This document shows positions 1-43,045 of a stretch of DNA of 43,045 nucleotides, one piece after another. The DNA is from Candidatus Roizmanbacteria bacterium RIFCSPHIGHO2_02_FULL_40_13b (GTDB lineage Bacteria; Patescibacteriota; Microgenomatia; UBA1406; HO2-37-13b). The stretch lies in assembly GCA_001789445.1 (NCBI GenBank), contig MFZQ01000010.1, positions 1 to 43,045 of the forward strand. Direction: 5' to 3'. Under the pieces are notes generated by a model, which did not search any database, was not told the DNA's origin, and saw only the letters and a program-made list of their open reading frames with translations. A program made the translations under genes and the position numbers. The first letter of the stretch is position 1; each line of letters starts with the position of its first letter.

Positions 1-2
1 CA

Positions 3-224
3 ACAGGATTGTATATTTTTGATAAACGATGTTTTGAAATTATTGAAACCATTAAACCGTCATCTCGGGGCGAACTTGAGGTTGTGGATATTCAAAACTT
101 TTACGCTAATGAGGGGTCGCTCGTTTGGCATGAAATCGATGGATTTTGGCAAGATGCAGGCACATTTGACACACTTCTTTCGGCAAATCTGTACTGGGCC
201 CGCAAAGCTGGTGTGAAAATATGA
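3..224 (+). CDS. Sugar-nucleotide (glucose-1-phosphate thymidylyltransferase-like) nucleotidyltransferase, C-terminal part
   Basis: The reading frame is open from the window edge, so the 5' part lies outside. The first residues read TGLYIFDK, like the TGLYFYD segment of RmlA-type nucleotidyltransferases, and the C-terminus has the usual ...WxDAGTxDxLLxAN pattern (WQDAGTFDTLLSAN) that closes the sugar-binding pocket. The family makes dTDP- or UDP-activated sugars for surface glycans, which fits the glycosyltransferases further along. The stop TGA overlaps the next ATG (ATGA), so the downstream secreted protein is probably translationally coupled. The family assignment is good; the exact substrate (dTTP versus UTP) cannot be told from 73 residues. 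Confidence 0.8.
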   Translation, partial: TGLYIFDKRCFEIIETIKPSSRGELEVVDIQNFYANEGSLVWHEIDGFWQDAGTFDTLLSANLYWARKAGVKI

Positions 225-994
225 AAAAACCTCTTTTTACTTCACTTTTGTTTGTTTTCTCCGTGCTATTTTTCACACTAAATATGTCTGTACTTGCACA
301 ATCTAATTCAAATACACCCCATTTCGATTTCGATCCCAATATCGTGAAAAACATTGTGTGTGCAATATTTAATTGCAATAGTGGAGGGATAACACCTACT
401 CCAAACCCAAATCCAACAAATGCACCGTATCCAACCGCACAGCCATTCCCCACAACAAATCCTGCAATAACACCTCCTGCAGGCACCTGTATGCCACCAG
501 GCGGTCCCTATTCGTGCGGAACCCGCAATCATCCAATAAATGGATGTGGTCACTGTGGCATTGGGTATCCACGAGCATCTTATTGTAAAGCTGACGATAC
601 TGCACGAAATGCCGGAGGAAATGCAGAGGCAATAGATATCACACATAAACCACTTGCCAGTGTGCCCTTACCGTTTATAAAAGGTCATAGCGTTATTTGG
701 CACCACGATTTAGATACATTCTTTAGTGATAATTCTGACCCCTATGCATCATATCAAGAATATTCGGGAACTGACACTGTTACCAGAAAAAAGTATATTA
801 TTAGATATTTGCATACACAACACAGATCAGGAATTCCATTAGGTACAAATGCAAATTCAGGAGTTGAAGGAGTAAAGGTTTGTCTACAATGGGTTCGCAA
901 TGGTGCAGTTACACAAGGAAACCATATTCATATACAAATCTATGATGGACAAATCAAAAAATGGGTTGAAGCAACGGACTATTATTGTAACTAA
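221..994 (+). CDS. Secreted protein with Pro/Thr linker and M23-like C-terminal domain
   Basis: 257 aa. Residues 1-27 are a clear signal peptide (KK, hydrophobic core, VLAQS). Residues about 58-90 form a low-complexity TPTPNPNPT-type linker. The folded part starts near residue 92 and holds several Cys. The C-terminal part has GHSVIWHHDLD, YLHTQH and HIHIQI, which resemble the metal-binding His motifs (including HxH) of M23/LytM endopeptidases or their inactive relatives; the usual HxxxD site is not plain, so activity is uncertain. It would act outside the membrane on peptidoglycan or in a surface complex. The ATG overlaps the stop of the preceding nucleotidyltransferase. A non-catalytic LytM-fold protein is the main alternative. 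Confidence 0.65.
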   Translation: MKKPLFTSLLFVFSVLFFTLNMSVLAQSNSNTPHFDFDPNIVKNIVCAIFNCNSGGITPTPNPNPTNAPYPTAQPFPTTNPAITPPAGTCMPPGGPYSCGTRNHPINGCGHCGIGYPRASYCKADDTARNAGGNAEAIDITHKPLASVPLPFIKGHSVIWHHDLDTFFSDNSDPYASYQEYSGTDTVTRKKYIIRYLHTQHRSGIPLGTNANSGVEGVKVCLQWVRNGAVTQGNHIHIQIYDGQIKKWVEATDYYCN

Positions 995-995
995 T

Positions 996-1021
996 GTCAT
1001 CCCGAATTTATTTCGGGATCT
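996..1021. repeat. Short dispersed palindromic repeat (GTCATCCCGAA type)
   Basis: A hairpin with arms ATCCCGAA/TTCGGGAT just after the stop of the secreted protein. It carries the GTCAT start shared by the other dispersed repeats in the window and could also work as a weak transcript end, but no T-run follows. Confidence 0.7.
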
Positions 1022-1027
1022 AAATAT

Positions 1028-1570
1028 ATGATTGATCGAAATAAACTAATTATCGGAGGTATCGGAGTCGCAATTCTTTTCTTTATCTTCTTTTTCGTTC
1101 TCATGTCTGCATTTTTTCCAGGAAAGAAGACTGATAATACAAACGTTGAGCCTACACAACCAGTTAATGTGATAGCACCAACATCCTCAAATATTAATGA
1201 ACCAACTTCGTCAGTTTCCACAGAAATTGTACCCACAGAACTCCCTGCTAAAGACGGCGTACAACTTATCACAATTAATCCACCAGATGGAGCACGGGAA
1301 GTAGATACTATTGAACAAATTTTCATGACATTTTCAAGTCCAATGAATGAAGGTCGTTTTTACTTTTCAGTCAACCCAAAAACTCCAACATTTATTCATA
1401 CCGAAGGAAATAAAGTGATTATCACTCCAGAAAATACATGGAAAGTTGGTAAAAATATCATTTCAGTATTTGGTATCTCTGAATCAAATTCTGGCACTCG
1501 GCTTTCAACACCGTTTGAATATAGTTTTGAAGTCGTTCCCTTACCAACTCCAGAATCTGGCATAGAATAA
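1028..1570 (+). CDS. Membrane-anchored protein with SbsA-type Ig-like domain (Big_5)
   Basis: 180 aa. One transmembrane segment near residues 8-29 (IIGGIGVAILFFIFFFVLM) is followed by a Ser/Thr/Pro-rich spacer to about residue 75. An Ig-like domain then starts at TINPPDGAREVDTIEQIFMTFSSPM, the typical opening of SbsA/Big_5 domains (xxPxdGa..v...i.itFsxpm). It ends with a second small Pro-rich tail. It is probably an outward-facing surface or pilus-assembly accessory protein. It lies 33 nt after the secreted protein in the same direction and before the VirB6-like gene, so it may belong to the same secretion or envelope cluster. Function beyond the domain is unknown. Confidence 0.7.
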   Translation: MIDRNKLIIGGIGVAILFFIFFFVLMSAFFPGKKTDNTNVEPTQPVNVIAPTSSNINEPTSSVSTEIVPTELPAKDGVQLITINPPDGAREVDTIEQIFMTFSSPMNEGRFYFSVNPKTPTFIHTEGNKVIITPENTWKVGKNIISVFGISESNSGTRLSTPFEYSFEVVPLPTPESGIE

Positions 1571-1621
1571 TGACGATTGACACCCTCCTACTAATTACTC
1601 TACAATGAAATTAGTTACACC

Positions 1622-1771
1622 GTCATCCCGAGCGCAGCGAGGGATCCTATAAAGGTGTCATTCCCACGAAGGTGGGAATCTATACAGATAGATCCCCTGC
1701 CGGCCGGCAGGCAGGCCGATCAGGTCGGGGATGACAACAGAAGGGAGATCCTGAAACAAGTTCAGGATGAC
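1622..1771. repeat. Composite cluster of dispersed palindromic repeats with a nested insertion
   Basis: At least three units sit head to tail: GTCATCCCGAGCGCAGCGAG... (1622-1647), a GTCATTCCCACGAAGGTGGG...GGGGATGAC unit (1657-1735) and GATCCTGAAACAAGTTCAGG..ATGAC (1747-1771). The middle unit matches the simple copy at 8355-8413, except that 20 bp (TGCCGGCCGGCAGGCAGGCC) is inserted between GATCCCC and GATCAGG. The region fills the gap between the Ig-like protein and the VirB6-like gene and has no credible ORF of its own. Confidence 0.85.
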
Positions 1772-1788
1772 AGGAAATTATTTACCTT

Positions 1789-3531
1789 ATGTGGATCTAT
1801 CTTAAAGCAATTTTTGGCTCTTTATACCCAAAATTCGTCAAAATTACGGTTGTTTCCGCAGTGCTTTTCATTGTCATCATGGCTTTTATTCGGCTTGGAT
1901 TTACACCTAATAAGTCTACTCCAACAACAACAGAAATCATGGAAACGAAGCGTGAAATGCTTTATACCGTGTTTGATCGACCCGAGTACAAAACTAAACA
2001 GGGAAAACAGTTTGCCAAAGTACAAAAAGGAGTCTATTGTGGGTTATTTGGAGAATTTTGTAATGATGATCCAAAAAACATACGTAATGATTTTTCGAAG
2101 AGTTTATTTGGATATATTGGGAATATTATGATCATTCCTTTGGCCAACCCCCCTGCTTCAGGAATCGCATATATACAAGAGTCTATACAAGAAGCAGGAT
2201 TTACGCCAAAAGCAATAGCTGCAGAAGGAATAGGATTTGCCAGTATAAGACCCTTCTTGGCTATCTGGAAAGCATTCCGCAATATGGCCTATCTAATTCT
2301 CGTTATTGCCATAATCGTTATCGGGTTTATGATCATGTTTCAATTTAAGATTGATCCGCACAGTATTATTTCAATTGAAAATGCGCTTCCCCGCATTGTC
2401 GCCACACTCCTTGTTATCACATTTTCTTATGCCATAGCCGGACTTCTCATCGATGCAACATATTTAATAATATTATTTGTTTTTCAGATATTTTCGTCAA
2501 CAGGACTTGCAATATTTCGAAATAGTGACTTACAAAGTACATATCTAACAGGAAACATATTATCACTTGTTGGTTCCGGTGATAATGTGGTTGGCACCAA
2601 CATTGGTTTTACCGGTATATATTTGAATGCATTGATAAATATATTTAGCTTAATACCTTTTTGGTTAAAAAACGTGCTCATTTATGTAATGACTGTTATT
2701 ACAATACTTTTAAGTACTCGGTTTGGAATTGGATTAATCCCTTTAATTACGAGCTTAATGGGAAATACGGCAGTTGCAGGAGAAGTACAATTAGTAATTG
2801 GAGGGTCTATAGAAGCAAAAATTGGTAATATACTAGGAAGTGTATTTTCCATGGGTCTAGGATTATTACTAGGCATCATTGTAGTTTTTCTTGGTTTAAT
2901 TTTATTCGCAATAGTTGGTATATTATTTCTCTATTTCAGAATTGTTTTTTTACTCATCGGCGCATATGTTCAAATTATTATCCGAATAATGTTTGCCCCA
3001 ATTTTGCTCATGCGTGAAATAATTCCCGGGCAAAAAAGTTTTGCTTACTGGTTAAAAGTAATTTTCGGACATCTGATGGTTTTCCCAACGGTAATCGCAC
3101 TTTTACTGGTTGTTCAATTAATCCAGAATGTAGGTTTTGATCCAAGATGTACGGGATTTAGTTCTTATCTTCCAGGTTATTGCAAGACTCATTTTTCATT
3201 ACCATTACTGTACGGATTTAATACTAGTGCTTTAGCAATGATTATTAGCGGCGCATTTCTTTTTGCAATTCCCGATCTGACTCGTAAAGTCGTGAAGTCG
3301 ATTGCCGGAGAATCATCTATTCCAGTAGGTCCAGGCATATTGTTCGGAGGTGCAGCCGCACTTACTGGCACAGCAATTGGAAGCATATCTCAATTAGATT
3401 CACTTAATCGGGCTATAACAGGTAAAAGTGGACTTGGTGGCGGGTTTGGCAATATAGGAAGAATATTAACTGGTAAAGCTAAAAGTACTCCTAAAGCTTC
3501 AACTGATGGAGACGGAGGAGAAGATGGTTGA
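1789..3531 (+). CDS. Polytopic membrane protein, VirB6/TrbL-like (type IV secretion family, CPR type)
   Basis: 580 aa. An N-terminal transmembrane segment (residues about 18-36) is followed by a Cys-containing extracytoplasmic stretch, then at least seven hydrophobic segments between residues about 165 and 500 (e.g. YLILVIAIIVIGFMIMF, LGLLLGIIVVFLGLILFAIVGILFL). The C-terminus is Gly-rich and charged, ending DGDGGEDG. This matches the VirB6/TrbL-like membrane components of type IV secretion or pilus systems often found in CPR genomes next to VirB2-like small proteins; one is convergent 38 nt downstream. No ATPase (VirB4) is in the window, so a complete secretion system cannot be claimed. The start follows a repeat cluster; a TTATTT stretch just upstream may be its -10. 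Confidence 0.6.
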   Translation: MWIYLKAIFGSLYPKFVKITVVSAVLFIVIMAFIRLGFTPNKSTPTTTEIMETKREMLYTVFDRPEYKTKQGKQFAKVQKGVYCGLFGEFCNDDPKNIRNDFSKSLFGYIGNIMIIPLANPPASGIAYIQESIQEAGFTPKAIAAEGIGFASIRPFLAIWKAFRNMAYLILVIAIIVIGFMIMFQFKIDPHSIISIENALPRIVATLLVITFSYAIAGLLIDATYLIILFVFQIFSSTGLAIFRNSDLQSTYLTGNILSLVGSGDNVVGTNIGFTGIYLNALINIFSLIPFWLKNVLIYVMTVITILLSTRFGIGLIPLITSLMGNTAVAGEVQLVIGGSIEAKIGNILGSVFSMGLGLLLGIIVVFLGLILFAIVGILFLYFRIVFLLIGAYVQIIIRIMFAPILLMREIIPGQKSFAYWLKVIFGHLMVFPTVIALLLVVQLIQNVGFDPRCTGFSSYLPGYCKTHFSLPLLYGFNTSALAMIISGAFLFAIPDLTRKVVKSIAGESSIPVGPGILFGGAAALTGTAIGSISQLDSLNRAITGKSGLGGGFGNIGRILTGKAKSTPKASTDGDGGEDG

Positions 3532-3569
3532 CATGGCGGAGAAGGTCATTAATAGAATCCTTCAGTATC

Positions 3570-4352
3570 TTATTTGAACCCTGGTAATCCCAATATATTT
3601 ACTCCAATTATTTGAAGTATCAGAACGGAAAATAAGATTAGTAGTAGACCGAATAAACACGATTTGATTTGCTCACGAGCTTTTTGGATTGTTTCTGGGT
3701 TTCCTTGTGAAGTCTGTATGGTTATTGAAGCGTAAATTATACAACCCAATGCAATTATTCCACCAAACCCTACTCCAGTACGTAGTAAAAATTCAGAAAT
3801 GAAAGTGGAAAAATCTGTTTTAATACACGCAAGTCCTGTCAAAATCCCCCCAGAATCTGCACACTTAATACAGTCATCTTTCTCAGGACTTTTTTCATCA
3901 TATTGATTACAAATTTCATTTAATTTTTTTATGTTAGCTCCCGTCTGGGGGTTTTTTGAACTACATACACACATATTTTTTACTATTCGACCGGTTTTAG
4001 GATCTTCTCTGTCTTCATATATTGGAAAACTACCAATGCACTGGGGAATAAGCTTAGCACTATATCCATCAATTGTTCCGTCAACAGCACCTATTATGCC
4101 ATTTCCTACGGAGTTAAATATTCGACCTAATATTGGAATATCAGCTATCTTGTCTTCTATTGGTTGCACTTTTTCTCGAAAAGTTGGGGGTCTACAACAT
4201 TGATCAATACCTTTAAAATCAGCGATTCCACATGAATGTTTCAAAACTTCAGGGAGTTCGATTGTGGGAGTTGGAGTTACTGCATAAACAGAAATATTTA
4301 CACTTAGAAGATAAAATAATGTAGCAATTGCGAAAATAATACGTAGTCTCAT
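3570..4352 (-). CDS. Exported Cys-rich protein with C-terminal VirB2/TrbC-like two-helix domain
   Basis: 260 aa. Signal peptide at residues 1-24 (LYLLSVNISVYA), a Cys-rich middle (CC pair, CVCS, CxxC) of about 150 residues, then two C-terminal membrane helices separated by a polar loop: GVGFGGIIALGCIIYASITI, QTSQGNPETIQKAREQI and SCLFGLLLILFSVLILQIIG, ending ILGLPGF. The helix-(G.pe.i.kare.i)-helix pattern is the usual VirB2/TrbC-like pilin signature of CPR genomes. It is convergent with the VirB6-like gene. A TATAAT box ends 6 nt before the ATG, so the mRNA is probably leaderless. The long Cys-rich ectodomain before the pilin-like part is unusual for a true VirB2 pilin. Confidence 0.65.
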   Translation of the reverse strand: MRLRIIFAIATLFYLLSVNISVYAVTPTPTIELPEVLKHSCGIADFKGIDQCCRPPTFREKVQPIEDKIADIPILGRIFNSVGNGIIGAVDGTIDGYSAKLIPQCIGSFPIYEDREDPKTGRIVKNMCVCSSKNPQTGANIKKLNEICNQYDEKSPEKDDCIKCADSGGILTGLACIKTDFSTFISEFLLRTGVGFGGIIALGCIIYASITIQTSQGNPETIQKAREQIKSCLFGLLLILFSVLILQIIGVNILGLPGFK

Positions 4353-4358
4353 ATTTTG

Positions 4359-4364
4359 ATTATA
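4359..4364 (-). promoter_or_regulatory. -10 box TATAAT, leaderless start
   Basis: TATAAT with a 6-nt gap to the ATG of the VirB2-like gene. Transcription would begin at or next to the start codon. Confidence 0.6.
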
Positions 4365-4398
4365 TACCCCACAGTATTCAAATAGTAAGGGTATAAAG

Positions 4399-7300
4399 TT
4401 ATGTCACCTTTATATCCTCTGACCCTTTTTTAGCCGAAATCACCCCAAGCGCAATCAGGGCAAGAATGAATGCAGGTAAATAGTTATGTTTGAGTACTTC
4501 CCGCCAATCTGAATTACTCCATGATTTTAAGTCGCGATAGGTAAATGTATTGATATGATCTCGTACAAACATTTTTTTACCTTTTATCCCCCGACCAATT
4601 ATTGGAATTCTCTGTAATACTCGTCGCGTCAAATTATTGTCTACTTCAGTATATTTAACCCCAAGTCCTTTGGGAGGATCACGCTTGAGTTTTCCATCTC
4701 GATACAAATACTCCGCCCATCCAGCTTCTGTATCTTTATTCCATGACCATATTGGCTCTCCAGGATCAATAAATCGGCCCGATACCGATTTTTGTTTAAA
4801 ATTTGCCCAGTATCGTTGTGGTTGCAATTTCCACCATTTATTTGCATCATCATCATTCTTGAAAAACATATTAATGAGTTGTGCAGCGCGGAAATCTACC
4901 ATATAGGCAATTTCGCTATTGAGTTGTTTTTGAATGGGTTGTTTCAAAGAACCAATCCATTTGGCAAGCGGTTCATAACCGGCTTGTGGGCCTTTATCTC
5001 GAGCCGCCTTTGCTCCTTCTTTCATCACATGATATAGCTCCGTTGTTCTTGTATGAAGTGTCTCTGCACAATCAGCCGCTTGTTCTGCGTCTCGTTTTAC
5101 AATATCTGGCCCTGCCGCCGCAACATTAATAAATTTCATTGCTACCGAAGGTTGGGAGACTGAATGTCCAAACACATTTTCAGTTAATGCACTCGACCAC
5201 CAAGCGGCGCGGCTCTTAACCTTACCTTCCGTAACTTTTTTCTCGACCGCCTCAAAACGCTTTTTGTCTTTTGTCTCAAGTCCTGCGAGCGCTTTGTTCC
5301 TGCGAATATCATCCATATCAGGCGGCTTAACGATCTGTTTTTTTATCGTGGCATAAACTTCAACAGTATCTTGGATAAGCTTTTTTCTCTCCGCCTCATC
5401 CATATCTTTATCTTTGGCAAATCGCGTTTCTAGTATATCTCTTATATATTTCTCATCAACCATTACTCCCTTCCCTCCCATTACAGAGCTTTTCAGAGAA
5501 TCCAGATCACCATACAAATTTTTGTGAGGAGTGTCTTGGATTTTTTCCATTTGGGCGCTCGCATCAATGCGTAGTTTTTCCTGCACATAAATAAGATTTG
5601 CCAACGCTTTGTCTGCCCGTTCTTTTGCATCTTTTTCATGCCCACTTCCTCCTTCTTTTGCTAAAAAATCGCCTTGTACCTGTGAAAATAGCGTGACTCC
5701 ATATTCGGTCATTCTCTGTTTTTCCATGGTGATAAAATGTGCGGGGAGTTGTTCGAATGTCATCACTGTTGAAACATGGTTTAATATTTTTATAAGTCTG
5801 TCTTGTCGTGAGCCGATATAGACGTCTTTTGTTAAGATTTCTCCGATATATTTTCTCAATGCTTCTTTTGTTTGAAGATCAGGGTCAAGAAGTTGTCTTC
5901 CCATGTCATTAACCGTTCCACCCCCATCGGAAAAATATCGGTCAAAAAAGAAATCACCCAGACTTTGGACCGCTTCAACAAATTCCGGTGGATTTGTTTT
6001 GCCCGGCATATCTCCCGTTTTGTTGATTATGTACTGTTGCATGAAGTTTTCAACAATAGGAATACCAATATTTTCAACCCGTTTCCAAGAATTAACAAAC
6101 TTTAATCTATCTCCATCTGGCCCTTTGGGATCTATATCCAATTTATCTTCAGTATTTCCTTTAAATTCTGGCATGAGCCATGTATTGTATCCTTCCCGTA
6201 CGCGCCAACCCGTATTTGTTCCCCACCCTCCTACTTTTGTAATATTTCCCAAATCAATAAATTGCTTTTGCCCGTCCAAAAATGAATCAGCAAACCCCAT
6301 TCTGCCCATTGCAAATGAGTCGTTCCACCTAGCTCTTCCTATTTTGGTCCATTCTGTGCTGTCATATTTCACCTTAGTCATGTCGATTGTATATGGCAAC
6401 CACACTGCTTCAGCCAAATGTTTATCTTTCGAGATCGTATTCGTCATCTTGGCCGTTTCAAACATGTCAAAATATCCTCGCATATATCCAGAACCGGTGA
6501 GAGTGGAGGAACCATCATATTTTAAGTTTGGATCGGCCCATGAAACCATCTCATGAAATCCAAAATCGAGGCCGAAATACATGGTTCTACCCATGTGAAA
6601 CGCCCAGTTAATGGCCCATTCAGGAGTTTCTTCACCAAATTGTTCACGAAGTTCGTCTTTCACCCGCCGTTCGGCCGCTGGCATTGACTCCAAAAATCGC
6701 TCAAGCATTCGTGGATCTTTTTGCCAGCCATTTTCCAGGAAAAGTCGAGCGTAACTGGACTGAAACTTTTGCTTGGAAGCCTGTACAACATCGTTATACG
6801 GAAGTCTGAATGCGGTATCTATGCGATCTGCTGTGAAGTGTCCTTCGGCATACCCACCAATCTGTTTGAAAAATGATTCTGGTCCTTCGCGCCCTTCTTT
6901 TGGTCCAAGTGTGGTCAAAAGCTTGAAGTTATGGCCAAATTCTATTGTTCCTTGCCCTGTTTCAAGGACTTCTCGCAGATATTCCGCAAAGTCACTTATA
7001 TCAGTTTCGCCGAGTTCTGTTGCGGCAAGCACAGCCTCTTCAAGCTGACCGCTTTGATCATTGAGTACCACCGACTTTCTCTTTTCAAGTCGCCTGAATT
7101 GTTTTTCTTTGAGACTTTTTCGAACGTCTGGTTCAAGTGACATATCCGCAGATTTAATCTTTGATTGTTCTTTAAGCCCATTAAGCATGGTCGAAAATAC
7201 TTGTGCCGCGTTTTGTGGATTATCTTGAAAGTTTCCCGCATTTTGTGCTTGTTTCTCAAAGAATTCCCGTGGTTCTTCGTCTAGAATTGGGGAATAGATT

Positions 7301-8211
7301 GCCATGAGGGAGTTCATTACGAATTTTGTTGCTTCTTCAGACACCATTTCCCGCGCTTTATCTGCTGAAACTGCAACTTTTCCCTTTGCAACAGCCGCTT
7401 CATCTGGATTCATTAGTTTTCTAACTTCCTCTTGATAATGCCTAGCAAACTCTTCGGGGTCACGTATTGTATCAAACCACTCGAGGTCCTTCGTACTCAT
7501 TCGGTCCTCAAGTCTGGTTTTCAGAGTTGCTATATCTTCTTCTGATCGAGACGGCCGCCTTTGTCTTTCTTCCTTCTCTCTTGGTCGTTCTGGCGGCGGA
7601 ACATCTGCCTCTGCCATTTGGGTGAGTTTTTCTATGGCCTTTTCGGCTTCTTCAACATGCCATTTATCTTCTCTTCTTTGTCCAAGCTCAAGTCTTAATT
7701 TTGCATCCTTAACCTTGTTTATTAGCTTACTCGCGATTGCTTTACCTATTCGTTTATCAAGTCCAGTTCTATGTGCTACATATATTCCAATTTCAGCAAT
7801 TGCAGCATCTATCCCCAAAGCTCCCTCTGCAACACGTCCTAAAATTGGAACAATATCCTTGTAATGATTGTCTATGAAGTCTTCAACATGTAGGGCCTCA
7901 ATTGCTTCGCGTATTTTAGGAGGAAATTTTTTATCTACTTCCTCTATTGTTTCAGATTCGCCTCTCTCTGCCGCTTCCTCTTTAATTTTTTCAGTGATTT
8001 TTTGGATATTTTTTAGAACAGCCTTTGCGGCTTTTTTGTCTGGATCATCTTCGGGAACATCACGCCTTGCAAGCTTTGCGGCTGCTTGCTTTAGTAATTT
8101 CTTGAGCCACTCCCATAACTCAACCCCCTTTTTGTCTTTCGGAATAATTCCATTCTCTGGACTGGTTGTATCAGTTTCGACCATAGGCACAAGAATGGAA
8201 CTGATAAGCAA
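4399..8211 (-). CDS. Very large unrecognised protein (about 1270 aa) with one C-terminal membrane helix
   Basis: I do not recognise this family. The protein is largely soluble, highly charged and helical-looking in its first 250 residues (KEEAAERGESETIEEV; PPPERPREKEERQRRPSR), followed by a Trp/Tyr/Phe-rich central region (e.g. WAINWAFHMGRTMYFGLDFG; GGWGTNTGWRVREGYNTW), another charged helical stretch, and a final helix LPAFILALIALGVI with a short KKGSEDIKVT tail. It sits beside VirB6- and VirB2-like genes, which hints at a secretion or pilus partner; that is inference. The start is uncertain: the only in-frame canonical codons are TTG at 8211 and ATG at 8184, and the frame is open upstream through a hydrophobic RASLSFLLISSILVPMV stretch that could be a signal peptide. 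Confidence 0.75.
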   Translation of the reverse strand: MLISSILVPMVETDTTSPENGIIPKDKKGVELWEWLKKLLKQAAAKLARRDVPEDDPDKKAAKAVLKNIQKITEKIKEEAAERGESETIEEVDKKFPPKIREAIEALHVEDFIDNHYKDIVPILGRVAEGALGIDAAIAEIGIYVAHRTGLDKRIGKAIASKLINKVKDAKLRLELGQRREDKWHVEEAEKAIEKLTQMAEADVPPPERPREKEERQRRPSRSEEDIATLKTRLEDRMSTKDLEWFDTIRDPEEFARHYQEEVRKLMNPDEAAVAKGKVAVSADKAREMVSEEATKFVMNSLMAIYSPILDEEPREFFEKQAQNAGNFQDNPQNAAQVFSTMLNGLKEQSKIKSADMSLEPDVRKSLKEKQFRRLEKRKSVVLNDQSGQLEEAVLAATELGETDISDFAEYLREVLETGQGTIEFGHNFKLLTTLGPKEGREGPESFFKQIGGYAEGHFTADRIDTAFRLPYNDVVQASKQKFQSSYARLFLENGWQKDPRMLERFLESMPAAERRVKDELREQFGEETPEWAINWAFHMGRTMYFGLDFGFHEMVSWADPNLKYDGSSTLTGSGYMRGYFDMFETAKMTNTISKDKHLAEAVWLPYTIDMTKVKYDSTEWTKIGRARWNDSFAMGRMGFADSFLDGQKQFIDLGNITKVGGWGTNTGWRVREGYNTWLMPEFKGNTEDKLDIDPKGPDGDRLKFVNSWKRVENIGIPIVENFMQQYIINKTGDMPGKTNPPEFVEAVQSLGDFFFDRYFSDGGGTVNDMGRQLLDPDLQTKEALRKYIGEILTKDVYIGSRQDRLIKILNHVSTVMTFEQLPAHFITMEKQRMTEYGVTLFSQVQGDFLAKEGGSGHEKDAKERADKALANLIYVQEKLRIDASAQMEKIQDTPHKNLYGDLDSLKSSVMGGKGVMVDEKYIRDILETRFAKDKDMDEAERKKLIQDTVEVYATIKKQIVKPPDMDDIRRNKALAGLETKDKKRFEAVEKKVTEGKVKSRAAWWSSALTENVFGHSVSQPSVAMKFINVAAAGPDIVKRDAEQAADCAETLHTRTTELYHVMKEGAKAARDKGPQAGYEPLAKWIGSLKQPIQKQLNSEIAYMVDFRAAQLINMFFKNDDDANKWWKLQPQRYWANFKQKSVSGRFIDPGEPIWSWNKDTEAGWAEYLYRDGKLKRDPPKGLGVKYTEVDNNLTRRVLQRIPIIGRGIKGKKMFVRDHINTFTYRDLKSWSNSDWREVLKHNYLPAFILALIALGVISAKKGSEDIKVT

Positions 8212-8311
8212 AAAGGAGAGGGATGCGCGCCAGAGGCACTCGTTTTGAAGATATCCAATGCTGAGGATTACGTTTGATGTAATTCATCCTACAAACATTG
8301 TAATGTAATTG

Positions 8312-8317
8312 ATTATA
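8312..8317 (-). promoter_or_regulatory. Extended -10 TGC-TATAAT upstream of the large protein gene
   Basis: TGCTATAAT on the minus strand. Unlike most starts in the window it leaves a leader of about 95 nt before the TTG at 8211. That leader holds a 4-codon ORF (ATG TTT GTA GGA TGA, 8298-8284) and an overlapping 38-codon ORF in another frame. Confidence 0.5.
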
Positions 8318-8354
8318 GCACACAAGCGCGGTGAATACTATAAGAAGAACTATT

Positions 8355-8413
8355 GTCATTCCCGCGAAGGCGGGAATCTATTTGAATAGATCCCCGATCA
8401 GGTCGGGGATGAC
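8355..8413. repeat. Dispersed palindromic repeat, complete simple copy
   Basis: 59 bp beginning GTCATTCCCGCGAAGGCGGG and ending GATCAGGTCGGGGATGAC. It is made of two back-to-back hairpins (ATTCCCGC/GCGGGAAT and ATCCCCGA/TCGGGGAT). It is much richer in GC than the surrounding AT-rich intergenic DNA. It serves as the reference copy for the family in this window. Confidence 0.9.
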
Positions 8414-8485
8414 AAGAAATGAGATTTCATATTCTTTTCATAATTGATTTATATAATCCCGCTTCAGTTATAAATTTATACTGTT

Positions 8486-8704
8486 ATGAAAGGAAATTTT
8501 GTGTACGACAGGTTGGGCGAGTCGGTCATTGATGGCCGGCGCGCGGCCGGAATGACCCAAGAAGACTTATGTGGTCTGACTAGAATTGATCGAACATTCT
8601 TGGGTAAAATCGAGAATGGAAAAGCAAACCCCTCATTCAAAACAATGATGAAGATTTCTCGAGCGCTTAAGGTTAAGATGAGTGTGTTATTCCAAGGAAT
8701 CTGA
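8486..8704 (+). CDS. Small XRE-family HTH transcriptional regulator
   Basis: 72 aa, a single Cro/C1-type helix-turn-helix: RRAAGMTQEDLCGLTRIDRTFLGKIENGKANPSFKTMMKISRALKV, with the usual TQEDL / FLGKIENGKANPS core of the recognition helix. There is no ligand or dimerisation domain. A TATACT box (8477-8482) ends 3 nt before the ATG, and an alternative TATAAA ends 11 nt before. The 3' end overlaps the 3' end of convergent khpB by 18 nt. The codons for VIDGRRAAGM lie in a GC-rich palindrome (GTCATT...GGCCG/CGGCC...AATGAC) that resembles the ends of the dispersed repeats. The target is unknown; self-regulation is common in such proteins. Confidence 0.85.
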   Translation: MKGNFVYDRLGESVIDGRRAAGMTQEDLCGLTRIDRTFLGKIENGKANPSFKTMMKISRALKVKMSVLFQGI

Positions 8705-9193
8705 AAAAAGTGAGAAGTCATCAACCGGTCCATCTTTGGTCTTTTTTTCGATAATAAGCTTTCGTTCTCGTCCTTCCCCTTCTGAAGTGGAGGTAAGATC
8801 GGGATGATTTTTACTAATATATTCGTGAATTAATTTGCGCTCATATGCCGAAAATGACTGAAGTGACGCTTGTCGATTTTCTTCTTTCACTCGTGTAGCC
8901 ACATTCTCTGCAATTCCTTCAACTCGTTCTTTTTGACGTTCTCGATAGTCACCAATATTGACTGCAATGTTGACTTTTTTTCCAAATTTCTTAAATAGAA
9001 TTGCTTCAAGAACTGTTTGTAAAGATGAAAGTGTTGCACCGAACTTTCCAATAAGCAGTGAACTATCTTCGCTTTCTTCAATGGTAACTAAATATACATC
9101 TCCCTCTTCTTTGGTAATTGTCGGTTCCATTGAAAATCCCATTTTTCCCAAAAGCTCGAGCGTAAGCGTCTTGATTACTTCTTGTTCTTCCAT
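8687..9193 (-). CDS. khpB: KhpB/Jag (EloR) RNA-binding protein, KH + R3H domains
   Basis: 168 aa. An N-terminal Jag-like part is followed by a type II KH domain with the GxxG loop in LLIGKFGATLSSLQ (residues about 46-59), then an R3H domain (SAYERKLIHEYISKNHPDLTSTSEGEGRERKLII) with the family's SEG..R.RK pattern. KhpB binds RNA, usually with KhpA, and in Gram-positives affects cell division and elongation. Position 3' of yidC is the classical rpmH-(rnpA)-yidC-jag arrangement. The ATG lies 1 nt after the yidC stop, so it is coupled. The C-terminal tail overlaps the XRE gene's 3' end. Confidence 0.93.
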   Translation of the reverse strand: MEEQEVIKTLTLELLGKMGFSMEPTITKEEGDVYLVTIEESEDSSLLIGKFGATLSSLQTVLEAILFKKFGKKVNIAVNIGDYRERQKERVEGIAENVATRVKEENRQASLQSFSAYERKLIHEYISKNHPDLTSTSEGEGRERKLIIEKKTKDGPVDDFSLFSDSLE

Positions 9194-9194
9194 A

Positions 9195-10001
9195 TTATTT
9201 TTTTGGAATTTTTACAAGTAATGATTTAAGCGGATTGCCTTTGTATTGAATGATGCTAAATATTGAGAAAACGTTCCAATAAAGGGAGAGTCCAGCAGGG
9301 AGAACATAGGCAAAATATCCAATCATGAGTGGGAAAATATACAGCATTTGTCCAGACATCATCGACTGCATATCGGTTGATTTTTCACCTTCTTTTTTGG
9401 GTTTGGGAGGAGTTTGGGACATAGTCACCTTGACTTGATAATATTGTAAAATCGCAGTGATGACGGGAATAGCCAAGTAGTGCAATCCATACTTTGGAAA
9501 GTTAGATGGGGCAATACCAATATTGAATCCAAAAAACCACGGATCAATTGTTGCTATTTTCAAAAATGGAATATATACAATCTTATTGACTGCAACTGCT
9601 ACTTTCGTAATTGGTTCACCCGCCAAAAAAATGTTAAGTGCCTGATATAGACCAATAAATACCGGAATTTGGACGAGCGCATAGAGACAACCTGCCGCTG
9701 GATTTACCCCCATTTCTTTATACAATTTCATTTGTTCTTCTTGAAGTTTTTTCTTATCGTCCTTGTGTTTTTCACCCAATATATCTAAATGTGGTTTCAT
9801 TTCTTGCATTTTTTTTGCCATGTCAATTTGTTGACGTGAAGCAGGGTTGAGAAGAAGTCGAATTGCAACCGTGAGTGCAATTATCGAAAATCCAAATGAT
9901 CCAGGTAATCCAATCGCGCTGAAAATGAAGTTGAAAAATAAGAGAACATTAATTGTTGGGACAATTAGAATTGCATTAAATAGGCCTGATGTAAGATCCA
10001 T
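9195..10001 (-). CDS. yidC: YidC/Oxa1 membrane protein insertase
   Basis: 268 aa, the short form without the large periplasmic domain of proteobacteria. The conserved core starts at GFSIIALTVAIRLLLNPASRQQ with the hydrophilic-groove Arg in AIRLLL, then the cytoplasmic coiled-coil MQEMKPHLDILGEKHKDDKKKLQEEQMKLYKEMGVNPAAGCLYALVQIPVFIGLY. The C-terminal helices end in a KIPKK basic tail. It inserts membrane proteins alone or with SecYEG. The gene starts only 6 nt after the rpmH stop, so there is no room for rnpA, which normally sits here. No Shine-Dalgarno is visible. Confidence 0.95.
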   Translation of the reverse strand: MDLTSGLFNAILIVPTINVLLFFNFIFSAIGLPGSFGFSIIALTVAIRLLLNPASRQQIDMAKKMQEMKPHLDILGEKHKDDKKKLQEEQMKLYKEMGVNPAAGCLYALVQIPVFIGLYQALNIFLAGEPITKVAVAVNKIVYIPFLKIATIDPWFFGFNIGIAPSNFPKYGLHYLAIPVITAILQYYQVKVTMSQTPPKPKKEGEKSTDMQSMMSGQMLYIFPLMIGYFAYVLPAGLSLYWNVFSIFSIIQYKGNPLKSLLVKIPKK

Positions 10002-10007
10002 AATATT

Positions 10008-10157
10008 TTATAGTTTGGTAGCAACAGCTAAGCGTACTCGCCCTTTTAACCTTCGACGGGCCAGTACTTTTTGACCACCCTTGGTTTGCATTCGGCTCAA
10101 AAACCCATGCTTTCGCAATCTTTTTAATTTTTTTGGCTGGTATGTCCGTTTTGTCAT
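10008..10157 (-). CDS. rpmH: 50S ribosomal protein bL34
   Basis: 49 aa, missing from the supplied ORF track. Translation begins [20 protein letters not shown] and continues [20 protein letters not shown], the standard L34 signature (KRT.QP...KR.R.HGF..RM.T..G..VL..RR.KGR). It is preceded by a strong Shine-Dalgarno (GGAGG, 7 nt before ATG), which is rare in this window. Its ATG overlaps the valS stop in ATGA, so it is coupled to valS. The product is a component of the large subunit near the 23S rRNA 5' domain. Confidence 0.96.
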
Positions 10158-12268
10158 AATTGTTCCTCCAGTATACTACGTTCTTCACCATTAAAAACGT
10201 TCCACAACGCTTCTGTAACAAATGGCATGAATGGATGAAGAAGAACGAGAGAGTCCAAATATACTTCTTCAAGTTTTTTCGTAAGAGTAATATTACCAGA
10301 TTGAGCCTCAACTTTCAACTGTTCAATGTAAAAATCAGCATATCGGTGCCAAATAAATTCGTATAAACTATTGAGAGCGCTTGAAAATCTGTACGCCTCC
10401 ATATCCTTCATTACTTGTTTTTTGAGAGTTTGGAATTCTTTTTCAAGATCCTCAATTGTCATTCTGGAGGGAACGGAGTGACCGATAGGATCTACTTGAG
10501 ATTCTATCGCTTGCGCTCCAGAATGACGTGTCATCATTAAAAACCGTCCCATATTCCAAATTTTATTCGCAAAATTCCGCATTGAGCGAACTTTGTCTTC
10601 AGAAAAAGAGATGTCATTTCCCTCACCCGTCCCAAAAATAAGTGCTGCCCGAAGCGCATCTGCCCCATATTTTTCAATCATAATCATTGGATTAACCACA
10701 TTTCCTCGACTTTTACTCATTTTTGCACCTTTACTGTCTCGAATCAAGCCATGTAAGAAAATCGTGTTAAAAGGAGTTTCGCCTGTCATGTAAATCCCAA
10801 GCATCATCATTCTACACACCCACCAGGGCAAAATATCATACCCTGTTTCCATGACAGACGTTGGATAAAAGTAATTAAAATAGTCTTCTCCGAGCGCTTT
10901 GAGTGTGGCTACCGGCCATTGTCCCGATGAAAACCATGTATCAAATGTATCTTCATCTTGAACTAGATTTGATTTTTTGCAGTGTATGCAAGAACTTGGT
11001 GCTTGACCATCTGTCACCGTCCACTCACTACAATCTTCACACTTCCATGCCGGAATCCGAATTCCCCACACAATTTGACGGGAAATATTCCAGTCATGAA
11101 AATTGGTGAGCCAATTAAGCGCATGTTTTTCAAACTTCTTAGGAACGATTACCGTCTCTTTCTTTTTAAGTGCTTCGAGGGCATTGTCTGCGAGCGGTTT
11201 CACCTTCACATACCATTGAGCAAGAGGAAGTGGCTCAAGCGTTTTGCCACACTTATAACATGTCTTCAAAACGAGTGTATGTTTCTTTGCTTCAAGCTTG
11301 AGATCTTCCTCCAAAAGAGCTCTAGCTGGGGCGACACGCATTCCATCATATTTCGTTCCTGTTCCATAGAGTTTTCCATCAAAACCGATCACCTGAATGC
11401 TTGGAAGATTGTGTTTTTTTCCAATCTCAAAATCATTAAAATCATGCGCTGGAGTGACTTTTACGGCGCCCGTTCCAAAGTCCATATCAACATATTCATC
11501 TGTAATGATTGGGATTTCTTTATTAATAACAGGAATTAATGCAATCTTACCGATTAGTGAGCTATATCGTTTATCTTTCGGATGAACCATAAGTGCAACA
11601 TCTCCAAACATCGTTTCTGGACGAGTAGTGGCAACTGTAATACTTCCACCTCCTTTTATGGAGTATTCTAGATGAAATAAGCCTCTTTCGACTTCAACTT
11701 CTTTATCAAGTACTTCAAGGTCAGAAAAGGAGGTTCCATCAAATGTGCAATAATTTACGAGTCGTTTTGAACGATAGATAAGTCCATCGTCGTGTAACTT
11801 TTTGAAAGTTTTGTACACAGTTGAAACGATTTTTTCATCAAGGGTAAAGAGAGTTTTACTCCAATCAAGACTAAATCCAAGTGCGCGAAGTTGAGTTTCC
11901 ATCGTCCCTCGATTTTTAATAACAAAATCCCAAATCATTTTGTAGAGTGTCTCACGATCGTAATCAAACCGACTTTTATCTTGTTTTTTTAGGTGTTTTT
12001 CAAATACAAATTGTGTTTCAAATCCAGCATGATCTGCCCCAGAAAGCCAAAATGTGGAGTATCCCCTGAGTTTTTTGAATCTAATCATAATATCTTCATA
12101 CGTATACATGGCGTGTCCCAAGTGAAGATCAGCATTCGCGTTTGGAGGAGGGAGAATTATGGTAAAGGGCTTTTTTTTGGGATCTATTTTTGCTTCAAAA
12201 TAGCCTTTTTTTTCCCAAAAATCATAAATCTTTTTTTCGTGGTCACTAGGAATAAATTTCGAGTCCAT
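10154..12268 (-). CDS. valS: Valyl-tRNA synthetase (short form)
   Basis: About 704 aa from the ATG at 12268; [24 protein letters not shown] is the usual ValS beginning. A TTG at 12307 would add 13 residues and has a TAGTAT box 7 nt before it. Motifs: HLGH in [15 protein letters not shown], the CP1 editing domain with [17 protein letters not shown] and [15 protein letters not shown], zinc-type CYKC and CEDC/CIHC knuckles, and the KMSKS loop [13 protein letters not shown]. It attaches valine to tRNA-Val. It ends soon after the anticodon-binding domain, lacking the C-terminal coiled coil of longer bacterial ValS (about 880 aa). Residues just after GRFLMMTR are encoded by an in-frame dispersed repeat. 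It is first in the valS-rpmH-yidC-khpB run. Confidence 0.95.
10458..10527. repeat. Dispersed palindromic repeat inside valS, read in frame
   Basis: 70 bp with perfect 12-bp outer arms GTCATTCTGGAG/CTCCAGAATGAC and inner arms GATAGGATCT/AGATTCTATC (9 of 10). The inner-right half is nearly the same as the intergenic copy at 40581-40608 (ATTCTATCGCTT..CGCTCCAGAATGAC). It is translated as about 24 extra residues ([20 protein letters not shown]) between the catalytic core and the anticodon-binding domain. Confidence 0.85.
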
Positions 12269-12333
12269 ACTACGGGCAAATATATCAAAAAGTGGTTGAT
12301 ATTTCAATCTAAAAATACTAACCTGTTCATGGT

Positions 12334-14490
12334 ATGAATTGGATTACTCAAACATTGTGGTGGTATGTGTGCCTCTTGGGACTTGGACTCGTGTCCATAC
12401 CTTTTACAAAACGTGTTTTTGGAAAAAACTTTTTTGATTTTGGGTATTCATTTGCAAAAACGATCACGTTAATTTTTGTCACATACAGCGCCCTCACGCT
12501 GGGAGTCATGCGTATAGTTCCCTTCACACAAAGCGGTTTGCTTTTTATAGTTGGTGCCTTCGGGTTATTAAATATCTTGATTTTCCGACATAAAAAGAAG
12601 GAGAAAAAAAAAGGATCACCTCTAAATATGAACCAAATCGGTCTAATTGTGTTTGAAGAAGTCCTTTTTTTGGTTTGTTTATTTGTATGGGTTATCGTGC
12701 GGGGGCAGGAGCCATCTATTCATGGACTTGAAAAATTCATGGATTTTGGATTTATAAACTCAATCTTGCGAAGCACCTACTTCCCACCAAAAGATATGTG
12801 GCTTGCCGGGCACTCGATAAATTACTACTATTTTGGGCATTTAAGCGGGGCTGTACTTACTAAACTATCCAACATTCCTTCAAATTATACATACAACTTA
12901 ATTCTTGCCTCAATTTTTGCGCTCGGTGTAACACAAACATTTAGTCTCTGTTTCAATGTGATACACCAAATTCATAAAAAAATAAAAATATCATTTATTG
13001 CTGGTGTTATTGGAGCATTTTTACTCAATTTCGCCGGGAATTTACACACAATATATGCATTTACAGCTGGATATCAGGGAGATAAAGCTCCTGAATTTTG
13101 GAAAATACTCACTAAATTTACTCCACAATCGTATTGGTACCCAAATGCGACCCGTTTTATCCCCTTTACAATCCATGAATTTCCAATTTATTCATACGTA
13201 GTGGCCGATCTTCACGGTCATGTGTTTGATATTCCATTCGTACTATTGACACTTGCTGTGCTTTATATTCTTATAATAAACGGAATTCCCAAAAGACCCA
13301 TCTTCCACCATCCATTTTCTACCCTCTACCCTTACATCCCCACCCTCGCCCTCGCCTTTCTCTGCGCCGTTCATTACATGACAAATGCGTTTGACGGGCC
13401 TATATACATGCTCATTTCGATGGTTATTCTCTTATTCCTGTTAAAAGATCTTAAGAAGCTATTCGTGCATATTTTGGTCTTAGGAATTGGTTTTATTGCC
13501 TTCACTATTCCATTTGCAATAAATTTTGTGCCATTTGTATCTGGAATTGGCGTCAATTGTGCTCCAAAATTCCTTGTTCAATACGGAAAAATTGGTCCAT
13601 TTTTGTTTGAAAAAGGCAACTGTCAAACATCACAAGTATGGATGCTTGCTGTATTATGGGGATTTTTTATCTTTAATTTTGCGTTTTTTGTACTGAAACT
13701 TTTACATGAAAGAAAAAATGAGGGTTCAGCACAAACCAAAACTGATTACTTCATAATGATTCTTTTTATGGTGAGTACAATCCTGCTTATTGTTCCTGAA
13801 TTTTTCTATATAAAAGATATTTATCCTGCACACTTTAGAGCAAACACAATGTTCAAGCTTGGATATCAGGCATTCATGATGATGTCTGTAGCATCAACAT
13901 ACACATTTATTCGGTTAAAACAGGGAATACGAGTCAAAGATCCTATCTCAATAGTGTATCTTGTGCTATTTGCTCCTCTCTTTTTCCTAGTTGCAATTTA
14001 CCCAACATTTGCAATTGGTTCGTATTACGGCACTTTGAAAAAGACTCCCCAGCTCAACGGATCGCTGTGGGTGAACGATAGCTATCCCAACTACGTTCGC
14101 ATGATCGATTTCATGAACAAAAATGTTAGTGACCAGCCCACAATACTTGAGGCCCAAGGAGACTCGTATACCGACTTTAATGTAGTTTCAGCGTATACAG
14201 GGATACCTACTGTTGGAGGATGGTGGGTACATGAGTGGTTGTGGAGAGGAAGTGCGGAAGTGATTGGAAAACTTATCCCTGATATACAAAATATCTATGA
14301 AAGTGCCGACATGGACCTAACCAAGAACCTTATTAAGAAGTTCGATATCAAATACATTATCGTTGGACCAAATGAACACAAAAAATACACCAATTTAGAC
14401 GATAAAAAAATACGAAGTTTAGGTAAAGTTGTATTCGAAACAAAATCGGGAATAGATGTTCAAACTAGTTATATTGTAAAGATACTTTAA
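12334..14490 (+). CDS. DUF2298 / YYY-domain large membrane protein (putative GT-C type glycosyltransferase)
   Basis: 718 aa with about a dozen hydrophobic segments from residue 5 to 560, then a soluble C-terminal domain of about 150 residues. The family's name motif is seen in AGHSINYYYFGHLSGA (residues about 155-170), and conserved polar loops follow (FPIYSYVVADLHGHVFDIPF; DIYPAHFRANTMFKLGYQAF). Homologues are long chlorosome-/archaeal-type YYY membrane proteins suspected to transfer sugars from lipid carriers, which fits the adjacent GDPD and glycosyltransferases and the UppS/polyprenyl synthase locus. It is divergent from valS, 65 nt between starts. No catalytic residue assignment is possible from sequence alone. 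It is followed by a promoter-hairpin-terminator unit. Confidence 0.8.
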   Translation: MNWITQTLWWYVCLLGLGLVSIPFTKRVFGKNFFDFGYSFAKTITLIFVTYSALTLGVMRIVPFTQSGLLFIVGAFGLLNILIFRHKKKEKKKGSPLNMNQIGLIVFEEVLFLVCLFVWVIVRGQEPSIHGLEKFMDFGFINSILRSTYFPPKDMWLAGHSINYYYFGHLSGAVLTKLSNIPSNYTYNLILASIFALGVTQTFSLCFNVIHQIHKKIKISFIAGVIGAFLLNFAGNLHTIYAFTAGYQGDKAPEFWKILTKFTPQSYWYPNATRFIPFTIHEFPIYSYVVADLHGHVFDIPFVLLTLAVLYILIINGIPKRPIFHHPFSTLYPYIPTLALAFLCAVHYMTNAFDGPIYMLISMVILLFLLKDLKKLFVHILVLGIGFIAFTIPFAINFVPFVSGIGVNCAPKFLVQYGKIGPFLFEKGNCQTSQVWMLAVLWGFFIFNFAFFVLKLLHERKNEGSAQTKTDYFIMILFMVSTILLIVPEFFYIKDIYPAHFRANTMFKLGYQAFMMMSVASTYTFIRLKQGIRVKDPISIVYLVLFAPLFFLVAIYPTFAIGSYYGTLKKTPQLNGSLWVNDSYPNYVRMIDFMNKNVSDQPTILEAQGDSYTDFNVVSAYTGIPTVGGWWVHEWLWRGSAEVIGKLIPDIQNIYESADMDLTKNLIKKFDIKYIIVGPNEHKKYTNLDDKKIRSLGKVVFETKSGIDVQTSYIVKIL

Positions 14491-14519
14491 GGCTCTGCTA
14501 GGCTCCATTTAAATGGTAC

Positions 14520-14548
14520 TTGACAATTAAAATAAAGTCTGCTATTGT
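14520..14548 (+). promoter_or_regulatory. Promoter TTGACA-17-TATTGT with extended -10, no ORF behind it
   Basis: Perfect -35 (14520-14525), 17-bp spacer and -10 TATTGT (14543-14548) preceded by TGC, so an extended -10. No ORF follows in this direction before the terminator about 90 nt away. This points to a small RNA transcript. Confidence 0.5.
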
Positions 14549-14554
14549 TATCTA

Positions 14555-14640
14555 ATACTCCGAAGAAGCGGAGAGTTCCACGAAGAGCATTACTATACGT
14601 CGTGCCCCTTTTATACGAACGGTAGTGATGCTCTTTTTTA
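14555..14640 (+). ncRNA. Candidate small RNA (about 85 nt)
   Basis: The predicted start is about 7 nt after the -10. The RNA would fold as a short stem-loop (CTCCG-AAGAAG-CGGAG, 14558-14573) and a long terminal hairpin running into TTTTTT. There is no ORF with a plausible start. I do not recognise the family (not tmRNA, RNase P, SRP or 6S by any motif I can see). The alternative is that only the terminator is real and it serves the DUF2298 gene. Confidence 0.4.
14583..14640 (+). terminator. Intrinsic terminator
   Basis: Stem of about 14 bp (AAGAGCATTACTAT pairing with GTAGTGATGCTCTT, two G-U pairs) with a loop of about 24 nt, followed directly by a T-run. It is one of very few canonical terminators in the window. 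Confidence 0.75.
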
Positions 14641-14650
14641 TTTTCTGTAG

Positions 14651-14860
14651 TTATAGTCTAAATGAGATGACCGGTACATGAAGATTTCTCTTTTTTAAGC
14701 TTGCAAATTGGTCACGTGCAAATATTCCTGCTTCTTGAACACTGTATGCCTTCTTAAAAATACCTGCATCAAATTTAAACCGCACTTGTATTTTGCTTTT
14801 CACAATAGGTGCATTGTAAATCAACCTATATTCTTTGTCAAGTCCTATAGAAATTATCAT
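14651..14860 (-). CDS. Hypothetical small protein
   Basis: 69 aa, MIISIGLDKEYRLIYNAP...FRL, moderately basic, with no membrane segment and no motif I recognise. The segment FKKAYSVQEAGIFARDQFASLKKR looks like a normal amphipathic helix rather than shadow translation. A TATAGC stretch lies about 4 nt before the ATG, in keeping with leaderless starts elsewhere. The opposing 64-aa ORF on the plus strand is Cys-rich and less protein-like. The rest of 14861-14984 holds nothing I can name. Confidence 0.4.
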   Translation of the reverse strand: MIISIGLDKEYRLIYNAPIVKSKIQVRFKFDAGIFKKAYSVQEAGIFARDQFASLKKRNLHVPVISFRL

Positions 14861-14984
14861 TCATGCTATAAGGCATCCTGTAATATGAGAGGTTATGTAT
14901 AGAGCTATACGAAAGCCCCTTTAATTCATTAATACCTTTGTGGATACTATGTGGACTGCAAAATTGTGAAGAAATTCGGATGTA

Positions 14985-15731
14985 TTATGAGGTTTTCTGG
15001 AATAAATCTATGCGTTCTGTCTTTATCCCATCTACTTCCCAGGCAGTAAATTGGTCAATCTGGCTTTTTTTAGTCACACCGTATACAAATACTAGAAACC
15101 CGAATGTTTTGAGGTCTTTAACGAAATTTTTAGTGGCAAATCGTGAATAGATAGTAATGCCGTCTACTGCAACTTTTTGAAACTTCTTTCGTAGGATATA
15201 TACGATGGCTCTTGAAAAAAATATAGATGTCAAAAGAAGTAATATCTTAACTACAAATCTTCTTGTAAAATCATACGTGTCTTTTGGATTGTGCGTGAGA
15301 CTATATATTCCATTAGGATAGGCTTCTTCGATTAAAAATAGTGTTTCAAGACTAAAACAGTCAATATAGAGCTTATTCTGAAATTTATTTCGTTTTAAAA
15401 AATCAACAAGCGCAGTAGTGCAACTTTCATCCTTAATATCTATATTAATAATCTTTTGATACTTATTTGCCAGTTGCATTACTTCGTACAGAGTGGATAT
15501 TCCCAAATGTTTTATTTCTGAATAGAGTAAGCTATCAATCCAAACTCGTTTTCCATTGATATATACCCCCCGATCATGATGAATTGCGATGACACCGTCT
15601 TTTGTAAGCCTAATATCTACCTCAACACCGTCAATATAGTCTTTGGAAAGCGATTGTTTGATCGTTTCACGTTTATTTTCAAAGACACCCGCTCCTCCCC
15701 CTCTGTGGGCTATAAATAATGTTTTATTCAT
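14985..15731 (-). CDS. Glycerophosphodiester phosphodiesterase family protein
   Basis: 248 aa. It shows the GDPD TIM-barrel signature: AHRGGG near the N-terminus, EN for substrate binding, DGVEVDIRLTKDGVIAIHHD (metal-binding ExD and catalytic His), and NIDIKDE in place of the usual NIELK. The family cleaves glycerophosphodiesters to glycerol-3-phosphate and an alcohol. An odd hydrophobic stretch, FVVKILLLLTSIFFSRAIVYIL (residues about 160-181), sits in the barrel's second half and may dip into the membrane. It is next to glycosyltransferases, so a role in lipid or polymer headgroup turnover is likely. The intergenic DNA upstream holds a TTGTTAAA tandem repeat. Confidence 0.85.
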   Translation of the reverse strand: MNKTLFIAHRGGGAGVFENKRETIKQSLSKDYIDGVEVDIRLTKDGVIAIHHDRGVYINGKRVWIDSLLYSEIKHLGISTLYEVMQLANKYQKIINIDIKDESCTTALVDFLKRNKFQNKLYIDCFSLETLFLIEEAYPNGIYSLTHNPKDTYDFTRRFVVKILLLLTSIFFSRAIVYILRKKFQKVAVDGITIYSRFATKNFVKDLKTFGFLVFVYGVTKKSQIDQFTAWEVDGIKTERIDLFQKTS

Positions 15732-15740
15732 ACGATGATA

Positions 15741-15764
15741 TTGTTAAATTGTTAAATTGTTTAA
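15741..15764. repeat. Short tandem repeat (TTGTTAAA units)
   Basis: TTGTTAAATTGTTAAATTGTTTAA, three near-identical 8-nt units upstream of the GDPD gene. The reverse complement of the same motif occurs inside the GT4 gene at 17683-17714. Confidence 0.75.
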
Positions 15765-15807
15765 GCGAGAATTCCTATTATACGAACTATTTGGATACCT
15801 TATTCTT

Positions 15808-16148
15808 GTCATTCCCGCGAAGGCGGGAATCTATTTAATTTTCTCACTAATATCATCCCAATCAGGATTTTTCTCCTCTATGAGCCTAATTTTCCAGGCT
15901 CGGTTCCATTTCTTAAGTCTCTTTTCTCTGTAAATTGCATCTTCTGGTTTATCAAATATTTCAAAATAAACAAGATAGTGTACTCCATATTTTTTAGTGA
16001 ATCCTTCGATCAAGCTTTGTTTATGTTGCCACGTTCTTTTTTGAATATTATCTGTCATTCCAATATACAAGATTCCATTCTTTTTACTTGCTAGGATATA
16101 AGTATAATAGTTTTTGCTCATATGGATTCCCGCCTTCGCGGGAATGAC
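15808..16148. mobile_element. Putative mini-element: GIY-YIG gene between 24-bp perfect inverted repeats
   Basis: The left end (15808-15831) reads GTCATTCCCGCGAAGGCGGG+AATC; the right end (16125-16148) is its exact reverse complement. The 293 bp between them is essentially only the GIY-YIG gene, whose TAG stop overlaps the left repeat and whose ATG lies 3 nt from the right repeat. No clear target-site duplication is visible. The ends belong to the same family as the gene-free repeats elsewhere in the window. Confidence 0.55.
15831..16121 (-). CDS. GIY-YIG nuclease family protein
   Basis: 96 aa from the ATG at 16121. The longer ORF adds only FVIPAKAGIH, which is translated repeat DNA. Motifs: YYTYILAS and GILYIGMT (the GIY-YIG pair), then NIQKRTWQHK with the conserved Arg, and EIFDKPEDAIYREKRLKKWNRAWKIRLIEEKNPDWDDI with the conserved Glu region and the typical KRLKKWNR..K..LI tail of the single-domain UPF0213/YhbQ-like class. 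Single-domain members are small nucleases of mostly unknown role. The bracketing inverted repeats suggest that this one either moves with the repeats or acts on them. The stop codon itself lies within the repeat. Confidence 0.88.
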   Translation of the reverse strand: MSKNYYTYILASKKNGILYIGMTDNIQKRTWQHKQSLIEGFTKKYGVHYLVYFEIFDKPEDAIYREKRLKKWNRAWKIRLIEEKNPDWDDISEKIK

Positions 16149-16156
16149 AAACATTA

Positions 16157-16237
16157 TAGATCCCGTCTCTATTCGTGGACCTAAGGCCTCCGCGAACCGG
16201 CGGTTCCCCTTGGGCGCAAAATACGGTATCAAGCGAA
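16157..16237. repeat. GC-rich dispersed element, second family (CGCTTGATACC end)
   Basis: Intergenic GC-rich stretch with a CCGCG..CGGCGG hairpin, ending (plus strand) in GGTATCAAGCGA. The same 12-mer ends the palindromic element at 20073-20159. Read on the minus strand both start CGCTTGATACC and then share CAAG.GGGGA-like DNA. No ORF of substance. Confidence 0.5.
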
Positions 16238-16243
16238 AACATA

Positions 16244-17062
16244 CTATGTTAGTTTATTCAGCCTCTTTTTGATGTTTTGAAAATGGCCGATCATTTCGTC
16301 CTCAAAGCTTTTTGGCTTTGATTGATTGTAGTAATCTCCCCCCATTTTATAATCAAATATCTTTTTCTCCACTCCACCAGTTCGTAGTGATTGAACTGTT
16401 GCGAGGCTATATTTACGAAGCAACGTTAATCTGCCTTCCCGTTTAAATCGACGAATTGACACTCGCATTGAAACTTGCTTTACTATTTTAGTTTGGACAC
16501 CCATTTCTTTGGCTCTTCGTACAATCTCATGATCTTCAGCCATGAAAAGCTTCTCATTAAAACCTTCTAAATGATTGAAGAAGTTTCGTTCAAAAATCAT
16601 TCCGAATCCAAGTGATAGGGGGAGATTTGTAATTTGGGACGCATCAACAACCCAATTGAGCATATTAAAAAATGCTTTATCTTGGAAAAACCGTTCAATT
16701 GAAAAATATTGGGGTAAACACAATAAATATTTATATATAAGTAAGTTTTTTTTGAGACGAGTAAGAAAAGATGGCAATATACGTATATCTGCATCAAAGA
16801 AAACGAGATATTCTCCTGTAGCCTGTTGTGCTCCTATATTACGTTGGTATGAAACGCTTCGCTTTTTTACAGAAATAAGTTTGAGTGGAATTTTGTCCTC
16901 GAAACTTCTCACAATCTGGGGAGTTTTATCTTCTGAATTACCATCAACAACTATGAGTTCGAAATCGCGCTCTTCTTGTTTCTCAATATCGCCCAAAAGC
17001 TTGGGCAACATTTTCTCTTCATTGAGGGTTGGGATAATGATGGTAAAAAATGGCGGTTTCAT
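16244..17062 (-). CDS. Glycosyltransferase family 2
   Basis: 272 aa. N-terminal GT-A fold: FTIIIPTLNEEKMLPKLLGDI, VVDGNSEDKT (nucleotide-binding Asp), and the metal-binding DAD in EYLVFFDADIRI at residues about 90-101. MAEDHE at about residue 180 corresponds to the acceptor/catalytic ED motif. The C-terminal part is basic and lacks an obvious membrane helix. It transfers a sugar from a nucleotide-sugar to a lipid or glycan acceptor at the cytoplasmic membrane. It is divergent from the GT4 gene and shares an overlapping bidirectional TATAAT with it, so the two are likely expressed together. Confidence 0.9.
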   Translation of the reverse strand: MKPPFFTIIIPTLNEEKMLPKLLGDIEKQEERDFELIVVDGNSEDKTPQIVRSFEDKIPLKLISVKKRSVSYQRNIGAQQATGEYLVFFDADIRILPSFLTRLKKNLLIYKYLLCLPQYFSIERFFQDKAFFNMLNWVVDASQITNLPLSLGFGMIFERNFFNHLEGFNEKLFMAEDHEIVRRAKEMGVQTKIVKQVSMRVSIRRFKREGRLTLLRKYSLATVQSLRTGGVEKKIFDYKMGGDYYNQSKPKSFEDEMIGHFQNIKKRLNKLT

Positions 17063-17085
17063 AATACAATGTTCAATCTGCGTAT

Positions 17086-17093
17086 ATTATAAT
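17086..17093. promoter_or_regulatory. Overlapping bidirectional -10 boxes
   Basis: The 8-mer ATTATAAT holds TATAAT on the plus strand (17088-17093, 4 nt before ATG 17098 and 7 nt before ATG 17101 of the GT4 gene) and TATAAT on the minus strand (17091-17086, about 23 nt before the GT2 ATG). One symmetric -10 may fire in both directions. Confidence 0.5.
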
Positions 17094-17097
17094 ACTT

Positions 17098-18285
17098 ATG
17101 ATGAAGATTGCAATTTTCTCCGATGCGTTTTATCCGCAAGTTAATGGTGTGGTCACTCATATTTTGAATATCGTACCACTTGTTGCAAAAAAAGCAGAGG
17201 TTCACTTATTTGTACCCAACTTCAACAAACCATATCCCGAAAAAATTGAGAATTGCTTTATACATTATGTACCAAGTTTACCGCTCCCCGTTTACCCAGA
17301 TTTTCGCCTCACATCAATCTATTATCCAGGACTCATGGACAAAATTAAGAAAATCAATCCAGATATTATTCATGTTGAGGCACCAGCAACGCTGGGCTGG
17401 TGTGGAGTGATTATTGCCCAAAAATTGCATGTTCCGATTGTAGGAACATTTCATACCTATTTTACCGATCCAGGATTTTTGAGAATTATGAAGCTCGATA
17501 TTGTAGGTCTTGATAAAGCGAAGTGGTTTATCAATGCACTCTGGAAATACTCAAATTGGTTTTACAACAAGGCAGTTGTGACGATTGCCCCGACAAAATT
17601 GGTCGCAAATGATCTCATTAAGCATAAAATTAAGTCAAAAGTAGAAGTAATAAGCGTAGGTATCGATACAAAACCATATCAGCAATTTAACAATTTAACA
17701 ATTCAACAATTCAAAGAAAAATACATTCTAAGTTTGGGTCGGATTGCTCAAGGAAAATCGCTTGATATTTTGGTCAAAGCATTTGCGAAAGCGAGTAAGG
17801 ATGTGCCTGATGTACGACTCAAAATAGCTGGTGACGGCCCTATGCTTGCGGAACTTAAGAATTTGGTAAAAGAGCTCGATATTGAGGAAAAAGTTGACTT
17901 TATTGGGTTTTTACAGAGAGATGAAAAAGTGGCACTGTTTAAGAATGCTACGTGCTTTATTTCAACAAGTATTAGTGAAACATTCGGACTTACTTTTTTG
18001 GAGGCCATGAGTTGTGGAACTCCGGTAATTGGAGCACGTGCCGGAGGAAGCTATGAAATTATCAAAGATTATGGAATTACGTGTGAGGCAGAAGATATTG
18101 ATGCGTTCACAGAAGCGATCATACAAGTTTGTACGGATGAAAAACTGCATAGTGAGCTTTCAAAAAAGGCCCTTGAAGGGGTAAAACCGCATACTGTAGA
18201 AAAAACCGCCGAAAAATTGCTTGAACTTTACGCTTCAGTAAGTACTACTTCTTCTGCGCCACGTACATCTCCTCAACTTCCGTAA
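17098..18285 (+). CDS. Glycosyltransferase family 4 (MgtA/PimB-like)
   Basis: 395 aa. N-terminal IAIFSDAFYPQVNGVVTHI (acceptor domain with the G-rich loop), DIIHVEAPATLGWCGV, and VGTFHTYF. The C-terminal GT-B donor domain has LSLGRIAQGKSLDILVKAF, LKIAGDGP, and ETFGLTFLEAMSCGTPVIGARAGG with the EX7E motif. The family transfers mannose or glucose to lipids such as diacylglycerol or polyprenol. Residues YQQFNNLTIQQFKEKY at the domain junction are encoded by a CAATTTAA tandem repeat, so they are probably a recent low-complexity insertion in the interdomain linker. The 3' end overlaps convergent DNA ligase by 41 nt. The start ATGATG offers two candidate codons. Confidence 0.9.
   Translation: MMKIAIFSDAFYPQVNGVVTHILNIVPLVAKKAEVHLFVPNFNKPYPEKIENCFIHYVPSLPLPVYPDFRLTSIYYPGLMDKIKKINPDIIHVEAPATLGWCGVIIAQKLHVPIVGTFHTYFTDPGFLRIMKLDIVGLDKAKWFINALWKYSNWFYNKAVVTIAPTKLVANDLIKHKIKSKVEVISVGIDTKPYQQFNNLTIQQFKEKYILSLGRIAQGKSLDILVKAFAKASKDVPDVRLKIAGDGPMLAELKNLVKELDIEEKVDFIGFLQRDEKVALFKNATCFISTSISETFGLTFLEAMSCGTPVIGARAGGSYEIIKDYGITCEAEDIDAFTEAIIQVCTDEKLHSELSKKALEGVKPHTVEKTAEKLLELYASVSTTSSAPRTSPQLP
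17683..17714. repeat. CAATTTAA tandem repeat inside the GT4 gene
   Basis: Four 8-nt units (CAATTTAA, CAATTTAA, CAATTCAA, CAATTCAA) read in frame as QFNNLTIQQF. Eight-nt units change frame each time, so the copy number in an ORF is constrained; the same motif lies upstream of the GDPD gene. Confidence 0.75.
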
Positions 18286-20026
18286 GAGAGGTTGCGTCAG
18301 TTGGCCGCTTGTCTTCTCTAATCGCCTCAAGACGCGGGAAACGAAGTGCATATCCAGGTACATCTACCTCAAAGCCTCCTCCACTTTTTGTACGTTTGAG
18401 CAAACGTCCCGCGGTGTGAATTGATGATCGAGTGAGTTCATCTGCGCGAATTTCAAGCACTATTTCTGGTTTTACCCACACGTCCGGATTCATCAGGTCA
18501 TCACAGTCATAAAGCGCTGGTTTTGCGCTCGATTTGAGCACTTGAGATTTTTTGAACATAAGTCTCCATTCATCATCCGTCAGGCCTGTTCCAATCTTTG
18601 CAACAGTTACAAATTTATCTGTTTTTACATCATATACTCCCACAAGAATTGCGCCAATTCCAAACCCAGACCGTTTCCCCTTACCAAAATCGTAGCCCAT
18701 GACTAAACAATCGATCGTGTCATCTATTTTTGAGCTATAACTCCGTTTATATTTTATCCAGTTAAATCCACGAGCTCCAGGCTGATATGGACCGTCGTCT
18801 CGCTTGATCATAATTCCTTCCAAGCCCTTTGAGATTGCGTCTTCAAACTCGATCTCAATTTGATGAGAATTTTCCATTTTTTGTAGCGGCGAAATGAGAA
18901 TTGTATCAACTGCAACATCTCCTGATACTTTTATGGTGCTATTAAGTAATAATCGTCTCTCAATATGTGGTTTATGGATGAGATTTTGACCGTTTAAATA
19001 GAGAATATCGAACGCAAAAAGTCGAAGTGGAATCTCCACCACTTTTTCACTAATATTGTATTTTCTTTTTCGTTGAACTGTTTCTTGAAATGGTAAAAAT
19101 CCACCCGTTTGAATGTCATATCCAATTGCTTCCCCTTCAAGAATAATCTCCTTGGCCGTAACTTCTTTTTCTATTCCAGCAACAATATCCGGATACATGT
19201 GTGTCACGTCATCAAGTCCACGTGAATAGAGTTTTGTATCGTGCTTATTATGATGAATTTGTAGACGAAATCCATCATATTTGGGTTCAATTATTCCTCG
19301 TTCCACTTTTTCCATGATTTTCTCAACCGAAGCCAAGCGTTCTGCCTTCATCATAATAATGGGAGTGAAAAGAACGGGACCTATCTTTGAAAGTCCTTCA
19401 ATACCCTTTTCTTTTATTGTTTTTCCCAAGAGCCCGAGATCCGGGTTAACCTGATACACTTCCTCTATTTGTTTCCGAAGCGTTTTTCCTCCGGTGAGCA
19501 TCCATGAAAAAGCATCAAGAATCGTCATATCAGAAAAGCCCAAACGAAGTGTATTGGTTGGAATTCGAGCGATAAATCGACACGAAAGTGCATCGAGGCT
19601 CTGTGCAAGCTCGATAATGATCGAGGCCTTGATATCTTGTGAACCAGTGCCCGTAACTTGAGTAAGTTTATAGAGTTTTTCAAAAACTTCTTCAATCGAA
19701 AGGTCGCTCTCCCCAATTACTGTTATACTTCCTCGAAGCTCCTCAATTGTTGTCCCTAAATCACCATTTTTCTGGTACACCTGGTCAAATTGTTTTTTAT
19801 CAATTTGTAAGCCTGAAATAAATGCTTTTGTAAGAAGCTTTTCTGCCATACCAAAATCAGCTTTTTTATAGAGCGGAACAACGCTACCTTGCAATAAATA
19901 GAGTACTTTATCAATTTCCTGCGCGTTTGTCACAGTAAAAAGTTCCGCCAAAATCTCCGTCATTGTAAGCCGAGAAGGCGTTTTTTCTATCCGATCAAAA
20001 AATAAGGAAAGTTCGTGGAAAGTCAT
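18245..20026 (-). CDS. ATP-dependent DNA ligase (archaeal/eukaryal type I-like)
   Basis: 593 aa. An N-terminal helical DNA-binding domain (to about residue 205) has the conserved FSDMTILDAF-like segment. The adenylation domain has motif I EPKYDGFRLQIH with the nucleotidyl-accepting Lys, motif III LRLFAFDILYLNG, motif IV EGIMIKRDDGPYQPGARGFNWIKYKRSY with motif V WIKYKR, then an OB-fold domain with KSGGGFEV and ALRFPRLEAIREDK. It seals nicks using ATP. This is the long, archaeal LigI-like architecture rather than the small bacterial LigD type. No Ku or other NHEJ gene is next to it. A TATAAT box ends 7 nt before the ATG. Confidence 0.95.
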   Translation of the reverse strand: MTFHELSLFFDRIEKTPSRLTMTEILAELFTVTNAQEIDKVLYLLQGSVVPLYKKADFGMAEKLLTKAFISGLQIDKKQFDQVYQKNGDLGTTIEELRGSITVIGESDLSIEEVFEKLYKLTQVTGTGSQDIKASIIIELAQSLDALSCRFIARIPTNTLRLGFSDMTILDAFSWMLTGGKTLRKQIEEVYQVNPDLGLLGKTIKEKGIEGLSKIGPVLFTPIIMMKAERLASVEKIMEKVERGIIEPKYDGFRLQIHHNKHDTKLYSRGLDDVTHMYPDIVAGIEKEVTAKEIILEGEAIGYDIQTGGFLPFQETVQRKRKYNISEKVVEIPLRLFAFDILYLNGQNLIHKPHIERRLLLNSTIKVSGDVAVDTILISPLQKMENSHQIEIEFEDAISKGLEGIMIKRDDGPYQPGARGFNWIKYKRSYSSKIDDTIDCLVMGYDFGKGKRSGFGIGAILVGVYDVKTDKFVTVAKIGTGLTDDEWRLMFKKSQVLKSSAKPALYDCDDLMNPDVWVKPEIVLEIRADELTRSSIHTAGRLLKRTKSGGGFEVDVPGYALRFPRLEAIREDKRPTDATSLTEVEEMYVAQKK

Positions 20027-20033
20027 ACTCGTT

Positions 20034-20039
20034 ATTATA
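20034..20039 (-). promoter_or_regulatory. -10 box TATAAT for DNA ligase, leaderless
   Basis: TATAAT with a 7-nt gap to the ligase ATG; no Shine-Dalgarno in the gap. Confidence 0.6.
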
Positions 20040-20072
20040 CTAGAGAGATCGAGGGCTGGAGAGTTAGATAAT

Positions 20073-20159
20073 CGAGCGTAGATACCTGTTTCGAGAACAA
20101 CTGGGGTGCCAGTTTAAAGCGGGGGTCCCCACTTGTTCGAGAAATGGGTATCAAGCGAG
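20073..20159. repeat. Imperfect long palindrome, second repeat family
   Basis: Outer arms CGAGCGTAGATACC and GGTATCAAGCGAG, inner arms near TTTCGAGAACAACTGGGG and CCCCACTTGTTCGAGAAA; the element is about 87 bp and would fold into one long hairpin. It shares its GGTATCAAGCGA end with 16225-16236. It fills the gap between DNA ligase and the small membrane protein. Confidence 0.65.
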
Positions 20160-20163
20160 ATTA

Positions 20164-20346
20164 TTATTTAAATAAAAACAAGTATGCCAGGGCGATGATG
20201 ACGAGAAATACGATTCCGACAATGAAGATGAAAAATCCATCCTCTTGGTGGACCATTTTGTACAGTCCTTCGAACATGAAGGTGAGAGCAAAAAGCGAAG
20301 GTAGAACGAAGGCAATATAAATAAATTCAGGCGCTTTAGTGTCCAT
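20164..20346 (-). CDS. Small membrane protein, two transmembrane segments
   Basis: 60 aa: MDTKAPEFIYIAFVLPSLFALTFMFEGLYKM is the first helix with flanks, then a charged HQED turn, then FFIFIVGIVFLVIIALAYLFLF. It is an N- and C-anchored hairpin protein with no known family that I recognise. TAGAAT (20356-20361) ends 9 nt before the ATG and overlaps the stop codon of the upstream Fic gene. The overlapping 68-aa ORF in another frame is a shadow. Confidence 0.65.
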   Translation of the reverse strand: MDTKAPEFIYIAFVLPSLFALTFMFEGLYKMVHQEDGFFIFIVGIVFLVIIALAYLFLFK

Positions 20347-20358
20347 TCTAATTTCATT

Positions 20359-21402
20359 CTACACCATTACATACCGTGCCGCTTTTGTTTTCCCAATTTT
20401 CTTGATAATCCCTTTTTCTATGAGATCTTTAACATCACGAAGTACTGTATCTTCTGAAACATCATCAAATACAGAGTTAAATGATTGATTCTGCAAATAT
20501 CCGATACTTTGAATGTACTCGATAATCTTCGTTTGTCGATCCGTCAGGAAGACTTGTTTTCCCCCCAATTTCTGTTTCAAATATGTATCTTTTGAAAGTC
20601 GAAGTACATTTAACTTAACTCTCTCAAACTCAATAGATACGCCCCGGACAAAGTATTCAAGCCAAGAAGTGAGGTCACCATCGGAAGCCTTATGTAAATT
20701 TTCATAGTACGAGTATGCGTCTTTGTCATAAAACTCCTCAAGCGAGAAAAAACGACGAATATCATATTTTCCTAGGAATAAGATGAGTGTTGCAAGCGCC
20801 CTCGACACTCGCCCATTTCCATCGATAAACGGGTGGATGCGAACAAGCTCGTGATGCACAATACCAGCTTTTAATATTGGGTGAATTTCTTCGTCACTGT
20901 ATTTATTGATCCAATACAGGAATTCACGCATGAGAAATGGAACTTCAAGTGGTGCGGGAGGGCGAAATGTAATCTCTCCATTTTCACTATTTCGAATAAC
21001 CACTTGCTTCGTGCGATATTCTCCCGACTGATCTTCTGGCAAGATTTTGTGCACTACTACTCGGTGCAACTTTTTAATAAGTGCCTCGCTCACCCGCTCA
21101 ACTTCCCGTTCCGTCTCATCTTCAATTACCTCCAAAACTCGCCGGTAATTGATAACTTCCTGTACATCTCGAGCATGACCTAAAATATCCCGGCCCAACA
21201 GTACGTCTTTTGCTTCAGATAGATTTAGTTTATTTCCTTCAATATGCGTGCCATGGTGTGATTGGCGAATTATTGCGTCTTCTCGAAATCGTTTTTCCCA
21301 GAGTGGCAAAAGCGGCGCATCGGCAATTACTTCACGAGCCCCTTCTATCTTGCCAATATTACGAAGTAGTGTGTTTGTGATGGTATATTTGGGATCAAAC
21401 AT
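20359..21402 (-). CDS. Fic/DOC family protein (AMPylase) with winged-helix C-terminus
   Basis: 347 aa from the ATG at 21402 (a TTG at 21441 would overlap the preceding gene). The catalytic loop is complete: HPFIDGNGRVSRA at residues about 206-218, matching HxFx(D/E)GNGRxxR. Upstream, THIEGNKL fits the (S/T)xxxE(G/N) inhibitory helix of class II Fic proteins, so the enzyme is probably self-inhibited. The C-terminus (LTDRQTKIIEYIQ...VSEDTVLRDVKDLIEKGIIKKIG) is a winged-helix DNA-binding domain. The family moves AMP from ATP onto target hydroxyl groups. It lies 10 nt after the polyprenyl synthase stop; the target is unknown. Confidence 0.9.
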   Translation of the reverse strand: MFDPKYTITNTLLRNIGKIEGAREVIADAPLLPLWEKRFREDAIIRQSHHGTHIEGNKLNLSEAKDVLLGRDILGHARDVQEVINYRRVLEVIEDETEREVERVSEALIKKLHRVVVHKILPEDQSGEYRTKQVVIRNSENGEITFRPPAPLEVPFLMREFLYWINKYSDEEIHPILKAGIVHHELVRIHPFIDGNGRVSRALATLILFLGKYDIRRFFSLEEFYDKDAYSYYENLHKASDGDLTSWLEYFVRGVSIEFERVKLNVLRLSKDTYLKQKLGGKQVFLTDRQTKIIEYIQSIGYLQNQSFNSVFDDVSEDTVLRDVKDLIEKGIIKKIGKTKAARYVMV

Positions 21403-21412
21403 TATCCTGTCA

Positions 21413-22465
21413 TTATAAGCTTGAAGGTAGTTGGTTATCAATAGTCCTCGAAGATAAGAACCTAAAGTCTGTAATTTTATAGAGTATTGTGTCGATAAGA
21501 ACGCTGAAATCTGTTCCTACATCTTTTATGTCTAAAATTTGTGTTTTTATTCGTTTTGTGCGATTTTGGATATCATGGCAAACGCTTATTGTTATGCCAT
21601 ATTCATCAGATTTTGTCTGGAACCATTCCAAATCCTTTTTTGAAGCTTCTTGCGAACCAAAAAAAGAAAGAAACTGTTTTTTATCCGATTCATTTACTCT
21701 TTCAAGAAATAACGTGGTAAAAACCGTATTTTTTCCTTCCTTAATATCTGAATCTGCGGGTTTTCCGATACTCTTTTCTTGTCCAAACGATCCAACAAAA
21801 TCATCATATATTTGAAATGTTATTCCTAAATCGAGTAATATCCGCGACCACATATCAATCTCTTTTTGCGAAGTTTGCGCAAGTACCATACCCATACCAG
21901 CCGGTTTTTCAAATGTATATTGTGCTGTTTTTAGTTTCATTACCGTGAAAATATCATCATTTTTCTGAACATCCAAATATTCTCCAATGAGTGTTTCTTG
22001 CTTGAATGAATTATATAGTTTGTTAAGAGAGTCTTTTTGTTTTATTGGCATTTCAAGGTGAGTAAGCGCGTCAATATATAGTTCGTCAGCTATGGTGAGC
22101 GCAAGATCTCCCAAAAGGATCGCCGTTTCAGTTCTGTAAAGCTCGTGAATCGTTGCTTTTCCTCGACGGAGTGATGATTTATCGATAATATCATCGTGAA
22201 TAAGTGCGAGCGCATGTACAAATTCTATTGAAAGCGCTACTTTCCAAATTTCAGAGTCTTCTACTTTGGTACTTTTCCAGTTTTGGTATGCAAAATAAAA
22301 AATCGCAGGGCGGATATGCTTACTTTTTCGATTCATAAATTCAGAAAGTATGTCTATAAGTTTTGATCCGTCGGAATGAACTAAGCTATACGCTTCTTTT
22401 TTTTTGAGAAGATATATGTTGAGTTTTTTTAGAAATAAAGTATCAAAATCTTCTAGAAGTTTCAT
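21413..22465 (-). CDS. Polyprenyl diphosphate synthase (trans-isoprenyl, IspA/IspB-like)
   Basis: 350 aa. The first Asp-rich motif is HDDIIDKSSLRRGKATIH (DDxxD followed by RRG), and the second is IYDDFVGSFGQEKSIGKPADSDIKEGKNT, matching DDxxD plus the KxxxxDxxxGKxT pattern. The family condenses IPP with allylic diphosphates to make C15-C40+ chains. It overlaps uppS by 4 nt (ATGA), so the pair probably supplies the lipid carrier for cell-wall and glycan synthesis. The chain length cannot be judged safely. The region 3' of the second Asp motif is longer than in FPP synthase and has no recognised extra domain. Confidence 0.88.
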   Translation of the reverse strand: MKLLEDFDTLFLKKLNIYLLKKKEAYSLVHSDGSKLIDILSEFMNRKSKHIRPAIFYFAYQNWKSTKVEDSEIWKVALSIEFVHALALIHDDIIDKSSLRRGKATIHELYRTETAILLGDLALTIADELYIDALTHLEMPIKQKDSLNKLYNSFKQETLIGEYLDVQKNDDIFTVMKLKTAQYTFEKPAGMGMVLAQTSQKEIDMWSRILLDLGITFQIYDDFVGSFGQEKSIGKPADSDIKEGKNTVFTTLFLERVNESDKKQFLSFFGSQEASKKDLEWFQTKSDEYGITISVCHDIQNRTKRIKTQILDIKDVGTDFSVLIDTILYKITDFRFLSSRTIDNQLPSSL

Positions 22466-23142
22466 TTTCCAAATCTCCTTTCTCGTGAAGAAAATTCAGT
22501 AACGATTTTCTCAAGTTCACTATCTTTAAAATCGGGAAAAAGTGTATCTGTAAAAAACAATTCGCTATAAACTGATTGCCACGGTAAAAATCCAGAAAGT
22601 CGATGCTCTCCGCCGGTTCGTATAATAATATCCGGGTCAGGAGTACCAGCAGTATCAAGTGCTGAATCAAAATCGGCCTCCGTTACTTTCTCCTTACTCG
22701 TATGAGTGTTCACCGCGCGGATTATTTCATCACGACCACCATAATTTAACGCAAGAATTACTGTAATCGCCTTGTTGTCTTTAGATTCTTCTTCAACTTT
22801 TGTAATTATCTTACGAAGGTCGTTAGGTAGCTCTTCAATATTTCCAATAAATGTAAGCTTGACATCTTTCTCTTGCAGTTTTGATACATCTTTGCTGAAA
22901 TGAAGCTTCATTAATTGAAACAATATCGCCATTTCACGTTCGCTTCTTTTTCTTTCGTTTTCCGTAGAAAGGACCCAAAATGTAATATATGGAATACTCA
23001 TACGAGCCGCTTTTTCAACAAGTTCGAAAAAAACATGTTCTGCTGAATATTTATGACCAGTATCTTCTGGCAATCCCTTGGCCCGTGCCCAACGCCTGTT
23101 GCCATCACAAATAATAGCCACATGTTGTGGAGGTTTGTCCAT
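22462..23142 (-). CDS. uppS: Undecaprenyl (cis-polyprenyl) diphosphate synthase
   Basis: 226 aa. AIICDGNRRWARAKGLPEDTGHKYSAE carries the catalytic Asp and the GNRRWA motif; TFWVLSTENERKRSEREM, LNYGGRDEI and DPDIIIRTGGEHRLSGFLPWQSVYSELFFT are the remaining conserved blocks of the UppS family. It adds cis-isoprene units to make the C55 carrier for peptidoglycan and surface glycans. Its first ATG lies 52 nt from the divergent VirB2-like pair. The downstream polyprenyl synthase overlaps it by 4 nt. Confidence 0.95.
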   Translation of the reverse strand: MDKPPQHVAIICDGNRRWARAKGLPEDTGHKYSAEHVFFELVEKAARMSIPYITFWVLSTENERKRSEREMAILFQLMKLHFSKDVSKLQEKDVKLTFIGNIEELPNDLRKIITKVEEESKDNKAITVILALNYGGRDEIIRAVNTHTSKEKVTEADFDSALDTAGTPDPDIIIRTGGEHRLSGFLPWQSVYSELFFTDTLFPDFKDSELEKIVTEFSSRERRFGK

Positions 23143-23159
23143 ACTATCTTTAGTCGTAG

Positions 23160-23188
23160 TTGACAGTAAAAATCATTTGTACTACACT
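23160..23188 (+). promoter_or_regulatory. Consensus promoter TTGACA-17-TACACT, leaderless
   Basis: Perfect -35 TTGACA (23160-23165), 17-bp spacer, -10 TACACT (23183-23188), then 6 nt to ATG 23195. It would drive the two coupled VirB2-like genes from a leaderless mRNA. Confidence 0.7.
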
Positions 23189-23194
23189 CTTCCT

Positions 23195-23494
23195 ATGCGA
23201 CCACTATTTGCACTTGAGATCGATTCATCTATTTATGCGCCTGCCAACGTTCCATCAATCGGTTCACTTATGAATGTCTTTATTCCGCTTGTAATGACTA
23301 CTGCTTCTATTATTTTTTTATTTATGCTACTTTTTGGAGGATTCAAGATTTTGACGGCGGGGGGAAGTGCCGAAAATTTTAAAAAAGCTCAACAATTGAT
23401 CACGTGGGCAGTTGTTGGTTTTGGTTTGATTGTGTTGAGCTTTCTCATTGTAAAAGTGATAGGATATATTACGAACGTACCAATTTTATTATGA
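23195..23494 (+). CDS. VirB2/TrbC-like small membrane protein
   Basis: 99 aa from the ATG at 23195 (the longer ORF start at 23078 lies inside uppS). N-terminal hydrophobic-polar lead, then two helices around a charged loop: MTTASIIFLFMLLFGGFKIL, TAGGSAENFKKAQQLITW, AVVGFGLIVLSFLIVKVIGYI. This is the two-helix pilin-like fold, with the loop GGsaenfkKAqq typical of CPR VirB2/TrbC-like proteins. The ATGA overlap with the next gene makes a coupled pair. Such proteins may be pilus subunits or small channel-like components; which is not known. Confidence 0.75.
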   Translation: MRPLFALEIDSSIYAPANVPSIGSLMNVFIPLVMTTASIIFLFMLLFGGFKILTAGGSAENFKKAQQLITWAVVGFGLIVLSFLIVKVIGYITNVPILL

Positions 23495-23919
23495 AACTAG
23501 CACAAGATGTAGGCGACGCATTTGGAAAAATAACTCCACCTCCCGGTGCATTCAATGTCGATCCAGTGTATGGACTGGGTAAAATTATCACCACTGGTAT
23601 CCAACTGGTACTTGCAGCTGCAGGAATTATGCTTCTTTTCTATCTCATGTGGGGAGGATTTGATTGGCTTATGTCAGGAGGCGACAAAGAAAAACTCATG
23701 CAGGCACAGCAAAAATTAACAAATGCAATTATTGGACTGTTTGTTATTATTGGTGCACTAACGATATTTACATATGTTACTGGAAATTTACTTGGTATTA
23801 TCAAGGTGGGTAACGGTTTTCACTTCACGCTCCCAACACTTGATGATACAAAAATAGAAAGTCGTCCAACCCCTTGTCTACTACCTCCAGGAAAAGGCGG
23901 ACCCCCTGTTCCGTGCTAA
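23491..23919 (+). CDS. VirB2/TrbC-like membrane protein with exposed N- and C-tails
   Basis: 142 aa from the ATG at 23491. An N-terminal polar part (KITPPPGAFNVDPVYGLGKII) is followed by two helices: TGIQLVLAAAGIMLLFYLMWGGFDWL and NAIIGLFVIIGALTIFTYVTGNLL, joined by MSGGDKEKLMQAQQKLT, the same loop type as its neighbour. A Pro-rich tail ends PGKGGPPVPC. The stop shares CTAA with the stop of the convergent Yip1-like gene. The two neighbours differ in length and tails, so they are probably different subunits rather than recent duplicates. Confidence 0.75.
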   Translation: MKLAQDVGDAFGKITPPPGAFNVDPVYGLGKIITTGIQLVLAAAGIMLLFYLMWGGFDWLMSGGDKEKLMQAQQKLTNAIIGLFVIIGALTIFTYVTGNLLGIIKVGNGFHFTLPTLDDTKIESRPTPCLLPPGKGGPPVPC

Positions 23920-24503
23920 ATAAATGGAATTCTTGAAAGCGATAAAAAATATAAGCCGTACGAATATGGCACAAGGAGCATTCCATACAGAATCATTAAA
24001 AATATCGTTGTTGTAAAATCTGTCTTTAAATTAAAACGAATCCCCAAGTAGAGAAGTGTCAATTTCCATAAAAATATAGTTACAGATAAACAGATATATA
24101 CAATGCTAAAAAATATTCCTAATGAGGAATAACTTCTTGGAGGAGGAAGACTGATAAATAAAAATAGTGTGAGATAAAACCAGATAAGTGTTGGGATAAG
24201 AGTAAAGCTGAATGTATTAATAATATGAAGCAGTTGTACTTTTGGCTTTGTAAAAAAAGACATCGTATAAAAAAATATGATCGATGGAATAAACGTTAAA
24301 ATAAAACTAATAAATCCACCCCATCCTCTTCCTGCAAAATAGTTTGAAAGTAAAAAATAACTAAAAACAAAAAATAAGACTCCGTAAACTTGTCCACTAT
24401 AAAAAGTGGAGGAGAATCGTCGCATTGTTTTATACGGAGAAAATATGAGTCCAGAAATCGTGTTGATAAATAAAACAATTGAGGTTAAGAGTTCAGAAAC
24501 CAT
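23916..24503 (-). CDS. Yip1-like polytopic membrane protein
   Basis: 195 aa from ATG 24503 (a TTG at 24521 is less likely). Five hydrophobic segments: VLFFVFSYFLLSNYF, GFISFILTFIPSIIFFYTMSFF, HIINTFSFTLIPTLIWFYLTLFLFIS, LGIFFSIVYICLSVTIFLWKLTLLYLGI, TTTIFLMILYGMLLVPYSYGL. An N-terminal FSPYKTMRRF, a common entry to Yip1/DUF1282-type proteins, precedes them. The start overlaps the end of the small membrane protein by 11 nt. It is the third gene of the sigma-factor operon. Function unknown; sensing or gating of the membrane stress response is possible. Confidence 0.65.
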   Translation of the reverse strand: MVSELLTSIVLFINTISGLIFSPYKTMRRFSSTFYSGQVYGVLFFVFSYFLLSNYFAGRGWGGFISFILTFIPSIIFFYTMSFFTKPKVQLLHIINTFSFTLIPTLIWFYLTLFLFISLPPPRSYSSLGIFFSIVYICLSVTIFLWKLTLLYLGIRFNLKTDFTTTIFLMILYGMLLVPYSYGLYFLSLSRIPFI

Positions 24504-24729
24504 ATTGAAGGATGCTTGCAAGTCTGACTACTAAATATCCAATAGAGAGATAGAGCGAAACTACCAACAGTATTGCGACAGGAATATATATTTGAAATGG
24601 AAGATATTTTAATCGTGAAGTGATTGTTCTAAAAACTCCATCTAAAATTGTATTACTAAATTTATTTGGTGAAATAACATACACTTCATTAAGTTTTTTT
24701 TGTAAAGATAGGTATGTTTGATCACTCAT
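24493..24729 (-). CDS. Small single-span membrane protein, putative anti-sigma partner
   Basis: 78 aa, MSDQTYLSLQKKLNEVYVISPNKF... then one helix, LPFQIYIPVAILLVVSLYLSIGYLVV. The start overlaps the sigma-factor stop in ATGAGTGA, so translation is tightly coupled. It lacks the Cys/His motif of ZAS-type anti-sigma factors. Its position directly after an ECF sigma factor and its cytoplasmic tail plus single helix are what an anti-sigma factor would need, but this is inference from position only. Confidence 0.6.
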   Translation of the reverse strand: MSDQTYLSLQKKLNEVYVISPNKFSNTILDGVFRTITSRLKYLPFQIYIPVAILLVVSLYLSIGYLVVRLASILQYGF

Positions 24730-25273
24730 AATTTTTATATTCTGCAATAAATGCGCGCCTAGCTCTAAATAACAAACTTTCGGTTGTTTTAAACGGCTGA
24801 CCAAGTGTATCTGCAATTTCCGCAACAGAAAAGTCCTCTATGTACTTTAGTCGTAATATATGGGCATAATCATGCGGAAGTTGCGTTAGAACATGAGTTA
24901 TTTTTTTTAAGAGATAATCCCTGTCCAGTTCATCATCAAGAAGAACGGTCGCGAATGAGTCAATAATAAAAGCTGGAATATGAGAGAAAAATATTTTTCG
25001 AATCTTTTTTCGGCGCAGTTTATCGATAATTTTATATTTTGCAATGGAAAATAAATATGTTTTTAAACTCGATTGACCTCGGAAATCTCGAAGTCCTTCA
25101 ATAAAATTCAAAAAAACGTCTTGCATAACTTCCTCCGCTTCCCCATGATCAGCAATCGTTTTTTGAATAAAAGAGAAAAGTGGCTTTTTGTGTTTGGAAT
25201 AAAAGGTAAAAAGTGCCCGCTCATCTCGATTGATGAGATGAGAGAGGAGCTTTTGGTCCTGAATCGAAAGCAT
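24722..25273 (-). CDS. ECF-type RNA polymerase sigma factor
   Basis: 183 aa. Region 2: ALFTFYSKHKKPLFSFIQKTIADHGEAEEVMQDVFLNFIEGLRDFRGQSSLKTYLFSIAKYKIIDKLRRKK, with the D-V-F-x-x-F, ..SLKTYLFSIAKYKIID core that binds the -10 and polymerase clamp. Region 4: VLTQLPHDYAHILRLKYIEDFSVAEIADTLGQPFKTTESLLFRARRAF, a clear HTH for -35 recognition. No region 1.1 or 3 is present. It steers polymerase to a small regulon, and the two membrane proteins downstream suggest control by an envelope signal. TATAAT ends 6 nt before its ATG. Confidence 0.93.
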   Translation of the reverse strand: MLSIQDQKLLSHLINRDERALFTFYSKHKKPLFSFIQKTIADHGEAEEVMQDVFLNFIEGLRDFRGQSSLKTYLFSIAKYKIIDKLRRKKIRKIFFSHIPAFIIDSFATVLLDDELDRDYLLKKITHVLTQLPHDYAHILRLKYIEDFSVAEIADTLGQPFKTTESLLFRARRAFIAEYKNYE

Positions 25274-25279
25274 ACACTA

Positions 25280-25285
25280 ATTATA
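25280..25285 (-). promoter_or_regulatory. -10 box TATAAT of the sigma-factor operon, leaderless
   Basis: TATAAT with a 6-nt gap to ATG 25273. Its -35 region falls in the polypyrimidine tract shared with the divergent obgE promoter. Confidence 0.6.
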
Positions 25286-25288
25286 TCA

Positions 25289-25378
25289 TTAAATTCTCCC
25301 TCTCTCCCAATCCCCCCATCTTCCTCTCCCCACCTCCCACACCCCCTATCTCCCATACTCCTCCTCACCTCCTCTTTT
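25289..25378. other. Polypyrimidine tract between sigma operon and obgE
   Basis: About 90 nt of almost pure C/T on the plus strand (e.g. CTCCCTCTCTCCC, CCCCCCATCTTCCTC, CACCTCCTC). It contains CACCTCC twice, the anti-Shine-Dalgarno core of 16S rRNA. Its complement is correspondingly purine-rich with repeated GGAGG. No ORF. See the findings. Confidence 0.8.
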
Positions 25379-25382
25379 AGAG

Positions 25383-25388
25383 TATAAT
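25383..25388 (+). promoter_or_regulatory. -10 box TATAAT of obgE, leaderless
   Basis: TATAAT followed by ACCCC-type sequence, 6 nt before ATG 25395. Transcription would start at the ATG. Confidence 0.6.
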
Positions 25389-25394
25389 AACCCC

Positions 25395-26351
25395 ATGCTT
25401 ATCGACGAAGTCCAAATAGATGTTCATGCCGGAAATGGTGGTCACGGTAGTGTTTCGTTTCGTCGTGAAAAATTTGTGCCAAAAGGCGGACCAGACGGTG
25501 GAAATGGAGGAAAGGGAGGGGACATATATTTTATCGGTGTTTCAGATCTCGGCGCTCTTTTACAATTTCAATCTAAAAAAGAAATTCGGGCAGATGATGG
25601 AAAACCCGGTACAGCTAAAAAATGTGAAGGGCATGGAGGAGCAGACTTATTGATTCGAATTCCTATTGGGACAAGTGTTCTTGACCTGCTAACAAATAAG
25701 ACAGTTGAAATTGAAACCGTTGATCAGAAAGTGCTTATCGCAAAAGGCGGATGGGGAGGAAAAGGAAATTTTGAACTGCGAAGCGCCAGCAATCAAACCC
25801 CGATGAGCGCACTTCCTGGCAAGCCCGGAGCGTTTACGACACTCCTCTTGAACCTTCGATTCATTGCGGATGTTGGATTTATTGGACTTCCAAATGCGGG
25901 TAAAAGTAGCCTTTTAAACGCACTCACCAATGCGCATGCAAAAATTGGGAACTATCCATTTACAACGCTGGAGCCAAACTTAGGAAAAATGGATCATTTA
26001 ATCTTGGCAGATATTCCGGGGCTCATCGAGGGCGCACATAATGGAAAAGGGCTCGGAACAAAATTTCTCAAACATATCAGTAAAACAAAACTTCTCGTTC
26101 ACTGTATCGACTCATCTTCGGAAGATGTTCTGGGAGACTACAAAACGATTCGAAAGGAGCTTGAAGAACACGATGAATCACTCCTCTCAAAACCAGAGAT
26201 CATCGTTCTCACCAAATCTGATCTGGTAGATAAAAAAGAGATGAAGAAAAAAGTAACAGCTTTGAAAAAACTTAAGAAAGAGATACTCGTTTGTTCCGTG
26301 TTGGATGATGAAGAACTTAAGATCCTCAAACAAAAAATACTTACTATTTAG
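25395..26351 (+). CDS. obgE: GTPase Obg/CgtA (short, without C-terminal OCT domain)
   Basis: 318 aa. Obg fold: IDVHAGNGGHGSVSFRREKFVPKGGPDGGNGGKGGD with the Gly-rich helices. The G domain follows from residue about 155: G1 GLPNAGKSS, G2 NYPFTTLEPN, G3 DIPGLIEGA, G4 TKSD, G5 SVLDD. It is a ribosome-assembly GTPase. The protein ends right after the G domain, lacking the OCT domain of typical 430-aa Obg proteins. The start is fixed by the -10 box 6 nt upstream. Confidence 0.95.
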   Translation: MLIDEVQIDVHAGNGGHGSVSFRREKFVPKGGPDGGNGGKGGDIYFIGVSDLGALLQFQSKKEIRADDGKPGTAKKCEGHGGADLLIRIPIGTSVLDLLTNKTVEIETVDQKVLIAKGGWGGKGNFELRSASNQTPMSALPGKPGAFTTLLLNLRFIADVGFIGLPNAGKSSLLNALTNAHAKIGNYPFTTLEPNLGKMDHLILADIPGLIEGAHNGKGLGTKFLKHISKTKLLVHCIDSSSEDVLGDYKTIRKELEEHDESLLSKPEIIVLTKSDLVDKKEMKKKVTALKKLKKEILVCSVLDDEELKILKQKILTI

Positions 26352-26366
26352 GGCTTTATAATAATA

Positions 26367-26389
26367 CTTTTAACTCCGGGGGTTCAAAG
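26367..26389. repeat. 23-bp palindrome CTTTTAACTCC-G-GGGGTTcAAAG (copy 1)
   Basis: Arms CTTTTAAC / GTTcAAAG around TCCGGGG, directly after the obgE stop. A near-identical copy lies at 39302-39324. It could be a terminator hairpin without a T-run, or a protein-binding palindrome. Confidence 0.6.
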
Positions 26390-26404
26390 GATTGTTGGGA
26401 CAGC

Positions 26405-26460
26405 GAGATCCTGAAATAGATTCAGGCCTTGGCTCTGGAGCCACAGGCTCAAGAGATGAC
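26405..26460. repeat. Dispersed palindromic repeat, variant copy
   Basis: GAGATCCTGAAATAGATTCAGG (a hairpin like the one at 1747-1771) is followed by a second hairpin GGCTCTGGAGCCACAGGCTC and the family's terminal GATGAC. It lies just upstream of the MFS gene, and its last bases overlap a possible -35 box. Confidence 0.7.
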
Positions 26461-26485
26461 AATGGATACTTCTTCTTGCTATACT
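26456..26485 (+). promoter_or_regulatory. Promoter of the MFS gene, -35 supplied by a repeat end
   Basis: ATGACA (26456-26461, five of six matches to TTGACA; the end of the dispersed repeat), 18-bp spacer, extended -10 TGC-TATACT (26480-26485), 8 nt to ATG 26494. The extended -10 could also act without the -35. Confidence 0.45.
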
Positions 26486-26493
26486 GAACTCTT

Positions 26494-27678
26494 ATGCTTA
26501 GAAAAAATAGAAGTTTACTTATTATCGCCCTTATTGCGATGGTGAATATGCTGGGATACGGAATTATTATTCCGATTCTCTATGCATATTCAAAAAAATT
26601 CGGGCTTACAGATTTTCAAAATGGTTTACTTTTTGCAAGTTTTTCAGTTTGTCAATTCATCTCAACACCGATAATAGGACGACTTTCAGATAAGTATGGA
26701 CGGCGGCCCCTCCTCCTCGTTTCAATTATTGGGACGGCTGGTTCTTTTTTTATAATGGCATTTGCACCAAATGTTCTTTTCCTCTTTTTGGCTCGCATGC
26801 TTGATGGAATTACTGCCGGAAACATTCCAGTCGCGTTCGCCGTGATTTCCGATTCTACCAAACCAGAAGAACGTGCAAAAGCGTTTGGATTCGTGAGCGC
26901 CGCATTTAATTTTGGGTTTATTTTCGGCCCCGCAATTGCCGCAGTTACTGTAGGTATTAGCGCTTCGCTTCCTTTTATTATCGCAGGATGTGTTACTGTT
27001 GTTGCCGCCACACTAACATATCTTTATTTACCTGAAACAAATAAACATATGGGTGAAGTACGCCATGGAAAACTATTTGATTTTCCACGTATGGCACGCA
27101 CCCTTTTCGATCCAAATGTTGGCGCAACCTTCTTCATTTCTCTTGTCTTCTTCCTTGCGTTTGCGTGTGCTCTCATTTATGGATTCCAACCATTTACATT
27201 GAAAGTTTTGCACATTTTACCATCACAAAATGCAATCCTCTTTACGATGTTTGGTATTGTTGGGTTGATTTCTCAAACATTCCTTGTTGGACGTTTTTCA
27301 AAAAAGTTGGGAATCAAAACATCGTTTTCGATCTCACTCTTTTTCACCGCCGTTTCATTGCTTATAATGTTTTTCTCACGATCAATTCCCATTTTTATAA
27401 TTGCATCAATTATTCTTGGACTCTTTAATAGTTTTGTACAAACACTCATTCCGACAATCCTTTCCCAAGAAACTGATGAAAAGTCGCAAGGAACAATTAT
27501 GGGACTTAATGCGTCATATCAAAGTTTGGGTATGATTATCGGGCCAATTTTGGGCGGATTTATTGCAACAATTGCAATCCCTCTTCCCTTTTTAGTCGGA
27601 GCCGGATTAGTTTTAGTCTGTTTCTTTATGTCATTTTACGTCATGCGACCGGATGTAAAAAAAGAATCTGTGTTTTAG
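26494..27678 (+). CDS. MFS transporter, TetA/drug-efflux-like
   Basis: 394 aa with twelve predicted helices. The MFS motif A is present in the first loop: GRLSDKYGRRPLLL, and a related GRFSKKLGIKT appears in the second half, as usual for two six-helix repeats. Motif between helices 4 and 5: LARMLDGITAGNIPVAFAVISD, as in TetA-type and YitG-type H+-antiporters. Substrate unknown: drugs or metabolites exported against protons. The stop shares TTAG with the convergent aquaporin gene. Confidence 0.9.
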   Translation: MLRKNRSLLIIALIAMVNMLGYGIIIPILYAYSKKFGLTDFQNGLLFASFSVCQFISTPIIGRLSDKYGRRPLLLVSIIGTAGSFFIMAFAPNVLFLFLARMLDGITAGNIPVAFAVISDSTKPEERAKAFGFVSAAFNFGFIFGPAIAAVTVGISASLPFIIAGCVTVVAATLTYLYLPETNKHMGEVRHGKLFDFPRMARTLFDPNVGATFFISLVFFLAFACALIYGFQPFTLKVLHILPSQNAILFTMFGIVGLISQTFLVGRFSKKLGIKTSFSISLFFTAVSLLIMFFSRSIPIFIIASIILGLFNSFVQTLIPTILSQETDEKSQGTIMGLNASYQSLGMIIGPILGGFIATIAIPLPFLVGAGLVLVCFFMSFYVMRPDVKKESVF

Positions 27679-28274
27679 GAAGTGGTGAGAAATTGATATA
27701 GCTTCATTCCAATAACTGATCCTATGAGTGGACCAATAATTGTTGAAGGTGCAAGCGAATTTGCTCCAAGCGCAACTGCCGGATTCAAAAATCCAGGTGC
27801 TCCGATCATTGAAGCAACGCTTGCTCCTAAAAGAAGTGAGCCGCCAATTACCACTCCTTTGACCATATCTGGCATCTTCCCCAAAACCGTTGCCGCAATT
27901 CCAAATGTAAAAAAGACTGTTCCAACTATTTCGCCAACCATCACAGCATTCAACCCCATCCAATTGAGCCCAATAATATCTATATCAAGTGACTTTAAGG
28001 CAATAAATGCAAGAATTCCTCCAATACATTGGGCGACAATATACCGTATTGCTTCTTGAGAGTCAATTTTCTTGATTGAAAAAAGACCTACGGTGACTGC
28101 AGGATTAATATGACAACCCGAAATACTTCCTATTGTGTATACAAATAATGCGAGGATAAGTCCGGCGAGAATGGGGATGGGAATGGGGAAATCGGTCGTA
28201 TTTGCCCCAAGTAAGAGTATGAAAGTTAATGAGAATGTCCCGATCACCTCTGCAAGCAATTTTTTATTCGCCAT
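27675..28274 (-). CDS. MIP family channel (aquaporin/glycerol facilitator)
   Basis: 199 aa, six helices and two re-entrant loops. The first NPA box is HINPAVTVG (loop B), the second FLNPAVALG (loop E). It lacks the Arg right after the second NPA (NPAVAL instead of NPAR), which normally forms the selectivity filter. Water or small neutral solutes such as glycerol or ammonia are possible substrates; the missing filter Arg suggests a wider or less strict pore. It ends 4 nt inside the stop of the MFS gene. Confidence 0.9.
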   Translation of the reverse strand: MANKKLLAEVIGTFSLTFILLLGANTTDFPIPIPILAGLILALFVYTIGSISGCHINPAVTVGLFSIKKIDSQEAIRYIVAQCIGGILAFIALKSLDIDIIGLNWMGLNAVMVGEIVGTVFFTFGIAATVLGKMPDMVKGVVIGGSLLLGASVASMIGAPGFLNPAVALGANSLAPSTIIGPLIGSVIGMKLYQFLTTS

Positions 28275-28359
28275 GTTGTGGTAATAATAATGTGATAGTA
28301 TCTATATGTCAATAGTTTGTTCATAAAATGTACACTTCGGGTGTGTATATGTGTGTATA

Positions 28360-28917
28360 TTAGTTGTTGTAGCGGCCTTTTAGATACTTTTCCAGCTCGG
28401 TAAGTGCAAATCGTCGAGGATTTGTTTTATCATAATGAGCTCGATTCATTTCACCTCTTGTTTGAGTATAGCCATCTGGAATAAATAGTACATCCCATCC
28501 AAAACCATCATTTCCTCTTGGTTTGTCTGAAATTGTTCCTTTTATTATTCCAATACAAACCTTCATTTCTTTTCCATCGTAAAATCCAATTCCAACCTCT
28601 CCCCGTGCCCTTTTATCTGTAAAATGTGAAACCATATCACAAATTCCCTCATATTTTATTTCTAGTTCAAAATATTTAATCAAGGTCCCCGGTAACCTCC
28701 CCATTGCTGAAATAACGAGAGAAACATCATCTACTAAAACAGGAGATTTAACAATAGAATACGCTTCGCGGAGTTTGTGCTCGACAACTTCCGTAAGATC
28801 AAGAGATTGAATTTCTGCAAGCTCAAGTTTATGATGTTCAACCGGTATTCCTAGATATCGGCTCATTTGCATAGCTTTTGAAGAATTTCCTGTGATAAAG
28901 GTTAGCTTTTTATTCAT
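28360..28917 (-). CDS. Non-canonical purine NTP pyrophosphatase (HAM1/RdgB family)
   Basis: 185 aa. N-terminal FITGNSSKAMQMSRYLG (the TxNxxK nucleotide loop), VLVDDVSLVISAMGRLPGTLIKYF (the VEDxxLxxxALGGxPGxxxK region with acidic metal ligands), and GNDGFGWDVLFIPDGYTQTRGEM near the C-terminus. It hydrolyses (d)ITP and XTP to monophosphates. TAAAAT ends 6 nt before the ATG. It is divergent from ychF, 58 nt between the two starts. Confidence 0.92.
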   Translation of the reverse strand: MNKKLTFITGNSSKAMQMSRYLGIPVEHHKLELAEIQSLDLTEVVEHKLREAYSIVKSPVLVDDVSLVISAMGRLPGTLIKYFELEIKYEGICDMVSHFTDKRARGEVGIGFYDGKEMKVCIGIIKGTISDKPRGNDGFGWDVLFIPDGYTQTRGEMNRAHYDKTNPRRFALTELEKYLKGRYNN

Positions 28918-28923
28918 GTGTTT

Positions 28924-28969
28924 ATTTTACTACAAAGCCCGTCATTATAGGCTGGAAGTTTGGTAGAAT
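28924..28969. promoter_or_regulatory. Divergent leaderless promoters for the ITPase and ychF
   Basis: Minus strand: TAAAAT at 28929-28924, 6 nt before ATG 28917. Plus strand: extended -10 TGG-TAGAAT at 28964-28969, 6 nt before ATG 28976. Each transcript would start at its own start codon. Confidence 0.6.
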
Positions 28970-28975
28970 TAGATC

Positions 28976-30046
28976 ATGAAACTTTCTGTCGGAATCATCG
29001 GCCTTCCAAACGTTGGAAAGTCCACACTTTTCAATGCACTCCTAAAAAAACAGGTCGCGTATGCGGCCAATTATCCTTTTGCAACAATTGAGCCAAATGT
29101 GGGGGTTGTGGAGGTACCGGATTCGCGGCTCGGTGCGCTTGCAAAAGTGATTGGAAATAATCCTCCGATTGTTCCTGCAGTGGTCGAGTTTTACGATATT
29201 GCTGGACTTGTGGCTGGAGCTTCTAAGGGTGAGGGATTGGGTAATAAGTTTTTATCTCATATTAGGGAGGTTGCCGCGATTGTACATGTTGTACGTATTT
29301 TTGAGGATTCAAACATCACACATGTATCTGAAAAAATTGATCCAGCGTCTGACATCGCAACAATTAACACCGAACTTATTTTAGCTGACCTGTCCACTTT
29401 AGAAAAATATAAGGAGCCGAAAGGAAATGCTTCAAAGGAAGACGTGGCCACGTTTGACGTGGTGAAAAAGTTGCGAGTGGCACTTGATACTGGGACAGCC
29501 GCACGAGATGTAGAGCTTGATGAGAAGGAACAGGAGGCGATTAAGCAGTTGAATTTGCTCACCATGAAACCAGTGTTGTTCGTGTTTAATACGTCAGAAG
29601 AACAGCTGGAAAACCCCTCCTCGATCGAGCTTCCTAAAGGAACTGAAGAAAGTATGTATTTTTGTGCAAAGCTTGAAAATGAGATTGTGGAGCTTTCGCT
29701 TGATGAACAAAAAGAGTATTTGAATCAATATGGACTTGAAGAAACAGGACTGAATCGACTCATTCAAAAAACATATGAGCTACTGGGGCTTATCTCCTTC
29801 CTAACCGCAGGTGAAAAGGAAGTACGCGCGTGGACCATTCACAAAGGAGATACGGCGGTTATCGCAAGTGGTGAAATTCACACAGATTTTATGAAAAATT
29901 TTATTAAGGCCGAGATTGCACCATTTGATGCATTTGTGCAATTGGGTGGTTGGCTGGGAGTTCGGGAAAAAGGAAAGGCAATTCTGGCTGGAAAAGATTA
30001 TATTATGAAAGATGGGGATGTGGTTGAGTTTAAGATTGGAGTTTGA
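28976..30046 (+). CDS. ychF: Redox-regulated ATPase/GTPase YchF
   Basis: 356 aa. G1 GLPNVGKST, G3 DIAGLVAGASKGEGLGNKFL (typical YchF), and a G4-like FVFNTSEEQ (NxxE-type motif that favours ATP). The helical insert spans about residues 130-200, and the C-terminal TGS domain starts near LISFLTAGEKEVRAWTI and ends GDVVEFKIGV. OLA1/YchF proteins associate with ribosomes and affect stress responses. Full length for the family (about 360 aa). It is divergent from the ITPase gene. Confidence 0.96.
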   Translation: MKLSVGIIGLPNVGKSTLFNALLKKQVAYAANYPFATIEPNVGVVEVPDSRLGALAKVIGNNPPIVPAVVEFYDIAGLVAGASKGEGLGNKFLSHIREVAAIVHVVRIFEDSNITHVSEKIDPASDIATINTELILADLSTLEKYKEPKGNASKEDVATFDVVKKLRVALDTGTAARDVELDEKEQEAIKQLNLLTMKPVLFVFNTSEEQLENPSSIELPKGTEESMYFCAKLENEIVELSLDEQKEYLNQYGLEETGLNRLIQKTYELLGLISFLTAGEKEVRAWTIHKGDTAVIASGEIHTDFMKNFIKAEIAPFDAFVQLGGWLGVREKGKAILAGKDYIMKDGDVVEFKIGV

Positions 30047-30059
30047 GAAAAGAAATCTC

Positions 30060-30065
30060 TATAAT
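30060..30065 (+). promoter_or_regulatory. -10 box TATAAT of the flavodoxin gene, leaderless
   Basis: TATAAT, 6 nt before ATG 30072, only 13 nt after the ychF stop. Confidence 0.6.
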
Positions 30066-30071
30066 GATTAC

Positions 30072-30521
30072 ATGAACGTCCTCATTGCGTATGCGACAAA
30101 TTCCGGAGGTACCTATTTCGCCGCGCAGACTGTAAAAAAAGTACTCGAGGCTAAAAAGTTCAGTGTTACTACCGCAGAAGTAGAGGATTTGAGTCCTCAT
30201 GATTTTAAAAAGTACGACCTTATAATCCTCGGCTCGTGTAGTTGGAATTATAAGGATTTAGAGGGCCAGCTCCCGAAAAGTTTTGAAGAATTTGTAAAAA
30301 ACACTCCTGCAAACTCGTTGCAAAATAAAAAGTGCGCAGTATTTGGTTTGGGAGATAGTGAATATTTATATTTTTGCGGAGCTGTTGGAATTTTGGAGAA
30401 GTACATACAAAAAAACGGAGGAACGCCGATTACAGATTCACTGCGAATCGATGGATACTACAAACATGAAAAAGAAAATAATGAGAAACTTGAGAAATGG
30501 GTACATTCGCTACCTCTTTAA
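30072..30521 (+). CDS. Flavodoxin
   Basis: 149 aa from ATG 30072; the ORF-track start at 30012 lies within ychF. Flavodoxin fold with the FMN phosphate loop YATNSGGTYFAAQTV (residues 7-21, T/S-x-T/N-G-x-T type), LIILGSCSWNYKDLEGQLP (W-containing isoalloxazine loop) and CAVFGLGDSEYLYFCGAVGILEKYIQKNGG. It is a small FMN electron carrier. Its stop shares TTAA with the convergent response regulator. It lies near the ApbE/FMN-binding/RnfD-like module 1-3 kb away, so it may donate electrons to it; this is inference. Confidence 0.92.
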   Translation: MNVLIAYATNSGGTYFAAQTVKKVLEAKKFSVTTAEVEDLSPHDFKKYDLIILGSCSWNYKDLEGQLPKSFEEFVKNTPANSLQNKKCAVFGLGDSEYLYFCGAVGILEKYIQKNGGTPITDSLRIDGYYKHEKENNEKLEKWVHSLPL

Positions 30522-31186
30522 TCTTCGATTTTATACCCAAATCCATATACAGTCTTTATGAGTTTTCGCCTAAATCCCCGGTCAACTTTTATTCGTAAAT
30601 TTTTTACATGCGCGTCAACAATATTTTGAAACGCTTCATAATCACTTTCCCAAACATGATCAAGAATCATGGCTCGCGTTACTACTCGTCCAACATTAGT
30701 CATTAAGTACTGCAAGATTGCCATTTCTTTTCGTCGAAGATGTAACAATTTATTCCCTCGGCGTACTCGGGCATTTTCAATATCAAATTGCAAATTTCCA
30801 ACAGACAAAATCAATAGTTTTTTGTGTTTTGAAGTTCGGCGAATCAGTGAGTGGACTCGGGCAAGAAGCTCTCCTTTGTCAATTGGTTTGACCAAAAAAT
30901 CATCAGCACCTACGGTAAGTGCATGTATTTTGTCGGTTGTATGCGCACGTCGTGCCAAAACTAAGAGTGGAATCGTACTGTTCTCTAATCTGATTGCGTA
31001 ACACAACGTGTTTTTCTTTCTATTACAGATTTCAAAATCAATTATAATAAGGTCATACGTATTGATAAAACCTAGGTTTGTTCGAATATTTTTTGGGAAT
31101 AAAACGGTTATCGAATGTGCTTCGTTTAGTGCTTCGTGTATAATACACGACTCCTGTTTATCGTCTTCTATGAGTAGAATATTCAT
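30518..31186 (-). CDS. Response regulator, OmpR/PhoB family, orphan
   Basis: 222 aa. Receiver domain: LLIEDD (acidic pocket Asp8/Asp9), predicted phospho-acceptor D50 in DLIIIDFEI, switch residues and K in DDFLVKPIDKGELLARV. C-terminal winged helix: LLHLRRKEMAILQYLMTNVGRVVTRAMILDHVWE, VDAHVKNLRIKVDRGFRRKLIKTVYGFGYKIED, typical of Trans_reg_C. No histidine kinase gene is in the window. The stretch after D50 (FEICNRKKNTLC) lacks the usual xPxxDG. It has a long leader (about 100 nt) unlike most genes here. Confidence 0.92.
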   Translation of the reverse strand: MNILLIEDDKQESCIIHEALNEAHSITVLFPKNIRTNLGFINTYDLIIIDFEICNRKKNTLCYAIRLENSTIPLLVLARRAHTTDKIHALTVGADDFLVKPIDKGELLARVHSLIRRTSKHKKLLILSVGNLQFDIENARVRRGNKLLHLRRKEMAILQYLMTNVGRVVTRAMILDHVWESDYEAFQNIVDAHVKNLRIKVDRGFRRKLIKTVYGFGYKIED

Positions 31187-31294
31187 TCTTTCGCAAAAAT
31201 TCGAAAATAAAAGGAGAAGGAGTTTTTAAAACCGCAGTAGTTGAATAGTGTTTATGTACTGTCATAGTAGCATAATGCTGCCATAACCGCCCAT

Positions 31295-31322
31295 AGTATA
31301 ACTTATTCTTTTATGTTGTCAA
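31295..31322 (-). promoter_or_regulatory. Promoter TTGACA-16-TATACT for the response regulator
   Basis: Minus strand -35 TTGACA (31322-31317), 16-bp spacer, -10 TATACT (31300-31295). The start would be near 31288, leaving about 100 nt of leader before ATG 31186 that holds an AGCAT-A-ATGCT palindrome. It is one of the few non-leaderless units. Confidence 0.6.
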
Positions 31323-31349
31323 GCGGTATTTATTGCTAGAACAGGCAGA

Positions 31350-32567
31350 CTACTTATGCTGGAGAATTATTCCGAATGGAGTAGCACGTCCTTGTGGAAT
31401 AATATACCCACCACTCCACAGACTCGTTGAGGCTCCACTATCTAAATTGAGCGCATTTTGCACACCAAGAGCTTTGAGAACATGTGCGACTTCCGCAACG
31501 GTCGCGTTTTGAACAACGCCAATATAAACAGTGCTTCCAGTTGCGCCGATGAAACTTCTACTTCCTTTACTTCCCCGTTTTGGCTCCCCATCACCATTAA
31601 AGACAATGTTTCCATCAAGGACTAAAAGCGGCTGACTTGTGATAACACTGTCAACTCCCGTATCCCGTCCCCATTGGGAAGATTGGCCAACAAATCGAGC
31701 TGAACTTCCCGAGAAAATAACCGCCGGAACTGAACTGTACACGTTATTATCTGAATTAAAGTAATGCTTTGCCTTGTTCATGATAAGCGTATCGAACGAG
31801 TTTTTCTTACCATCACAGCTTGGGTATGAGGCTGGGCAAAAATACGGCCCGTTAATTCCCGCAAAACCCCCACTACGGGTAGTGTAATCGGCAAGTGAAA
31901 GAACCGGACAATCATTCCCACAATCACCGTCAGACGCAGTATCGACGACGACTCTCGTCGAATTAAGGTCAGCAGAAACGATATCCACCAAATAATCTCC
32001 AATATCTGCCGATACCTTTTGTCGTCGGTAACCGGAAGAAGGAGGCACATTATTTGCAACTATATTTTGGGGAATTGAAAATGTGGAACTTACTTGAGTT
32101 TGTTGCGCTGAAATATCTGCGCTAAGTTTATTTAGTGTTGCTTCAGCCGAAGCATAGTTTCTTTTGGATAAGAGCTCGAGTGCCGAAACATATGCCTCAT
32201 CAAACTTACTTGTTTTTGTGCTACTTTCTCGAAACTTAATAAGCGATTCATAAACAGTCACACTTTTTTTATACGAAGACTCTATTGCAGAAATCGTTTT
32301 CTCCAAATCCTTATTACTCTTGTATTGATCCTGACTTTTGAGAATCTCTAGCTCTTTTTGCGTTTGCTTCATGGATGAAAGTGTTTGTGTGAGCTTATCA
32401 TCAAGTGCTTTTCCATGCGTATCGAGTGTGTGAGCTTTTGAGTTCAAGATCACTGTTTGGTAGGTGAAAAATATTGAGATTCCAAGAACAGTTGAAAGAA
32501 AAATAGAATAGAATAATCTGTTTCTACGCTCAACATCATTAAAAAGATCTATAAGTGCTTTTTTCAC
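31350..32567 (-). CDS. Membrane-anchored phosphodiester glycosidase (NAGPA-like) domain protein
   Basis: 405 aa, GTG start at 32567. One N-terminal helix (residues about 20-36, LFYSIFLSTVLGISIFFTYQ) is followed by a coiled-coil/helical region (KLTQTLSSMKQTQKELEILK...), then the exported NAGPA-type domain: GGFAGINGPYFCPASYP, GSRSFIGATGSTVYIGVVQNATVAEVAHVLKALGVQNALNLDSGASTSLWSGG. The last stretch (NLDSGAST) is the conserved closing block. The family hydrolyses phosphodiester-linked sugars, often in exopolysaccharide or wall turnover. It lies 6 nt after apbE in the same direction, so it may be co-transcribed. Confidence 0.85.
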   Translation of the reverse strand: MKKALIDLFNDVERRNRLFYSIFLSTVLGISIFFTYQTVILNSKAHTLDTHGKALDDKLTQTLSSMKQTQKELEILKSQDQYKSNKDLEKTISAIESSYKKSVTVYESLIKFRESSTKTSKFDEAYVSALELLSKRNYASAEATLNKLSADISAQQTQVSSTFSIPQNIVANNVPPSSGYRRQKVSADIGDYLVDIVSADLNSTRVVVDTASDGDCGNDCPVLSLADYTTRSGGFAGINGPYFCPASYPSCDGKKNSFDTLIMNKAKHYFNSDNNVYSSVPAVIFSGSSARFVGQSSQWGRDTGVDSVITSQPLLVLDGNIVFNGDGEPKRGSKGSRSFIGATGSTVYIGVVQNATVAEVAHVLKALGVQNALNLDSGASTSLWSGGYIIPQGRATPFGIILQHK

Positions 32568-32573
32568 GTCTGT

Positions 32574-33458
32574 CTACAGCTTACCAAAAAGCTGGGCGTG
32601 AAATCCACTAGATCGTTTTACCTGTAAATCCTTATTGAGGATACAGTATTCAAATTGGAAATTTATTGAAAAGTTTTCTGGCGGAACCATAAATAGAGCA
32701 GTTGCAAGCCCATCAGCAAGTGCTGCAGAGTCCGCGATTACCCAGGAGGCAATAATTTCTTTTGGTGAAGAAAGTGTTTGCGGATATATTATATGATTGT
32801 ATTTTCCCCATGCTCTTCGATTTGTTGCCGAGCTACACATGCATCCATATTTCATCTTTATTGTTCCAATAATTTGTGTTGTATTAAGCGGATTTTCAAG
32901 TCCAACAGTAATCTCTTTGTCATTTGAAACATACGAAATATCTCCGCTTCCGTTTACGAGAAACCGTTTTACCCCTTTTTCTTTTAAAAAGGAAGTTGCT
33001 GTATCAACTAAAAATCCCTTTCCTACTGCTCCAAAATCAAAAAGCACCGGCTCCTTCACTTTTATTGTTGTGGTATCGATGATCTTAACTGTTTCAAAAA
33101 GATCGGGAACTTTGTTGATCTTTTTTTGAGAAATCAGTGAGTAATCGGCATCATACCCAAGTTCTTCAAGTGTATGACCAATAAACGGAGTAAGCTTTTT
33201 CTCTGATAAATCGTAAAGTTTGAAGTAGAGCTGGAGTATCTGAATAAATTCTTCAGGAACTTTTATTTTCCCTGTTTTATGTGAAATCTTCGAAACAAAT
33301 GAGTTTTTGATGAATCGTGAGTAGGTATTGTCAAACTCATGAGACTTATGAGTAATTTCTGAAGTGATACTGGTAAAAGCATCCTCTTTAATCTGGTCCC
33401 AAATGCTTATTTCCCACGTTGTCCCCATACTTTCATAGGCAAGTTTTTGGGGAAGCAT
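32574..33458 (-). CDS. apbE: FAD:protein FMN transferase (ApbE)
   Basis: 294 aa. MGTTWEISIW at the N-terminus, DNTYSRFIKNSFVSKIS, VLFDFGAVGKGFLVDTATSFLKEKGVKRFLVNGSGDISY (the core D-x-G-x-x-x-KG motif with G-GD), and SWVIADSAALADGLATALFMVP with the metal-binding Asp residues near the C-terminus. ApbE splits FAD and attaches FMN through a phosphodiester to Thr/Ser of partner proteins. There is no signal peptide or lipobox, so it looks cytoplasmic or N-terminally shortened. It follows the FMN-binding protein by only 5 nt and faces an RnfD-like gene, so all three very likely act together. Confidence 0.93.
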   Translation of the reverse strand: MLPQKLAYESMGTTWEISIWDQIKEDAFTSITSEITHKSHEFDNTYSRFIKNSFVSKISHKTGKIKVPEEFIQILQLYFKLYDLSEKKLTPFIGHTLEELGYDADYSLISQKKINKVPDLFETVKIIDTTTIKVKEPVLFDFGAVGKGFLVDTATSFLKEKGVKRFLVNGSGDISYVSNDKEITVGLENPLNTTQIIGTIKMKYGCMCSSATNRRAWGKYNHIIYPQTLSSPKEIIASWVIADSAALADGLATALFMVPPENFSINFQFEYCILNKDLQVKRSSGFHAQLFGKL

Positions 33459-33463
33459 ATTTT

Positions 33464-33916
33464 TTATGCTTTTGCTTGGGCTTTTATCTTTTCAAGTGCG
33501 TCCATAAATCCTTTTGGAGTGAGGGATGAACCGTTGACAACAGTGAGTGCGATTGAATCGATAGGTTTCCCAACTACTTTTTCACTAAATCCTGCCTTGA
33601 AAAGACCTTGCATTCTTTTTGTGGTGGTGTGTGTACCAAGACCCGTAAACTGTGCAGATGCGACGATGTCATCCTTAAGTGTCATCGTAATATCGATTTG
33701 CTCCGGACCATTTGGGGAAACATACCCCCCTTTTGCTTCATAGGTGCCATTTTTATATGTTGATTGTGTAGTTTCGTCAGGAGTTGTTGTCTCTATTGTC
33801 ACTGTATTTTTTTCTTCAATACCTACTGTTGGTTTTTTATTCAAACCAAATTGCCAAAAACCAAATCCGATAAGTGCAACAACGATAAGACCTATAATAA
33901 CGTATTTTGTATTCAT
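33464..33916 (-). CDS. Exported FMN-binding (PF04205-like) protein
   Basis: 150 aa from ATG 33916. One N-terminal membrane segment, YVIIGLIVVALIGFGFWQFG, and a Thr-rich spacer. The FMN_bind-like domain follows: YKNGTYEAKGGYVSPNGPEQIDITMTLKDDIVASAQFTG...FKAGFSEKVVGKPIDSIALTVVNGSSLTPKGFMDALEKI. The VVNGSSLTPKGF segment corresponds to the flavinylation motif SGATxTS of the family, with Ser in the place of the modified Thr. So apbE next door is its likely maturase. TATAAT ends 7 nt before the ATG. Confidence 0.8.
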   Translation of the reverse strand: MNTKYVIIGLIVVALIGFGFWQFGLNKKPTVGIEEKNTVTIETTTPDETTQSTYKNGTYEAKGGYVSPNGPEQIDITMTLKDDIVASAQFTGLGTHTTTKRMQGLFKAGFSEKVVGKPIDSIALTVVNGSSLTPKGFMDALEKIKAQAKA

Positions 33917-33923
33917 GAATCTG

Positions 33924-33936
33924 ATTATACTATACT
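33924..33936. promoter_or_regulatory. Back-to-back divergent leaderless -10 boxes
   Basis: Minus strand TATAAT (33929-33924), 7 nt before ATG 33916; plus strand TATACT (33931-33936), 6 nt before ATG 33943. The starts are only 26 nt apart, so each promoter's -35 must lie within the other gene. Confidence 0.65.
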
Positions 33937-33942
33937 TTATAT

Positions 33943-34851
33943 ATGCTTGAAATGCTAAAAAAGTTTGCAAATCTAAAAAATCCGCTTTTCCAATTTTTCC
34001 TCTATCTTCTGGCGTTTGCGTTTCTTTCAACATTCGATCTTTTCATTTCTGGATCTGGGCAGAAAGAAATAATTCAGTATGGATCAAATTTTGCAGTAAC
34101 CGTTGTAAGCGCCCTCGTTGTATATTATTTCGTTCGTTTCAAGTTGAACTTTGTAACTAGTAATCCATTTAATTTTTTCATTTCTTGTTTGATTGCGTAT
34201 TTACTTCTCCATCCAACAAACCCGTGGTGGTTTTTTGTGATAACGGTTCTATCGATCGCCGTTGGAAAGTATTTTGTGAAATTTAATAATATGCCGATTT
34301 TTAATCCAGCCGCCCTGGGAATTGTATTGGCGACAATAATAACGAGAGTTCTCTTTCTTTTAAAACTTGCACCAGATTATGTACTCGTTTCGTGGTGGGG
34401 AACGGATATGACCCAACAATTTTTGACCAAAACTCCCTTATTTTATATAGTTGCCGCACTGCTACTTCTTCGATTTATGTACTTTTCCCACAAATTTAGA
34501 AAACTGTATTACATGGCAACTTTTTGGATAGTGTACGTAGCATTCATCATCGTATACAGCGTACTGACAAATAATCAAAGCGTTCTAACAATCAATTCGT
34601 TTGCGATGATGGTATTTGTAACCACTGGATTTTTTTCGTTTGTGATGCTCACCGAGCCAAAAACTTCACCTATTTTCAGCAATCAACAAATTATTGTGGG
34701 AATTTTAGCCGCAGTATTCTTATTTGCAAACAATACATTTTTCGCCTCGCTCCCCATCGATCCATTTTTGAACACTGTTCTTGCGGCAAATTTGATGGTA
34801 TTTGTGTTTGGGTACTTTAGAAAGTTGACTTCAGGAATAGCCGAAGGTTGA
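33943..34851 (+). CDS. RnfD/NqrB-like membrane protein
   Basis: 302 aa with about eight to ten helices. Family markers: MPIFNPAALGIVLA (residues about 119-132, the NPAALG motif) and FVTTGFFSFVMLTEPKTSPI (residues 224-243, the FMLTDPVTSP-type motif of RnfD/NqrB/PF03116). The canonical SGAT flavin-attachment motif is not plainly visible; SWWGTDMT lies in a comparable loop. NqrB and RnfD carry covalent FMN and riboflavin in Na+- or H+-coupled complexes. No other Rnf/Nqr subunit is in the window. It shares a divergent promoter with the FMN-binding/apbE operon. Confidence 0.8.
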   Translation: MLEMLKKFANLKNPLFQFFLYLLAFAFLSTFDLFISGSGQKEIIQYGSNFAVTVVSALVVYYFVRFKLNFVTSNPFNFFISCLIAYLLLHPTNPWWFFVITVLSIAVGKYFVKFNNMPIFNPAALGIVLATIITRVLFLLKLAPDYVLVSWWGTDMTQQFLTKTPLFYIVAALLLLRFMYFSHKFRKLYYMATFWIVYVAFIIVYSVLTNNQSVLTINSFAMMVFVTTGFFSFVMLTEPKTSPIFSNQQIIVGILAAVFLFANNTFFASLPIDPFLNTVLAANLMVFVFGYFRKLTSGIAEG

Positions 34852-34852
34852 G

Positions 34853-35152
34853 TTATTTAGATGGAGTTTTCTCGATAGAAGCTCGTTCAATAAGCCACAT
34901 TCGTGCTAAAGTTGTTGGATTTATTCCTTTGGATCTGGCTACTTTTTCAATTTTTTCTTTTATTGATACTTGAATTCGAATCGACATAGTAGCCTCTTTT
35001 TCAGGCTCGATTAATGGTAGTTCGGATAAAGGTGTCTTGGGATTATCAAATAAAGGTGAAGTATCATGTGTATCCCAGAAATCAGCTTCTTCATCTAAGG
35101 TTTTGAATGGTTTAATTGGTTTGGGTTTATAGATAGTTTTTTTCTTTGCCAT
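34853..35152 (-). CDS. CopG-type antitoxin-like protein (no adjacent toxin seen)
   Basis: 99 aa from ATG 35152. The N-terminal AKKKTIYKPKPIKPFKTLDEEADFWDTHDTS has the FxxxDEEaxFWdtHD signature of CopG-family type II antitoxins. The C-terminal part RIQVSIKEKIEKVARSKGINPTTLARMWLIERAS is the ribbon-helix-helix DNA-binding unit. It should bind its own promoter, where a palindrome is visible. No BrnT-like toxin lies next to it; the small Cys-motif gene upstream is the only neighbour. Confidence 0.8.
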   Translation of the reverse strand: MAKKKTIYKPKPIKPFKTLDEEADFWDTHDTSPLFDNPKTPLSELPLIEPEKEATMSIRIQVSIKEKIEKVARSKGINPTTLARMWLIERASIEKTPSK

Positions 35153-35158
35153 ATAAGG

Positions 35159-35187
35159 AGTGTATGACATTGTCATACATTTGTCAA
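35159..35187 (-). promoter_or_regulatory. TTGACA-17-TACACT promoter with palindromic operator GTATGAC-ATT-GTCATAC
   Basis: -35 TTGACA (35187-35182), 17-bp spacer, -10 TACACT (35164-35159), 6 nt to ATG 35152. A perfect 7+3+7 palindrome (35162-35178) fills most of the spacer and overlaps the -10; it is the probable binding site of the CopG-like product. Confidence 0.7.
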
Positions 35188-35195
35188 GTGGTAAA

Positions 35196-35378
35196 TTAGA
35201 GCATTTCTCCATCATCCCCAATATCCCAATCAATTTCTCCACTCTCCTCCTTTCTTTTCTCGAATGAGATTTTGAGTTCGACGACCGAGATTTCTCGATC
35301 TTGATCTTCGGCCAATGTCATGGCACGGCACGCCGGACAATCAGTACACCTCCCGAAAGAGAAATCATTTTTTTTCAT
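35196..35378 (-). CDS. Small protein with CxxCxxC motif
   Basis: 60 aa, MKKNDFSFGRCTDCPACRAMTLAEDQDREISVVELKISFEKRKEESGEIDWDIGDDGEML. CTDCPAC resembles a metal- or Fe-S-binding knuckle with too few Cys for a classic zinc finger on its own. The C-terminal half is acidic and helical. TACAAT ends 8 nt before the ATG, supporting transcription. No family recognised. It ends just 5' of the CopG-like promoter. Confidence 0.55.
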   Translation of the reverse strand: MKKNDFSFGRCTDCPACRAMTLAEDQDREISVVELKISFEKRKEESGEIDWDIGDDGEML

Positions 35379-35477
35379 ATGCGAGGATTGTACGAAAGAC
35401 TCTTTTATTTATCCACAGCATACATGCCGCAAAAGTGAGGTTTTAGATTGTTAGGAAAGGATTATTTTGAGCTTATA

Positions 35478-36011
35478 TCACCATTTCATATAAGAGACAA
35501 ACTTACTCAAAGATCGTTTGTAGTACTTATCTTCGATTTTTTCAAAAGCCTCAGGAACAGAAAGCCACCGACAACTATGAAACTCACTCATGTTAATGGA
35601 CATTTTCTGTGGTGGTTGTTCAAGAACATAAAATGTATCGTAGTGTTCTCGACATAATTGAGGAGGATTATCAATATCGACTATTTGCATACTAAAAGGG
35701 CCAGCAAGATCCGAAGGTTTTACTTCAAGACCAAGCTCTTCCTTAATTTCTCGAGTTAGTGCCATTATTGGGAGTTCTCCAATATCGATATGTCCTCCAG
35801 GAAATAACCACATTTTTGCTTTTTTATGATCGACCGCAAAAACTTTTTTTGAATCGGGGTTATAAATAACGACCATTACACAACAATGACTGAGCGTATT
35901 CTCATCACGAGTTAATTTCCTCTGTTGAAGTCGCGAACTCCACCGATCATATTCAAAATCATCAATAATTGAAGGTGTTAGATGTTGAAGTAAGTAGTTT
36001 TGCAAATCCAT
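35478..36011 (-). CDS. NUDIX hydrolase
   Basis: 177 aa. Complete Nudix box GHIDIGELPIMALTREIKEELGLEV (GX5EX7REUXEEXGU), preceded by MWLFPGG. The N-terminal MDLQNYLLQHLTPSIIDDFEYDRW is longer than in minimal Nudix proteins. It hydrolyses a nucleoside diphosphate linked to X; the substrate cannot be read from sequence. It follows the second NUDIX gene by 7 nt, so the two form a pair of different NUDIX enzymes. Confidence 0.92.
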   Translation of the reverse strand: MDLQNYLLQHLTPSIIDDFEYDRWSSRLQQRKLTRDENTLSHCCVMVVIYNPDSKKVFAVDHKKAKMWLFPGGHIDIGELPIMALTREIKEELGLEVKPSDLAGPFSMQIVDIDNPPQLCREHYDTFYVLEQPPQKMSINMSEFHSCRWLSVPEAFEKIEDKYYKRSLSKFVSYMKW

Positions 36012-36018
36012 CAGATAA

Positions 36019-36420
36019 CTAGTCTATCAAATCTTTTTCTTTTAAGTGTGCGAGAATAATCTTATCAACCGGAGAAAGTATGCTGAGGTTAGTTGTTGAG
36101 TCATGCCATGCAATTTCTTCAACTTCCATTGACGGTACAAGGTCACCTTCATATTCTCCGGTGTAACAGGTCATTTGTACAAAAACTCCTTCTGGTTTCC
36201 CGTGGGCTTGCGCTTTGAATATCCCAAGATATTGGAGTGTATATGGAAGAAGATTTACAGAAAGTTCCTCTCTTATTTCCCGTATGAGTGTTTCTCGATC
36301 TGATTCTCCAGGTTCCCGCTTCCCACCCGGCAAATACCACACATCCTTCCCTTTCGAACGCGTCGAGAGAATTTTTCTATCTTTTAAATAAATCCACGCA
36401 ATTTTATCAATGAGATCCAT
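36019..36420 (-). CDS. NUDIX hydrolase (MutT-like)
   Basis: 133 aa. VWYLPGGKREPGESDRETLIREIREELSVNL carries the Nudix box, with Ser replacing the usual Gly at the end (EELSV). It is short and has YLPGGK before the box, as in MutT/8-oxo-dGTP-type sanitation enzymes, but the substrate is only a guess. TATAAT (36430-36435) ends 9 nt before the ATG; it is the first gene of the NUDIX pair. Confidence 0.9.
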   Translation of the reverse strand: MDLIDKIAWIYLKDRKILSTRSKGKDVWYLPGGKREPGESDRETLIREIREELSVNLLPYTLQYLGIFKAQAHGKPEGVFVQMTCYTGEYEGDLVPSMEVEEIAWHDSTTNLSILSPVDKIILAHLKEKDLID

Positions 36421-36456
36421 ACAAAAAAGATTATATCAGAAGAAGTTATGGTGATA

Positions 36457-36741
36457 TTACTTGAAATCTTGTTGTTCTTTTTTGATCTGTTCTGCCAGGA
36501 ATATTTTCATTAATGACTGATACGGCACGTCACGTGAATTTGCAATTTGCTTTATTCTCATGAGCATAAAACTGGGAAGTCGCAGAGAAATAGATTCTGT
36601 AGAGGGTTTTAGTCGAGAAAGATCAAGCTCGACAGGCTCAAGTTGATCTAAATAATCAGTCAGATCATGGGTATCCCAAAATTTTCTCTCTTCATCTTCA
36701 TTCTTAAAATGTGGAATTAATTTAGTTTGTTTATTTTTCAT
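36457..36741 (-). CDS. CopG/BrnA-type antitoxin
   Basis: 94 aa. LIPHFKNEDEERKFWDTHDLTDYLDQLEPVELDLSRLKPSTESISLRLPSFMLMRIKQIANSRDVPYQSLMKIFLAEQI, with the same FWDTHD signature as 34853-35152 and an RHH-type C-terminus (SISLRLPSFMLMRIKQIA). It overlaps the toxin gene by 11 nt and follows it in the BrnT-BrnA order. It binds the toxin and probably the palindromic operator upstream of the operon. Confidence 0.85.
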   Translation of the reverse strand: MKNKQTKLIPHFKNEDEERKFWDTHDLTDYLDQLEPVELDLSRLKPSTESISLRLPSFMLMRIKQIANSRDVPYQSLMKIFLAEQIKKEQQDFK

Positions 36742-37018
36742 ACAACTCCTTTTCTTTTTTACTTTGTTTTCTAGCTGAAACTACTCTTATTCTAGAATTT
36801 CTCAAAGTAAATGTAATATATAAATATTTTCTGTGGTTAGTTATTCCAAGTAAATAATATCTTTTTTCAATTTGTGAATGTTTAATATCTTTATAAATCT
36901 TAATTGGTTTGTTAAAAAAGGCTTCTTCTGCTTCTTTATGGTAAATTTTGTGCTTATCAAGACTTTTATTAATATTACCATCATCCCATTCAAAAAATAA
37001 AGGGGATGGTAGATTCAT
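36731..37018 (-). CDS. brnT: BrnT family toxin (RelE-like RNase)
   Basis: 95 aa. FEWDDGNINKSLDKHKIYHKEAEEAFFNKP..HSQIEKRYYLLGITNHRKYLYITFTLRNSRIRVVSARKQSKKEKELYEK matches BrnT throughout: the FEWD..K...N..KH start, the (E)RY..lG...gr.l.v.ftlR....RiiSaR...k.E...Y end with the catalytic-type Arg/Ser/Arg residues. BrnT blocks translation by cutting mRNA and is neutralised by its downstream antitoxin. It is transcribed from a TTGACA/TATACT leaderless promoter with a 19-bp palindromic operator. Confidence 0.9.
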   Translation of the reverse strand: MNLPSPLFFEWDDGNINKSLDKHKIYHKEAEEAFFNKPIKIYKDIKHSQIEKRYYLLGITNHRKYLYITFTLRNSRIRVVSARKQSKKEKELYEK

Positions 37019-37024
37019 GAATTA

Positions 37025-37054
37025 AGTATATTACAGTAATATACAATTTGTCAA
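37025..37054 (-). promoter_or_regulatory. TTGACA-18-TATACT promoter of brnT with 19-bp palindromic operator
   Basis: -35 TTGACA (37054-37049), 18-bp spacer, -10 TATACT (37030-37025), 6 nt to ATG 37018. The perfect palindrome GTATATTAC-A-GTAATATAC (37026-37044) fills the spacer and the -10. The -35 overlaps the stop region of the preceding HD gene. Confidence 0.75.
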
Positions 37055-37680
37055 GGGGTTTTCTTTTTCCAATCTCCACTCGTGAACCGATTTCGGCTAT
37101 TTTTATGCCAATCGTGGGGATTTGATTTTTGTAGTGATTTCCACAAATTTTTAGCTGTTTGTGTAAATAAAAATTCCTTCGCAACACGTGTTCGAATTTC
37201 TTTCCAATTATCCGAAAAACGGAGTCCCTTAAATTCTTGCTCACGTATTTCAAAATCAATCGTCAAATTGTCCGCATCCTTAAGAATTTTTGACTCTATC
37301 GATTTCCGTTCTTCATATTCTGCAAAGAGAGCCAAAAATTCTTTTTCAATCGCAGTTCCGCCAAGCATATCGGCAATTCCTAACTTATCATTACGAATCA
37401 CATATTGACGAGACAGATAATCGACGTCGCCTACGCGGCTTTCAACGATGTCATGGGCAAGTGCCATCTTCATGAGTTTTTCTGTGTTTACGTTTTTTTC
37501 ATATTGGGCGATAAGGAGTGCGATCCATACGATTCGAAAGTGATGTTCAGCCAAGTTTTCAAAATCCGGATTTAAGAATCGTTTCCATGTGCGGGCAACA
37601 TAGCGTAGTGTGCCGATTTCATACAAAAACTCCAGATCCCGTTTGGCAAATCCCTTACTTGGACTTTTCCCCTTTTTCAT
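37051..37680 (-). CDS. HD-domain phosphohydrolase
   Basis: 209 aa from ATG 37680 (the 223-aa ORF start lies upstream of the -10). AEHHFRIVWIALLIAQYE (first His), LAHDIVESRVGDVDY (HD pair with a following E), and KDADNLTIDFEIREQEF (the last Asp) make a complete H...HD...D metal site, as in YfbR/HDDC2-like 5'-nucleotidases. Its likely role is dephosphorylating (d)NMPs or related nucleotides, in keeping with two nearby NUDIX enzymes. TATACT ends 7 nt before the ATG. Confidence 0.85.
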   Translation of the reverse strand: MKKGKSPSKGFAKRDLEFLYEIGTLRYVARTWKRFLNPDFENLAEHHFRIVWIALLIAQYEKNVNTEKLMKMALAHDIVESRVGDVDYLSRQYVIRNDKLGIADMLGGTAIEKEFLALFAEYEERKSIESKILKDADNLTIDFEIREQEFKGLRFSDNWKEIRTRVAKEFLFTQTAKNLWKSLQKSNPHDWHKNSRNRFTSGDWKKKTP

Positions 37681-37687
37681 AGGGAGT

Positions 37688-37718
37688 AGTATAGCACATA
37701 CTATTTTTGTGATAGAAT
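37688..37718. promoter_or_regulatory. Divergent leaderless promoters of the HD gene and the dehydrogenase
   Basis: Minus: TATACT (37693-37688), 7 nt before ATG 37680. Plus: TAGAAT (37713-37718), 6 nt before ATG 37725. Confidence 0.6.
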
Positions 37719-37724
37719 ACAAGT

Positions 37725-38642
37725 ATGAAAGTGATTTTTGCAGCGCCGAAAACTAACTTTCCACCACAACTCCTTGAAAAACTTGTCAGGTATGCAGAAT
37801 ATCAATTCTTTGAAGAAAATCCAATTGATATTCGAAATATTAAAGAACTCAAAGAGCCCGGTGATAAAATCCTTATTCCATTTCCAGAACCGATGGCGTG
37901 GAAATTTCCTAATGAATATATTAAAGAAATTCCTGACTTAAAAGCAATTTGTTTATCAACAACTGCTTTTAGTTGGGTTGATGGAGAACTTGCACGAAGC
38001 TTAAATATTCCATTAACCTATGTCCCTAACGTACCAAATGGAGTTGCAGAAGGAGCAATATTCGCAATGCTCGCACTTGCCAAAAGGTGGGCAACTAGTT
38101 TTAAAAATAAATCATTTGAATTCAAACCAAGTAATTTTCTCCTTGAAATTCAAGGTAAGACAATTGGAATAATCGGGCTTGGAAAAATTGGGTCGCGAAT
38201 TGCACAAATAGGAGAAGGAATGGGGGGGGAAATTGTCTATTGGTCAAAACATACTAGAAATAATAAGTATAAATATCTTGAACTTGAAGAACTTATGAAG
38301 ACAGCGGACTTTATTTTCCCAGCAGCTTCAGTTACTCCTGAAACAGAAAAATTTATTACAAAAGAACTGCTCGATATGATGAAACCAACAGCATCGCTCA
38401 TTGCAATTGTGAACACAAAGATTATTGATATTGAGTATGTTCTCGAAAAAGCTCAAAAAGGAGAAATATTTGGACTTGCAATTCAGTCAGGAACTACAAC
38501 GGTTGAAGATTATGAGGGAAATGTTTTTGTAACTCAAGAAAATAATTGGTATACCAAAGAAACTGTTGAAACAAAAATGACGACCCTCATCAACACAATC
38601 ATTTCTGTAATCGAAGACAAGCCAATCAATGTAGTGAACTGA
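37725..38642 (+). CDS. D-isomer-specific 2-hydroxyacid dehydrogenase-like protein
   Basis: 305 aa. The NAD-binding domain has GKTIGIIGLGKIGSRIAQIGEGMGGEIVYWSKH (GxGxxG with the acidic/charged end of strand 2 replaced), and PAASVTPETEKFITKELLDMMKPTASLIAIVNTKIID, which aligns with the family's catalytic-site helix. The usual catalytic Arg sits near VNTKIID rather than the common NxxRG, so activity is uncertain; the later E/H positions read QSGTTT and NNWYT. It may reduce 2-keto acids or be a divergent member. Leaderless start. Confidence 0.75.
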   Translation: MKVIFAAPKTNFPPQLLEKLVRYAEYQFFEENPIDIRNIKELKEPGDKILIPFPEPMAWKFPNEYIKEIPDLKAICLSTTAFSWVDGELARSLNIPLTYVPNVPNGVAEGAIFAMLALAKRWATSFKNKSFEFKPSNFLLEIQGKTIGIIGLGKIGSRIAQIGEGMGGEIVYWSKHTRNNKYKYLELEELMKTADFIFPAASVTPETEKFITKELLDMMKPTASLIAIVNTKIIDIEYVLEKAQKGEIFGLAIQSGTTTVEDYEGNVFVTQENNWYTKETVETKMTTLINTIISVIEDKPINVVN

Positions 38643-38648
38643 TATACT
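38643..38648 (+). promoter_or_regulatory. -10 box TATACT of the SGNH hydrolase, leaderless
   Basis: TATACT, 6 nt before ATG 38655, right after the dehydrogenase stop. Confidence 0.6.
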
Positions 38649-38654
38649 ATCCTT

Positions 38655-39278
38655 ATGTCACAAGTATTTATTTTTGGTGCAAGTATGGCATATGGAGTGG
38701 GAAGCACGGAGGGAAGTTTTGGCGATATGTTGAAGCGAAAACTTCATGAAGAGATGTATTCTGATGGAGGAGTTGGTGAAAAGCATGAGGTATACAATTT
38801 TACAAAACCCGGGGCAACAATCGAATTTGTACTTGATAATTATGAAAATCAAATTGAACAATATAGAAAATCAGGAAAATTAATCGCCATCGTCCACGTT
38901 GGTGGAAATAATGCGAAAGCAAAAGATGCGCCAGAAAATTGGGTTTCAACTGGGGAAGAGTTTAGAAGTCTTGCAAAAAAATTATTGAGCAGTTTAGCTG
39001 GAAAAATTGATAGTGTGATTTGGGTTGAGCTCGCGCCTGTTGACGAAAGTAAGACAACACCACGAGGAACATCGTATTTCTATAACCATCGATTTGTAGA
39101 GTTCAACAAAATATATGCTGAAGTCTGTGCACAAATGAATATTCCGTTTATTGAAACAGGGATTGGGCCGGACGAATGGAAAGAAAAATATTTGTATGAA
39201 GACGGACTGCACCCTAACACCGCCGGACAGAGATTGATTTTTGAGAAAGTGTGGGAAGAGGTTAAAAAACTAATCTAG
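38655..39278 (+). CDS. SGNH/GDSL-family hydrolase
   Basis: 207 aa. Block I FGASMAYGVGS with the nucleophile Ser (GxS), block II near PGATIEF (oxyanion Gly), block III HVGGNNAK (Gly-x-Asn), block V DGLHPNTAGQ (Asp-x-x-His). All four blocks are in order, so it is an active-looking esterase/lipase or thioesterase of the SGNH fold. No signal peptide, so it acts in the cytoplasm. Leaderless start. It may be co-regulated with the dehydrogenase upstream, since both have the same promoter geometry. Confidence 0.88.
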   Translation: MSQVFIFGASMAYGVGSTEGSFGDMLKRKLHEEMYSDGGVGEKHEVYNFTKPGATIEFVLDNYENQIEQYRKSGKLIAIVHVGGNNAKAKDAPENWVSTGEEFRSLAKKLLSSLAGKIDSVIWVELAPVDESKTTPRGTSYFYNHRFVEFNKIYAEVCAQMNIPFIETGIGPDEWKEKYLYEDGLHPNTAGQRLIFEKVWEEVKKLI

Positions 39279-39301
39279 TATTTTAGGTTTTCATAGCAAT
39301 C

Positions 39302-39324
39302 CTTTTAACTCCGGGGGTTAAAAG
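39302..39324. repeat. 23-bp palindrome CTTTTAACTCC-G-GGGGTTAAAAG (copy 2)
   Basis: Arms CTTTTAAC/GTTAAAAG around TCCGGGG. It overlaps the stop of the small FtsK-gamma-like gene, so on the minus strand it would form a 3'-end hairpin. Copy 1 lies at 26367-26389. Confidence 0.7.
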
Positions 39325-39476
39325 TGGCGTTGCAACTCTTCAATCTGCCGCAAGATTCGTTCAGCTCGCGTAAATCCTATTTTGAATTTTCGAGCGATAA
39401 GTTGCGCTAGTGGAAAGTCGAATTTATTGAGATAGGCGAGAACCTCTGGAACAAGCGGGTCTTCGATGTTTTGCAT
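39318..39476 (-). CDS. Stand-alone FtsK gamma-like winged-helix protein
   Basis: 52 aa from ATG 39476. VPEVLAYLNKFDFPLAQLIARKFKIGFTRAERILRQIEELQRHF follows the FtsK/SpoIIIE gamma domain pattern (xSxSxLQRxxRIGYxRAARxxDxLE), which reads KOPS DNA sequences at the terminus. There is no motor domain attached. TATAAT ends 7 nt before the ATG. It might be a split-off KOPS reader or an unrelated small DNA-binding protein with the same fold. Confidence 0.6.
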   Translation of the reverse strand: MQNIEDPLVPEVLAYLNKFDFPLAQLIARKFKIGFTRAERILRQIEELQRHF

Positions 39477-39483
39477 AGTGAGA

Positions 39484-39489
39484 ATTATA
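39484..39489 (-). promoter_or_regulatory. -10 box TATAAT of the FtsK-gamma-like gene, leaderless
   Basis: TATAAT, 7 nt before ATG 39476. Confidence 0.6.
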
Positions 39490-39552
39490 CTATAATCAAT
39501 AGCTTTTCTAACAACCCAAACCACCCCCGAGGTGAGAGATTAATTATTGGTG

Positions 39553-39597
39553 TATAATAAACCTTTATTAATCCTATAAGTTTTGTAACAAAACAGT
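39553..39597 (+). promoter_or_regulatory. Promoter -10 and palindromic leader of the 272-aa protein
   Basis: TATAAT at 39553-39558, then a leader of about 42-47 nt with the perfect palindrome GTTTTGT-A-ACAAAAC (39583-39597) 9 nt before the ATG. It is one of the few genes here with a proper leader; the palindrome could be an operator or RNA hairpin. Confidence 0.45.
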
Positions 39598-39606
39598 ACA
39601 TCAAAT

Positions 39607-40425
39607 ATGGCAGGAGCAGAAAAAGGTAGTTTATTAGATTCCTACGCAGTAGCAGATGTCGTCACCGATCCTCGTTGGGTTGTATTGCAACCAAAGCCGA
39701 AAGCACGAAATTTATCTCCCGAGTTTGCAGAGATTTTTAATAGAGAAAAATATCTGATAAAAGGACGAGTGAGGCTTGTAATTGATGGTCAAGTATATCC
39801 TATTCATTTTGAACGATTTGGATCAGATGCTCCAGGAGATGAATCTTCTCGAGTTTTTTTCACACCAGATGAAGGGTATAACGGACGCAGATCTGTAGTA
39901 ACAATTTCTCCAAATGACTTTACAATTGGTTTGTTCGCGGATGGCCATAAAGCAGATTTTGCAAAAGAACCTTTTCCTGTTTGTGATGATGGACATAATC
40001 GAGTAGTAAGACCCACTGGTTCTATATTTTTAGCCAATCGTGACGATTTACGTAGAGGGGTTCAAGGTGGAACAATTAGAACAAGAGTGAGAGAATTAAG
40101 AATATCTGTGACAAATCCAAATTTATTTGATGCTCCCATATTTAGAAGGCAAATAACTCGCCCATTTATGTATGATCATAGAGGATTAAAACAAGTTGTA
40201 TCAGGGGCTATGGACGGATCAAGTTCTATAAGAGATACTGATAGTTTGACAGAAGGAACCGTCGCCGCAGTAATGGCACAGCTGGACCCCCGTATTGATT
40301 ACGATTCTGACTATGAATGGTATACCGGCGGACCAGAATTAAAAATTACATACCCGCCAGCAGTCGAAATTGCCCAAATGATGGTTTTTTCATGGAAACT
40401 TAATGGTCAAGAATCGAGAGATTGA
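39607..40425 (+). CDS. Hypothetical protein, 272 aa
   Basis: No family recognised. There is no signal peptide or membrane helix. It is all-beta-looking, with conserved-sounding pieces IKGRVRLVIDGQVYPIHFERFG, FFTPDEGYNGRRSVVTISPNDF and DAPIFRRQITRPFMYDHRG. The centre is Asp/Arg-rich, and the end reads PPAVEIAQMMVFSWKLNGQESRD. It is the only unit in this stretch with a real leader (about 45 nt) and a palindrome. The tRNA-Gln gene lies 8 nt downstream on the other strand. The function is unknown. Confidence 0.7.
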   Translation: MAGAEKGSLLDSYAVADVVTDPRWVVLQPKPKARNLSPEFAEIFNREKYLIKGRVRLVIDGQVYPIHFERFGSDAPGDESSRVFFTPDEGYNGRRSVVTISPNDFTIGLFADGHKADFAKEPFPVCDDGHNRVVRPTGSIFLANRDDLRRGVQGGTIRTRVRELRISVTNPNLFDAPIFRRQITRPFMYDHRGLKQVVSGAMDGSSSIRDTDSLTEGTVAAVMAQLDPRIDYDSDYEWYTGGPELKITYPPAVEIAQMMVFSWKLNGQESRD

Positions 40426-40433
40426 TAATTGGG

Positions 40434-40504
40434 CTCGGGGACAAGGATTTGAACCTCGATTAACGGATTCAGAGTCCGTTGTCCTACCATTAGACGATCC
40501 CCGA
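40434..40504 (-). tRNA. tRNA-Gln (anticodon CUG)
   Basis: 71 nt. Acceptor stem TCGGGGA/TCCCCGA is perfect; D-arm GTCTAATGGTAGGAC; anticodon stem ACGGA/TCCGT with loop CTCTGAA gives anticodon CTG (reads CAG); T-arm CGAGG-TTCAAAT-CCTTG; discriminator G73. The genome has CCC after G73, so CCA is not encoded and must be added enzymatically. It sits between the unknown 272-aa gene and a repeat cluster. Confidence 0.93.
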
Positions 40505-40539
40505 AGTATATGCATATTGTATCATCTTATGGCTGTTGG

Positions 40540-40625
40540 GAGATCCCGAAATAAGTTCGGGATGACAGATAAACATATTAGGATTCTATCGCTTCGCTCC
40601 AGAATGACAGGTGGGATCAGGATGA
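40540..40625. repeat. Cluster of dispersed palindromic repeats overlapping the transketolase stop
   Basis: Units: GAGATCCCGAAATAAGTTCGGGATGAC (40540-40566), GGATTCTATCGCTTCGCTCC..AGAATGAC (40581-40608) and GGGATCAGGATGAC (40612-40625). The second is the family member that also sits inside valS. The transketolase stop codon (TGA at 40617-40619 on the minus strand) lies in the last unit. Confidence 0.85.
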
Positions 40626-42491
40626 CAATTGAAGTATCTCTTTCACCTTACTCACTATAGCCTCTGCATCGATTTCTTCATATTTAAGAAGTGCTTCCGG
40701 ACTCCCACTTCTGGGCATTTTGTTGACGAAAAGAGAATGGATGGGAATATTACTTCCCGAAAGCGCCGATGCCACCGCTTCCCCAACACCTCCTTCTTTA
40801 TAATGATCTTCAACGGTGAGGATTGCTTTTGTCTCCTTTGCCGCTTTTTCAAGTGTAGAAATATCGAGTGGTTTTATGCTGTACAGATCGATGACTCGCA
40901 CTTTTACTTTCTCGAGTGTAAGCAGTGTTGCGGCTTTCAGCGCTTGGTGAAGGGTAATTCCACACGCGATGATGGTCACTTCATCCTTGGTACTTGAAAG
41001 CAACGTTTTGGAGCCTCCAATTTCAAACTTCTCATCAGAATCATAAAGAACCGGAGTTTGGGCCCGAGTTAACCTGATATATGCAATTCCGGTCTGCCGC
41101 GCCATCGCCTCCACAAGTTTATCAGTCGAGACCGCGTCTGACGGATACAAAACTACGCTATCAATCATCGATCGGAAAAGCGAGATATCCTCCAGTCCCA
41201 TTTGTGACGCCCCGTCTTGACCCATTGAGACTCCGGCATGAGATCCGGCAAATTTAATGTTTGCATTTGAATATTGACTCATACGGATTTGATCGTGCGC
41301 CCGAGATAAAAACGAGGCAAATGTTGAAACAAACGGCATTTTTCCCATCGCGCTCATGCCTGTGGCCACCCCAACCATATTTTGTTCGGCAATAAACATC
41401 TCAAAAAATCGTTCTGGATACTTGTGTGCGAAAACCTCTGCGAATGTGGAGTTATCGAGCCCGGCGTCCATAACGACAAGATTTGGATATTTTTTCTCAA
41501 TTCGAGTGATTGCATACCCATACGCCTGGCGCGTGGCAATCATGTCCCCTTTCTGAAATGAGGGAATTTTTATTTGATCTTCTTCTGTAGCTATTTTTCT
41601 AAAAAGAGTTGGGTGTGGATGTTGTTTTCCTTCCGGCTTGGGAAGCGATTTGCGAAAGCCCAGATCAACTTTCCCAAGCTCTGCAAGCGCTTGGGCAAGC
41701 TCTGGTTTCGAAAGCGCTTTTCCATGCCATCCTTCTTTATTTGCTAAAAATGAGATTCCCTGACCCTTCACCGTTCGTGCAAGTATCGCAACCGGCTTTT
41801 TTTTCATCCCGCGTCTTTTTTTGTATGCATGGAGAACAGATAAAATATCGTGCCCATCATGAACGATAATCGTGTCCCATCCAAAAGATCGAAATTTATC
41901 AGAATAACCCCTCAGATCCCATCCAAACATCGTCGGCCCTGTTTGTTCCAGCCGACTTACATCAATAATTGCGGTAAGGTTTCCCAGTTTGTAGTACGCG
42001 GCCAACTGCGCAGCTTCCCAATTTGAACCTTCGGCCATCTCGCCGTCACCCAAAAGAACATATGTTTGAGCATCCGTGCCATCCAGATATTTTGCGACCA
42101 TCGCCATTCCGACCCCATTTGACAGTCCAATTCCAAGGGAGCCGGTAGCAACATCCGTATACGGAAAAGTGAGTGTGGGATGACCTTCAACACGACTTCC
42201 GAAAGCGCGCAACGTGTGCATTTCTGGAAGTGGAAAAACACCCGCACCAACCCACAATGAGTAAAAGAGCGGAGCCGCGTGACCTTTTGAAAAAATAAGA
42301 CGATCATTATAAATTGATTTTGGGTCGCGTGTGTCGTACGTAAAGTTTCCACCGAAAAAAAGCGCAGTCATGAGTTCGACAGCAGAAAGACACGATGTGG
42401 GGTGTCCTGATCCCGCATTAGATGTTGAGGTGAGAACCAAATATCGCATAAGCACGCCCATCTTTTCGATTTCATTAATTTCATTTCTCAT
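40617..42491 (-). CDS. tkt: Transketolase
   Basis: 624 aa from ATG 42491 (the longer start at 42506 would overlap the upstream gene). N-terminal ThDP part: AGSGHPTSCLSAVELMTALFF, SKGHAAPLFYSLW, VLLGDGEMAEGSNWEAAQLAAYYKLGNLTAIID (GDGEx..NxxxA.. ThDP/metal motif), GHD. Central pyrimidine-binding part: TRQAYGYAITRIEKKYPNLVVMDAGLDNSTFAEVFAHKYPERFFEMFIAEQNMVGVATGMSAMGK and a C-terminal domain. It moves two-carbon ketol units in the pentose phosphate pathway. The two halves are fused, as in most bacteria, not split as in archaea. Last residues SS* come from a repeat. Confidence 0.94.
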   Translation of the reverse strand: MRNEINEIEKMGVLMRYLVLTSTSNAGSGHPTSCLSAVELMTALFFGGNFTYDTRDPKSIYNDRLIFSKGHAAPLFYSLWVGAGVFPLPEMHTLRAFGSRVEGHPTLTFPYTDVATGSLGIGLSNGVGMAMVAKYLDGTDAQTYVLLGDGEMAEGSNWEAAQLAAYYKLGNLTAIIDVSRLEQTGPTMFGWDLRGYSDKFRSFGWDTIIVHDGHDILSVLHAYKKRRGMKKKPVAILARTVKGQGISFLANKEGWHGKALSKPELAQALAELGKVDLGFRKSLPKPEGKQHPHPTLFRKIATEEDQIKIPSFQKGDMIATRQAYGYAITRIEKKYPNLVVMDAGLDNSTFAEVFAHKYPERFFEMFIAEQNMVGVATGMSAMGKMPFVSTFASFLSRAHDQIRMSQYSNANIKFAGSHAGVSMGQDGASQMGLEDISLFRSMIDSVVLYPSDAVSTDKLVEAMARQTGIAYIRLTRAQTPVLYDSDEKFEIGGSKTLLSSTKDEVTIIACGITLHQALKAATLLTLEKVKVRVIDLYSIKPLDISTLEKAAKETKAILTVEDHYKEGGVGEAVASALSGSNIPIHSLFVNKMPRSGSPEALLKYEEIDAEAIVSKVKEILQLSS

Positions 42492-42492
42492 A

Positions 42493-43044
42493 TTAGAATG
42501 CGACAACTGCAGTTTGACAATTTCCTACCCAGCCCATCCCAATTTGGTGTATTCCTGGATTCATAATGATGTCGTGATGTGCACTGCTTCCCATCCATCC
42601 ACCAAATACTGCTTCCGGCGAACCATACCCCATTCCTAAAACTTCCCCATATGGATTTCCTGAAAATCCAGCATCTCGTGCCCGACTAGAAAAATCAGAT
42701 CCATCAGTTCCTGTATGATTAAGCTGATTATGATCGCATACATCCTTCGAGTGTCTTCGTGAAGCTGTGGTGAGTGCGTCGTTTGTTGAAAGCTGGGAAA
42801 GTCCCTGCCGTTGCCGCTCACTATTAATAAGCGTGATCGTTTGCGATTCAGGGGAAGAAGATGAAGGAGCTGCCTGCCCGCCATTACCTTCGGCTTCAGC
42901 CGTTGGCAGGCGGGGAGTACTCGAGGGCTCGAGCCGAGGCGAAGGAGAAGGAGTTGACGTTGGTATTGGAATTGTAGGGGCGGGGTCTTCCCGCCCTTTA
43001 GTAGGGTCGGGAAACCCGACCCCTACATCGGTTTTTGTACCCAT
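42493..43044 (-). CDS. CAP/SCP-domain protein, 5' end outside the window
   Basis: 183 aa visible; probably longer, since no signal peptide or membrane segment precedes the linker. The N-terminal part (residues 1-65) is a Pro/Ser/Thr-rich linker with GC-rich codons from palindromic repeats (VGVGFPDPTKGREDPAP; SPRLEPSSTPRLPTAEAEG). The CAP domain follows: ITLINSERQRQGLSQLSTNDALTTASRRHSKDVCDHNQLNHTGTDGSDFSSRARDAGF, GEVLGMGYGSPEAVFGGWMGSSAHHDIIMNPGIHQIGMGW, with H, E and H residues of the CAP cavity. Secreted role likely. Transketolase starts 1 nt after its stop. Confidence 0.8.
   Translation of the reverse strand: MGTKTDVGVGFPDPTKGREDPAPTIPIPTSTPSPSPRLEPSSTPRLPTAEAEGNGGQAAPSSSSPESQTITLINSERQRQGLSQLSTNDALTTASRRHSKDVCDHNQLNHTGTDGSDFSSRARDAGFSGNPYGEVLGMGYGSPEAVFGGWMGSSAHHDIIMNPGIHQIGMGWVGNCQTAVVAF
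42974..43026. repeat. GC-rich double hairpin repeat inside the CAP-protein linker
   Basis: GTAGGGGCGGG...CCCGCCC and GTAGGGTCGGG..CCCGACCCCTAC: two hairpins with outer ends GTAGGGG/CCCCTAC, read in frame as VGVGFPDPTKGREDPAP. It is far richer in GC than the neighbouring genes. Confidence 0.7.
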
Positions 43045-43045
43045 A

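Follow-up and report, generated by a model that had tools for sequence, protein, structure and literature searches.

A three-gene set conserved in genomes of the CPR was found at positions 32574–34851 of the window (the whole 43,045-nt stretch of DNA analysed here), in the 858-kb draft genome (90% complete) of a CPR bacterium, Candidatus Roizmanbacteria bacterium RIFCSPHIGHO2_02_FULL_40_13b. Among named bacteria, its closest relatives are Roizmanbacteria and Woesebacteria, both Microgenomates. The set encodes a FAD:protein FMN transferase (ApbE), an FMN-bind-like protein and, on the opposite strand, a short RnfD/NqrB-like membrane protein without a reductase domain. We consider it to be probably a minimal module for flavin-only transmembrane electron transfer, representing a branch of the NQR/RNF-like systems that has no reductase, with a likely function in the one-way export of electrons from a soluble donor to an outside acceptor. 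To our knowledge, CPR cells have almost no electron-transport chain, and a three-gene flavin set that is conserved and contains no haem or Fe-S ligands would let them dump reducing power outside cheaply. As neither redox subunit reaches its Pfam cut-off and the set lies outside the published definition of NQR/RNF-like systems, surveys built on either would miss it.

Locus layout and subunit features

The apbE gene (32574–33458, minus strand; 294 aa) is the sole one in the genome, and its product belongs to the ApbE family, with a PF02424 match (E = 3.5e-43; 148.5 bits, cut-off 25.6). Its start lies 5 nt from the stop of the FMN-bind-like gene (33464–33916, minus strand; 150 aa), which was identified by hhalign comparison with PF04205-positive relatives and by AlphaFold modelling. 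The gene for the RnfD/NqrB-like protein (33943–34851, plus strand; 302 aa) runs divergently from this pair, with the gene coordinates leaving 26 nt (33917–33942) between the two starts, as described in the initial annotation. The corresponding gap in relatives is approximately 13–131 nt, with called starts overlapping in one relative. Promoter and terminator scans gave signal no higher than shuffled background. Directly after apbE lies a gene for an NAGPA (phosphodiester glycosidase) protein with an N-terminal membrane anchor (31350–32567); this gene and the neighbouring response regulator and CopG antitoxin genes are not conserved with the module.

The RnfD/NqrB-like identity first given to the membrane protein is upheld by its fold. 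Its match to PF03116 (E = 9.7e-5, 22.3 bits) lies under the 27.7-bit cut-off; comparison with the fused RnfD-reductase family by hhalign gave a probability of 98.9% (E = 2e-17), and the 15 best PDB fold matches of the AlphaFold model (mean pLDDT 82.6) are all RnfD/NqrB chains. The 302-aa chain stops after the last membrane helix and carries neither PF00175 nor any cytosolic NAD/FAD domain, and profile alignment revealed no counterpart of the NqrB loop that holds the FMN-carrying Thr (SGAT site). Covalent FMN is therefore expected on the FMN-bind protein only, and the missing loop is in line with what has been published on NQR/RNF-like systems. The proposal that ApbE flavinylates its partners can accordingly be retained, as a prediction from the motif described below, for the FMN-bind protein, but not for the RnfD-like subunit. 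Conserved motifs of the latter are NP, WW and EPxTSP. Its PIFNP motif (residues 118–122; 34294–34308, plus strand) opens, by row alignment, with a Pro that is present in 18/18 rows of its clade, whereas residue 118 is His in 28/28 fused rows and in 82% of lone-subunit rows; judging from the NqrB loop, this residue probably sits at the inner face. Decay or truncation of a fused gene was ruled out as the origin of the short form, which is conserved and forms its own clade.

The FMN-bind-like protein comprises an N-terminal anchor (approximately residues 5–24), a Thr/Pro-rich linker and a C-terminal FMN-bind-like domain. The protein alone gave no Pfam match, PF04205 included; its family was linked to PF04205 members by hhalign (probability 93%, E = 3e-7), and AlphaFold predicted a confident domain over residues 51–150 (pLDDT ~87–94). 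A Foldseek search with this domain returned weak matches, with nothing at E ≤ 0.001; IscU-like proteins were on top, and the FMN-bind structures 8p2a and RnfG were also among these matches (E > 0.001). An IscU-like function was ruled out, as the protein contains no Cys. The predicted flavinylation site, VVNGSSLTPKGF (residues 126–137; 33506–33541, minus strand), contains an NGSS that matches the SGAT/SGAS of FMN-bind relatives column for column, and from this alignment, together with the published [S/T]GA[S/T] rule for flavinylation sites (PMC8238504), Ser131 (codon 33524–33526, minus strand) is the predicted FMN carrier. The site reads mostly V[N/S/A]G[S/A]SLT, and the exported FMN-binding protein with a flavinylation-like site recognised in the initial annotation has a plausible ApbE site.

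Conservation across CPR genomes and relation to NQR/RNF-like systems

Samples at order, class and phylum level were searched and gene neighbourhoods compared, the phylum sample being searched with the FMN-bind profile, such that its counts are lower bounds. The genomes are drafts, and claims of absence depend on their completeness. Across the class, 40 ApbE loci lie ≤4 kb from an RnfD-like gene, as counted with an RnfD profile that does not pick up every fused gene (that of G047, for example, is missed). Three locus types were distinguished. Type A, which is the published NQR/RNF-like system, joins the membrane domain and an FAD/NAD reductase in one protein (~500 aa) and is usually collinear with FMN-bind and ApbE genes; type B, that of the window, has a short membrane protein divergent from the FMN-bind–ApbE pair; and type C has a short membrane protein without FMN-bind or ApbE, some of its loci having a cupredoxin and a stand-alone reductase alongside. 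The membrane-domain tree sets type A apart from types B and C and groups the 17 type B rows, with one row that lacks the pair, in a single clade of 18 (SH-aLRT 85, obtained by a quick method without bootstrap).

All 17 linked type B rows are divergent and all 28 linked type A loci collinear, where these counts describe examined loci that were picked by match strength rather than at random. Recurrence of the divergent arrangement despite highly diverged proteins argues against a chance association, and the survey of CPR genomes finds the three genes conserved together, in keeping with the initial annotation of the set as one module. Both partner genes are present in 15/17 type B rows, with one of the others (L021) retaining an ApbE remnant only and the other (L023) ending at a contig edge. 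Type B loci occur in seven families (f1, f3, f10, f37, f73, f95 and f138) of several CPR classes. ApbE and FMN-bind co-occur across 42 compared genomes, the exceptions being contig-edge cuts, decay and one weak FMN-bind match, and the pair decays jointly: genome G076 has an ApbE remnant and no FMN-bind gene, and G074 has neither and keeps the RnfD-like gene alone. At locus level, the RnfD-like gene persists at L021 (5473–6906), where the ApbE remnant is 127 aa long and FMN-bind is gone, and at L022 (5996–6862), where both partners are gone.

In type C loci L065 (5779–7177), L071 (5289–7509) and L095 (5419–7501), a short RnfD-like gene lies beside a cupredoxin gene with neither ApbE nor FMN-bind; the cupredoxin is possibly a blue-copper carrier that replaces the flavinylated one. 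An OmpR-type response regulator gene was observed close to several type A loci (L079, L082, L083 and L084).

The two-subunit NQR/RNF-like systems, found partly in CPR, were defined with a membrane subunit that must be fused to an NAD-binding domain (Méheust 2021, PMC8238504). The definition also calls for an N-terminal PF03116 domain and for a flavinylation-associated gene cluster in which one target gene encodes a signal peptide or lipidation site. The window set shares with them an NqrB/RnfD-like subunit without the covalent-FMN Thr, one NqrC/RnfG-like FMN-bind protein and ApbE, but differs in having no fused PF00175 domain and in the divergent rather than collinear placement of the FMN-bind/ApbE pair (PMC8238504, PMC10979944), as well as in the Pro in place of His118, the separate clade and the position of both redox subunits under Pfam cut-offs. 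As the PF00175 domain required by definition is absent, we do not file the window set as a member of the NQR/RNF-like systems, though it probably works like one. The literature, supplementary tables apart, yielded the NQR/RNF-like system and no account of a reductase-less branch; we regard this branch as a variant of a kind already published.

Electron donor, acceptor and direction of flow

In the electron path that we favour, the RnfD-like protein would hold a non-covalent flavin in the membrane, as its fold and homology suggest, and would take electrons at the inner face from a soluble donor. These would pass to the FMN-bind domain outside, where ApbE is predicted from the motif to have attached FMN to Ser131 of the membrane-anchored protein, and from there to an external acceptor. 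The published model for NQR/RNF-like systems has one-way, outward flow (Méheust 2021, PMC8238504; Huang 2024, PMC10979944). A motif scan of 856 of the 858 kb of this 90% complete genome found no 4Fe-4S ferredoxin motif (CxxCxxCxxxC); since no classical ferredoxin-type Fe-S carrier was detected, the donor is probably flavin-based, with the FNR-type flavin reductase encoded on contig C28, flavodoxin or both as candidates. The flavodoxin gene of the window (30066–30521) lies ~2 kb past the end of ApbE with two other genes between. Flavodoxin is close to the module in the window only, is on another contig in G079, and was not found in 5/16 module genomes searched (G075, G080, G081, G162, which is 99% complete, and G593); it was therefore ruled out as a constant partner, and the link drawn to it in the initial annotation is weak.

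The C28 protein is the single FNR-type protein of the genome (FAD_binding_6 and NAD_binding_1), and it may dock on the RnfD-like protein in the manner of the fused domain, a split reductase for which type C loci L071 and L095 offer a parallel, as a divergent, separate FNR-type reductase adjoins the membrane subunit in both. We regard this as possible but doubtful. The same FNR type occurs in sister genomes that lack the RnfD-like gene (G077, G078 and G082), and the C28 protein is distant from the fused and most type C reductases (E ~1e-26 compared with 1e-50 to 1e-119). Module genomes G596 (94% complete, one contig) and G079 (82%) gave no FNR match, and where the fused type has a His ahead of its NPA motif, every row of the clade has Pro.

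Reversed flow, in which a host or environmental reductant outside the cell would feed the FMN-bind protein, then the RnfD-like protein and then a cytosolic acceptor such as flavodoxin, is in our view unlikely. It would follow the order known from NQR and RNF, where NqrC/RnfG, through its FMN, donates electrons to NqrB/RnfD, which sends them on in the direction of the cytosol, and the window set has no NAD(P)H domain to fix the direction. However, the fused and split relatives that have such a domain suggest an outward direction, and flavodoxin is not a constant partner.

No acceptor gene is conserved beside the module in the compared neighbourhoods. In 856/858 kb of the genome, neither a credible c-type haem protein nor the signature motifs of COX1 or CydA were found. 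Elsewhere in the genome, contig C14 encodes a ferric-reductase-like six-helix membrane protein (PF01794; L306, 1092–1766), near which, on the same contig, lies a copper-handling-looking cluster (L305).

Site of ApbE action and comparison with characterised systems

The N-terminus of the window ApbE, MLPQKLAYESMGTTWEISIW, has no hydrophobic stretch, signal peptide or lipobox. This appears general, as no clear hydrophobic signal segment was seen among ~60 CPR ApbE N-termini, a set that includes overlapping copies of one gene at some loci and was assessed by a simple hydropathy rule and by eye rather than by SignalP. Unlike these ApbEs, their FMN-bind partners are membrane-anchored or bear a lipobox (lipoboxes being present in several FMN-bind relatives), and the FMN-bind-like protein that adjoins ApbE in the window has an N-terminal hydrophobic anchor by the hydropathy rule, an anchor that may not equal a signal peptide. 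The question is thus raised of how an ApbE without an export signal could put FMN on an exported protein. An ApbE that likewise has no signal peptide is known from Klebsiella, in which a soluble fumarate reductase is flavinylated by the cytoplasmic enzyme (review PMC12052999); that substrate is soluble and cytosolic, whereas the presumed substrate in the window is exported. No known FAD synthase (PF06574) scored above cut-off in any module genome.

The absence of any signal peptide would also fit an ApbE that acts on another, cytosolic target and leaves the adjoining FMN-bind protein unflavinylated, as would a motif that reads NGSS rather than the canonical SGAT and the lack of a PF04205 match for the lone FMN-bind-like protein. 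We consider this quite improbable, given that the ApbE and FMN-bind genes lie side by side and are inherited together, that this ApbE is the only one in the genome, and that family members L212, L216 and L229 have the exact SGAS (VSGASLT). Family members from other parts of the phylum have this SGAS or NGAS. More speculatively, a stable, separate RnfD-like branch in CPR may be fed directly by soluble reduced flavin carriers with no dedicated dehydrogenase, and a cytosolic ApbE may flavinylate the outside flavoprotein before or during its export, in contrast to those characterised systems in which ApbE is extracytosolic. The Listeria FmnB extracellular electron transfer system (PMC9973259) shares an extracytosolic flavinylated carrier for electron export, flavinylation being predicted in our case, but has another membrane partner and an ApbE-like FmnB that is extracytosolic.

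RNF (RnfABCDGE) and Na+-NQR (NqrABCDEF) share with the window set the RnfD/NqrB and RnfG/NqrC homologues and ApbE. The window set differs in having no detected RnfB-, RnfC- or NqrF-type protein, no other linked subunit, no Fe-S path and no semicircular two-path electron flow. No RnfA/RnfE (NqrD/NqrE) gene is linked to the module, the few polytopic proteins scanned (165–260 aa) being of other families or matchless, and a complex reduced to one membrane subunit and one flavoprotein, as initially annotated, is what we see at this locus. A stripped-down RNF/NQR that makes an Na+ or H+ gradient, the ion-gradient role raised in the same annotation, is very improbable, although the membrane subunit is homologous to NqrB/RnfD and the genome encodes an ATP synthase a-subunit: a second route for electrons across the membrane was not seen, the missing 4Fe-4S motif implies no RnfB/RnfC and the single FNR-type protein no NqrF (none NqrF-like was found in 856/858 kb by motif and profile), and the flow proposed for two-subunit NQR/RNF-like systems is one-way. 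In Micrarchaeota (L025–L027), the RnfD-like genes follow a gene for a small and conserved protein with a membrane anchor (~150 aa), of which the L025 copy has no Pfam match.
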